Assembly: GCF_028656935.1 (NCBI RefSeq)
Contig: NZ_JAMDGZ010000007.1
Span: forward strand, 1-45,320
Source of the DNA: Pseudomonas rubra
Lineage (GTDB): Bacteria; Pseudomonadota; Gammaproteobacteria; Pseudomonadales; Pseudomonadaceae
DNA length: 45,320 nt
Reading direction: 5' to 3'
This document shows, piece after piece, positions 1 to 45,320 of this stretch (its first letter is position 1; each line of letters begins with the position of its first letter). The notes beneath the pieces are model-generated. The model saw only the letters and a program-made list of their open reading frames with translations, was not told the DNA's origin and did not search any database. Both the position numbers and the translations under genes were made by a program.

Positions 1-306
1 TTGTTCGGAGCATCCCTAGCGTCTTTTTGCTATTGCTTTATTCATAAAATCAGGAAATTAAACTGTTTTTACGGGCTGAAACAGGTGTTTTTTCTCATGT
101 TAAATAAAATTTACACAGAACGTTGACAGTTGTGAGCGGCTGATGGCTCACTGAAAACCATATTGCCGGTAGGGGTTTGCGACCCTGGCAAAAGGAAGAT
201 GCATACCAGGGAAGGTAGCCTCGCAGCGCCCGGTTTTACTGCGCGTCAGCGATTTCGCCCTGAGTATGTGTGCGTGTTAATGGCATGACACTCAAGGTTG
301 ACAGTG
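1..306 (+). promoter_or_regulatory. AT-rich leader upstream of the biosynthetic cluster
   Basis: No gene was found in this leader. The first 120 bases are clearly richer in A+T than the rest of the window, as expected for a promoter region. Two perfect 6-bp dyads are visible: GTGAGC/GCTCAC at 132-137 and 146-151, and CCCTGG/CCAGGG at 183-188 and 206-211. Either could be an operator half-site pair or an RNA stem. A TTGACA hexamer lies at 123-128, but no convincing -10 box is correctly spaced from it, so no promoter is called. A control region here is inferred because the downstream genes are tightly packed. Confidence 0.35.
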
Positions 307-1527
307 ATGTTCACAGAAGCGCTTTCGATTTCGGTCAAACGCAACACGCCCAGCAGCCCTTCGATCGTTCGAGGCAAGGGCTGCTTTCTTTACGACGCAG
401 ACGGTCGTGCCTTTCTCGATATGTCCGGTGGTAGCGGGGCGGCCAACCTTGGTTATCAACGCGATGACCTGATCGAGGTCACCCAGCGCCAGGCCGAACT
501 GTTGGTGCACACCGGCTGGAACATCGACAACCCGCATCGCCACGAGGTGGTGGCGAAACTCGCACGGTTGGTGCCTTACCCTCAAGCCTCTGTATTTGGC
601 GCCGTGACCGGTGCCGAAGCCATCGAAGTCGCCCTGAAAATCGCCCGTGCCGCCACCGGCCGGCAAGGCGTTGTGTACTTCGACAACGCCTTCCATGGCA
701 AGACCCAAGGGGCCCTGTCGGTTACCTCCAACCCCAACTTTCGCAAACACCTGGCACTCGGCGGCCTGCAGGTCAGCGCGCTGGCCCTGGACTACGCGGC
801 CGAACAGGACCCGGCCAGGGCCGCGCAATGGCATGAGCAGTTGTTCGCCTACCTGACCCAAGCCAAACAGGCGGGCAGTTTGCCAGCTGCGATGATCATC
901 GAGCCGATCCAGGCGGCCGAAGGCATGTATCCGGTGCCAAGGCCATTGTTAGAGTCGATCGTCGAACTGGCCAGAACCTTCGGCGTTATCAGCATATTCG
1001 ACGAGATCTACACCGGTTTTGGGCGAACCGGTAAGCCGTTTGTCAGTGATGCGACGCTACTGCCCGACCTGTTGGTGCTGGGTAAGGCGCTGGGCAATGG
1101 TTTGCCGATTTCGGCGGTGGTCGGACGCACCGAACTGGTCGATTGCCTGGGCTACGCCGAGCACTCTTCGACGTTTACCTTGATGCCTCTGGCCTGTGCG
1201 GTAGCCTCCAAAGTGCTGGATATCTTCGATCAGGAACAACCGTGGCAACTGGCGGCCAGTAATGGCGCGCACTTGCGCCAGGCACTTGAACAATTGGGTC
1301 GGGACGATGAGCGAGTGACCCATGTGCGGGGCCGCGGGCTGATGCTCGCCTTCGATTTTGCCGGCGATGTGCTGGCGCTGCGCAATGGCCTGCTCGATCA
1401 CGGCGTCATCGTCCGCACCGGTGGGTGTAATCCGAACACGGTCAAGCTGACCCCACCGATTGTCATGTCTGGAAGCGAAATCCAGGCATTCATGCAGACG
1501 CTGCAAGGCGTTTGCCAAGCCCTCTGA
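307..1527 (+). CDS. class III PLP-dependent aminotransferase
   Basis: This 406-residue protein is a fold-type I, class III aminotransferase (diaminobutyrate/ornithine-transaminase-like). Near the N-terminus it has the family pattern FLDMSGGSGAANLGY. The PLP-binding Asp sits in IFDEIYTGFGRTG, and the Schiff-base lysine is K260 in LGKALGNG. ATG 307 is preferred over TTG 298 because AAGG at 294-297 is correctly spaced from it. The gene ends in tandem TGA TAA, and the NRPS gene starts 24 bp later behind a strong AGGAAAGG site, so co-transcription is likely. In this setting it probably installs an amino group on a non-proteinogenic precursor, perhaps the product of the EPSPS-like and redox enzymes downstream. 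Its substrate cannot be read from the sequence. Confidence 0.9.
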   Translation: MFTEALSISVKRNTPSSPSIVRGKGCFLYDADGRAFLDMSGGSGAANLGYQRDDLIEVTQRQAELLVHTGWNIDNPHRHEVVAKLARLVPYPQASVFGAVTGAEAIEVALKIARAATGRQGVVYFDNAFHGKTQGALSVTSNPNFRKHLALGGLQVSALALDYAAEQDPARAAQWHEQLFAYLTQAKQAGSLPAAMIIEPIQAAEGMYPVPRPLLESIVELARTFGVISIFDEIYTGFGRTGKPFVSDATLLPDLLVLGKALGNGLPISAVVGRTELVDCLGYAEHSSTFTLMPLACAVASKVLDIFDQEQPWQLAASNGAHLRQALEQLGRDDERVTHVRGRGLMLAFDFAGDVLALRNGLLDHGVIVRTGGCNPNTVKLTPPIVMSGSEIQAFMQTLQGVCQAL

Positions 1528-1551
1528 TAACAACAACAGGAAAGGGACATC

Positions 1552-4422
1552 ATGTTGCAGGCCTATGTTCGCGCTGCGGGTTCTGATGTGGTTGGCGTAA
1601 TTGATTCCAGTGGTAGCCACTCGTTTGCATCAATCGAGCGGTTGCGGGCGGCACTCAGCGCCGAAATCACCCGGACTGGACGGGGTGCGGTGGCGCTCTA
1701 CGCCAGCCACGGGCACCTCATGTATGCCGCGCTGGTTGCCGGTTTGGCCAGTGCTAAACGATTGGTGTTCATCGATCCTGCCAGTGATTTGGCAAGCCTG
1801 CAGGCCACGCTCACGTCACTGGGTGTCAGCGTGATCCTCAACGGTTCGGTACAGTCGGGCCAAAACTTGGCCACCGATCTTGCGGTGATCGACCTGGGAC
1901 TGTTCGAGCCTGCTCCGGTGCCAACTGGCGAGCCGCTGCAACTGTGTTGTGAAGACTATGTCATCTTCACCAGCGGCTCGACCGGCGAAGCCAAGGCCAT
2001 CGTCCAGCGTATCGACGCGCTGAACCAGCATATCGACAACTATGTGGCATACGTCGGCATCTCAGCCCGCAATCGCTTGCTGCAATTGGCCTCGGCGGGT
2101 TGGGACGCAGGCCTGATGGATATCTTTGCCAGCCTCAAGACCGGCGCAATGCTGTGCAGCCTCAACCCGCGGGAGATGGATTTCGCAGCCATCGACGCAA
2201 TGATTGTTGCCCATGATCTTGATGTACTGCACATGACCGTGCCGTACCTGCGCGCGTTCTACAGTCCGGCCTCGACTGCGTATACCGCTGCCAAGCAATT
2301 GGTGATTGGCGGCGAGATCATTCATCCCTCGGACATCGAACGTTTCAACCAGTGCTTTGCAGTCGGCTCGCAACTGTTCAACGCTTATGGGCCTACTGAG
2401 TGCACCACCGCTTTGCACGCCCGTATCAATCAGGGCGAACAGCTACGCTCGGTAACCTGGGCTCTGGACCGTCCGGTTGACGGTGTCGAGGTGGCAGTAA
2501 CCCTCGAGCCGCAGCAGCCTTATGGCGAAGGAATCGGTGAGTTGTTGCTTTACTCGCCGTGGGTGGCTCGGCGCCTGGACAGTGCCAGTGGCCAGATCGT
2601 TGCGCTTACCCAACCCAGCCCGCTTGATCCGCAACGCCAGTGCTACCTTACCGGTGACCTGGCCTGCCGCGAGCCGGACGGCGCGATTCGCCTGCTTGGG
2701 CGCAAGGACTCGATCGTCAAGGTCAACGGCCAGAAAGTCAGTTTGGTGCACGTAGAGTCCCAGCTCAAGCGCCTGAGCCAGGTGCAGGAAGTCTGCGTGA
2801 TTGCCACTGTGGTCCAGGGTAATACCGCACTGGTCGCCTTTGTCATCGCCAGTGCCCCTGAGATTGACGAAAGCGTTGTGCGTCAGGCGGCCAAGGCGCA
2901 ACTCCCAGCCCAGCAGGTTCCGGCGCGGTTCATGCTGCTGGAGCGCTTTGCGCTGAACAGGAACAACAAGATCGACCGTCAGGCATTGGCCGAGATTGCC
3001 GCCGGCATGGCGGAGCAATCTATCGATGCGGGTCAGGCTGAGCCGTTATGGCAGGCAGTTGCTCAGGTGCTCGGTGGGCATCAGCCTGATCCGACGCTTA
3101 GTTTTATCGACAACGGCGGTGATTCGCTACGGGCCTTGCAGGTGGTTGCTGCACTAAAGCGCAAGGGCCTGGTGCTGGATCTGGAGGCCTTGCTTTCAGA
3201 CAGTGCGCTTGAGCAATTGCAGGTGCAGCCGGCAATGAACAAAGCCCGTGGCAAGCGACAGGCTGCAAGTGAGGCCAGCTTGCCCAACCGGCGTTTCCTG
3301 CAAAGCCGGGGTATCAGCGATCTGGACCACTGGAATCAGGCAATCGTCCTGAACATTAGCGGCGATTTGCCTACCCAAGCCGTAAGCCAGGCGCTGCGCG
3401 CGGTGCTTGGCCATCATGCAATCGAACAGGGCATACACGACTTGGGTCAGTTGGGCGCATCGACCGACCTTGCGCAGGCCGTTAGCCAAACGTGCGCCGC
3501 CATTTCCTTGAGCAATCAACAGCGCGTCTGTTTCAGCCAGCTACAACAGGTCGATAGCCACCAACTGATCATCGCCTGTCATCAGTTCGAGGTAGACCGT
3601 TATTCGTGGATGCTGCTGGTTGCCGAACTCGACGAATGCCTGAGCCAGGGCCTGCACTGCATCAGCCAATGGCATCGGGCCTTGCGCTTTGACGAGTGGC
3701 TGCAAAGCTACCAAGCGTTGCACGCCCAGGTGCGCAACACCGACTTCTGGCAAGCCTTGCCCTGGCAGCAGTGTGCTACGTCGAGTCATCGCAGTGTGGC
3801 GTTCCCGCGTCGCGAAGCCTTTGTCCGTGCCGAGCTGTCACTGGGGGCGATTTCGCGCCTGCCAGCCTCGGCACAGGGAATGGCCGAGATCAGCAACCTG
3901 CTGCTGGCTGCAATTCTCGGGGCGATGAGTGAGCACGACGACAAGCCGGTACAGAAAGTCCACCTGCTCGATCATGGCCGCGCCTTGGACAAGCAAGGTG
4001 CCGATCTCAACAGCGTGTTTGGCTGGTTGACCCTGATCTACCCGATGGTGCAGCAGGTTGGCGGGGTAGAGCTGTATGCACTGGCCGAGCGGATCAAGGC
4101 CTACCAGCAGGCAACACAAGGCTTTGCCCATAGTTTCGGCAACCAGTACTTCGGCACTCCCCGGGCCGAGCGTCTGACGGGCGATCTTGACTGCGACTAC
4201 AGCTACAACTTTCTCGGCGCACTGCAGAGCCACATCGGTAGCCGGGTCAATGTCCATCCGCTGAGTGTGCAGTTGCTGCACGGCAGCCCCAGTCACCATC
4301 TGGAGTTCACCGGCTACCTGGTCGATGGCGAGTTGCTGCTCAAAGTCGACTATGACCCCGACCGATACGCCCGCCAGGACCTGGACACTGTGCTCGACAG
4401 GATCAGAGCAACCTTGGAGTAG
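1552..4422 (+). CDS. NRPS module, A-T-E architecture with degenerate E domain
   Basis: This 956-residue nonribosomal peptide synthetase has no N-terminal condensation domain, so it resembles an initiation module of the GrsA/TycA A-T-E type. The adenylation domain spans about 1-490, with TSGSTG at 140-145, NAYGPTE, YLTGDL and the A10 lysine in NRNNKID. The carrier domain has GGDSL with phosphopantetheine serine S525. The rest (about 580-956) is condensation/epimerization-like, with E-type motifs FGWLTLIYP and SYNFLGAL. Two catalytic positions are changed: the HHxxxD motif reads HQFEVD (H677, Q678, D682), and the EGHGR motif reads LDHGR, with L806 where the Glu should be. The domain may therefore be a dead or structural E domain. 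The binding pocket reads by eye as about D-A-M-H-V-G-A-T-A, which I cannot match to a substrate. Confidence 0.92.
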   Translation: MLQAYVRAAGSDVVGVIDSSGSHSFASIERLRAALSAEITRTGRGAVALYASHGHLMYAALVAGLASAKRLVFIDPASDLASLQATLTSLGVSVILNGSVQSGQNLATDLAVIDLGLFEPAPVPTGEPLQLCCEDYVIFTSGSTGEAKAIVQRIDALNQHIDNYVAYVGISARNRLLQLASAGWDAGLMDIFASLKTGAMLCSLNPREMDFAAIDAMIVAHDLDVLHMTVPYLRAFYSPASTAYTAAKQLVIGGEIIHPSDIERFNQCFAVGSQLFNAYGPTECTTALHARINQGEQLRSVTWALDRPVDGVEVAVTLEPQQPYGEGIGELLLYSPWVARRLDSASGQIVALTQPSPLDPQRQCYLTGDLACREPDGAIRLLGRKDSIVKVNGQKVSLVHVESQLKRLSQVQEVCVIATVVQGNTALVAFVIASAPEIDESVVRQAAKAQLPAQQVPARFMLLERFALNRNNKIDRQALAEIAAGMAEQSIDAGQAEPLWQAVAQVLGGHQPDPTLSFIDNGGDSLRALQVVAALKRKGLVLDLEALLSDSALEQLQVQPAMNKARGKRQAASEASLPNRRFLQSRGISDLDHWNQAIVLNISGDLPTQAVSQALRAVLGHHAIEQGIHDLGQLGASTDLAQAVSQTCAAISLSNQQRVCFSQLQQVDSHQLIIACHQFEVDRYSWMLLVAELDECLSQGLHCISQWHRALRFDEWLQSYQALHAQVRNTDFWQALPWQQCATSSHRSVAFPRREAFVRAELSLGAISRLPASAQGMAEISNLLLAAILGAMSEHDDKPVQKVHLLDHGRALDKQGADLNSVFGWLTLIYPMVQQVGGVELYALAERIKAYQQATQGFAHSFGNQYFGTPRAERLTGDLDCDYSYNFLGALQSHIGSRVNVHPLSVQLLHGSPSHHLEFTGYLVDGELLLKVDYDPDRYARQDLDTVLDRIRATLE

Positions 4423-4431
4423 AGAACAAGC

Positions 4432-5364
4432 ATGAACGCTGATCACAACAACAAGAAACCCCGTTCACTGATCGCACCGCTGATGTTCGTCGGTTGCCTG
4501 ATGATCTGGTCGACCAACTGGATCGCCATCTCGCTACAGGTAGAGCGCTCCGACATCGGCTCTTCGCTGATGCTGCGGTTTTTGATTGCCTACCTGGTGT
4601 TGTGGCTGTGCCAGCGGTTGTTTGGCACAGTGCAGGCCAAGGTGACGCGTAGCGCTTACCTGCAGATGGCCTGCGTGGGGGCGGTGTATTTTTATGCAGG
4701 TATCGGCCTGGCCTATCTGGCCACCGCTTATCTGGGCAGTGCGCAGATGGCGTGCCTGAGTGCATTGGTGATTTTCTACATCATCGGCCTCAAGCGCTTG
4801 CTGTTCAAAGCGCCGGTTGCCATACACAGCCTGGTTGGCGGCCTGGTGAGCCTGCTTGGCCTGGGGCTGTTCATGCTCGGCGACGATGCCCGGCCCTTGT
4901 CCCTGCCCGGTACCGTGCTGGCCCTGACGTCGTTTCTTGGCGTGGCCCTTGGCTCGGTGCTCTCGGAGCACATTCAGCGCAGCCATGGCCTGGGCACCTT
5001 GCACATCAACAAGGTGGCTGCCGGCTGGGCCTGTGCCCTCTACGCACTCAGCCTGCTGCTGACCGGCAAGGGCCTGCAACTGCCTTCGACCCTGGTCGAT
5101 GCCAGCATCTTGTTGTATCTGGGGGTGATCTGCTCAGCACTGGTGTTCGTGCTGTTCATTGACCTGATCAAGCGGGTAGGGGCAGAGAACGCCGGCTATG
5201 TCGGCGTGCTGTATCCGATCGGCGCAAGTTACCTGTCGGTGTGGCTGGGCGAAACGCCCTTGGGCCTGCACATGATGATTGGCAGTGCGCTGGTAATGCT
5301 TGGCAGCCTGATCAACTTCAAATGTCGATACAACCCTGGACTGAAGAAACTGGAGTTTTCCTGA
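4432..5364 (+). CDS. EamA/DMT-family transporter, probable product exporter
   Basis: This 310-residue polytopic inner-membrane protein has about ten hydrophobic segments and the two-fold EamA layout of drug/metabolite transporters. It opens with a short cytoplasmic tail and the typical first helix LMFVGCLMIWSTNWIAI. The second half repeats the pattern, ending in LYPIGASYLSVWLGE and a last helix near 285-300. It starts 9 bp after the NRPS stop, and its own stop directly touches the next ATG, so it belongs to the cluster operon. DMT proteins usually export small amino-acid-like metabolites, so export of the product or a precursor is the likely role. Substrate and direction are inferred from context. 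Confidence 0.88.
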   Translation: MNADHNNKKPRSLIAPLMFVGCLMIWSTNWIAISLQVERSDIGSSLMLRFLIAYLVLWLCQRLFGTVQAKVTRSAYLQMACVGAVYFYAGIGLAYLATAYLGSAQMACLSALVIFYIIGLKRLLFKAPVAIHSLVGGLVSLLGLGLFMLGDDARPLSLPGTVLALTSFLGVALGSVLSEHIQRSHGLGTLHINKVAAGWACALYALSLLLTGKGLQLPSTLVDASILLYLGVICSALVFVLFIDLIKRVGAENAGYVGVLYPIGASYLSVWLGETPLGLHMMIGSALVMLGSLINFKCRYNPGLKKLEFS

Positions 5365-5832
5365 ATGAACAACCTGCAGATTCGCTTGGCCACTGCGGAC
5401 GACGCCAGTGGCATTTTCAACGCCCATCGCAACTCGGTGGAGCGCCTTTGCACCCAGGATTACAGCCCCGAGCAGATCAGCATGTGGCTCGACGGGCGCT
5501 CAGCGCAGACCTACCGCGAAGCAATTGACAAGGGTTTGCTGTGGTTGGCCGAGACCGATTCGATTCAGGGTTTCGTCGAGGTCGAGGGCAACGAGATCAG
5601 CAAGCTGTTCATTTGCGGTGACGGCGCCCGCCGCGGTATCGGCAGCCGATTGCTCGAGGTGGCTATCGAACACCTGCGCAATGGCGGTGCGCAGAGCGCC
5701 TACCTGGAAGCCACCCTCACCGCCGAGCCCTTTTACGCCCGGCATGGTTTTCAGAAAATCGGCGAGGGCACCTTCAGCCGAGGGAACAGCCCGGTCTCGC
5801 TGGAGATCGTAAAAATGCAGCGCAGCCTCTGA
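5365..5832 (+). CDS. GNAT-family N-acetyltransferase
   Basis: This 155-residue single-domain GNAT protein has the acetyl-CoA-binding loop RRGIGSRLL at about 92-100 and the C-terminal signature FYARHGFQKIGEG. It is of normal length for the family. Its ATG directly follows the TGA of the transporter gene, so the two are translationally linked. Next to an exporter inside a biosynthetic operon it could acetylate the product or a precursor for self-protection, or act as a tailoring enzyme; neither can be settled from sequence. After its stop the operon has its largest internal gap (105 bp), containing a hairpin. Confidence 0.88.
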   Translation: MNNLQIRLATADDASGIFNAHRNSVERLCTQDYSPEQISMWLDGRSAQTYREAIDKGLLWLAETDSIQGFVEVEGNEISKLFICGDGARRGIGSRLLEVAIEHLRNGGAQSAYLEATLTAEPFYARHGFQKIGEGTFSRGNSPVSLEIVKMQRSL

Positions 5833-5871
5833 TCTGACAGCTGCTTACTGACAACACAGCGTTTTAGTCGC

Positions 5872-5895
5872 CGCCCTTGAGTCTTTTCGAGGGCG
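5872..5895 (+). other. intercistronic hairpin within the biosynthetic operon
   Basis: A 9-bp stem pairs 5872-5880 (CGCCCTTGA) with 5887-5895 (TCGAGGGCG), with one G-T pair and a 6-base loop. No T-tract follows, so it is not a good intrinsic terminator. It lies in the only sizeable gap of the cluster. It may stabilise the upstream message or set the ratio between the exporter half and the FrhB/EPSPS half of the operon. Confidence 0.5.
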
Positions 5896-5937
5896 TGGCT
5901 TCCTGCACCCGAAAATCGGCACTTGAGGTTACTGAAA

Positions 5938-7155
5938 ATGACAGGGATGTTGTTGAAACTCACCGTTCTTGACCAGAACCTTTGCGCAGGCTGCGGTGCT
6001 TGCGCCCTGGTCTGTCCGGAGCAGTTGATCAGCTTCGACCCCGACACGGTCACGCCGGTGCTGGACCTTGCGGGTGATCACTGCGAGCCCTGTGGTGAAT
6101 GTCTGGCAGTCTGCCCAGGGCTGCAGCCAGACACGGACCGCGCCGAACAGGAGCTGTTTGGCCGTACGCGCACCGCCCAGGAGCGCTGGCTGGGGATCAA
6201 TCGGGCGGCAATCGGCGCACGCTCGACTGACGCGCACATCGTTCGGCGTTCGGCCAGCGGCGGTACCGCAACCACCTTGCTGCTGACTGCGCGGGCGCAT
6301 TTAGGCGTGGACCTGACGTTGACCATGGGCCGCGATGCACAGCAAGGCTGGCGCAGTGCTGCGCAAGTGGGCGGTGCTGAGCAAGCGATTATCAACAACG
6401 CCCAGTCCACCTATCAACTGGCGCCGTACCTCAATGCCTTGCGCGAGTGCTTCGAGCAAACGCCTGAAGCGCGTATCGCCCTGGTTGGCCTGGCGTGCCA
6501 TGTGCAGGCTATCCGCAAGCTGCAGCGTCGGGACACGACCATTGGCCGCTGGGCGAAAAGCCAGGTTGTCTGTGTGATTGAAACCGCCTGTTCGTCCAAC
6601 ACCTTGCCGGCCGGTACCCGCAGCATCATCAGTGATGTGCTGGCCCAGGACCCGCAGCAGGTCACGGATATCAAGTACCGCGAAGGCGAGTACCCCGGAC
6701 GCTTGCAGGTGACCCTGATCGACAACCAGACCTTGGGCATCGATTTCTGGGAAATCCTCGGCAAGCTCAAGGACAACAAGACTTTTCGCTGCCTGAGCTG
6801 CGGCGACTGGATGAGCGGCCTGGCGGACGTCAGCGTCTGTGATGGTGACCCGAATATCTTCGAAGCCAGCCTCAACGGCTCGCAAGAAAAGAAGCATGGC
6901 CGTGCGCTGGTGCGTACCGACATGGGCCAGTTACTGGTTGACAGTGCGATTGCCCATGGTCGCCTGGAAACCTGGGCGATTGACCTGAGCGGCTTCAACC
7001 TGGGCCTTGAACGCAAGAAAAACCGTCGGCGTTTCTACGAGACGCAAGATCTGGTGCTGCCCGCCGGCCCAGGCATCGGTGACCTTTTCGACGAGATGGC
7101 GTTAGTGGATGACGCCGAACTGATCAACCCCGCCAACTACAGGAGTGCACAATGA
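5938..7155 (+). CDS. FrhB-like coenzyme F420 hydrogenase/dehydrogenase family protein, 2[4Fe-4S]
   Basis: This 405-residue cytoplasmic oxidoreductase begins with a bacterial ferredoxin domain carrying two cysteine clusters, C16-C19-C22-C26 and C49-C52-C55-C59, enough for two [4Fe-4S] centres. The rest matches the FrhB/FdhB beta-subunit type, with further conserved-looking cysteines in LACHVQAIRKL, IETACSSN and CLSCGDWMSGLADVSVCDG. ATG 5938 is preferred to TTG 5923 because GAGG at 5925-5928 is well placed for it. Members of this family are flavin/Fe-S reductases, not always F420-dependent; Pseudomonas is not known for F420, so another electron carrier is likely. Its stop overlaps the EPSPS-like start (ATGA). 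It probably reduces an intermediate on the building-block pathway. Confidence 0.85.
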   Translation: MTGMLLKLTVLDQNLCAGCGACALVCPEQLISFDPDTVTPVLDLAGDHCEPCGECLAVCPGLQPDTDRAEQELFGRTRTAQERWLGINRAAIGARSTDAHIVRRSASGGTATTLLLTARAHLGVDLTLTMGRDAQQGWRSAAQVGGAEQAIINNAQSTYQLAPYLNALRECFEQTPEARIALVGLACHVQAIRKLQRRDTTIGRWAKSQVVCVIETACSSNTLPAGTRSIISDVLAQDPQQVTDIKYREGEYPGRLQVTLIDNQTLGIDFWEILGKLKDNKTFRCLSCGDWMSGLADVSVCDGDPNIFEASLNGSQEKKHGRALVRTDMGQLLVDSAIAHGRLETWAIDLSGFNLGLERKKNRRRFYETQDLVLPAGPGIGDLFDEMALVDDAELINPANYRSAQ

Positions 7156-8498
7156 TCGATTACCCGGACCGACAGATAGATTTCAAACTCGATGGCGAAC
7201 ATCAGGTCTGGGCGAATGTCGATGAGCGCCTGCCTTCGGACAAATCCATCAGCCACCGGATGATTCTGTTCGCGGCACTGGCGGCGCACCCGGTCAAGCT
7301 GCGCTCGCTCAACCGCGGCAAAGCCGTGACGCTGTTGCTGGATGCCTTGCAACAACTGGGTTTGCAGGTGACGCAAGAAGAAACCCGCGACTGCGTGAGT
7401 ATCAGCGGCGACTTCGCTGCTGATACTCACGAGACAGTGGTTGACCTGGGCCCTTCGAGCGCCGCTGCACGGATGCTGATTGGCATGCTGGTAGGCTTGA
7501 ATGTGCCGTGCATCGTTGATGGCGATGAAACCCTGCGCAATCGCCCCTTCGACTGGATCGTCGAGCCGTTGAATCAGATGGGCGCTGACCTGCACTACCT
7601 GGGCAAGCCCGGCTCGCTGCCGGTGCGCATCAACAAGGCGCAGTTCAACGGCGGCCATGCCTTGATCCGCATCGGCAGTGCCCAGGCCATCAGCACCTTG
7701 CTGTTTGCCGGTGTAGCAGCCCGCAAGGCCCTGTCGATCAGCTACCCGGTGGTGTCTCGGGACCACACCCAGCGAATCGTCAACAGCTTTGGCGACAGCC
7801 TGCTCGAACGCCATCACCACATCGAATATCAGCCACGCCAGTGCACGGTGCCCGAGGAGATTTGCATCCCACGAGACCCCTCGGCGATTGCCTATCCGGC
7901 TGCGCTGTTCCTGCTGTGTAACCGGGGCCGCGCGCAGCAGCAGTTGACCTTCGACAATGTCTGCCTGAACCCCACACGGCTGGGCTTTTTCACCTGGCTT
8001 GGCCTGTGCGGCTTCAAGCTGACCGTGGTGGTGGACAGCGAGCGTAATGGCGAACCCATCGGTCGGCTGATCCTTGAAGGCGGCGGTGAACCCAGGGCTC
8101 ACGACCTGCGTGACAAGGATCTGTTTCACGCGATGATCGACGAAGTGCCGCTGGCCCTGGCCATTGCCTGTTTGTTGCCGGGACAGGCGAGCTTCACCGA
8201 CCTGTACGAACTGACCTTCAAGGAGTCCGATCGCATCGCGGCGACCCGTCGTACGCTCAATGCCTTCGGCCTGGACTACCAGGTACACGGCTATGACGTT
8301 CGTGTAGACGGCGCACAAGTCCCCCATGCGCCCGAGGCCGTGCCAACCTTTGGCGACCATCGACTGTCGATGACCGCCCACGTGCTGCTGCTGGCCCACG
8401 GGTTACAGGGCAGCATTCTCGAAGGGCATTGCTACAAGACCTCATTCCCGGGCTTTGCCGAATGCCTGGACACCCTCACAGGACGCCGTGGCTTATGA
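7152..8498 (+). CDS. EPSP synthase-like (AroA-family) enzyme of secondary metabolism
   Basis: This 448-residue protein has the full length of 3-phosphoshikimate 1-carboxyvinyltransferase. Several active-site motifs are kept: K31/S32/R36 in DKSISHR, GDETLRNRP, SAQ in GSAQAISTLL, DEVPLALA, KESDR at 357-361, FGDHR at 400-404, and K429 in YKTSFP. The normally near-invariant NAGTxxR loop is replaced by PSSAAAR (101-107). Together with its place inside an NRPS operon this argues for a specialised paralogue, not housekeeping AroA. It may act on a modified shikimate, perform a related enolpyruvyl transfer, or catalyse an elimination. It starts at an ATGA overlap behind AGGAG (7141-7145) and ends at another ATGA overlap with the dehydrogenase. 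The function is inferred. Confidence 0.9.
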   Translation: MIDYPDRQIDFKLDGEHQVWANVDERLPSDKSISHRMILFAALAAHPVKLRSLNRGKAVTLLLDALQQLGLQVTQEETRDCVSISGDFAADTHETVVDLGPSSAAARMLIGMLVGLNVPCIVDGDETLRNRPFDWIVEPLNQMGADLHYLGKPGSLPVRINKAQFNGGHALIRIGSAQAISTLLFAGVAARKALSISYPVVSRDHTQRIVNSFGDSLLERHHHIEYQPRQCTVPEEICIPRDPSAIAYPAALFLLCNRGRAQQQLTFDNVCLNPTRLGFFTWLGLCGFKLTVVVDSERNGEPIGRLILEGGGEPRAHDLRDKDLFHAMIDEVPLALAIACLLPGQASFTDLYELTFKESDRIAATRRTLNAFGLDYQVHGYDVRVDGAQVPHAPEAVPTFGDHRLSMTAHVLLLAHGLQGSILEGHCYKTSFPGFAECLDTLTGRRGL

Positions 8499-9505
8499 AC
8501 AGACTTCGATACACCCTCACGGCCTGCGGTGCTGACGGTGTGCAACGCTTGCAGGCGTCGCTGCGCGCGCCCGCACCGACTGAGGTGCAAGTAGCCGTGG
8601 ACTACACGCTGGTCAGCCCGGGCACTGAGCGACACTACATTCGCCAGGTTGCCCGGAGCGGTGAGCAACTGCCGCTCGGTTACTGTGCTGCGGGCGTTGT
8701 CAGCGGGGTGGGTGCGCAGGTCGATCAGTTCACCCCCGGCGACCGGGTGGTGGCCATGGGCTGGAACATCGCCACCCACTCCAACTGGATCAACGTACCG
8801 CAGCGGCTGGTCTGCCGGGTACCGGACGCACTCAGCCTGGACCAGGCAGTACTCGCCACCCTTGGCGCCACAGCGGTACATGCCGCTGACCGTGGCCAGT
8901 TGGAGGAGGGCGAGCAGATTCTGGTGGTTGGCATGGGACCGGTCGGTAAGTTGCTGAGCCTGGTGGCCGCGCGGCGCAAGGTTCAGGTCTGGGCGGCTGA
9001 CCTCAACCCGCACGCCATCGAGGCCGGCCTGCCGCTGCGTACCCTTGACCTGCAGGGCGACCTGCAGGCGCTGAGTGGGCACTTCAGCACGATATTCCTG
9101 TGTATTGACGCCGACATCACAGCGCTGCTGCCGCGCTTGATCAGCCTGCTGAACCCGCAGGGCAAGGGTCGCGGCCGTTCGCGGCTGGTCAACGTCGGGC
9201 GCGTCAGCCTGTCCCTTGAACTGTCCCCGCAGTTGGGCAATGTCGATATCGTCAATGCATCGCGCTGTGGCACAGGCTACCGCGATGACGACTACCACCA
9301 TGGACGCAAGAGCCTGCGCAGCGTGCCGGGTGAATCAACGGTCGATCACAACATTGCACGCTGCCTGGACGACCTGGTGCACAGCCAGTTGTGGCTGGAC
9401 TGCCTGCGACGCGAGCAGCAGCCTGTTACGCAAGCGTTGCTCAGCTACAACTCGGCGGCATTCTTTGCCCCGGGCATTCAACTGATCAATCACCAGGAAG
9501 GTTGA
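8495..9505 (+). CDS. MDR-superfamily dehydrogenase, BchC-like, apparently zinc-free
   Basis: This 336-residue medium-chain dehydrogenase/reductase starts at an ATGA overlap (8495), which is preferred over an upstream in-frame start lying inside the EPSPS-like gene. The N-terminal GroES-like half carries SPGTER where classical zinc alcohol dehydrogenases have the zinc-ligand cysteine, and PGDRVVAMGWNIATHS further on. The Rossmann half has the nucleotide loop VVGMGPVG. The SxGTER pattern and missing Cys resemble the BchC/bacteriochlorophyllide-dehydrogenase-like branch. It would oxidise or reduce an alcohol/ketone or enone on a small substrate with NAD(P). Its location between the EPSPS-like gene and the second NRPS suggests it acts on the building block. 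The C-terminal part is less recognisable. Confidence 0.82.
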   Translation: MNRLRYTLTACGADGVQRLQASLRAPAPTEVQVAVDYTLVSPGTERHYIRQVARSGEQLPLGYCAAGVVSGVGAQVDQFTPGDRVVAMGWNIATHSNWINVPQRLVCRVPDALSLDQAVLATLGATAVHAADRGQLEEGEQILVVGMGPVGKLLSLVAARRKVQVWAADLNPHAIEAGLPLRTLDLQGDLQALSGHFSTIFLCIDADITALLPRLISLLNPQGKGRGRSRLVNVGRVSLSLELSPQLGNVDIVNASRCGTGYRDDDYHHGRKSLRSVPGESTVDHNIARCLDDLVHSQLWLDCLRREQQPVTQALLSYNSAAFFAPGIQLINHQEG

Positions 9506-9509
9506 CGGC

Positions 9510-11273
9510 ATGACGTGTGTATCGATACCTGAGCGCCTGGAGCAAATATTTGCCCGCCATGCGCACGACATCGCCCTGAGCTGCAATGGACAGGCAATCA
9601 GCTATGCCCAGTTGCAGGAGTGCTCGGCGGTTGTGGCCGCGCATTTGCTTGGCTTGGGCCTGGCACCGGGCACCACGCTGGCCTTTGATGTGCAGCGCTC
9701 GATCGAGCAGGTGGTGCTGATCGTCGGGATGGTGCGGGCGGGCTTGTCGTACTGCTATCTGGACCCAGGCAACCCGGCGCAGTGGAATGCGGCGATCGTC
9801 TCGCGCAGTGGCATCGACTGGACCGTCAGCGAAGTACCTTCGGCAAACCTGCTGCTCGCCGACCTGCTCGCGCCGGCGCCGCTGCCGTCGCACTGGCCGG
9901 CCTTGGGTGGCGAGGAAGCGGTGTATGTGAATTTCTCCAGCGGCACCACCGGTGCGCCGAAAATCATCCCCTGCACCCATAAGGGCGTGCTTGGCTTCTG
10001 TGATCGGCCGCAGCACTTCGCGCTGACCCCGGGCTTTGCCATGCTCTATGCCTCGAACCTGACTTTCGATGCGTCGCAGTTCGAGATCTGGACCAGCCTG
10101 CTCAATGGCGGGCAACTGTGCATTCATCCGCCCGGGCCACTGACTTTCAGCGCCTTGCAGCGCTACGTCAGGGCAGGGCAGGTCGACAGCTTGTGGTTGA
10201 CCTCGACGCTGTTCAACACCTTCATAGACATCGACCCGCAGTGCCTGCAAGGGGTAAAGCGCTTGATGGTCGGCGGCGAGACATTGTCACCTGCGCACAT
10301 TCGTCAGGCGTATGACGCAACCTGGGAAATGACGATCTACAACGGTTACGGGCCTACGGAAAACACCATGGGCACCTGTGTTTACGCCATTCCTCGAACC
10401 TTCGACGGCCACCGCGACATTCCTATCGGCCATGCGGTGGCAGACGCCACCTTATTGGTGGTGCGTGACGATGGTAGTGCCTGTGCTGATGATGAGCCTG
10501 GCGAACTGTTGATCGCTGGTGCTGGTTTGTCCCCGGGGTACCTGGGCGATGCGGCGCAGACACGGGAAAAGTTCGTCGAACTGGATTGGCAGGGCACACG
10601 GCTGCGTTGCTATCGCAGCGGCGACCTGGTGTCTTGTGACAGCGATGGCCTTTATCGCTTTCACGGGCGTCGCGACGACCAGATCAAGCTGCGTGGCCAG
10701 CGAATATCCCTGAGCGAAATCACTGCGGCCTTCAAGCAATACCCGGGCATGCTCGACTGCGCCGTTGTGCTAGATGATCCGGGCGGCGTGGAACAATTGG
10801 TACTGGTTTATCTGCGCAGGTCGGTAATTCTGCCGGCGGACCTGGCCGATTATGGCCGGACTCATTTGCCGCCGTTCATGGTCCCTCAGCGCTTTGTTGC
10901 GATCGAGCGGTTTCCCCTGCGCGCCTCGGGCAAGCTCGATACCCACGCCCTGCAACAGCACGTGAGCGGCGCCAGCGAGCGGGCGGGCGACTCGGGCTCG
11001 GACTTTCTGGCGAGCTTTGGCCTGCACAGCCGGAATCTGGCGGCCAGTTTTTTCGACAACGGTGGCAACTCGCTGGCGGCGATCAAGTTGGTCGGCAGGG
11101 TTAACCAGCAGTTGGGTTGGGAGTGGCTGAGTCTCGCGCAGTTCTACCAGTTGGCCACGTTGGGTGAACTGCTGGCTGTGCTGGACAGTCAGCCGGGGCT
11201 GGCCGCATGGCGGCAGGCAAGTGTCGAGCGCTATTACGTGATTGCACTGGAGCAGGAGGCGATCAATGACTGA
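9510..11273 (+). CDS. NRPS, adenylation-thiolation didomain
   Basis: This 587-residue NRPS protein has an adenylation domain followed by one carrier domain. Visible A motifs are FSSGTTG (142-148), FDASQFEIW, NGYGPTEN, YRSGDL, RRDDQIKLRGQRI and the A10 lysine in RASGKLD. The carrier motif is FDNGGNSLAA with phosphopantetheine serine S521. The pocket read by eye is about D-A-F-W-M-G-G-M-G, resembling codes for aliphatic residues such as Val, but this is weak evidence. The start is 4 bp after the dehydrogenase stop, behind AGGAAGG (9494-9500). The stop overlaps the next gene by 8 bp. With no C domain of its own it must rely on the separate condensation protein encoded next. Confidence 0.92.
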   Translation: MTCVSIPERLEQIFARHAHDIALSCNGQAISYAQLQECSAVVAAHLLGLGLAPGTTLAFDVQRSIEQVVLIVGMVRAGLSYCYLDPGNPAQWNAAIVSRSGIDWTVSEVPSANLLLADLLAPAPLPSHWPALGGEEAVYVNFSSGTTGAPKIIPCTHKGVLGFCDRPQHFALTPGFAMLYASNLTFDASQFEIWTSLLNGGQLCIHPPGPLTFSALQRYVRAGQVDSLWLTSTLFNTFIDIDPQCLQGVKRLMVGGETLSPAHIRQAYDATWEMTIYNGYGPTENTMGTCVYAIPRTFDGHRDIPIGHAVADATLLVVRDDGSACADDEPGELLIAGAGLSPGYLGDAAQTREKFVELDWQGTRLRCYRSGDLVSCDSDGLYRFHGRRDDQIKLRGQRISLSEITAAFKQYPGMLDCAVVLDDPGGVEQLVLVYLRRSVILPADLADYGRTHLPPFMVPQRFVAIERFPLRASGKLDTHALQQHVSGASERAGDSGSDFLASFGLHSRNLAASFFDNGGNSLAAIKLVGRVNQQLGWEWLSLAQFYQLATLGELLAVLDSQPGLAAWRQASVERYYVIALEQEAIND

Positions 11274-12552
11274 GTCATCCGAGGTGTTTTCGATCAAGAC
11301 TCATCTGGGGCGCTTTGCCGTGCTGCGCGCCACCTCTGAGCAGCAGGCCCGGCAACGGCTGGGGGCAACTGCGGGCGGGCTTGACGATAGCGACGACCAA
11401 CACACAGTGGAATTGAACAAAAGCCAGTTGTCGATGGTGTATGCGCAACTGTTGGGCAAGAATCTTACTGCCAACAACGTGGTGTACCTGTTCAAGCCCG
11501 AGCAGGTGGCCGCAGCGTCAGTAGACCTGGCATCGCTAGCCCGGCAACTCAAACGCCTTCATCCACTGATTGCCTGCCGCGTTGTGCGGGTACAGGGCGA
11601 GTATGCGTTCGATCTGGACCCGTTACCGCCTTCAACCTTGCTGCTGACTAAAGTGCCTGCTTTCGAAGGCCTGCAGGATTGTGTCGAACACTTCCTGCAG
11701 CAGCCGCTCTCACTGTTCGAAGACGATCTGTTCTACCTGTTCAAAGTGCGTATTGGTGAGACGTTGCACCTGGGGGCCTGCTTGCATCACATTCTTGGCA
11801 ATCATGTCGGTCAGTTCAACGTGTTGCGCAGTGTCCAGCAACTTGCCCAGCAACTGCCTGGCACAGGACAGCCTGGCGACTTCAGCTTTGTCAGCAACAA
11901 CCTGATGCTGGCCGATGAGTACGAGCGCCAGGTCGACGCTTACAGTGCCGACTGGGAAGCGCAAAGGCACCGCTATACCCGGCTGGCACGGCTACCCGCA
12001 CCACTCGCCAGCGCCCAGGCACTGCAGTTGCGCGCACCACTGGCGATCGATAGCTTGGCACTGGAGGGGCCACAGCGGCTTGTGCAGTTCCTGCAGGTGT
12101 ACCGGCAAAGCTGCGCCGCTGCCTTGGGAGTCGAGGCGGCCATCGTCAATGTGCTGGTTGACTGGGCCGATAGCAGCGTCACCAGCGGATTTTCCACCTA
12201 TACCGTCCCGATTGCCCTGGAGCCCGCGGACAGCACGCTGCAGCAGCAGGTGGCGCAACTCAACGCCAGGCTTGCCCAAGCCCTGCTCGGTTATGAGGAG
12301 ATTCTCGGCGCGTTACAGTTGTACGATTTCACCCCGTCGTTTCTGTTCAATCTGGTTGAACTGACGAATCAGGATGCAGCATGGCTGCAGCGTTACATCG
12401 CCAACCCGGTGAGCGAGAAGCCCAAGACCCTGCTTGACCTGACGCTGATCAAGTCTGCGCTGGGCCATGAGGTGCTGCTCAATAGCTATTTGCCGGCTGC
12501 GCTGGCCGAGTCATTCCTTGCATGCTTTGTCGCGGGAGTACAGCAGATATGA
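11266..12552 (+). CDS. free-standing NRPS condensation-like domain with HHxxxNH motif
   Basis: This 428-residue protein has the length of one condensation domain. It is recognisable from LNKSQLSMVYAQLLG near the N-terminus (C1-like) and the core LHHILGNHVGQFN. The active-site motif reads H174-H175-x-x-x-N179-H180, so the catalytic second His is kept while the usual Asp-Gly is Asn-His. ATG 11266 is chosen because a perfect AGGAGG lies at 11254-11259. It overlaps the A-T gene by 8 bp, and its stop overlaps the thioesterase start (ATGA). It is the only condensation candidate in the cluster besides the degenerate E domain. It presumably joins the residues carried by the two NRPS proteins, or acylates or offloads with an unusual nucleophile. 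Confidence 0.8.
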   Translation: MTESSEVFSIKTHLGRFAVLRATSEQQARQRLGATAGGLDDSDDQHTVELNKSQLSMVYAQLLGKNLTANNVVYLFKPEQVAAASVDLASLARQLKRLHPLIACRVVRVQGEYAFDLDPLPPSTLLLTKVPAFEGLQDCVEHFLQQPLSLFEDDLFYLFKVRIGETLHLGACLHHILGNHVGQFNVLRSVQQLAQQLPGTGQPGDFSFVSNNLMLADEYERQVDAYSADWEAQRHRYTRLARLPAPLASAQALQLRAPLAIDSLALEGPQRLVQFLQVYRQSCAAALGVEAAIVNVLVDWADSSVTSGFSTYTVPIALEPADSTLQQQVAQLNARLAQALLGYEEILGALQLYDFTPSFLFNLVELTNQDAAWLQRYIANPVSEKPKTLLDLTLIKSALGHEVLLNSYLPAALAESFLACFVAGVQQI

Positions 12553-13187
12553 AGCTGATCTGTTTCCCCGACTTTGTCGGCCATCCCATCTGTTTCTCTG
12601 CGCTGGCGCGTCAACTAAAGGGCAGGGCGCTGCTGACGACACTCAACTACAGCGATTACTGGCCCTATCCGAGCATCGAGGTGCTGGCCGAACGGATTGC
12701 TGACGGCCATGACCTCGCGGCCATGGATCTGGTACTCGGCTACTCGTTTGGTGCCCGGGTGGCTGCCTGTTGTGTGTCACAACAGGGCGCGGCACAGCGT
12801 CTGTGCCTGGTTGATCCACCTGCGGTTGCCAGCGTTCAGGGGCACAGCCTGCAAAGCATCGCCCAGCGCCTGGCAACTGACCCGCAATATGCCTACATCG
12901 ATGACCTGGTTGATGCCCAGTTGGTGGAACGCGACTGCGTGCTGGGCAACATTCAGATGCTCGCGCACTTGTCGCGCCAACCGCTGCCGATTGTGCCGGT
13001 CGACGTGTTGCTTTCAGCACAGAGCAGCGTCAGCGAACTGGCCCAGGAGCTGGGACTGCATCGCGCTGCATGCCATCGCTACCACGTTGCGCTCGGCACC
13101 AGCCATGCTTCGGTGATCAACGATCCGTGCCTGGCAGCGCTGATCATGCAAAGCCCAGCGTTGGCCTGGCCAACCTTGGCAGGCTAA
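12549..13187 (+). CDS. free-standing thioesterase / alpha-beta hydrolase
   Basis: This 212-residue protein resembles the thioesterase domain of NRPS termination modules. It begins with a short beta strand (MKLICFPDFVGHP), has the nucleophile elbow GYSFG with S66, and a candidate catalytic His at H186 in TSHASVI. I could not place the acid residue with certainty. The start at the ATGA overlap with the condensation gene is chosen over the upstream in-frame start. It probably releases the finished peptide by hydrolysis or cyclisation, or removes misprimed carriers (type II). Its stop codon overlaps the convergent stop of the recombinase remnant, so it is the last gene of the cluster. Confidence 0.85.
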   Translation: MKLICFPDFVGHPICFSALARQLKGRALLTTLNYSDYWPYPSIEVLAERIADGHDLAAMDLVLGYSFGARVAACCVSQQGAAQRLCLVDPPAVASVQGHSLQSIAQRLATDPQYAYIDDLVDAQLVERDCVLGNIQMLAHLSRQPLPIVPVDVLLSAQSSVSELAQELGLHRAACHRYHVALGTSHASVINDPCLAALIMQSPALAWPTLAG

Positions 13188-13440
13188 GGCAGGCTGGGCA
13201 GGGTCAATGTCGGCCCTGTGTCCAGCACGGCCAGCTCACCAAAAGACACTGCGGCATCGATGTAATGCAGCGCCGACTTGGCATCTTTCCAGCCCACGTA
13301 ACCCATCAAGGCCTTGAGCTCCCAGCCGTTGCTGTTGGCCCAGGTGGCGAAGCCGCGACGCAACGAGTGGCCGGTATATAAGGCCGCGGGCACACCGCAG
13401 CGTTCGAGGATGCGCCGCAGAAGGCCGATCAAGCTGTAGC
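13184..13440 (-). pseudogene. C-terminal remnant of a tyrosine recombinase/integrase
   Basis: On the minus strand about 80 residues match the catalytic end of a phage-type integrase. GHSLRRGFATWA supplies the HxxR box, followed by GYVGWKDAKSALHYID with the tyrosine nucleophile in HYID. The N-terminal core-binding region and first catalytic Arg are missing. Open frame continues to 13537, but upstream of about 13440 it runs antisense to the KfrA-like remnant and is not integrase-like. The stop overlaps the thioesterase stop on the other strand. Integrity is lost, so it cannot be active alone. It is read as the leftover of a mobile island next to the biosynthetic cluster; the exact upstream limit is approximate. 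Confidence 0.75.
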
Positions 13441-13908
13441 ACAAGTCCGGGCGAAGGTTGAGCAGGCGCGCCAGCAGACGACCGAAGCGCTGGCGGTGCG
13501 GCAGGGCGCCGAAACCCGGCTGGCGGACCTGGAGCAACTGCTAGTCCAGCGCCAGGCGCAGGTCGACGACCTGCACGCCCAGCGCGGAGAACTGTTAGGG
13601 CAGTGCGACGAGTCGCGCGCGCAGCTCGCCGAAGTAATCCAGCAACTGCACGACAGCCGCGAGCAGGCCTGGCCGATACCCGTGCGCAGGCGCAGGCAGC
13701 GCGTTCCGACGCGCAGCTGCTGGCCGCACAGTTGCAGCAGGTCCGGCAGCAGGCTAGCGAGGCGGACGAACAAAGCAGTCGTCTGCAAGACGTCTTGCAG
13801 GCGCTGCGTGATGATTTGGCTGACGCCCGTGAGTGGGCCGCCGCTGCCCAAGCCCGCGCCGAGGTTTTGGCCAGTCGACCTAACCGCTCAACGAAAAAGC
13901 GCGGGTGA
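13382..13908 (+). pseudogene. KfrA-like coiled-coil DNA-binding protein remnant, frameshifted
   Basis: The plus strand encodes a long Ala/Gln/Glu/Arg-rich coiled coil in two frames. The first frame runs from about 13382 through TRLADLEQLL and AEVIQQLHDSREQA to about 13670. The second continues with LADTRAQAQAARSDAQLLAA and ends at TGA 13906-13908 after NRSTKKRG. A single frameshift near 13670 joins them. The composition fits the C-terminal coiled coil of KfrA_N-type proteins, which in Pseudomonas often sit next to a tyrosine recombinase gene. The N-terminal DNA-binding part is absent. It lies head to head with the recombinase remnant, so one internal deletion in a divergent pair could explain both truncations. 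Confidence 0.65.
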
Positions 13909-14308
13909 GGCCTTCGTTGCCCGCAGGCGAACGTTGGGCGGGTTAGCAGCAAGCCGCTGCGCAGTTGTACCAGATGCCGGCTGATGCGGTGCGCCGCGAT
14001 GACGAGCGCCGGCTCAACCGTTGAAGGCTCACTATGGCGCACGTTTCGTGCTACAGCAGGGTGCGCTGGAGCCAGTTTCGCACCCGGTACGCGGTCTTGT
14101 GGTCCTGGACGGAAAGGGAGAGTCTCTGTTGGGTGTGGCTTAGCGTCGGATTGCAGCATTAGGCGTGAGAGAAAGTGCTTTTTGATGGTGCTATTCGTCG
14201 GCAGTTGCGATAATCTGCCATCACTTTGATTCCATATCAAACGTACGGCATTCGCCACCGGGCACGGAAGTTCTTCCCAACGTTAAGTAGACAAGGATGT
14301 TTGCGTAG
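13909..14308 (+). other. non-coding stretch with a possible decayed gene end
   Basis: No intact gene is present. Two short out-of-frame segments look formerly coding: one before 14022 ending in DDERRLNR, and one from 14027 to the TAG at 14141-14143 with AHYGARFVLQQGALEPV. Together they could be the 3' end of a further degraded gene of the same scar. The last 160 bases are richer in A+T and probably hold the promoter of the GNAT/DUF6916/tail-collar operon, but no clear promoter boxes were identified. Confidence 0.35.
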
Positions 14309-14806
14309 ATGCTGAAGCTCGCAGTGGCTCTCCGTGCGCTCGAACTGGCCGACCTGGCGTTTGCCGAACGCCTCTATGCCAGCACGCGAGCCGAGGAAAT
14401 GTCTTATAGCGGCTGGCCCGCCGAGCAAATCGCGACCTTTCTGCGCCAGCAGTTCGAAGCCCAGCACACCTATTACCAACACCATTACCCTGATGGTGAG
14501 TTCTCAATCATAGAGCTCAATGGCACGCCCATTGGCCGTATATATATGTTCTGGGGGCCGACCACCCTGAACCTGATCGACATTGCACTGGTGCCCGAAT
14601 ACCAGATGCAGGGGATCGGCAGCGCGCTGTTGGCCCAGCAACTGCAACGGGTTGACGAATTGGGGCTGGCCGTCGAGCTGTCTGTCGAAACCTACAACCG
14701 CGCGCAAAGGCTGTACGCCCGCACCGGCTTTCATGTGATCAATGAGTCCGGGGTCTATCTGCGCATGCGCCGCGCGCCCCGAAATGCTTCCAGCAGGATA
14801 GTTTAA
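14309..14806 (+). CDS. GNAT-family N-acetyltransferase of the tail-collar operon
   Basis: This 165-residue single-domain GNAT protein has the acetyl-CoA loop YQMQGIGSALLAQQ at about 93-106 and the C-terminal LYARTGFHVINESG. Its TAA stop overlaps the next ATG by one base (TAATG), so it is translated with the DUF6916-like and tail-collar genes. GNAT genes are often found next to MdpB-type tail-collar genes, but the acetyl acceptor is unknown. It may modify a partner protein or be a peripheral metabolic enzyme. Confidence 0.85.
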   Translation: MLKLAVALRALELADLAFAERLYASTRAEEMSYSGWPAEQIATFLRQQFEAQHTYYQHHYPDGEFSIIELNGTPIGRIYMFWGPTTLNLIDIALVPEYQMQGIGSALLAQQLQRVDELGLAVELSVETYNRAQRLYARTGFHVINESGVYLRMRRAPRNASSRIV

Positions 14807-15132
14807 TGAGCGATGAGCGTGTTTTTTTGATCCCTTCCCGCATTGAAATGGAGCAGGCCGACGCTGAAGGCTTCGCCCTCCAGGTCACGGCCGATACAGC
14901 CCTGCCGGTGACATTGTTGGAGGTCTGCCAAGGCGTAGCGATGAACGTCCGCTACGAGTGCTATTCGCTGATGTTTGGCCTACCGACGGGCACGACGTTG
15001 CCTCAGGCGGTGTATCGCCTGCTCGGCCCCGGCGGCAAGCAATGGACTTTGCTGATGACGCCGATATTGTCCGGCCCGGGCAGCCTGTTCACCCTTGAAG
15101 CGGTAATTCATCGTGAACTCCAGGCGCCGTAG
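14806..15132 (+). CDS. DUF6916-like small protein
   Basis: This 108-residue protein has no signal peptide or membrane segment. Its pattern, with YSLMFGLPTGTTLPQAVYR in the middle and PGSLFTLEAVIHRE at the end, fits the small DUF6916-type family that accompanies bacterial tail-collar genes. It is sandwiched between the GNAT gene (1-base overlap) and the tail-collar gene (52 bp downstream). No function is established to my knowledge; a partner or chaperone of the collar protein is a guess from context. Confidence 0.65.
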   Translation: MSDERVFLIPSRIEMEQADAEGFALQVTADTALPVTLLEVCQGVAMNVRYECYSLMFGLPTGTTLPQAVYRLLGPGGKQWTLLMTPILSGPGSLFTLEAVIHRELQAP

Positions 15133-15184
15133 GCGGTGGGCTGTTGAAACCAGAATTCGAACCACACAACAAAGGTAGTTTTTG

Positions 15185-15739
15185 ATGAGCGATCCATTTC
15201 TCGGTGAAATCAAGATGTTCGCAGGTGACTTTGCGCCGCGTGGTTATGCCTTCTGCACTGGGCAGATACTACCTTACAACCAGAATATCGCGCTTTCCTC
15301 GATTCTGCGCACTACTTTCGGCGGTGACGGCAGGACCACATGCGGCTTGCCAAACTTCCAGGGCCGTTCGCCTATCGGTACCGGTGTCTTAGATTCGTCG
15401 GTATTCAAACTTGGTGAAGCGAAAGGTACCGAACAGGTTACCTTGGGAATATCCAATATGCCAGTTCACGCTCACGTACTCCCCCCTATCACCGTTGGCG
15501 CCTCCACCCTGGCAGCGACCACCGACACGCCTGCGCCAGGTATCTGTCTAGGTGTTGCAAACGACGGCAATGGCACCAAGAGCAACATCTATGTTGACGC
15601 GAAGCCTTCGATGAACCTGGCCCGTTCATTGACTACCACTGAGACAACCGGTAGTTCAGTGCCGTTCGATATCCGTAACCCATACCTAAGCATCAGTTTC
15701 ATTATCGCGCTCGAAGGGACCTTCCCGATGCGTGGCTGA
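15185..15739 (+). CDS. phage tail-collar domain protein (MdpB/microcystin-dependent type)
   Basis: This 184-residue protein has the strong tail-collar signature: PFLGEIKMFAGDFAPRGYAF at the start, then LPNFQGRSPIGTG, followed by a variable middle and the end SFIIALEGTFPMRG. ATG 15185 is preferred over the adjacent TTG. No other phage structural gene lies nearby, so it is not part of a prophage. Such orphan collar proteins are widespread in bacteria and appear near large secreted proteins; their role is unclear. An intrinsic terminator follows 15 bp after the stop, separating it from the giant surface-protein gene. Confidence 0.9.
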   Translation: MSDPFLGEIKMFAGDFAPRGYAFCTGQILPYNQNIALSSILRTTFGGDGRTTCGLPNFQGRSPIGTGVLDSSVFKLGEAKGTEQVTLGISNMPVHAHVLPPITVGASTLAATTDTPAPGICLGVANDGNGTKSNIYVDAKPSMNLARSLTTTETTGSSVPFDIRNPYLSISFIIALEGTFPMRG

Positions 15740-15754
15740 CGCTCGTAACTGGCG

Positions 15755-15782
15755 GCCCCCAGCCGGGGGGCGTCACTTTTTT
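15755..15782 (+). terminator. Rho-independent terminator after the tail-collar gene
   Basis: A 6-bp GC stem (GCCCCC at 15755-15760 with GGGGGC at 15766-15771) with a 5-base loop is followed shortly by six T residues (15777-15782). It is placed to end the GNAT/DUF6916/collar transcript just upstream of the giant surface-protein gene. Confidence 0.8.
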
Positions 15783-15831
15783 GCCGTGTTGCCCGGTTGG
15801 GGCAGAACGGTGGCACACCAGGAGGTGCAAC

Positions 15832-18800
15832 GTGAAGTTCATCGAGCGATTCTTGCGTCAGCTCGCCCAGCAACCACAGACGAGCGCTTCTAGTCAGGCG
15901 CCGTTGCTGATGGCCCTTGAGCCTCGAATCATGTTCGATGCTTCTGTGGGCGCCGTGGCCCAGGAATCCGTGGTCCAGGCAGACGCCGAGCCGGCCAAGG
16001 ACAGCACCTCCGCAGTTGAAACCAGCAAGATACCAGCGGCCAGCGCCGATTCCCGTGGCCAGCAGGGGGCGCAACGCCAGGACGTGGTGTTTGTCGATGG
16101 CCAGGTCGGCAAGGTCGGTGAGCTGCTCGACGGCCTGTCGGGCCACGCCGAAGTAGTGATCCTTGATCCAAGCAAGGACGGCCTGCAGCAGATGGCTGAC
16201 TACCTCAAGGGTCGCGAAGGCCTGGACGCCGTTCACTTACTGTCCCACGGTGCTGCTGGCACGGTGCAGGTGGGTGAACTGTGGCTCAACAGCAGTAATC
16301 TGGTTGAGCACCGCGCCGCACTTGAAACAATCGGCTCGGCGCTCAAAGCCGATGGCGACCTGATGCTCTACGGTTGCCGTGTCGGTGATGACAACAGCGG
16401 TAAGGCATTCATCGATAACTTGGCGAGCATCACCGGCGCAGATATCGCGGCCTCGACTGACGACACCGGCGCCCAGGCCCTTGGCGGCAATTGGAGCCTG
16501 GAGGTGAGCAATGGTGTCATTGAGACCCACGCGCTAGGCAATGAACTGAGCGGTTACAAGGGCCTGATGGCGGCCAGTTTCACGGGCGGGCCGAATCCTA
16601 CCGCACCCACGTTGGTGACCTTGCCGAAAATGGTGGTTGGTGACTTCAACAATGACGGTCGCGATGACATTCTCTACCAGACCAGCGGCGCCGCCAGTGC
16701 CTGGAAGTTTGCCGCAGGCAACTCCGACGGCACGTTCACCATCGTTGACCAGGCGTTCTCGCCTTTTTCCAATGTTTCACTGATCGATGCCACCGCGACC
16801 AGCACCAACTACTACACGGCTGACTTCGATGGCGATGGCGACATCGACGTGCTGGCGTCCTTGAACACCGGGCCAGGCACCACGCTCTACCGTAATGACA
16901 ATGGCGTATTCAGCGCGGAGCAAGTGACCAGTATCACCGGCGCGCTACGCGGTGTGCGGATGGTGGTCGGCGATTTCAACGGAGACCGCGCTGCCGACAT
17001 CCTTTACCAGACCGGCGACAACAGCAGTCCCTGGAAATACGCGCTCAACAGTGGCAATGGCACCTTCACCGAGATGGACCTCAGTGCATCGCCGTTCAAT
17101 GGCCTCACCTTCAGCGACTACAGCCAAATCAACTATCGCGTAATTGACTTCGACGGTGACGGGGATCTTGACATCCTCTACTTCCTGAATGGAACCAGCG
17201 GCAAATATTATCGCAATGACGGTTCGAATTTTACCATGGGTTCAACCACCGGCTTCCCATCGCCTGCGTTCGGCCCACGGGTGCTGGTGGGGGATTTCGA
17301 CGGTGATGGTGACGCCGATTTCTTTTACCAGCAAGGCGCCAACGGCACCGAGTGGAGCTACGCCGAAAACCTGGGTAACCAGACCTTCGATGTGAGGGCA
17401 CGGGCATCGTCACCTTTCGCTGGCCTGAGTATGGTCGACTTCAGTAGCTTCAACTTCCGAACCGGCGATTTCGACGGCGATGGCGACCTTGATGTTGTCG
17501 CCAGCAAGGCCAGCACTCCGGCCACCGTCTTCTACCAGAGTGGCAGTCCGCCCACACTGGTCAGCGCCACTCCGGCGGATGACAGCTTGAGCGTTTCCCC
17601 ATCAGCCAACATTGTCCTGACCTTCAACGAAAGTGTGAGCAAAGGCACCGGTAACATCTACATCGTACGCACTTCCGATGGGGCCGTGGTGCAAACCATC
17701 GCCGTGGGCAGCGCGGCGGTCACCGGTTCAGGCACCACGTGGACCATCAACCCTCCGACCGACCTGGCCCAGGGCACCGCCTACGCGGTGCGCTATGACA
17801 AGCAGGCGTTTGCCGATGCTGATGGCGTAGTGTCCAAGGGTATCTATGACAACACTACGCTGAACTTCACCACCCTCAGCAATGCCGCACCGGTTATCAG
17901 TGGCCTCAACGGCGACAGCGTCACCTATACCGAGGACGGCGGCGCCGTGATACTCGATGCTGGCGGCAACGCCACGGTCACCGACGTTGACTCAGCGCAC
18001 TTCAATGGCGGCACGGTCACGGTGGCAATCACCGCCAACAACATTGCCGGCGACGATGTTCTGAGCCTGCACAACCAGGGCACTGGTGCCGGTCAGATTG
18101 GTCTGTCTGGCAGCAATGTCACTTACGCAGGCGTGTTGATCGGCACCCTGTCTGGTGGCAGCGCAGGGGCTAACCTTGTGATCAGCCTCAATGCCTCGGC
18201 GAACGCTGCCGCGGTGTCGGCATTGCTGCAGAACCTGACCTACCGCAATAGCAATGGCGTCGATACCGGTTCGCTCGCTCGTACGGTCGAGATCCGGATC
18301 ACCGACGGCTCTGGCGGCACCAGCATTGCGTCCGGTGTCAATGTCAGCATTGTTCCGGTCAATGACGCGCCCACCGCCAGCGCTACGGGCGGTACCCCGA
18401 CCTTCACCGAAGGCGGTGCGCCGGTAGACCTGTTCAGCGGCGTGACCCTTTCTACCGTCGAGGCCGGGCAGTCCGTCAAGCAGTTGACCTTCACGGTCAG
18501 CAACGTGATCAATATCGGCAACGAGCGCTTGACGATCGACGGCACGAACGTCGATTTAATCAACGGTAATGCCGGTACCACATCCGTGAATGGCCTGGCC
18601 TTCACGGTCTCGCTCAGCGGCTCGCTGGCGACTGTAACCCTGAGCAAGGTGGGTGGCATCAGTACCGGAACGGCCCAGACGCTGATTGACGGCATGACGT
18701 ACAGCCACCTCAGCCATTCGCCGGACACCAGCAGCCGGACGGTGACCCTGACCAGCATCAGTGACACTGGCGGCACCTCCAACGGTGGTGTGGACACCAC

Positions 18801-21800
18801 GAGCCTGGCGATTTCCGCTACGGTGGCGGTAGTGGCGATCAACGATGCGCCCTTGCTGTCGGGCGGGCCTTTCGTGTTGCCGGGCACCAATGAAGACACC
18901 GTGTCTACTGGCCAATTGGTCTCGACGATCCTGGCCGGGCTGAGCCACAACGATGTCGATGCTGGCGCGCTGTCGGGCATCGCGCTGACGGCGTCGAGCG
19001 GCAACGGAATTTGGCAGTACTCCACAGATGGGACGACCTGGAACAATGTCGGTACCGTCTCCAGTGTCTCCAGCTTGCTACTGTCCTCTACCGCCTATGT
19101 GCGTTTCCACCCCGATGGTTTCAATAGTGGCAGCGCCAGCCTGAGCTTCCGGGCCTGGGATCAAACCAGCGGCAGTGCATCCAGCAACGCGGTGCGTAAT
19201 TTTGCCGACACCACCAGCAGCGGTGGCACTAGCAGCTTTTCGGTCGGTATCGCGCAGGCCCAGATCACCGTTACAGCCGTCAACGATGCGCCGAACCTTA
19301 CCCCGGTCGGGCCTGTGCTGGGCGGTATTACCGATGGCCAGGTCAACAATGCCGGGCAGACGGTTGGCAGTTTCCTCTCCGGGGTCACCGACGTGGACAC
19401 GGGCGCGCTGAGCGGTATCGCCATCACGGGGGCTAGCAACGGCTCCGGGATCTGGCAGTTCAGCACCGACGGCACCTCGTGGAACGATATCGGCAGTGTG
19501 GCCGGCGACAGTGCCTTGCTGTTGCGCAGTACCGACAGGGTCCGCTTGGTACCGGACGGTGCAACGAGCACCGTGGCGACCTTGACCTACAAGGCTTGGG
19601 ACCAGACCGGCGCGTCGGCAGGGCAGCAAGGTAGCAAGGTCGATACCTCGGTTGCCGGTGGCAGCAGTGCCTTCTCCACCAGCACTGATACGGCAAGCAT
19701 CACCGTCACCGCGACCAACGATGCACCGAGCGTGGTAACCAGCGGTGGCAGCGCGACGTTCATCGAAGGCAACAATGTCTCCTCGACACCGGTGGTAGTC
19801 GACAGTGGCCTGACGTTGAGCGACACCGACAATATCACCCTGAGCAGTGCGACCGTCAGCATCACAGGCAACCTGCACACTGGCGAGGACATCCTGGCCT
19901 TCACCGGCAACCCGGCGACCACGGGCAATATCAGCGCCAGTTACAACACTGCCACCGGCGTGCTGACGCTGACCTCCGCTGGAGGCACCGCGACCTTGCT
20001 ACAGTGGCAGGAGGCATTGCGTTCGGTGATCTACAGCAACGCGAGCGATAGCCCGAACACCGCCAGCCGAACGCTGAGCTTTGTGGTGAACGACGGCAGC
20101 CTGGACAGCCTGGCCGCCACGCGTGTAGTCACCGTGACTGCGACCAATGACGCCCCCGTACTCGGCACAAGCGCTGGCAGTACGTCCTATGTCGAGAGCA
20201 CGGCGCCTGTGCGGGTGGACAATGGCCTGAGTCTGAGCGACCTCGACAGCGCTACGCTGACCAGTGCCACCGTTGCCATCACCGGCAATTTCCACTCCGT
20301 TCAGGACCGCCTCGGGTTCTTGAACAATCCGGCGACCATGGGCAACATCAGCGCCAGTTACAACACTGCTACCGGCGAGCTGACGCTGACCTCTGCAGGG
20401 GCGATAGCGACCCTGGCGCAATGGCAGGCAGCGTTGCGTTCGGTTGAATACAGCAATAGTTCCAGCAACCCCGATACCGGGGCGCGGACCCTTTCGTTTA
20501 CGGTCAATGACGGCCACGACGTCAGTAACATCGCTACCAAGGTAGTCAACGTCGTAGCGGTCAACGACGCTCCAGTGATTCTTGCCCCTGGCTCGATCAC
20601 TGTTATCGAAGACACGACCACGGCCCTGACCGGCATTGTGTTCAGCGATGCCGATGCCGGCAGTTCGCCGGTCACCGTGACGTTGTCGGTGCCTGCCGGC
20701 CTGCTTCATGGCACTAGCGGCGCAGGTGTCTTGGTCAGCGGCTCGGGTACTGGCACCCTGGTGCTAGTGGGCAGCCTCAGCGATATCAATACGCTCATTG
20801 GCACCGGCAGTCTGACCTATACGCCCGCAGCCAATGCCACTGCCAACGTGACGTTGTCGATGAACATCGACGATGGTGGCCACAGCGGGACGGGGGGCGC
20901 GCAATCGGGCAACAGCACCCTGACGCTGATGGTTACAGCAGTCAACGACGCTCCGGTGAACCAGTTGCCGACGGGCCAGATAGTCAACCAGGATGGCACC
21001 CTGACCTTCAACAGCAGCAACGGCAACCTGATCAGCATCAGCGATGTGGATGCGGGGAGTAATTCGCTGCAAGTCACCCTGCTGGTCACCCATGGCACAT
21101 TGACGCTTTCTGCTGTTTCCGGTTTGAGCTTTATTGTTGGCAGTGGAAGCGGCGATACCACGATGACGTTCGTTGGCAGTCTGGGCAGCATCAACGCAGC
21201 CCTCAACGGTATGAGCTTTACGCCGATCGCAGGCTACAACGGCGCTGCCAGCCTGCAGGTTATCAGCAACGACCAAGGCAGCAGCGGTACTGGCGGGGCG
21301 CTGACCGATAGCGACACCCTGGCGATTACTGTTGCCGCACTCAACCCACGGGTCATCAACGTTGATGCACCCCTCATGAACGGCGGTTTCAAGGTTGGCG
21401 ATTCCATCTACATCGTCCTGACCTTCGATCAGGCAGTCTTTCTCAGCGCGGACACTCCCACCTTGCTGCTGGAAACCGGGGCTGTCGACCGCACCGCCAC
21501 CTATTACTCGGGCTCGGGCAGCAACGCCCTGGTCTTCAAGTACACGGTGCAGGCGGGCGACCAGAGTGCTGACCTTGACTACACCTCCTCGGCAGCCTTG
21601 TCGCTAAATGGCACCACCCTGCGCAGCGCAAGCCAGCAGGATGCGCTGTTGACGCTACCGACGGCGGGCTCGGCCCACTCGTTGGGGGCAAACAACAATA
21701 TTGTCATCGATGGGATCGAACCGGTCATCAGCAGTGTTACCGTGCCTGGTAACGGTACCTATGTCGCCGGACAGAACCTGGACTTCACTCTCAACCTCAG

Positions 21801-24800
21801 CGAGGCGGTAACCGTCGCCGGCGCACCACGCCTGGAGATTGTCCTGGACACTGGCGGTACGGTCTACGCCGACTATGTCTCGGGCTCGGGCACCAGTGCG
21901 CTGGTGTTCCGTCTGAGCGTGACCAGCGGGCAACTGGACAGCAACGGCATCAGTGTCGGCAGCAGCCTTGACCTGAACGGTGGTGCTGTGCGCGACAGCA
22001 TTGGCAACAACCTGGACACTAGGCTCAACAACGTGGCCAGCACCATCGGCGTGCGCGTCGATGGCGTGGCGCCGCAGCCTGGCACGCTCGTCGCCATCGA
22101 CAGCAACCCGACCAACGCCGGCTCGGTCCGCTACACCGTGACCTTCAGCGAAGCGGTCAACGGTGTGGACACTTCGGACTTCACACTGGTGTTCACCGGT
22201 AGCGTAAGCGGTAGCATCGCCAGCGTAGTGGCGGTCGACGCACGCACCTATACGGTGCTGATCAACGGCCTGACGGGGGACGGTACTCTGGGCCTGAACC
22301 TCAATGACAGCGGCACGGACATCACCGATGCGGCCGGGAACATCTTGGCCGCAGGCCTGACCGGTACGCTTTACAGTATCGACCGAGTTGCGCCGAGCAT
22401 TGGCTCGATCGACGTGCCGGCCGCCGGTGCCTACAACGCGGGCGACGTGCTGCGCTTTACCGTCAACACCAGCGAAGTGGTCAACGTCACCTTCGCACCG
22501 TGGATCATCGTCAATATCGGTGGCCGCGACGTCACCGCTCGCTACGTGTCCGGTACTGGCAGCAATGCCTTGGTTTTCGAGTACCAGGTGCAGGTAAACG
22601 ACAACACCACACTGATCGCTGGCGTCCAGGTGGTAGCGGTCATGGCCATGCCGTCGTTCCATGACCAGGCCAACAACGCGATGGACCTTACGTTGAACAA
22701 CGTAGGCAGCACGGCCGGAATCGTGGTCGACACTGTCGACCCGAGGGTGAGTGCTATCACCCCGTTGACCCCCGGGCCGAGCAACGCGAGCAATGCCACT
22801 TTCAGCGTCAGTTTCAACGAAGATGTGAGCAACGTCAGTGTCGAAGACTTCACCTTGCTGGTGGGTGGCAACGTCCAGGGGCGCATACTGAGCATCACTG
22901 CCCTGGACGCGCGTAACTACCGGGTCGAAGTGGGCGAGCTGACGGGAACTGGTGACATTCGCGTGGCCATCGCCAGCGCTCGCGACATCATTGACGTCGC
23001 CGGCAACAGTGTGGCCGCTGGCACGCAGAGCGCCGCCTTGCAGATCGATCGGACAGTCCCTACGGTCACTGACGTGCAGGTGCCGGCGGCCGGCAGTTAC
23101 AAGGCCGGTGAGCTGCTGCGTTTTACCGTCAGTGCCAGCGAGCCGGTCATCGTTGATACCCGCGACGGTACGCCGGGGCTATTGCTGAACATTGGCGGTA
23201 GCAACCGGTATGCCACCTACGTTTCCGGCTCCGGAACCGGGCAACTGGTGTTTCAGTACAGTGTGCAGCAGGGCAACAACGATGCCGATGGTATCCAGCT
23301 CGGCAGCAGCCTGGCGCTCAACGGTGGTGCGATACGCGATGCGGCGGGCAACGATCTGAACCTGAGCCTGAATGGCGTGCACAGTACCGCGTCGGTACGG
23401 GTCGATACGCAGGCTCCCCTTGCGACCGAGATCGTTCGAGTCGATGTCAACCCCACCAACAGTAGCTCGGTTCGCTACACCGTTAGGTTCGACGAGGGCG
23501 TCAGCGGCGTCGACATGGCCGATTTTTCCCTGATCTACACGGGCAGTGCCGCAGGCCGTATCAGTAGCGTGGCTCAGGTTGACGACCGCACCTACACAGT
23601 TCTGGTCGAGAGCTTGAGCGGTGTTGGCAGTGTACGCCTGGATCTTAAAGGCGTGGGCACCGGTATCATTGACGCCGCCGGCAACGCAATAGGTGGCGGC
23701 ATTGAAGGCAGCGCCTACAGCATCGACCGGGTCGCTCCCAAGGTAACTGGGGTAGAAGTCCCAGCCGCAGGCAGCTATGTGGCCGGACAGGGACTCGACT
23801 TCACCGTGCGCCTGGACGAGGTGGTTCTGGTGGGCCCTGGCCCTGGTCTGCCGCGCCTGAGCGTAACCCTGGATAATGGCCAGGTTGCCTATGCCGACTA
23901 TGTGTCAGGTTCAGGCAGCGATACCCTGGTGTTCCGCCTGGTCATCAGCCCAGGCCAGCAGGCCAGCAATGGCCTCAGGTTATCGACCGGTATCGATCTG
24001 CAGGGAGGCACACTGCAAGACGTGCGTGGCAATGATGTGCAGACGGCGCTGAGCAACGTGGGCAGTACGACGGGCATTTCTGTCGATACGCGCGCGCCAC
24101 AGCCGGTGCAGATCGTGCTGGACGGCCCGGCCGTAACCCAGGACAAGACGTTGAGCTACACCTTGACCTTCGACGAGCCGGTCAGCGCGGTGGATGTCAC
24201 GGACTTCAGCCTGCATGGCGGAGCCAGTGGTGTGGTGCAGTCAGTGCTGCAGCTGGACGAGCGGACCTATCGCGTGACGGTGGCTAACGTCAGCGGCCAG
24301 GGCAGCCTGGGGCTCAGCCTCAATGCCCAGGGCAGCGGTATCCGCGATGCGGCTGGCAATGCACTGACGTTGTCGCTGAGCAGTGCGTCCTATCAGATAC
24401 TGAGCCAGGACGTTGGTGATCTGGAATACCGGACCAACCCACCCGTAAACAGCGGGTCTCCAAGCAGCCCTCTACTGCAGCCGCAGGTGCCACCGGTGCC
24501 GGCGATACCCACAGCCTCGCCGTTAGTGCCAAGCGGCTTGTTCGAGCATGAGACCTTGGGTAGCGGCATCGATACGCTGGGCAATATCTTTATCAACAAC
24601 GGCATCAGTGCACCGAGCTACATCGCTCAAGTTTTTGCCAGCAGCGACCAAGGCGCCAGTTCTGCTGGCGGCATTGGGTTCGCCGGGGGAGAGGGTGGCG
24701 TTTTTGGCAGCAGTACCCTCGCAAGCCTGTTTGCGCGGCAAGCGGTGCAGGAGGGCGAGTCGATGCGTGTATTCGACGGCAAGCAGTGGCGCACCACCGA

Positions 24801-24942
24801 CCCTGCGCAAGGCTTGCGCGCAGTGTTTGGCGCCGCCTCGCTGGAGCAGCAGTTGCAGAATATCAAGGACGCCGAACAGCGTCCTGTACGCGAATTGGCC
24901 ATGGCTCTGTCACAGCCGACACAGATCGGCAATCGGGCCTGA
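15832..24942 (+). CDS. giant LEPR/DUF4347 surface protein with FG-GAP, cadherin-like and Ig-like repeats
   Basis: This is a 3036-residue predicted secreted or surface protein. GTG 15832 is chosen because AGGAGG lies at 15820-15825. It has no Sec signal. The N-terminus carries the LEPRIMFDA motif (L29-R32 and after), then a DUF4347 domain at about 84-240 (LLSHGAAGTVQVGE, LMLYGCRVG). FG-GAP/VCBS repeats with DFDGDGDxD calcium-type loops follow to about 570, then an SbsA-type Ig domain to about 685. Next come seven NDAP-type cadherin-like modules to about 1840, and at least four composite Ig modules of about 224 residues to about 2860. The C-terminal 170 residues are Gly/Ser/Pro-rich and lack clear RTX nonapeptides. 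The TolC gene just downstream and the LEPR start favour type I secretion. Roles in adhesion or biofilm are inferred. Confidence 0.88.
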   Translation: MKFIERFLRQLAQQPQTSASSQAPLLMALEPRIMFDASVGAVAQESVVQADAEPAKDSTSAVETSKIPAASADSRGQQGAQRQDVVFVDGQVGKVGELLDGLSGHAEVVILDPSKDGLQQMADYLKGREGLDAVHLLSHGAAGTVQVGELWLNSSNLVEHRAALETIGSALKADGDLMLYGCRVGDDNSGKAFIDNLASITGADIAASTDDTGAQALGGNWSLEVSNGVIETHALGNELSGYKGLMAASFTGGPNPTAPTLVTLPKMVVGDFNNDGRDDILYQTSGAASAWKFAAGNSDGTFTIVDQAFSPFSNVSLIDATATSTNYYTADFDGDGDIDVLASLNTGPGTTLYRNDNGVFSAEQVTSITGALRGVRMVVGDFNGDRAADILYQTGDNSSPWKYALNSGNGTFTEMDLSASPFNGLTFSDYSQINYRVIDFDGDGDLDILYFLNGTSGKYYRNDGSNFTMGSTTGFPSPAFGPRVLVGDFDGDGDADFFYQQGANGTEWSYAENLGNQTFDVRARASSPFAGLSMVDFSSFNFRTGDFDGDGDLDVVASKASTPATVFYQSGSPPTLVSATPADDSLSVSPSANIVLTFNESVSKGTGNIYIVRTSDGAVVQTIAVGSAAVTGSGTTWTINPPTDLAQGTAYAVRYDKQAFADADGVVSKGIYDNTTLNFTTLSNAAPVISGLNGDSVTYTEDGGAVILDAGGNATVTDVDSAHFNGGTVTVAITANNIAGDDVLSLHNQGTGAGQIGLSGSNVTYAGVLIGTLSGGSAGANLVISLNASANAAAVSALLQNLTYRNSNGVDTGSLARTVEIRITDGSGGTSIASGVNVSIVPVNDAPTASATGGTPTFTEGGAPVDLFSGVTLSTVEAGQSVKQLTFTVSNVINIGNERLTIDGTNVDLINGNAGTTSVNGLAFTVSLSGSLATVTLSKVGGISTGTAQTLIDGMTYSHLSHSPDTSSRTVTLTSISDTGGTSNGGVDTTSLAISATVAVVAINDAPLLSGGPFVLPGTNEDTVSTGQLVSTILAGLSHNDVDAGALSGIALTASSGNGIWQYSTDGTTWNNVGTVSSVSSLLLSSTAYVRFHPDGFNSGSASLSFRAWDQTSGSASSNAVRNFADTTSSGGTSSFSVGIAQAQITVTAVNDAPNLTPVGPVLGGITDGQVNNAGQTVGSFLSGVTDVDTGALSGIAITGASNGSGIWQFSTDGTSWNDIGSVAGDSALLLRSTDRVRLVPDGATSTVATLTYKAWDQTGASAGQQGSKVDTSVAGGSSAFSTSTDTASITVTATNDAPSVVTSGGSATFIEGNNVSSTPVVVDSGLTLSDTDNITLSSATVSITGNLHTGEDILAFTGNPATTGNISASYNTATGVLTLTSAGGTATLLQWQEALRSVIYSNASDSPNTASRTLSFVVNDGSLDSLAATRVVTVTATNDAPVLGTSAGSTSYVESTAPVRVDNGLSLSDLDSATLTSATVAITGNFHSVQDRLGFLNNPATMGNISASYNTATGELTLTSAGAIATLAQWQAALRSVEYSNSSSNPDTGARTLSFTVNDGHDVSNIATKVVNVVAVNDAPVILAPGSITVIEDTTTALTGIVFSDADAGSSPVTVTLSVPAGLLHGTSGAGVLVSGSGTGTLVLVGSLSDINTLIGTGSLTYTPAANATANVTLSMNIDDGGHSGTGGAQSGNSTLTLMVTAVNDAPVNQLPTGQIVNQDGTLTFNSSNGNLISISDVDAGSNSLQVTLLVTHGTLTLSAVSGLSFIVGSGSGDTTMTFVGSLGSINAALNGMSFTPIAGYNGAASLQVISNDQGSSGTGGALTDSDTLAITVAALNPRVINVDAPLMNGGFKVGDSIYIVLTFDQAVFLSADTPTLLLETGAVDRTATYYSGSGSNALVFKYTVQAGDQSADLDYTSSAALSLNGTTLRSASQQDALLTLPTAGSAHSLGANNNIVIDGIEPVISSVTVPGNGTYVAGQNLDFTLNLSEAVTVAGAPRLEIVLDTGGTVYADYVSGSGTSALVFRLSVTSGQLDSNGISVGSSLDLNGGAVRDSIGNNLDTRLNNVASTIGVRVDGVAPQPGTLVAIDSNPTNAGSVRYTVTFSEAVNGVDTSDFTLVFTGSVSGSIASVVAVDARTYTVLINGLTGDGTLGLNLNDSGTDITDAAGNILAAGLTGTLYSIDRVAPSIGSIDVPAAGAYNAGDVLRFTVNTSEVVNVTFAPWIIVNIGGRDVTARYVSGTGSNALVFEYQVQVNDNTTLIAGVQVVAVMAMPSFHDQANNAMDLTLNNVGSTAGIVVDTVDPRVSAITPLTPGPSNASNATFSVSFNEDVSNVSVEDFTLLVGGNVQGRILSITALDARNYRVEVGELTGTGDIRVAIASARDIIDVAGNSVAAGTQSAALQIDRTVPTVTDVQVPAAGSYKAGELLRFTVSASEPVIVDTRDGTPGLLLNIGGSNRYATYVSGSGTGQLVFQYSVQQGNNDADGIQLGSSLALNGGAIRDAAGNDLNLSLNGVHSTASVRVDTQAPLATEIVRVDVNPTNSSSVRYTVRFDEGVSGVDMADFSLIYTGSAAGRISSVAQVDDRTYTVLVESLSGVGSVRLDLKGVGTGIIDAAGNAIGGGIEGSAYSIDRVAPKVTGVEVPAAGSYVAGQGLDFTVRLDEVVLVGPGPGLPRLSVTLDNGQVAYADYVSGSGSDTLVFRLVISPGQQASNGLRLSTGIDLQGGTLQDVRGNDVQTALSNVGSTTGISVDTRAPQPVQIVLDGPAVTQDKTLSYTLTFDEPVSAVDVTDFSLHGGASGVVQSVLQLDERTYRVTVANVSGQGSLGLSLNAQGSGIRDAAGNALTLSLSSASYQILSQDVGDLEYRTNPPVNSGSPSSPLLQPQVPPVPAIPTASPLVPSGLFEHETLGSGIDTLGNIFINNGISAPSYIAQVFASSDQGASSAGGIGFAGGEGGVFGSSTLASLFARQAVQEGESMRVFDGKQWRTTDPAQGLRAVFGAASLEQQLQNIKDAEQRPVRELAMALSQPTQIGNRA
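21718..24410 (+). repeat. four composite Ig-like modules of about 670 bp
   Basis: Within the DUF4347 protein a two-part module recurs with starts near 21718, 22390, 23056 and 23734. Part A carries VPAAGSYxAGxxLxFTV and YVSGSGSxALVF. Part B carries NPTNxxSVRYTVxF and RTYTVLV. A partial A unit precedes them at about 21352. The copies are clearly diverged, so the expansion is old. Confidence 0.75.
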
Positions 24943-24996
24943 AGTTTCAGCACCTATTCAAAGATGATCGAGCCGCACCAGGGGGGCGGCCCAAGG

Positions 24997-26472
24997 ATGA
25001 AAAATAGTCAGAAACTCTTCAGTGCCAGCTTGCTGGCGCTTGCAATCAGCGGATGTGCGGTGACCAGCGAACCGATCGACCGCAGCCTCAGCGAGGCGCG
25101 GGCGCGCACTGACCTGGTCAGCATGTTCAAGGACCAGGAACCGCTGAGCGGTCCCTTGACCTTGCACCAGGCCATGGCGCGGGCGGTGAAGTACAACCTC
25201 GAGTCGCGCCTCAAGGTCATGGAAGAAGCCCTGGCCAAGCGCCAGGTCGACCTGGCGAGCTTCGACATGTTGCCGCGCATGGCCATGGAAGCCGGTTATG
25301 CCGGGCGCAACAATGTCAGCGCCTCGAGCAGCCAGAGCGTGCAGACCGGTACCCAGTCCCTGGAACCTTCGACCTCCCAGGACCGCGACCGCGAAGTGGC
25401 GGACCTGACCATGGTGTGGAACGTGCTCGACTTTGGTGTCAGTTACGTCAGCGCCAAGCAGCAGGCCGACCAACGCTTGATTCTCCAGGAGCGGCGGCGC
25501 AAGGTCATTCACACCATTACCCAGGACGTGCGCTCGGCGTACTGGCGGGCCGTGGCGGCGCAGCGCCTGCTGACCCAGATCGACAGCCTGATGGGGCGTG
25601 TGGCTGAGGCTCGGGACAACAGCCAGCACATGAGCAGCCAGCGCATCGGCGACCCGGTGCAGTCGCTCAGCTACCAGCGCGCTCTGATCGAGGCCACCCG
25701 CCAGCTCGAAGAGCAGCGCCGCGCCTTGTCGCTGGCCAAGACTGAACTGGCGGCCTTGATCAACCTGCCGCTGAATACCGAGTTCACCCTGGCGCCGGAA
25801 GCAGGCTATGAGGTACCGCAGTTCAAGGGTGATTTCACCCGCCTGGAACAACAGGCCCTGGCCAGCCGTCCGGAGTTGCGCGAACAGGATTACCAGGCAC
25901 GGATCAGTGCTGCGGAAACCCGCAAGGCCATGCTGCGCTTGCTGCCGGGCCTTGAGTTCTCGGCCGGTGGGCACTACGACAGCAACTCCTTCCTGGTCAA
26001 CCAGAGCTGGGCGGACTACGGCGTCAAGGTGACCTGGAACCTGTTCAACGTGTTGTCGGCCCCGGCAGCCATCAAGGTCGCCAAAGCCGGTGAAGACGTT
26101 GCGGCGGCGCGGCGCCAGGCCATGTCGATGGCGGTGCTGGCGCAGTTGTATGTGGCCAACGCCAACTACAACGAGGCGGCGCGCCAGTTCCGCACCAGCG
26201 AAGAGCTGGCGGCACTGGACGGGCAGATCGCTGAGCAGTTGCGCAACCGCTACCAGACCCAGAACATCGGTGAGCTGGAGTTGATCCAGGGCGAGCTGAA
26301 CAACCTGCAGACGCAGTTGAAACGTGACCTGTCGTACGCCGAGTTGCGCAATGCCTATGCGCAGTTGTACGTAAGCTCGGGCACCGATTTGTTGCCCGAT
26401 ACGTTGCCGGATGGAAAGTTGGCGACGATTGCTTCGGCATTGCAGAGCAGCGAAGCGCGCTGGTCGCAATAA
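24997..26472 (+). CDS. TolC-family outer-membrane efflux lipoprotein
   Basis: This 491-residue TolC-like protein has two long helical hairpin halves. ATG 24997 is preferred because it gives a clean lipoprotein signal, LLALAISGCAV, with the acylated Cys near residue 20; an upstream in-frame start would bury it. Typical TolC features are long Gln/Ala/Arg/Glu-rich helices (LSYQRALIEATRQLEEQRR) and the second-half start WADYGVKVTWNLFNV. It begins 54 bp after the giant surface-protein gene and is probably its outer-membrane exit duct. No ABC transporter or adaptor follows directly, so it must borrow one, perhaps the pair at 35451-38799. The lipid anchor makes it closer to CusC/OprM-type ducts than to E. 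coli TolC. Confidence 0.87.
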   Translation: MKNSQKLFSASLLALAISGCAVTSEPIDRSLSEARARTDLVSMFKDQEPLSGPLTLHQAMARAVKYNLESRLKVMEEALAKRQVDLASFDMLPRMAMEAGYAGRNNVSASSSQSVQTGTQSLEPSTSQDRDREVADLTMVWNVLDFGVSYVSAKQQADQRLILQERRRKVIHTITQDVRSAYWRAVAAQRLLTQIDSLMGRVAEARDNSQHMSSQRIGDPVQSLSYQRALIEATRQLEEQRRALSLAKTELAALINLPLNTEFTLAPEAGYEVPQFKGDFTRLEQQALASRPELREQDYQARISAAETRKAMLRLLPGLEFSAGGHYDSNSFLVNQSWADYGVKVTWNLFNVLSAPAAIKVAKAGEDVAAARRQAMSMAVLAQLYVANANYNEAARQFRTSEELAALDGQIAEQLRNRYQTQNIGELELIQGELNNLQTQLKRDLSYAELRNAYAQLYVSSGTDLLPDTLPDGKLATIASALQSSEARWSQ

Positions 26473-26474
26473 GC

Positions 26475-26500
26475 ATCAGCATGAAGTGAGACGTGCTGAT
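26475..26500 (+). other. stem-loop after the TolC-like gene
   Basis: A perfect 7-bp inverted repeat (ATCAGCA at 26475-26481, TGCTGAT at 26494-26500) lies just after the stop codon. No T-tract follows, so it is more likely a 3' stabilising hairpin or weak terminator. Confidence 0.45.
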
Positions 26501-26770
26501 CACCGTAGCCGTGCATGTAACCCGGGGCGGTACTGTAGACCGGCGCGTAATCCAGATAGGCGGAGTTGACCCACACGACTACGCCGACGTGCTCGATCAG
26601 TAGCGTCTTGAGTTGCGTGACCCAATCTGTACCGATCGGCAATCGTGCCACATACGCACCTAATGCTTTGCAAGCACGAGTTGCGCCGCCAGTTGCAACT
26701 GATCGGCAAGCAAGAAGCGCTTTTACGTCAGGCCGAACGCGCGAGCGCACAGGCTCAGGACAACGGCTGA
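26501..26770. pseudogene. gene debris between the TolC-like and GNAT genes
   Basis: No intact gene fits here. On the minus strand, about 26500-26660, a run containing VGVVVWVNSAYLDYAPVY resembles part of a BtrH N-terminal/C39-like acyltransferase domain. On the plus strand, 26663-26770 encodes a 35-residue piece with LRRQLQLIGKQEALLRQAER, like the end of a coiled coil. Neither has a proper start or full domain. Both are read as leftovers of former genes, with low certainty about identity. Confidence 0.3.
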
Positions 26771-27276
26771 AGGGGCAGGCGCATAGCGCAGCGGGTGCTC
26801 TTGAGCTGCAGTTGTTCGCGCCTGAGCTGCTGGCTCAGGGCTGGGTTGAGCTGTGTTTCAGTGAGCAGTTCAAAACCCAGGCGCGCATAGAAGGGCGCAT
26901 TCCACGGTACCTGCGCGAAGGTGGTCAGGGTCAAGCCCTGAAAGCCCTGATCGCTTGCCCACTGGCGGACTGTGGCGATCAGTCGGCGACCCTGCCCCTG
27001 GCCCTGAACCGGCTGTGCAACCGACAGCTCATGGATGAACAGGTCAGTGCCCGCTGGGGTAACACAGATAAACCCCTGGGGCTGGTCGTGTTCGTCAGTC
27101 AGCAGCCATTCATGCCCCGCTTCGATGAACCCCAGATGATCCTCAAGGCTCATGACCGAGCCACGGGCAATCCACTCAAGGCCGGGATGTTCGAGGAAGG
27201 CCTGCGCCGCCGAGCGCTCGATGGCCGGGAGCAGGGGCGCCTCTTCAGTGCGCGCAAGGCGGATGCTCAAGGACAT
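26755..27276 (-). CDS. GNAT-family N-acetyltransferase
   Basis: This 173-residue GNAT protein starts at M in MSLSIRLARTEEA. The upstream in-frame extension is unlike the family, so the start at 27276 is chosen. The acetyl-CoA loop is PVQGQGQGRRLIATV, followed by the typical NAPFYARLGFELL. It is transcribed away from the adhesin gene and is a single-gene unit. The substrate is unknown; closely similar architectures acetylate small amines. Its end slightly overlaps the plus-strand debris fragment. Confidence 0.88.
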   Translation of the reverse strand: MSLSIRLARTEEAPLLPAIERSAAQAFLEHPGLEWIARGSVMSLEDHLGFIEAGHEWLLTDEHDQPQGFICVTPAGTDLFIHELSVAQPVQGQGQGRRLIATVRQWASDQGFQGLTLTTFAQVPWNAPFYARLGFELLTETQLNPALSQQLRREQLQLKSTRCAMRLPLQPLS

Positions 27277-27491
27277 GATGGCAACTGTGCTAAGTGATGC
27301 CGCAGTGTGGCCAATTGCCGCTTTTTGCGCAACAGCGTCCGCGCTGCAAGCCTTTTGGACTAACGCCAAAAACGTTTAAGCGCGCTTAGGTATTAAGCCT
27401 AAAGCCAGAATCGTTTTTTTTTGCAGAACTGCTATTCATTCAGACAGCAGTGTGACCCTTCGGTCAACTATAGGCAAAAGGACTGTCTAGC
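27277..27491 (+). promoter_or_regulatory. divergent intergenic region driving the adhesin operon
   Basis: This 215-bp region separates the minus-strand GNAT from the adhesin gene and must hold the adhesin promoter. It contains a short inverted repeat, TTAGG/CCTAA, near 27386-27402, and a run of nine T at 27414-27422. An AAAAAC stretch about 45 bases before the T run could pair with it. The ribosome-binding site AAAAGGA sits about 9 bases before ATG 27492. No convincing sigma-70 boxes were identified. Confidence 0.4.
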
Positions 27492-30400
27492 ATGTCGATT
27501 CAGGCACAGATTTCCCCTCTCAATCAAAATGTCTCCTCAGCTGCCGTCCTTGAGGTGCCGGACAAAGGCATTCTCACGCTCAGCGAAAGCAGTGAAGTTG
27601 CCCTCGACATCAACCCCGAAGCGGTCGCCAGCTATTCGAAAAGCGATGCGGACCTGGTGGTGCAACTGAAAAATGGCGAAAGCATTCGCGTCGCCAATTT
27701 CTACGCGCCTGGGCAAGCGCCCAGCGAGCTGTTTCTGGTCCAGGAAGGCAAGCTGGTGGCGGTTAGCCTTCCTCCGGTCGCTGCGGACGGTGTGCTGGCG
27801 GCGAGCTACGTCGCTCAGGAAAGCGTAGCGGGTTTTGACTCGCTGACCGCCGCCGGTAGTGCTGGTGCCGGCGCCGGAGCAACCGTTGCCGGGTTGGGGA
27901 TGGGCGGTATGTTGCTGGCCGGCGCTGCGGTAATCGGCGCGGGCGTGGCGATCTCCAACAGCAGCGGTGGCGGCGGTGGCGGTGGCGGGGGAGGAACACC
28001 ACCGGCGGACACCACCGCACCCGCCGGCGCGAGCGGGCTTCAGGTGGCCCCTGACGGCAGTAAATTGAGCGGTAAGGCGGAGCCAGGCGCCACGGTCGGG
28101 GTCGATACCAACGGTGACGGCAAGGCCGACGCCAGTGTGGTGGTCGGCGCCGATGGCAACTTCCAGTTGCCGCTGAATCCACCATTGACCAATGGCCAAA
28201 CCGTGACCGTAGTGGTCACCGATCCGTCCGGCAACAGCAGCCCGGCGATCCAGACCAAAGCCCCGGACACCACCGCACCGGCAGCGGCAACCAATGTCCA
28301 GGTGGCTGCCGATGGCGCAAGCGTCAGCGGCAAGGGTGAGCCGGGCGCAACTGCAGGTATCGACACCAATGGCGATGGTAAACCCGAGGTGAGCGTGGTG
28401 ATCGCGCCCGACGGCACCTTCCAGGTCCCGCTGACGCCGCCGCTGACCAACGGCCAGACCGTGACCGTGGTGGTTACCGACCCGTCCGGCAACAGCAGTA
28501 CGGGTGTCCAGACCAAGGCTGCGGACACCAGCGCGCCGGCGCCTGCGACCGAGGTCGAAGTAGCGGCCGATGGCACCAGCGTCAGCGGCAGGGGCGAGCC
28601 GGGTGCACGGGTCGGGGTCGATACCAATGGCGATGGCCAGCCCGATGTGACCCTGGTGATCGGCGCCGATGGCAATTTCCAGGTCCCGCTTAACCCGCCG
28701 CTGACCGATGGCCAGACCGTAACGGTGGTGATCACCGATGCGGCCGGCAACAGCAGCCCTGGGGTGAGTGTCCAGGCGCCGGACTACCCCGATGCCCCGC
28801 AGGTCAATGCCAGCAACGGCAGTGTGCTGTCGGGAACTGCCGAACCCGGCATCACCCTGGTAATCACCGACGGCGACGGCAACCCGATCGGCCAGACCAT
28901 GGCCGATGCCAGCGGCAACTGGAGCTTCACCCCGAGCACCTCACTGGCCGATGGCACCGTGGTCGTTGTGGTCGCCGAAAACGCCAATGGCCATAGCAGC
29001 CCGCCGGCCAGCACGGTGATCGATGCCGTGGCACCCACCGCGCCGCTGGTCAATCCGAGCAACGGTGCGTTGCTCAGCGGTACTGCTGAAGCTGGCGCGA
29101 AAATCTTGCTCAGCGACGGCGACGGCAACCCGATCGGCCAGACCATTGCCGACGCCAACGGCAACTGGAGCTTCACCCCAGGCATTGCGCTGCCCAACGG
29201 CGCGCAGGTCAACGTCGTAGCCCAGGATCCGGCCGGCAATACCAGCGGCCAGAGCAGCGTCAGCGTCGATGCAATCGCACCAGCGGCGCCCACGGTCAAT
29301 CCGAGCAATGGCAGTAGCCTGGGCGGCACGGCCGAGGCCAACAGCAAGGTGATCATCACCGACGGCAGTGGCAACCCGATTGCCCAGGTCACGGCCGATG
29401 GCAGCGGCAACTGGAGTTACACGCCAGGCACGCCGATTGCCGATGGCACAGTGATCAAGGTGCTGGCCCAGGACGCGGCCGGCAACAACAGCGCGCCTGC
29501 CACAATGACCGTCGACAGCTCGGCACCCGCGGCTCCGGTGCTCGACCCGAGCAATGGCAGCAGCATCAGCGGCAGTGCCGAAGCCGGCGCCACGGTGACG
29601 CTCAAAGATGGCAGCGGCAATCCGATTGGCCAGGTCACCGCCGATGGCAGTGGCCACTGGAGCTTCACCCCTGCAAGCCCGCTGCCCAATGGCACGGTCG
29701 TGGTAGCCACGGCCAGCGACGCGACCGGCAACAGCGGTACGCCCGCGACGACGACCGTGGACAGCGTGGCCCCGGGCGCACCGCTGATCAGCCCGAGCAA
29801 TGGCGCAACCGTCAGCGGCACCGCCGAGGCCGGAGCCAAGGTGGTCCTGACTGACGGCGGCGGCAACCCGATTGGCGAAACCACCGCCGATGGCAGTGGC
29901 CACTGGAGCTTCACCCCCGCAAGCCCGCTGCCCAACGGCACGGTGGTCAATGCCACCGCCACCGACCCGGCTGGCAACACCAGCGGCCCGGCCAGCGCAA
30001 TCGTCGACGCTGTCGCCCCGCCTGCACCCACCGTTAACCTGAGCAACGGCAGCAGCCTGAGCGGTACGGCCGAAGCCAACAGCAAGGTGATCATCACTGA
30101 TGGCAGCGGCAACCCGATTGCCGAGGTCACTGCCAATGGCAGTGGCAACTGGACCTACACCCCAGCGTCACCGATCGCCAATGGCACCGTGGTCAATGTG
30201 CTGGCCAAGGATGCCGCCGGCAACAGCAGCGCCCCTGCCACGGTGACCGTCGACAGTTCGGCGCCTGCCGCGCCGATTATCAACCCAAGCAATGGCGTCG
30301 TCATCAGCGGCAGCACTGAAGCCGGCGCTACCGTGACCCTGACCGACAGCAGCGGCAACCCCATCGGGCAGGTCACCGCCAATAGCAACGGCAACTGGAG

Positions 30401-33400
30401 CTTCATCTCGGCAAGCCCGCTGCCCAATGGCACCGTGGTGATTGCCAAGGCCACCGACCCGACCGGCAATACCGGGCCACAGGCGGCAACCACAGTCGAC
30501 ATCGTCGCCCCCGGCGCACCGGTGATCAGCCCGAGCAATGGCGCAACCGTCAGCGGCACCGCCGAGGCCGGGGCCAAGGTGTTCCTTACCGATAGCGGGG
30601 GCAGCCCGATCGGCGAAACCACCGCCGATGGCAGCGGCAACTGGACGATTACGCCCACCAACCCGCTGCCCAACGGCACCGTGGTCTATGCCGTGGCCCA
30701 GGACCCGGCTAGCAACATCGGCCCGCCGACAAGCATCACCGTGGATGCCCTGCCGCCAGCGGCGCCGGTGGTCAACCCGAGCAACGGTAATACCGTCAAT
30801 GGCACCGCCGAGGCCAACAGCACGATCACCCTCAAAGATGGCAGCGGCAACCCGATCGGCCAGGTCCAGGCCGACGCCGGCGGCAACTGGAGTTTCAGCC
30901 CGGGTGCGCAGTTGCCCAACGGCACCGTGGTCAACGTCACCGCCACTGACGCGGCAGGCAACACCGGCGCGCCAGGCTCCACCACCATCGATACCTCGCT
31001 GCCGTCGATCCCGCATGTCGATCCCAGCAACGGTGTGTTCCTCAGCGGTACGGCGGATGCGGGCAATACCATCATCCTGGCCCAAAGCAATGGTACCCCG
31101 ATCGGCCAGGTGACGGTCGACGGCAGCGGCAACTGGAGCTTCATCCTGGGCGCGCCGTTGCCTGACGGCACAGTAGTCACAGTCATTGCGCGCAATCCCA
31201 CAGGCACTGATAGCGCCGCGGCGGTTGCCACCATCGATAGCGTCGCACCGGGCGCGCCGGTGATAGCCGCCAGCAATGGCGCCGAGATCAGCGGTAGCGC
31301 CGAAGCGGGGGCGACCATCATCCTGTCCGATGGCGGCGGCAACCCGATTGGCCAGACCAGCGCCAATGGCAGTGGCCACTGGAGCTTCACCCCAGGCAGC
31401 CCGTTGCCCAACGGCACCGTGGTCAATGCCGTGGCCAAGGATGCGGCAGGCAACACCAGCGGGCCTGCCAGTACCACGGTGGATGCCTTGGCGCCGTCAG
31501 TGCCGGTCATCAACGCCAGCGCTGGCGTGGTGATTACCGGTACCGCCGAGATCGGTGCGAAAGTCATCCTCACCGACGGCAGCGGCAACCCGATTGGTGA
31601 AACCACAGCCGATGGCAGCGGCATCTGGAGCTTCACCCCAGGATCACCGCTGGCCAACGGCACGGTGGTCAATGCCGTGGCCAGGGACGCCGCCGGCAAT
31701 ACCAGCGGGTCGATCAGCACCACTGTGGACTCGGTGGCACCGGCTGCGCCGGTTATCAACCCGGTCAACGGTACACTTGTCACCGGTACATCGGAAGCGG
31801 GCGCCATCATCACCTTCACCTACAGCAGCGGACAGCCGATGGGGGGGACGATTGCTGACGCTAATGGTAACTGGAGCTTCCTCCCAGGTATTGGCTCATT
31901 GCCCCACGGCCAAGTGTTCACCGCCGTGGCCAAGGACGCCGCCGGCAATACCAGTGCGCCCGCCACCGCTACTGTGGACGCAATGCCACCTGCCGCGCCG
32001 ATAGTCAACCCGACCAATGGCAGCGTGCTTGCCGGTACCGCGGAAGCGGGTGCCAAGGTCACCCTTACCGACGGCAGCGGCAACCCGATTGGCCAGGTCA
32101 ACGCCGATGGCAGCGGCCACTGGAGCTTTACCCCGGCCAGCCCGTTGCCCAACGGCACCGTGGTCAATGCCGTGGCCCAGGACATTGCTGGCAACAACAG
32201 TGCTCCGGGCAGCACCACGGTGGATTCGCTGGCACCCGCCGCGCCGGTCATCAACGCCAGCAATGGCGCGGTGATTAGCGGCACCGCCGAGATTGGCGCG
32301 AAAGTCATCCTCACCGATGGCAGTGGCAACCCGATTGGTGAAACCACGGCCAATGGCAGTGGCGCCTGGAGCTTCACCCCGGGCAGCCCGTTGGCCAACG
32401 GCAGCGTGGTCAACGCGGTGGCCGAAGACGCCGCCGGCAACGACAGCCCGCCGGCCAGTACCACGGTCGACAGCGTCGCCCCGGCAGCGCCTGTGCTGAA
32501 CATCAGCAGCGATGGCGCCTTGCTCAGCGGTACCGCCGAGGCCAACAGCCAGGTGCGTATCGTGATCAATGGCGACAGCGCCAACCCGATCACAGTCAAC
32601 GTCGATGGCAGCGGCAATTTCAGCTTGCCCCTGGCACCGGCGCTGACTGCCGGTCAGCCGGTGTCCGCGGTGGCCGTGGATGCCGCTGGCAACCTCAGCG
32701 GCCCGAGCAGCGTCACCGCGCCGGACCTGGCGCCACCGACCCTGAGCGTGGCGGAAGCGGCCGACACCTGGATCAACGCTGCCGAAGTTGCCGACGGTAT
32801 CCAGGTCAGTGTCGCGGTACGGCCGACCCTGCAGGTCGGCCAGGTGATCACCGTCAACTTTAACGGGCAGAACGGCTATCTGGCCCAGGCCAGCCATACC
32901 CTGACCGCCGGTGACATCACTGCCGGCACCGTCAGCGTGACCCTCAACCCGTCGGGCGGGCCGTTTCCCCAAGGCGCCTCGACCATCACCGCCGACATCA
33001 ATGGCGGTACCGCGTCGACCCCGGTGGCCTTCACCATCGACACCGTGCCACCGGCGACCCCGGTGCTGTCGCTGGTGGGCAACCTGCTGACCATCTCCAC
33101 CGATCCCGGTACCGAATTGACGGTGACCCTGACTGTCGGCGGTGTGACCGGCACGGTTATAGTGACCGCCGATAACAGCGGCCTGGCGTCGCTGAACCTG
33201 CTGACCGACCTGGACATCGACTTCAGTTGGAACCAGTTGCTCAGCGCCCAGGTCTCGGTGGTGGGCCGCGACCCGGCCGGCAACCCGAGCAACGTTGCGA
33301 CCCTTGCGGTAGGGACCGGTATCGAACAGCCAGTGACCATCGGCGGTTTTGCCGTCGATGTCAGCCTCAACCCGTTGAACCCGCGCTTTGGTTTTAGCGG

Positions 33401-34187
33401 CAACACAGAGGTGGGTTCGAGCCTGTTGATTCGCGTCATCACCCCGGCGCTGGACGTGCAGTTGTTGCCGATTCTCGCCGACGGTAGTGGGCATTTTGCC
33501 GTGAACCTGCTGAGCCCGACCATCCTCACCCAACTGGGGCTGAACATCACCGACATCCTCAACCTGGGCTCACAGATCTCCTTCAACGTTGTCGCCACCG
33601 ACAGCCAGGGCAACGAGAGTGCGGCCTATGGCATCAGCCTGTTGCCCAACGGCTTGTCGTCGATCATCGGCCAGATCAATGTCAACGGCACCGCAGGCGA
33701 CGATGTGATGGCGGCGGTCAATGGCAGCGCCGAGCACCTGAACGGCGGCAACGGCAGCGACCTGATCTTCAACGTCGGTGCTGGCGATCATGTGGCGGCC
33801 GGTGATGGCAACGACACCATCCAGATCACCGCGACCAACTTCGTCAACATCGATGGCGGGGCAGGTTTTGACACGCTGTTGCTGGCCAATGGTATCGACC
33901 TGGACTACAACGCCGTCGGCGTCGGCACCCTGAGCAACATTGAACGGGTCGACCTGGGCAAAGGCGATGCGGGCAGCGTGCTGACCCTTACCGCCGCGGA
34001 AGTGGGGCTGATCACCGATGCCAACAACACCTTGCAGATCACTGGCGAAAGCAACGACACACTGAATGTGGTGGGTGCGCTCAACACGGGTACCACGCAG
34101 ACAATCAATGGCCTGGTGTATGACGTCTACGCATTTGGCGTCAACACGCTGCTGGTGGAGGAAAACACGGTTCAGGTCGTGGTTTGA
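27492..34187 (+). CDS. LapF/BapA-like repetitive adhesin, type I secretion substrate
   Basis: This 2231-residue predicted surface adhesin starts with a BapA-prefix-like domain (about 1-110, with LVVQLKNGESIRVANFY). A small-residue hydrophobic segment (about 122-155) and a run of ten Gly (159-168) follow. Then come three Ig-like repeats of about 86 residues with DTNGDG loops, and 16 tandem Ig-like repeats of 82 residues (about 430-1745), each with a SGTAEAGAK and GNPIG pattern. Further Ig-like domains lead to a C-terminal region from about 2062 with RTX-like GGNGSDLIF and AGDGNDTIQ and a hydrophobic, acidic tail typical of type I secretion signals. It overlaps the TolC gene (TGATG). The locus order matches P. 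putida lapF-lapHIJ. It likely supports cell-cell adhesion and biofilm. A TAAG tetrapeptide occurs at 119-122. Confidence 0.9.
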   Translation: MSIQAQISPLNQNVSSAAVLEVPDKGILTLSESSEVALDINPEAVASYSKSDADLVVQLKNGESIRVANFYAPGQAPSELFLVQEGKLVAVSLPPVAADGVLAASYVAQESVAGFDSLTAAGSAGAGAGATVAGLGMGGMLLAGAAVIGAGVAISNSSGGGGGGGGGGTPPADTTAPAGASGLQVAPDGSKLSGKAEPGATVGVDTNGDGKADASVVVGADGNFQLPLNPPLTNGQTVTVVVTDPSGNSSPAIQTKAPDTTAPAAATNVQVAADGASVSGKGEPGATAGIDTNGDGKPEVSVVIAPDGTFQVPLTPPLTNGQTVTVVVTDPSGNSSTGVQTKAADTSAPAPATEVEVAADGTSVSGRGEPGARVGVDTNGDGQPDVTLVIGADGNFQVPLNPPLTDGQTVTVVITDAAGNSSPGVSVQAPDYPDAPQVNASNGSVLSGTAEPGITLVITDGDGNPIGQTMADASGNWSFTPSTSLADGTVVVVVAENANGHSSPPASTVIDAVAPTAPLVNPSNGALLSGTAEAGAKILLSDGDGNPIGQTIADANGNWSFTPGIALPNGAQVNVVAQDPAGNTSGQSSVSVDAIAPAAPTVNPSNGSSLGGTAEANSKVIITDGSGNPIAQVTADGSGNWSYTPGTPIADGTVIKVLAQDAAGNNSAPATMTVDSSAPAAPVLDPSNGSSISGSAEAGATVTLKDGSGNPIGQVTADGSGHWSFTPASPLPNGTVVVATASDATGNSGTPATTTVDSVAPGAPLISPSNGATVSGTAEAGAKVVLTDGGGNPIGETTADGSGHWSFTPASPLPNGTVVNATATDPAGNTSGPASAIVDAVAPPAPTVNLSNGSSLSGTAEANSKVIITDGSGNPIAEVTANGSGNWTYTPASPIANGTVVNVLAKDAAGNSSAPATVTVDSSAPAAPIINPSNGVVISGSTEAGATVTLTDSSGNPIGQVTANSNGNWSFISASPLPNGTVVIAKATDPTGNTGPQAATTVDIVAPGAPVISPSNGATVSGTAEAGAKVFLTDSGGSPIGETTADGSGNWTITPTNPLPNGTVVYAVAQDPASNIGPPTSITVDALPPAAPVVNPSNGNTVNGTAEANSTITLKDGSGNPIGQVQADAGGNWSFSPGAQLPNGTVVNVTATDAAGNTGAPGSTTIDTSLPSIPHVDPSNGVFLSGTADAGNTIILAQSNGTPIGQVTVDGSGNWSFILGAPLPDGTVVTVIARNPTGTDSAAAVATIDSVAPGAPVIAASNGAEISGSAEAGATIILSDGGGNPIGQTSANGSGHWSFTPGSPLPNGTVVNAVAKDAAGNTSGPASTTVDALAPSVPVINASAGVVITGTAEIGAKVILTDGSGNPIGETTADGSGIWSFTPGSPLANGTVVNAVARDAAGNTSGSISTTVDSVAPAAPVINPVNGTLVTGTSEAGAIITFTYSSGQPMGGTIADANGNWSFLPGIGSLPHGQVFTAVAKDAAGNTSAPATATVDAMPPAAPIVNPTNGSVLAGTAEAGAKVTLTDGSGNPIGQVNADGSGHWSFTPASPLPNGTVVNAVAQDIAGNNSAPGSTTVDSLAPAAPVINASNGAVISGTAEIGAKVILTDGSGNPIGETTANGSGAWSFTPGSPLANGSVVNAVAEDAAGNDSPPASTTVDSVAPAAPVLNISSDGALLSGTAEANSQVRIVINGDSANPITVNVDGSGNFSLPLAPALTAGQPVSAVAVDAAGNLSGPSSVTAPDLAPPTLSVAEAADTWINAAEVADGIQVSVAVRPTLQVGQVITVNFNGQNGYLAQASHTLTAGDITAGTVSVTLNPSGGPFPQGASTITADINGGTASTPVAFTIDTVPPATPVLSLVGNLLTISTDPGTELTVTLTVGGVTGTVIVTADNSGLASLNLLTDLDIDFSWNQLLSAQVSVVGRDPAGNPSNVATLAVGTGIEQPVTIGGFAVDVSLNPLNPRFGFSGNTEVGSSLLIRVITPALDVQLLPILADGSGHFAVNLLSPTILTQLGLNITDILNLGSQISFNVVATDSQGNESAAYGISLLPNGLSSIIGQINVNGTAGDDVMAAVNGSAEHLNGGNGSDLIFNVGAGDHVAAGDGNDTIQITATNFVNIDGGAGFDTLLLANGIDLDYNAVGVGTLSNIERVDLGKGDAGSVLTLTAAEVGLITDANNTLQITGESNDTLNVVGALNTGTTQTINGLVYDVYAFGVNTLLVEENTVQVVV
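28009..28780 (+). repeat. three tandem 86-residue Ig-like repeats (type 1)
   Basis: Three consecutive in-frame repeats of about 258 bp encode units with GVDTNGDGK-type calcium loops and PLTNGQTVTVVVTDPSGN. They differ from the 246-bp repeats that follow. Confidence 0.85.
28781..32728 (+). repeat. sixteen tandem 82-residue Ig-like repeats (type 2)
   Basis: Sixteen in-frame units of about 246 bp encode bacterial Ig-like domains with the consensus PSNG, SGTAEAGAK, DGSGNPIG, GNWSFTP, PNGTVV and DAAGN. The last unit is the most diverged. A higher-order period of three units (738 bp) is visible: units 3-5 (29277-30014) correspond one by one to units 6-8 (30015-30752), and units 11-12 to 14-15. Confidence 0.9.
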
Positions 34188-35461
34188 TGACGGCGCGCCA
34201 GCAGTACGCGCGCAAGGGACGGCGGCACGCGCAAGTAGCCTTGGGGCTGCTTGCGTTGGGCTTGCCGATGGTTACGCCAGCCATGCCATTGGACCAGGCG
34301 GTCCGGGCCGGGCTGGCCATTCACCCCGAGGTGCGTTCGGCGATGGCTGAAGCCGATCGCGCCGGCACAGAAGTGGAGATTGCCAAGGGCGGCTATTACC
34401 CCTCGCTGTCGATGTCCGGCGGGCCCCAGGAGTTTGATTTTGGCGAGGTGGTTTATGACCTCACCGCGTCGCAGATGCTCTATGACTGGGGCCGGGTCAA
34501 CAGTAAGGTCGACAGTGCCAGCGCTAACCAGCGCAAGCTGTCGGAGGCGGTGTTGGTGGCCCGTGATGATGCGGCGCTGGATATCGTCGAGACCTACCTC
34601 GACGTGCTGGCAGCCGAGCGCCGGGTCGAGGCGGTGCGCACGCACCTGCAGCGCCTGGGCGGTATCCGCCAAATGACCGAAGACCGCGGTGGCGATGGTT
34701 ATGCCGACCGCAGCGAACTGGACCGCGCCAACCTCGAACTGGCACGGGCCCAGGAGCAGTTGGCACTGGAGAAGGGCAACCTGCAGGACGCGCGCAACCA
34801 GTACCTGATTCTGGTCGGCCAGGAGCCGGATACGTTGAGCGACCCCGAACCGATGTCGCTCAAGCGCTACCTGGCCAGCAGTGACCTGACCCGGGTGATT
34901 CACGACGCGCCCTTGCAGCGCAAGGCCCTTGAAGACGCCAACGTCGCCGAGGCCCAGGTCCGCGAGGCCAAGTCGGCGTTGCTGCCGCAACTGAACATCG
35001 AGGCCACAGCCTTGCGCCGGGAGGTCGGCGGGCACCCGGAAAGCGACTCGGTGGTGGCCTTGCGTTTGCGCATGGACACCTTCCAGGGCTTGTCCAACTT
35101 CCGCCGCCCGACGGCTGCCCAGCAACGCCTGGAGTCGGCGCGCTTCAGTGCCGACGCCATGCAGCGCGATATCCGCCGGCAACTGCAAACCCTGTTCGAC
35201 AATGGCGAAACCCTGGGCTGGCGGGAGCAAGCCTTGCAGGTGCAAGTGACGGAGTCGGCGCAGGTCAGCGAGCTGTACCGCGAGCAGTTCGAAGTGGGCC
35301 GGCGTGACGTGATCGACCTGCTCAGCGTGCAGCGCGAACGCTTCGAGGCCGAGCGGCAATTGATCAATCTGCACATCGAACGCAAGCGCATTGAATACCG
35401 GGCGGCCGCTCAGGTCGGCTTGTTGGGCCCACTGGTGGAGAATCGGTTGAATGGAAGCTGA
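34187..35461 (+). CDS. TolC-family outer-membrane protein of the adhesin type I secretion system
   Basis: This 424-residue TolC-like protein has a Sec signal peptide (QVALGLLALGLPMVTPAMP) at about 15-36. The rest is helical-hairpin sequence with LYDWGRVNSKVDSA, typical of the first half, and FEVGRRDVIDLLSVQRERF, the conserved NxGxxxxxDxLxxQ-like end of the second half. ATG 34187 overlaps the adhesin stop (TGATG), so translation is coupled. Its own stop overlaps the ABC gene by 11 bp. It is the outer-membrane duct (LapE/LapH-like) of the tripartite exporter. Confidence 0.92.
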   Translation: MTARQQYARKGRRHAQVALGLLALGLPMVTPAMPLDQAVRAGLAIHPEVRSAMAEADRAGTEVEIAKGGYYPSLSMSGGPQEFDFGEVVYDLTASQMLYDWGRVNSKVDSASANQRKLSEAVLVARDDAALDIVETYLDVLAAERRVEAVRTHLQRLGGIRQMTEDRGGDGYADRSELDRANLELARAQEQLALEKGNLQDARNQYLILVGQEPDTLSDPEPMSLKRYLASSDLTRVIHDAPLQRKALEDANVAEAQVREAKSALLPQLNIEATALRREVGGHPESDSVVALRLRMDTFQGLSNFRRPTAAQQRLESARFSADAMQRDIRRQLQTLFDNGETLGWREQALQVQVTESAQVSELYREQFEVGRRDVIDLLSVQRERFEAERQLINLHIERKRIEYRAAAQVGLLGPLVENRLNGS

Positions 35462-37622
35462 GAACAGGATTGCCAGTAAGGTCGTCGCGCTCAATCACGA
35501 GCCGGGCAACGATCCGCTGCGCCAGGGTCTGCTGTTGTTGTGCCGGCAACTGGGCCGCCCGCTGGGCGATGCCGAACTGGTTGATGGCTTGGCGCTGGAA
35601 CACGGGCGCCTGCCGTTGCGCCTGGTAGCGCGGGCGTTGCGCCGCGCCGATATCACGGCACGGGTCGATCAGTTGCCCTTGGCGCAGATGGACAACTACC
35701 TGCTGCCGGCGCTGCTGTTGCTCACGGATGGGCGCAGCCTGGTGCTGGTCAAGCTCGAGGATGAACAAGCCCAGGTCCTGGTGCCGCAAAGCGATGGCGG
35801 CGTCGAGTGCCTGGCGCTGAGCGAGCTGGCGGCGCTGTACAGCGGCACGGCAGTGTTCGCCAAATGTCGTTTCCGGCCGGACGAGCGGGTAGGGGACTAC
35901 GCCCGGGCGGTGCCCGAACACTGGTTCTTCGGCCCGCTGAAAAAGCTCTGGCGCTCCTATGCCGAAGTGGCTGCCGCAGCCCTGATGGCCAACGTCCTGG
36001 CCATCGCCTCGGCGCTGTTCGCCATGCAGGTGTATGACCGGGTGGTGCCCAATGCAGCCTTCGACACCTTGTGGATTCTGGCCGGTGGCGTGGCCCTGGC
36101 GATTGTCCTGGACGGTGTGCTGCGGATCATGCGCGGGCACCTGCTCAACGTGCTGGGCAAGCGCCTTGACCTGCAACTGTCCAGCCTGCTGTTCTCACGC
36201 GTGCTGAGCACGCGGATCGCCGCCAAGCCTGCCTCGATGGGGGCGTTCAGCACCCAGGTCCGCGAGTTCGAGTCGGTCCGCGAGTTTTTTACCTCGTCCA
36301 GCGCCGCGCTGATCAGCGACCTGCCGTTCGTGGTGGTTTTCTTGCTGATCATCGCCCTGATCGGCGGCCAGGTGGTCTGGGTGCCGATTGTCGCCTGCGT
36401 GCTGATGGTGTTGCCAGGGCTTTTGACCCAGCGCCTGCTCGGCCGGCTGTCGCGGCAGAACCTGCGCGAAGGGGCAATGAAGAACGGCGTGCTGCTGGAA
36501 GCCTTCGAACACCTGGAAACGGTCAAGGCCAGCCGCGCCGAAGGCCGTTGCCTGCAGCAATGGGAAAGCCTGACCGGCGAGTTGTCGAGCACGGCGATGA
36601 AAACCCACGCCCTGGCCTCGACCCTGAGCTATGCCTCGAGCATCGTCCAGCAGCTGTGCTACGTCGGCGTGGTGGTGTTCGGCGTCTATCGTATCAGCGA
36701 AGGGGCGATGACTGTCGGCGCCCTGGTGGCTTGCTCAATCCTTGCCTCGCGGGCGATCGCGCCGCTGTCCCAGGCTGCGGGCATTCTCGGCCGCTGGCAG
36801 CACACCAAGGTGGCCATGGAAGGCCTCGACCAGTTGATGGCCGCCGAACAGGAACGGCCCAAGGGCAAGCGCTTCGTACACAAGCCTCAGCTGCGTGGCC
36901 ACTATCGGCTTGAAGGCGTGCGCCTTAGCCTCGGTGATGGCCCGCCGGTGGTGGACATCCAGGCCTTGAACATTCAGGCCGGCGAGCGCGTGGCGTTGCT
37001 GGGCGGCAACGGTGCAGGCAAGTCGAGCCTGTTGCGTTTGCTCAGCGGCTTGCTCGATGCCCAGTCCGGGCGCCTGCTGCTCGATGACGTCAGCCTCAGC
37101 CAGATCGACCCGGCCGACCGCCAGCGCGGCATTGGCTACCTGCCCCAGGAAGTGGCGTTGTTCCAGGGCAGCCTGCGTGACAACCTCAACCTGGAGAACG
37201 CCGCCCTGAGCGACGATGAACTGTTGGAAACCCTCGATGGGGTTGGCCTGGGTGCATTCGTGCGCGGCCATTCGTTGGGCCTGGACCTGCCGATCCAGGG
37301 CAACGCCAGCCTGTCCGGCGGGCAACGCCAGGCCGTGGGCCTGGCCCGGGTGCTGCTGCAAGACCCACCGATCCTGCTGTTGGATGAACCCACCGCAGCG
37401 TTCGACCAGACCAGCGAAAAACAGGTGCTCGACTACCTGCAGCACTGGCTGGGCAAACGCACGCTGGTCATTACCACCCACAAGAAGAGCATGCTCGCCC
37501 TGGTCGAACGCGCGGTGGTATTGCGCCAGGGTAGGGTGATCATGGATGGTCCGCTCGAGCAAGTGGTGCAGGGCAGCCAGGTACAGGCGCCGCAGGCCGC
37601 AGGAGGTGCACATGGGCTCTGA
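35451..37622 (+). CDS. type I secretion ABC transporter, permease/ATPase (LapB/LapI-like)
   Basis: This 723-residue inner-membrane exporter has a C39-peptidase-like N-terminal domain (about 1-140) with no catalytic Cys in the expected place, so it is a substrate-docking CLD, not a protease. A transmembrane domain of about six helices (about 175-460) carries FAMQVYDRVVPN. The C-terminal nucleotide-binding domain has Walker A GGNGAGKSS, Q-loop LPQEVALFQG, signature LSGGQRQ, Walker B ILLLDEPTAAFD and the H-loop His in ITTHKKS. It overlaps both neighbours by 11 bp. It powers export of the repeat adhesin, and possibly of the DUF4347 protein. Confidence 0.94.
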   Translation: MEAENRIASKVVALNHEPGNDPLRQGLLLLCRQLGRPLGDAELVDGLALEHGRLPLRLVARALRRADITARVDQLPLAQMDNYLLPALLLLTDGRSLVLVKLEDEQAQVLVPQSDGGVECLALSELAALYSGTAVFAKCRFRPDERVGDYARAVPEHWFFGPLKKLWRSYAEVAAAALMANVLAIASALFAMQVYDRVVPNAAFDTLWILAGGVALAIVLDGVLRIMRGHLLNVLGKRLDLQLSSLLFSRVLSTRIAAKPASMGAFSTQVREFESVREFFTSSSAALISDLPFVVVFLLIIALIGGQVVWVPIVACVLMVLPGLLTQRLLGRLSRQNLREGAMKNGVLLEAFEHLETVKASRAEGRCLQQWESLTGELSSTAMKTHALASTLSYASSIVQQLCYVGVVVFGVYRISEGAMTVGALVACSILASRAIAPLSQAAGILGRWQHTKVAMEGLDQLMAAEQERPKGKRFVHKPQLRGHYRLEGVRLSLGDGPPVVDIQALNIQAGERVALLGGNGAGKSSLLRLLSGLLDAQSGRLLLDDVSLSQIDPADRQRGIGYLPQEVALFQGSLRDNLNLENAALSDDELLETLDGVGLGAFVRGHSLGLDLPIQGNASLSGGQRQAVGLARVLLQDPPILLLDEPTAAFDQTSEKQVLDYLQHWLGKRTLVITTHKKSMLALVERAVVLRQGRVIMDGPLEQVVQGSQVQAPQAAGGAHGL

Positions 37623-38799
37623 ACGCAAGGCGGCCAAACTGCGCCGCGAACTGGCCGACCCGCTGCTGGCGGTCACTCACCCGGTCTATCGGCCACTGTT
37701 GTGGCTGTTGCTGGCCTGTATCCTGATTGCCATCGCCTGGGCAGCCTGGGCCGAACTTGACGAGGTTACCCGTGGTGATGGCCGGGTGGTGCCGTACAGC
37801 CGCATCCAGAAAATCCAGAGCCTGGAGGGCGGCATCCTCGACCGCCTGCTGGTCAAAGAGGGCGACCTGGTCGAGGTCGGCCAGCCCTTGGTACGCCTGG
37901 ATGAAACGCGGTTTCTTACCACGGTCCAGGAATCGACCAACCAGGCTGACGGCTTGCGTGCAGCGATTGCCCGCCTGGATGCCGAAGTGCTGGGCAAGGC
38001 GCACATTGACTTCGGCGCCGACGTCGATGCCGACAGCCCGCTGGCACGCTCCGAACGCGAGCTGTTCAAGTCGCGGCGCGACAAGCTGGTGGAAAACACC
38101 CGCTCGATCCAGGCCCAGGTCCGCCTGGCCCAGAGCCAGCTCGACCTGGTGCGGCCGCTGGTGGCCAAGCGGGCGGTGAGCCAGATGGAGGCGCTCAAGC
38201 TCAGCCAGGACATTGCCACCCTCAACGGCAAGCTCACGGAGCTGAAAAACACCTACTTCCAGGACGCCTACACCGAACGCTCGCAACGCAAGGCCGACCT
38301 CAGCGCCCTGGAGCCGATCATCAAGCAGCGCCAGGACCAGCTGCGCCGCACCGAGATCCTGTCGCCGGTGCGCGGGCGGGTCAATACCGTGCTGATCAAC
38401 ACCCGTGGCGGGGTGATCCAGCCGGGCGAAGCGATCATGGAAGTGATTCCGGTGGAGGAGCGTCTGCTGGTCGAGGCCAGGATCAAGCCCCGTGACGTGG
38501 CCTTCCTGGTGCCTGGCATGCCGGCCAAGGTCAAGATCACCGCCTATGACTTCTCCATCTATGGCGACCTCAAGGGCACCCTGGAACAGATCAGCGCCGA
38601 TACCATCGAAGAAGACACCCCGCGCGGCAAGGAGTCGTACTACCAGGTGTTGATCAAGACTGACGGCAGCGTGCTCAAGCGCGGCGATGAAGTACTGCCG
38701 ATCATCCCCGGCATGGTCGCCGAGGTGGATATCCTCAGTGGCAAGCGCACCGTGCTGAACTACCTGCTCCGGCCGCTGGTCAAGGCGCGGCTGTATTGA
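37612..38799 (+). CDS. HlyD-family membrane fusion protein (LapC/LapJ-like)
   Basis: This 395-residue periplasmic adaptor starts at ATG 37612, five bases after a perfect AGGAGG (37601-37606). It overlaps the ABC gene by 11 bp. It has a single N-terminal membrane helix (LLWLLLACILIAIAWAAWA, about 30-50). The biotinyl-lipoyl halves are RIQKIQSLEGGILDRLLVKE and EILSPVRGRVNTVLINTRGG, separated by a long coiled coil, and the C-terminal part includes ITAYDFSIYGDLKGTLE. It links the ABC transporter to TolC. A REP element follows, and no further gene belongs to this operon. Confidence 0.94.
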   Translation: MGSERKAAKLRRELADPLLAVTHPVYRPLLWLLLACILIAIAWAAWAELDEVTRGDGRVVPYSRIQKIQSLEGGILDRLLVKEGDLVEVGQPLVRLDETRFLTTVQESTNQADGLRAAIARLDAEVLGKAHIDFGADVDADSPLARSERELFKSRRDKLVENTRSIQAQVRLAQSQLDLVRPLVAKRAVSQMEALKLSQDIATLNGKLTELKNTYFQDAYTERSQRKADLSALEPIIKQRQDQLRRTEILSPVRGRVNTVLINTRGGVIQPGEAIMEVIPVEERLLVEARIKPRDVAFLVPGMPAKVKITAYDFSIYGDLKGTLEQISADTIEEDTPRGKESYYQVLIKTDGSVLKRGDEVLPIIPGMVAEVDILSGKRTVLNYLLRPLVKARLY

Positions 38800-38803
38800 C
38801 GCT

Positions 38804-38859
38804 CGCTTCGCGGGGCAAGCCCGCTCCCGCAGTTGCGGCCACTGTGGGAGCAAGGGCTT
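38804..38859. repeat. Pseudomonas REP-type palindrome
   Basis: The element GCTTCGCGGGGCAAGCCCGC (38804-38823) followed by TCCCGCAG is typical of Pseudomonas REP sequences. An inverted partner, CTGTGGGAGCAAGGGCTT, lies at 38842-38859. The arms pair with a 2-base bulge and a G-U pair. It sits between convergent genes and overlaps the stop codon of the ATPase gene. It could act as a bidirectional terminator or mRNA stabiliser. Confidence 0.8.
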
Positions 38860-41233
38860 ATTTCTTCGCAGGCTTTGCTGGCGGATCCTCTCGCAGGAAA
38901 CTTTTGTCCGTGATGTGGATCATCAATTGATCTTTAGAGGGCAGGGAGGCTGGGACAAAGTACCCATCAATCCAGTTGCTCATCTGGATGATCGCTTCCA
39001 TCGAGCGCACACCGTGCACATAGTTGGCATGCAGGAACGCATCGATCACCTTGGGGTGAATACGTGCGCGTACCGTGCCGTCCGAGCACTCGACCATGAT
39101 CGGTTTTGCCTTTTCTTGCAGAAAGGTTCGCAACAGTGCGGCGCGGCGCAGGGTTTTCAGCTGTTCCGGGGCTTTGGCCGAGTTGGTGTTAATGTCGCTT
39201 ACATTGAGATTGCCCCTCAGCCGGCTGAGAAAGTCTCTTAGTTTTGTTTCGTCGTTGCTGGCTTTTTTACTGGCGGGGCCGGCAAACTCTTTAAAAGTCG
39301 CGGCCGTTCCGCCGGAAAACAGAAAGATGGCGCGCCCCACCCGATAGTCACCATTTTTGCCTCGAAACAGCCCGTCCTGCATCGGCGCAAGGAAGTATTT
39401 CAACCAGCCGTTCTTGTTCGAACCTATGCAGGCGTCGAACTCATCAAACACGGCGAGCGGCACTTCGTCGCTGGCCAGTGCCTGGTCCTGAATCTGGTGA
39501 AATGCCTCGGTCAACTGATCCTCCTTAGCGAATTGAGCCAGGTTAAAGGTCAAGGGCTCGCTCTTGCGCGCAGGGTCGACGGATTTAAGCACCTGATTGA
39601 CCGCGAACGACTTGCCGGAACCGGGCTTGCCGAACACGGCGATTGACAGCGGCGCGCGCCAGTCGGCCGTCTGGATATATTTGCCTATGATTTTCGCAAG
39701 CTCGAAGTGTTCGGCGATTTCCTTGGTATCCAGCAGTTTGAGCTGGCCGAAGGTGGCATACGGAAAAGTAATGAAGCTGCGCGGGAACCACGGTCTTTCT
39801 TCGAAACGGTAGAGGCCGGTGCTTTTTTTCGGCCCGCTGGGTGAGGTCACACTCAGGACGCTGTCCATGCCATTGATGACGATTTCTCTCAGGTCGCTCT
39901 CCAGCGTCTCTCTGGCAAGAAATTCGCTGGTCCTGCTCCATTTTTTCGGGCGTCTTGCCTGCTCTTGCGAAAGCTCCAGCGAGCACGTTAGGTCTTCTCG
40001 CGAGGTCGCATTTTCGCAGTCGTTGGCCATGTTGCCGAGTGGATCGGCCAGTGCCTGCTCGATGGATTTGAAAGGGTCATCGTAAGCCAGCCCATTCTTG
40101 AAGTGGCGATTGAAAGCCACTGCTGCCAGCCGTAGCGCACCCTGGAAGATAGCCTGATCGGCCGATGAAGACGTGACGCCGATGGATGCTTTGCGCCCGT
40201 TGGCAATGGTGTACAGCCCCTTGATCACCGCGCAGAGGAAAATCGCAAACTTGCCGGGCACGCGCCCGTACCGGCGAGTATCAGATTGCGCGATACGGTC
40301 GAAATTCGGACAGTAATGCAGTGCCGCCTTACAGCGGCCCTTTGCTGTTTTGTGAATATGCAGGCTGCCGGTCTCACGGAAGACAATCACCAGTTCATCG
40401 GCATAGTCGAAAAATGTTGAAACGGGACTCTGGTTGTGCACCCGATTCTGGTTCATCGCCTTCATGATGTCGCGGATGCTGTGTTCCAATGCACCATATT
40501 TTTTTATGTTCACGCCGGCTTTGCGCAAGGCGTCGGCCGTTGTCACGATGGTGACTCTTTTGGGGCCTGCGTGTGGTCGTTTTTTTCTCAACAGGATGTT
40601 GTCCGACAACGACTTGAGCGTCGATGCCCATTTCTCGGCATCGCTATTGATGGCTAGCACCAAGTCATCGGTTCCGACAACATCGCGAATGTTCTTGAAC
40701 CGTTTGGACTGCTTGGCTTGTGCCAGCTCGTCAAGGGCATGCCGGGTACACCCATGCTGGTCGTAGATCACCGTGATCCGGTGTTGCCTTTGCCCATCGT
40801 GCTTTTCGAGTTGTTGCTGGATGTCCTTTATGCTGGCGAACAGGGAATCCGATTGGCTTTTGATGCCAGACGCGTTGCCAGGCCCACTCTCTTCGCTGAC
40901 GATATAGTCTTCCCTGACTCTAAGCGCCTTGGGGCTGTCCTTGCTGCTCTTGGAGGACTGCGCAAACCGGTCAAGTATGCTGAAACGCTTGTCGCACATG
41001 CCGCGATCGTTCGAGTCGGTGTGCCGGATGATCATCTGCGCCTTGAACTCGGGCCAGCCGTCCTTCAACGCATGCTCAATCATTGTCGGCAGCAACGGCT
41101 CATGATGATCTCTGCTGCGCAATTGGTAGGACGGGGCCTCATCGGCGTTTTTGCCTGAACCGCGCTCGACCATCATGTGGGACGACAGATCGCCGAGTAG
41201 TACGATCACTGCGCCTTTTTTGCTGTCCGCCAT
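38858..41233 (-). CDS. AAA+ ATPase-domain protein of unknown function
   Basis: This 791-residue protein has a C-terminal P-loop ATPase: Walker A FGKPGSGKS (534-542), Walker B LAVFDEFDACIG with D597-E598, a sensor-like FLFSGGTA, and a possible arginine finger in RDFLSRLRG. The N-terminal 300 residues contain VTIVTTADALRKAGVNIKK and DYADELVIVFRETGSLHIH, weakly reminiscent of PfkB-type sugar-kinase folds found fused to ATPases in some unassigned proteins. ATG 41233 is chosen because GGGAG lies just upstream. The codon use looks less GC-biased than in its neighbours, and it stands alone on the minus strand between a REP element and an unrelated operon, suggesting acquisition. A defence or stress role is possible but unsupported. 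Confidence 0.8.
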   Translation of the reverse strand: MADSKKGAVIVLLGDLSSHMMVERGSGKNADEAPSYQLRSRDHHEPLLPTMIEHALKDGWPEFKAQMIIRHTDSNDRGMCDKRFSILDRFAQSSKSSKDSPKALRVREDYIVSEESGPGNASGIKSQSDSLFASIKDIQQQLEKHDGQRQHRITVIYDQHGCTRHALDELAQAKQSKRFKNIRDVVGTDDLVLAINSDAEKWASTLKSLSDNILLRKKRPHAGPKRVTIVTTADALRKAGVNIKKYGALEHSIRDIMKAMNQNRVHNQSPVSTFFDYADELVIVFRETGSLHIHKTAKGRCKAALHYCPNFDRIAQSDTRRYGRVPGKFAIFLCAVIKGLYTIANGRKASIGVTSSSADQAIFQGALRLAAVAFNRHFKNGLAYDDPFKSIEQALADPLGNMANDCENATSREDLTCSLELSQEQARRPKKWSRTSEFLARETLESDLREIVINGMDSVLSVTSPSGPKKSTGLYRFEERPWFPRSFITFPYATFGQLKLLDTKEIAEHFELAKIIGKYIQTADWRAPLSIAVFGKPGSGKSFAVNQVLKSVDPARKSEPLTFNLAQFAKEDQLTEAFHQIQDQALASDEVPLAVFDEFDACIGSNKNGWLKYFLAPMQDGLFRGKNGDYRVGRAIFLFSGGTAATFKEFAGPASKKASNDETKLRDFLSRLRGNLNVSDINTNSAKAPEQLKTLRRAALLRTFLQEKAKPIMVECSDGTVRARIHPKVIDAFLHANYVHGVRSMEAIIQMSNWIDGYFVPASLPSKDQLMIHITDKSFLREDPPAKPAKK

Positions 41234-41667
41234 TTTTCGTCTCCCAAGACCGATTTCGGAATGCTGCACTCAGGCCTGGAGCACTGTGACGAGCACGCAC
41301 AGGCACGCCGCGGGCAGCGAGGTTGCAACATGGCTAAACAAGGTTGGCCGCCGGTCCGTGGTACAGAGAAAACTTCAAGCAGGGCTTGTTTGTGCGCATG
41401 GAACATTGATCCAGCCGCCGCTGAAAACGTCAGCCGGGGCGGAGCGCTGAGGTGTGAGTCAGACGCTGTCCATAAGCTTAGCAGCGGCGTTGGGATTGGA
41501 TCATTTCTTCACTGACCAGGTTGGTCCCGGCACAGGATCCTGCACCCCAGTTTTTTACTATCCAGCAACTACAAAAATCATAATTTCGCGTTTGCCCGCG
41601 CGCTCCCAGAATGCGACCTACTCCCTCCCACGGCCACCTGCGTGGGACAACTCAGTAGGGCGCAGAC
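41234..41667. promoter_or_regulatory. divergent intergenic region, ATPase gene and monooxygenase operon
   Basis: No credible gene was seen in this 434-bp region. It must contain the leftward promoter of the ATPase gene and the rightward promoter of the monooxygenase operon. A 6-bp dyad, CCCACG/CGTGGG (41627-41632 and 41641-41646), lies about 20 bases before the monooxygenase ATG and could be an operator or leader hairpin. The stretch 41550-41590 is richer in A+T. Confidence 0.4.
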
Positions 41668-42972
41668 ATGACAATCAATAAAACCAAGATCGATACGCTG
41701 GTAGTGGGGGCCGGGCAGGCCGGTGTGGCCATGAGTGAGCACCTGAGCCGCCTGGGCGTGCCGCACCTGGTGCTGGAGCGCAACCGTGTTGCCGAAGCCT
41801 GGCGTAGCGGCCGCTGGGATTCGCTGGTGGCCAACGGCCCGGCCTGGCATGACCGCTTCCCGGGCCTGGAATTCGAAGGCCTGGACCCGGACGCCTTCGC
41901 CGCCAAGGAGCAGGTGGCCGACTATTTTGAAGCCTATGCCCGCAAGTTCAATGCGCCGATCCGCACCGGCGTCGAAGTCACCCAGGTGTTGCGCAACAGC
42001 GATCGCCCGGGTTTCACCGTACACACCAGCGACGGTGTGATCGAGGCCCGGCAAGTGGTGGTCGCCACCGGCCCGTTCCAGCGCCCGGTGATCCCGCCGA
42101 TTGCCCCGCAAGATTCGCGCGTGCTGCAGATGCACTCCGCCGCTTACCGCAACCCGCAGCAACTGCCCGAGGGCGCGGTGCTGGTGGTCGGCGCCGGCTC
42201 CTCCGGTGTGCAGATCGCCGATGAACTGCAGCGCGCCGGCAAGCAGGTGTACCTCTCGGTCGGTGCTCACGACCGCCCGCCGCGGGCCTACCGCAACCGC
42301 GACTTTTGCTGGTGGCTGGGGGTGCTCGGTGAGTGGGACGCCGAAGCCATGCAGCCGGGAAAGGAACACGTGACCATTGCCGTCAGCGGGGCCCGCGGCG
42401 GCCACACCGTGGATTTTCGCAAGCTGGCCCAACAGGGCATGACCCTGGTCGGCCTGACCAAGAGCTTTGACAACGGTGTGGTGCGTTTCGAGGCCAACCT
42501 GGCCGAGAACATCGCGCGCGGCGACGAAAACTACCTGGCGCTGCTCGACGCCGCCGACGCCTACATTGCCCGCAATGGCCTGGACTTGCCGCAAGAGCCT
42601 GAAGCACGGGTGATGTTGCCCGACCCGCTGTGCCTGACCCAGCCGATTCTCGAACTCGACCTGGCCAAGGCCGGTGTCAGCACCATCATCTGGGCCACCG
42701 GCTACTCGGTGGATTACAGCTGGCTGCAGGTCGACGCCTTCAAGGACAACGGCAAGCCCCGTCATCAGCGCGGCGTGTCCAGTGAGCCGGGTATCTACTT
42801 CGTTGGCCTGCCCTGGTTGTCGCGGCGCGGCTCGGCCTTTATCTGGGGCGTGTGGCACGACGCCCGGCACATCGGCGAACACATCGTCAAACAACGCACC
42901 TACTTCGATTACCGCGACGCGTCGCAGCGCCAAGCCGAACGCCAACCTGTCAGCCTCATGGGAGCTCGTTGA
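41668..42972 (+). CDS. FAD-dependent (class B-like) flavin monooxygenase
   Basis: This 434-residue flavoprotein has two Rossmann dinucleotide motifs: VVGAGQAGVAM near residue 12 for FAD and VVGAGSSGVQIADEL near 173 for NADPH. It also has ATGPFQRP and the C-terminal IIWATGYSVDY / GIYFVGLPW signatures of the FMO/CzcO-like group. It heads an operon whose next gene (RidA) begins at a one-base overlap (TGATG). It probably oxygenates a nitrogen- or sulfur-containing compound at the start of a catabolic route; RidA would then clear a reactive imine. The substrate cannot be deduced. Confidence 0.9.
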   Translation: MTINKTKIDTLVVGAGQAGVAMSEHLSRLGVPHLVLERNRVAEAWRSGRWDSLVANGPAWHDRFPGLEFEGLDPDAFAAKEQVADYFEAYARKFNAPIRTGVEVTQVLRNSDRPGFTVHTSDGVIEARQVVVATGPFQRPVIPPIAPQDSRVLQMHSAAYRNPQQLPEGAVLVVGAGSSGVQIADELQRAGKQVYLSVGAHDRPPRAYRNRDFCWWLGVLGEWDAEAMQPGKEHVTIAVSGARGGHTVDFRKLAQQGMTLVGLTKSFDNGVVRFEANLAENIARGDENYLALLDAADAYIARNGLDLPQEPEARVMLPDPLCLTQPILELDLAKAGVSTIIWATGYSVDYSWLQVDAFKDNGKPRHQRGVSSEPGIYFVGLPWLSRRGSAFIWGVWHDARHIGEHIVKQRTYFDYRDASQRQAERQPVSLMGAR

Positions 42973-43382
42973 TGCCTACTCATACCCGTATCCGCATGTT
43001 CAACACCAAAGACACCTACCCCAACCAGACCCTGGACAACGACCTGTGCCAGGCGGTGCGTGCCGGCAACACCGTGTACGTGCGGGGGCAGGTGGGCACT
43101 GACTTCAACGGCCAGCTGGTTGGCCTGGGTGACCCAAGGGCCCAGGCCGAACAAGCCATGCGCAACGTCAAACAACTGCTAGAGGAGGCCGGCAGCGACC
43201 TCAGCCATATCGTCAAGACCACCACCTACCTGATCGACCCGCGCTACCGCGAGCCGGTCTACCAGGAGGTCGGCAAGTGGCTCAAGGGCGTGTTCCCGAT
43301 CTCCACGGGCCTGGTGGTCAGTGCCCTCGGCCAGCCGCAGTGGCTGATGGAAATCGACGTGATCGCGGTCATCCCCGAATAA
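42972..43382 (+). CDS. RidA/YjgF family protein (imine deaminase type)
   Basis: This 136-residue RidA-family protein starts at ATG 42972, overlapping the monooxygenase stop by one base; the longer upstream frame is rejected. It has typical core features: VYVRGQVGTDFNG, then AQAEQAMRNVKQLLEEAG, and the C-terminal MEIDVIAVIPE. Such trimeric proteins hydrolyse enamines/imines. Here it likely processes an imine released by the upstream monooxygenase. The gap to the next gene is 10 bp. Confidence 0.92.
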   Translation: MPTHTRIRMFNTKDTYPNQTLDNDLCQAVRAGNTVYVRGQVGTDFNGQLVGLGDPRAQAEQAMRNVKQLLEEAGSDLSHIVKTTTYLIDPRYREPVYQEVGKWLKGVFPISTGLVVSALGQPQWLMEIDVIAVIPE

Positions 43383-43392
43383 GGAGCCTGCC

Positions 43393-44067
43393 ATGACCTT
43401 TTCCATCGTTGGCCGCTGCGCCGAAACCGGTCAGTTGGGCATTGCCATCAGCTCCTCGAGCATTGCCGTCGGCGCTCGCTGCCCGTGGCTGCGCACTGGT
43501 GTGGGTGCGGTGTCGAGCCAGAACATCACCTTGCCGGCCCTAGGCCCGCAAATTCTTGACGGCCTGGACCAGGGGCTGGCGCCGCACCAGGCGCTGGACC
43601 ACGCCCTGACGCGCAACGGCTACAGCCAGTATCGCCAGGTGGCCGTCATCGATGCCCAGGGGCGTACGGCACTGTTCAGCGGCAACCACGCGCTGGGCAT
43701 CCACAACGCCGTGGCCGGCGAGCAGTGCGTGGCAGCGGGCAACCTGTTGGCCAACAGCGCCGTGATCGAGCGCATGGTAGAGGCCTTCCAGACCAGTGAA
43801 GGCTGCCTGGCGACGCGTTTGTTGAGCGCCTTGCAGGCCGGCCAGGACGCTGGCGGCGAAGCGGGGGCGGTGCACTCGGCGGCGTTGTCGGTGGTTGGCG
43901 AGCTGGTCTGGCCGATTGTTGACCTGCGCGTGGACTGGGCTGAAGAGAACCCGATCGGCGAGCTGAACAAACTCTGGCGCGCTTACCAGCCGCAGTTGCA
44001 GGACTACCTGACCCGCGCCCTCAACCCGACGCTTGCGCCCAGCTACGGAGTGCCGGGCGATGAGTGA
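43393..44067 (+). CDS. DUF1028 family protein
   Basis: This 224-residue protein has the DUF1028 hallmark start TFSIVGRCAETGQLGIAISS and the conserved SSQNITLPALGPQILDGL. The family adopts an Ntn-hydrolase-like fold and often sits beside RidA and amidohydrolase genes in catabolic operons, as here. An amidase-like role on a nitrogen compound is plausible but unproven. It starts just after an AAGGAG site and overlaps the M20 gene by 8 bp. Confidence 0.9.
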   Translation: MTFSIVGRCAETGQLGIAISSSSIAVGARCPWLRTGVGAVSSQNITLPALGPQILDGLDQGLAPHQALDHALTRNGYSQYRQVAVIDAQGRTALFSGNHALGIHNAVAGEQCVAAGNLLANSAVIERMVEAFQTSEGCLATRLLSALQAGQDAGGEAGAVHSAALSVVGELVWPIVDLRVDWAEENPIGELNKLWRAYQPQLQDYLTRALNPTLAPSYGVPGDE

Positions 44068-45229
44068 GCTGCGCAGCCGTGCGTTACTGGCCAAGCTGAT
44101 CGGCTTTGCCACGGTCAGTCGCGATTCGAACCTGGCCTTGATCGAGTTCGTCCGCGACTACCTGCACAGCCTGGGGGTGAGCTGCGAGCTGATCTACAAC
44201 GCAGAGCGCAGCAAGGCCAACCTGCTGGCCAGCATTGGCCCGGCGGTGGCCGGCGGGGTGGTGTTGTCGGGGCATACCGATGTGGTGCCGGTGGACGGTC
44301 AGCCGTGGACGCTGGAGCCGTTCAGCCTCACCGAGCGCGACGGCAAGCTGTACGGCCGCGGCGCCGCCGACATGAAAGGCTACCTGGCCTCGGTGCTGGC
44401 GGCGGTACCGCTGTTTGTCGCAAGCCCCCTGCGCCGGCCGGTGCATCTGGCGTTCTCCTATGACGAGGAGGTCGGCTGCCTGGGCGTGCGCAGCCTGTTG
44501 CACGTGCTGCCCCAGCGCATCCCACAGCCGGCCTTGTGCTTGATCGGCGAGCCTACCGAGCTCAAGCCGGTACTCGGCCACAAGGGCAAGCTGGCCATGC
44601 GTTGCCATGTACAGGGTGCGCCTTGCCATTCGGCTTACGCGCCCTATGGCGTCAACGCCATCGAGCAGGCGGCGCGGCTGATCGGCTGCCTGGGCGAGAT
44701 CGGCCAGCGCCTGGCCGCGCCCGAGCATCAGGATGCGCGCTTTGACCCGGCGTTCTCCACCGTGCAGGTCGGGGTGATCCAGGGCGGTACGGCGCTGAAC
44801 ATCGTCCCGGCCGATTGCCGTTTCGACTTTGAAGTACGCGCGTTGCCGGCCTTCGAGCCGCAGGCGGTGGTAGATGAGTTGCACACCTATGCGCAGCAAA
44901 CGTTGCTGCCGGCCATGCAAGCGGTAAAGGCCGACACAGCGATTCGCTTCGAGCCGATTTCAGCCTACCCGGGCCTGGCCACTGCGCCTGAAAGCGCTGC
45001 GGCACAACTGGTCGCGCAACTGTGCGGCAGCGATGCCTTCAGCACCGTGGCCTTCGGCACTGAAGGCGGCTTGTTCGACCAGGCCGGGATCCCGGCGGTG
45101 GTGTGCGGGCCGGGCAGCATGGACCAGGGCCACAAGCCGGATGAATTTGTCAGTGTCGAGCAGATGGCGGCCTGTGACCGGCTGATGGACCGTCTGGCCG
45201 AGTACCTGTGCAGCAACGAACAACAATAA
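44060..45229 (+). CDS. ArgE-like M20 metallodeacylase
   Basis: This 389-residue M20-family enzyme is of the acetylornithine deacetylase type. Zinc-ligand motifs are LSGHTDVVPVDG (His/Asp), GRGAADMKG (bridging Asp), DEEVGCLG (catalytic Glu pair), and the late FGTEGGLFDQAGIPAVVCGPG, with the last His in GHKPDEFVS. ATG 44060 overlaps the DUF1028 stop by 8 bp and is preferred to the earlier in-frame start. In a catabolic operon it more likely deacylates a pathway intermediate than serves arginine synthesis. Confidence 0.92.
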   Translation: MSELRSRALLAKLIGFATVSRDSNLALIEFVRDYLHSLGVSCELIYNAERSKANLLASIGPAVAGGVVLSGHTDVVPVDGQPWTLEPFSLTERDGKLYGRGAADMKGYLASVLAAVPLFVASPLRRPVHLAFSYDEEVGCLGVRSLLHVLPQRIPQPALCLIGEPTELKPVLGHKGKLAMRCHVQGAPCHSAYAPYGVNAIEQAARLIGCLGEIGQRLAAPEHQDARFDPAFSTVQVGVIQGGTALNIVPADCRFDFEVRALPAFEPQAVVDELHTYAQQTLLPAMQAVKADTAIRFEPISAYPGLATAPESAAAQLVAQLCGSDAFSTVAFGTEGGLFDQAGIPAVVCGPGSMDQGHKPDEFVSVEQMAACDRLMDRLAEYLCSNEQQ

Positions 45230-45239
45230 GGAGTCTGCA

Positions 45240-45320
45240 GTGAAAGATTTCAATGAGTGGAGCAACCTGGCGCAACAGCAGCGCCTGATCGACAGTGCGT
45301 TTATGGGGTTATGCCGAGAT
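45240..45320 (+). CDS. 5' end of the next operon gene, cut by window end
   Basis: GTG 45240 lies behind AGGAG (45230-45234), 10 bp after the M20 stop, and opens a frame that runs 27 codons to the window edge, beginning VKDFNEWSNLAQQQ. It is clearly the next gene of the catabolic operon. The fragment is too short to identify; an aldehyde-dehydrogenase-type enzyme would fit the context but is a guess. Confidence 0.55.
   Translation, partial: MKDFNEWSNLAQQQRLIDSAFMGLCRD

Follow-up and report, generated by a model that had tools for sequence, protein, structure and literature searches.

EPSP synthase (EPSPS, AroA), the herbicide target blocked by glyphosate, is among the best-studied of enzymes. 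Its homologues also serve secondary metabolism: the cyclohexanecarboxylate starter pathways of ansatrienin, asukamycin and phoslactomycin start from shikimate and have an EPSPS homologue in the cluster. These pathways act on CoA esters and are not known to involve an aminotransferase, whereas the cluster described here contains one. With tabtoxin, the phosphinothricin peptides and bacilysin it shares a small peptide assembly line, an exporter-type protein and a GNAT acetyltransferase, but the unusual residue of those compounds is made by different enzymes. Each enzyme family considered below is known, as are non-ribosomal peptide synthetase (NRPS) clusters in general; what is apparently undescribed is the combination of an EPSPS-like protein with an FrhB-type reductase, an MDR-family oxidoreductase and a class III aminotransferase. 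A literature search, read at the level of search results and including Agrobacterium vitis and Pseudomonas protegens, gave no description of this gene combination, which the preliminary description had likewise not recognised.

The window, the whole 45,320-nt stretch of Pseudomonas rubra DNA that was analysed, carries the cluster at positions 307-13187 of the plus strand (Table 1). The ten tightly packed genes reported earlier are borne out as ten same-strand reading frames, all of them open. Overlaps of 4 to 8 bases occur at the likely starts of four pairs: FrhB/EPSPS-like, EPSPS-like/MDR, A-T/condensation-like and condensation-like/thioesterase. The start of the FrhB-type gene is uncertain between 5923 and 5947, and that of the thioesterase is either 12522 or 12549. 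Adenylation (AMP-binding) and carrier (PP-binding) domains are present by Pfam in both P0002 and P0008, in agreement with the two one-residue loading proteins proposed before, and a release domain is provided by the thioesterase. The main new finding is a cassette of four genes within the ten, encoding the aminotransferase, the FrhB-type reductase, the EPSPS-like protein and the MDR enzyme. Neither this cassette and its wider distribution nor a degenerate epimerisation-type domain was recognised in the preliminary description.

Table 1. The ten genes of the P. rubra cluster, with positions in the window
Feature	Position	Strand	Evidence
Class III aminotransferase-type PLP enzyme, cassette gene (P0001)	307..1527	+	PF00202 E 1.1e-83
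NRPS A-T-E-like protein: A domain, carrier domain, epimerisation-type domain (P0002)	1552..4422	+	AMP-binding + PP-binding + Condensation family
EamA-type membrane protein, probable exporter (P0003)	4432..5364	+	PF00892 E 6.1e-19
GNAT acetyltransferase, possible self-protection or tailoring (P0004)	5365..5832	+	PF13673 E 2.3e-14
FrhB-type reductase, N-terminal two-cluster ferredoxin part, cassette gene (P0005)	5947..7155	+	PF04432/PF04422/Fer4
EPSP-synthase paralogue, cassette gene (P0006)	7152..8498	+	PF00275 E 3.8e-54
MDR-family oxidoreductase, cassette gene (P0007/P0130)	8495..9505	+	PF08240 weak
NRPS A-T protein (P0008)	9510..11273	+	PF00501 E 5.9e-53, PF00550
Probable divergent condensation-superfamily protein (P0009)	11266..12552	+	one profile-profile comparison
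Thioesterase (P0010)	12549..13187	+	PF00975 E 1.1e-06

P0006 shares with AroA its fold (structure model pLDDT 94.4), its Pfam family (PF00275) and its substrate and acid-base residues. K22, R27, R124, D313, E341, R344, H385 and R386, which we take to be the shikimate 3-phosphate, acid-base and PEP-holding positions of AroA, are kept in all 16 aligned cassette rows. It differs from AroA in occurring in biosynthetic clusters, in scoring 224.6 bits against the 287.25-bit cut-off of the NCBIfam AroA equivalog (TIGR01356), and in its place in the tree, where a branch with 100/100 support separates 55 EPSPS-like rows from 22 housekeeping rows (20 of the 64 presumed housekeeping proteins P0066-P0129 were used). 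Position 96 is Gly in all 64 of these presumed housekeeping proteins and Ser (Ser103 in P0006) in 45/45 rows of alignment A1, which holds 45 of the 56 close EPSPS-like proteins (P0006, P0011-P0065; 11 left out). Position 97, Thr in AroA, is Ala in 40 of the 45 rows. Both positions presumably belong to the PEP-binding site of AroA, and the Gly96-to-Ser change on the PEP side therefore makes ordinary enolpyruvyl transfer less certain. The P. rubra genome also has a separate AroA and a MurA-like gene. On these sequence features, P0006 is probably an EPSP-synthase paralogue that has been repurposed.

FrhB reductases, such as the F420 hydrogenase beta subunit, FpoF and 7-hydroxymethyl chlorophyll a reductase, have in common with P0005 the FrhB N and C domains and ferredoxin-type clusters (4Fe-4S by Pfam); P0005, however, falls below the listed NCBIfam cut-offs for FrhB and FpoF and sits in a peptide cluster. 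All 11 cassette rows carry the FrhB CxxC together with two CxxCxxCxxxCP motifs, and one further Cys of the FrhB protein is Ser in the five Streptomyces rows. MurB reduces after MurA, and divinyl reductases reduce vinyl groups; the EPSPS-like enzyme might likewise still be a carboxyvinyl transferase that moves the enolpyruvyl group of PEP onto a modified acceptor, with the FrhB protein reducing the vinyl group. The weak match of P0005 to 7-hydroxymethyl chlorophyll a reductase (E 0.0039) speaks for this, as do the PEP-holding Arg and the other residues kept outside positions 96 and 97, if their roles are those assumed above. The uniform Ser96 and predominant Ala97 at what we take to be the PEP site speak against it, and the aminotransferase would be left without a clear role. 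This explanation is doubtful.

The two remaining cassette enzymes also depart from their textbook relatives. The MDR enzyme scores 24.6 bits with ADH_N (cut-off 23.5) and 46 bits with the BchC model (cut-off 291). At the sites of the catalytic zinc ligands Cys and His of zinc MDR alcohol dehydrogenases, all 11 rows have LGYC and VSPGTE (in one row ISPGTE) and so lack the usual ligands; a zinc alcohol dehydrogenase is considered improbable. The aminotransferase belongs to the class III Pfam family and keeps the PLP lysine. The EPxQGEGG motif of E. coli GabT/ArgD has become EP[IV]Q[AV][AT]EG in 11/11 cassette rows. Of the Glu-Arg pair of the GabT/ArgD type, the Glu is absent from its place in all 11 rows, with another Glu one position later, and Lys replaces the Arg of [LM]R[IF] in 10 of them.

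The third domain of P0002 finds its best PDB-sequence matches in tyrocidine synthases 2 and 1, PvdL, gramicidin S synthase 1 and bacitracin synthase 3, in stretches that we take to be epimerisation (E) domains, and from its sequence looks epimerisation-type. It differs from NRPS epimerisation domains at positions 678 and 806, presumably the usual catalytic His and Glu, which are Gln678 and Leu806 in 15/15 rows (P0002 and 14 homologues; P0166 left out). An active epimerase is considered improbable. The free condensation (C) domain proposed earlier for P0009 fared less evenly. Neither the Pfam nor the PDB-sequence search gave a relevant match, two shallow profile comparisons gave none, and HMMER against a C-domain profile built here (124 C-family domains plus a seed, from the P0002 search matches P0177-P0281) gave a non-significant 6.6 bits (E 1.6). 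A profile-profile comparison with the same alignment, on the other hand, gave 93.7% over 375 columns and placed HHILGNH on the HHxxxDG site; the P0002 domain gave 98.8%, and two unrelated proteins, entered as single sequences and not as alignments, 2.9% and 0.1%. The structure model of P0009 is poor (pLDDT 35.8). On that one profile comparison P0009 is probably, though not certainly, a condensation-type protein.

These departures bear on a further explanation, in which the cassette never touches shikimate, the EPSPS fold having been taken over for a different ring or chain acid, and the product is an unrelated small amide or cyclised compound and not a dipeptide. The Pfam family search identified no other shikimate-pathway family among the ten genes, changes in the aminotransferase motifs and the loss of the MDR zinc site suggest drift from textbook roles, and neither the condensation-type protein nor the E-type domain is of the usual kind. 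The presumed shikimate 3-phosphate residues are nevertheless kept across the aligned rows, and we consider such a pathway unlikely.

Relatives of the cassette were found together in Streptomyces, Catellatospora and one flavobacterium, so that with P. rubra it is seen in three phyla. A scan of contigs with alignment A1 provided at least 80 loci, namely seven EPSPS-like and 73 control loci, with close proteobacterial relatives lying outside the listing. Among the matches listed, all four families occur at 7/7 EPSPS-like loci (L004-L010; Actinomycetota and Bacteroidota), the MDR gene of L007 being cut by the contig end. At the 73 presumed ordinary aroA loci (L011-L083), again among the matches listed, FrhB and MDR occur at none and an aminotransferase at two (weak matches). 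Position 96 is Ser at all seven EPSPS-like loci and Gly at 72 of the 73 controls listed. A search of the genus Streptomyces gave eight matches, two of which (G1136, G1139) were already among the scanned loci. Of 22 close EPSPS-like entries, that of P. rubra included, 12 pair with an MDR entry and five with a P0002-like entry, a shared contig being deduced from equal listed lengths. Among the MDR matches listed, none is from Brenneria, Agrobacterium or Herbaspirillum, although the search for EPSPS-like proteins found some in these genera; this counts against a constant cassette. Four-gene relatives in distant genera would point to a shared, apparently undescribed biosynthetic route. In Streptomyces the same cassette adjoins a PKS, and the final products would therefore differ between lineages.

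A P0002-like A domain is present at five of the seven outside loci, the exceptions being L004 and L007. The specificity codes are DAMMVGATA for P0002 and DAFLMGGMG for P0008. Among 50 A domains placed in a tree, a branch with 100/99 support sets apart the 20 that are cassette-linked (a status presumed for P0002 relatives other than those on viewed contigs) together with two of the 30 others; the A domain of P0008 lies on the other side. The 30 others comprise 27 of the 105 background proteins P0177-P0281 (every fourth), P0008, its counterpart at L089 and one Streptomyces domain; P0166, a short piece, and one long flavobacterial protein were left out. The tree does not unite the cassette-linked domains in one clade, P0177 and P0257 being placed with those of Streptomyces and the flavobacterium, but the data do not reject a single clade either (p-AU 0.218). 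With DAMAVGGLA, the P0177 group resembles P0002 in its code more closely than Streptomyces does with DSQSAGACA. Since the P0002 A domain groups with cassette-linked counterparts from other phyla, if also with two further domains, the cassette product may be what it loads, which lends partial support to the peptide with an unusual amino acid suggested previously. Asp235 is kept in all A domains of the cassette group; this is more in keeping with an alpha-amino acid than with a ring amine and counts against the pathway proposed below.

The distribution of the cassette also weighs on the possibility that the cluster makes an EPSP synthase inhibitor and that the EPSPS-like gene is a self-resistance copy that shields its host through the Gly96 substitution. 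In favour of this, the title of PDB 1mi4 names a glyphosate-insensitive enzyme, G96A, altered at that position; P0006 retains its acid-base and Arg residues, and the genome has its separate AroA. Yet the paralogue separates from housekeeping AroA with 100/100 support in the tree, scores under the AroA cut-off, and is accompanied by FrhB, aminotransferase and MDR genes at all seven outside loci listed, in two further phyla and beside different assembly lines. With cassette linkage, tree position and AroA score against it, simple self-resistance was ranked low as a leading interpretation and is improbable.

In a genus sample of 398 genomes, the three that have the MDR gene besides the P. rubra genome (L088, L089, L090) each possess all ten genes in identical order, which makes the grouping more than chance; the genes, described beforehand as a unit, are not scattered in these relatives. 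In three relatives the counterpart of P0009 is fused to the preceding A-T protein. The flank comparison took in five downstream ORFs of the window (one antisense, one by its first part only). In the class and phylum samples at 1e-75 P. rubra's own genome alone matched (1/369 and 1/398), and plasmid matches reach only 31.8% identity. Homologues of P0002 are listed for the biocontrol species P. protegens. That ordinary genes without a shared product came together by chance, an idea for which it can be said that each family is common by itself, was rejected as extremely improbable in view of the order conserved in three relatives and a cassette that spans phyla and is absent from the aroA control loci.

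The reading that we slightly favour is that the ten genes form one NRPS cluster that makes and exports a two-residue peptide, with a cassette-built unusual amino acid predicted to derive from shikimate 3-phosphate. We infer each chemical step, the assembly order and the product from the gene content. Shikimate 3-phosphate would occupy the conserved site of P0006, whose PEP side is changed by Gly96-to-Ser; instead of forming EPSP, the enzyme would catalyse an elimination or a modified transfer. The FrhB protein would pass low-potential electrons through its iron-sulphur clusters to a flavin for ring reduction or dehydroxylation, the MDR enzyme would turn a hydroxyl group of the ring into a ketone, and the aminotransferase would convert this to the amine. 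The A domain of P0002 would load the resulting amino acid and P0008 an ordinary, probably hydrophobic one. P0009 would couple both residues, and the dipeptide, once released by the thioesterase, would leave the cell through the EamA protein. Acetylation of the free amine by the GNAT might provide self-protection, by analogy with Trojan-horse peptides such as tabtoxin, which has self-protection of GNAT type. The domain set allows the order A-T-C / A-T-E-like / TE to be drawn. The loss of the usual catalytic residues in the E-type domain, as read from the alignment, counts against the favoured reading. The product is likely a dipeptide that is exported and contains one amino acid made by the cassette, and perhaps an antimetabolite.

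More tentatively, and with a confidence that falls somewhat short of even, the cassette may represent an undescribed branch of the shikimate pathway. In this branch a repurposed EPSPS with an invariant Gly96-to-Ser change, no longer making EPSP, together with an FrhB-type reductase, an MDR enzyme lacking zinc and an aminotransferase lacking the switch, would produce an amino acid from shikimate 3-phosphate that plant- and soil-associated Proteobacteria, Streptomyces, Catellatospora and a flavobacterium use in different NRPS and PKS lines. If this is true, a clade of EPSPS paralogues with a fixed change at the glyphosate site would be a new enzymatic use of the fold, and four genes shared by three phyla would serve as a sequence handle for finding a natural-product family, whose product, given the homologues in P. 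protegens, can be sought in a tractable organism.

The ten-gene cluster is an NRPS system, and its unusual part is the cassette of class III aminotransferase, FrhB-type reductase, EPSPS-like protein and MDR enzyme. Seven outside EPSPS-like loci are found in Catellatospora, five Streptomyces and one member of the Flavobacteriaceae, and the fetched stretches contain the aminotransferase, FrhB and MDR genes in 7/7 cases each, whereas the 73 remaining loci listed by the same scan, used as control, have FrhB in 0/73, MDR in 0/73 and only weak aminotransferase matches in 2/73. An A domain like that of P0002, the first NRPS protein, is present at five of the seven loci versus none of the 73. The four cassette proteins share about 33-50% identity with those of the window across phyla. 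Within the genus of Streptomyces sp. AC1-42W, the FrhB gene occurs in 8 of 295 genomes (two already among the outside loci), and the aminotransferase and MDR genes adjoin it at 8/8 short loci.

The gene order in Streptomyces sp. AC1-42W is EPSPS-like, aminotransferase, FrhB, MDR and A-T, followed by a KS-AT-KR-T polyketide synthase, a luciferase-like monooxygenase, a condensation domain and a protein that weakly matches KASIII. In the flavobacterium, a metagenome-assembled genome, MDR comes first, then a protein resembling KASIII by eye, the aminotransferase and FrhB genes, an NRPS protein of 1074 aa that contains an A domain, the EPSPS-like gene, another aminotransferase and lastly a protein resembling a GNAT by eye. 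Based on these gene orders and contents, the cassette stays the same and the assembly line changes. The Streptomyces cassette lies within a hybrid NRPS-PKS cluster (L098-L100) that also encodes a protein resembling a carbamoyltransferase by eye and an M17 aminopeptidase, possibly a self-resistance target. The second flavobacterial aminotransferase (L102-L103) is also of class III and, together with the GNAT-like protein, adjoins the EPSPS-like gene.

Three EPSP_synthase-family genes are found in the window's genome, encoding the EPSPS-like P0006, a MurA-like protein and an AroA that forms part of a longer fusion. Cassette EPSPS-like proteins are located on one side of a 100/100 branch (55 rows versus 22 housekeeping). 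Twelve residues of E. coli AroA are kept in an alignment of 16 rows: K22, S23, R27, R124, S169, Q171, D313, K340, E341, R344, H385 and R386. P0006 probably still takes shikimate 3-phosphate, or a compound much like it, as its first substrate; a main rival is that the cassette substrate is not related to shikimate. The AroA loop GNSGTT reads GPSSAA in P0006. Position 96, which in AroA faces PEP and glyphosate, is Ser in 45/45 close EPSPS-like proteins aligned (of 56; 11 left out) and at 7/7 outside loci, versus Gly in 64/64 presumed housekeeping proteins and at 72/73 control loci (Ala in the remaining one); at position 97, 40 of the same 45 carry Ala. The structure model of P0006 is confident (pLDDT 94.4); its best matches are EPSPS structures, and the G96A entry 1mi4 is among the matches listed. 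Of the other main rivals, one takes the gene as an AroA copy that confers resistance, and one has the enzyme still transferring a carboxyvinyl group, but to a new acceptor. The reading preferred here is that the reaction of P0006 would be altered in its second half.

In the cassette aminotransferases, the GabT/ArgD motif EPxQGEGG lacks its Glu at the usual position in 11/11, with a Glu one residue further on; Lys replaces the partner Arg in 10/11, while the PLP lysine is retained. The MDR proteins read SPGTE and LGYC (11/11) at the zinc-ligand positions. All 11 FrhB proteins (11/11) have the two ferredoxin motifs and the FrhB CxxC, with one further Cys replaced by Ser in the five Streptomyces rows. 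Among PDB sequences, FrhB best matches F420 hydrogenase-type proteins and F420-dependent sulfite reductase; 7-hydroxymethyl chlorophyll a reductase ranks lower (E 0.0039).

The first 13.2 kb of the window hold ten genes, all on the + strand and without a large gap. They look translationally coupled, since likely starts at 7152, 8495, 11266 and 12549 overlap the stop of the preceding gene.

Features of the window, with Pfam and NCBIfam families for the ten genes in order
Feature	Position	Family or content
P0001		aminotransferase class III
P0002	3259-4422 (last domain)	A-T + condensation-family domain
P0003		EamA
P0004		GNAT
P0005		4Fe-4S + FrhB
P0006		EPSP_synthase
P0007		ADH_N
P0008		A-T
P0008/P0009 junction	11242-11300	stop and start in overlapping frame
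P0009		no family match
P0010	12549-13187	thioesterase
Region between NRPS cluster and adhesin	14309-15739	second GNAT, DUF6916 protein, phage tail-collar-domain protein
Adhesin-like region	15781-38799	two giant repeat proteins, type I secretion set (two TolC-type proteins, ABC exporter, HlyD protein)
Giant repeat protein 1	within 15781-38799	3053 aa, DUF4347/FG-GAP
Giant repeat protein 2	within 15781-38799	2231 aa, 19 Big_6 stretches, BapA-like start

The unit is rare. Among 398 genomes from the genus, four (the window's own included) have the MDR gene, and class and phylum samples searched at 1e-75 matched only the window's own genome (1/369 and 1/398). The three other Pseudomonas genomes have all ten genes in identical order, with matched parts 55-86% identical. 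In these relatives the counterparts of P0008 (second A-T protein) and P0009 (condensation-type) are joined in one polypeptide, so the split seen in the window reflects gene fission, a frameshift or an assembly error. Protein searches place close EPSPS-like relatives in Burkholderia, Brenneria, Bradyrhizobium, Agrobacterium vitis and a Herbaspirillum MAG; MDR relatives in Pseudomonas protegens, other Pseudomonas, Burkholderia and Bradyrhizobium; and P0002 relatives in P. tructae (97%), P. protegens, Burkholderia, Bradyrhizobium, A. vitis and Brenneria. The MDR search names no protein from Brenneria, A. vitis or Herbaspirillum among the clusters listed, but each of these is represented by its longest contig only and most are nameless, so the gene may still occur there. 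EPSPS-like and MDR proteins lie on contigs of equal size, presumably the same contig, in 12 of 22 close entries including the window's own, as do EPSPS-like and P0002 proteins in five.

A minus-strand ORF of 340 codons without a family lies 3' of the unit. The two giant repeat proteins are probably type I secreted adhesins. The downstream genes seem not to be part of the unit, since the stretches from the three Pseudomonas relatives hold none of the five downstream ORFs compared (0/5).

The cluster likely produces an exported dipeptide with one cassette-made amino acid, the GNAT possibly serving self-protection. A full-text search of open papers found no cluster with the same gene combination; most subscription papers and MIBiG lie outside its scope, so the cluster is only provisionally undescribed.

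P0009 matches the condensation superfamily in a single profile-profile comparison; HMMER against the same C-domain profile gives no significant score (6.6 bits). If it is of condensation type, A-T-C (P0008, P0009) followed by A-T-E-like (P0002) and a thioesterase would make a dipeptide line of the canonical two-module kind. P0002 ends in an E-type domain that has Gln and Leu in place of the canonical His and Glu in 15/15 rows and is apparently a conserved non-epimerising subtype.

The A domain of P0002 (code DAMMVGATA) has a Trp preceding Asp235, in common with the Streptomyces (DSQSAGACA) and flavobacterial (DSQAAGMSA) cassette lines, while P0008 (DAFLMGGMG), the cluster's only other A domain, has the usual Phe. 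In a tree of 50 A domains, 20/20 cassette-linked and 2/30 other domains (background proteins P0177 and P0257) share one side of a 100/99 branch, with P0008 on the opposite side. P0002 likely loads the cassette product, P0008 being the only other A domain available in the cluster. Asp235, the usual mark of an alpha-amino acid substrate, is kept in all cassette-group A domains, which constrains the placement of a ring amine. A single clade of cassette-linked A domains is neither recovered nor rejected (p-AU 0.218). P0177 and P0257 group with the Streptomyces and flavobacterial domains, and their group's code (DAMAVGGLA and similar) is closer to that of P0002 than the Streptomyces code is; the cassette is therefore not the sole context of this lineage. 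P0177-P0180, P0182, P0191 and P0257 are longer NRPS proteins with the code DAM(A/S)VGG(L/I)A. Of the outside A domains sampled, those of this group are closest to that of P0002, and their substrate might hint at the cassette product.
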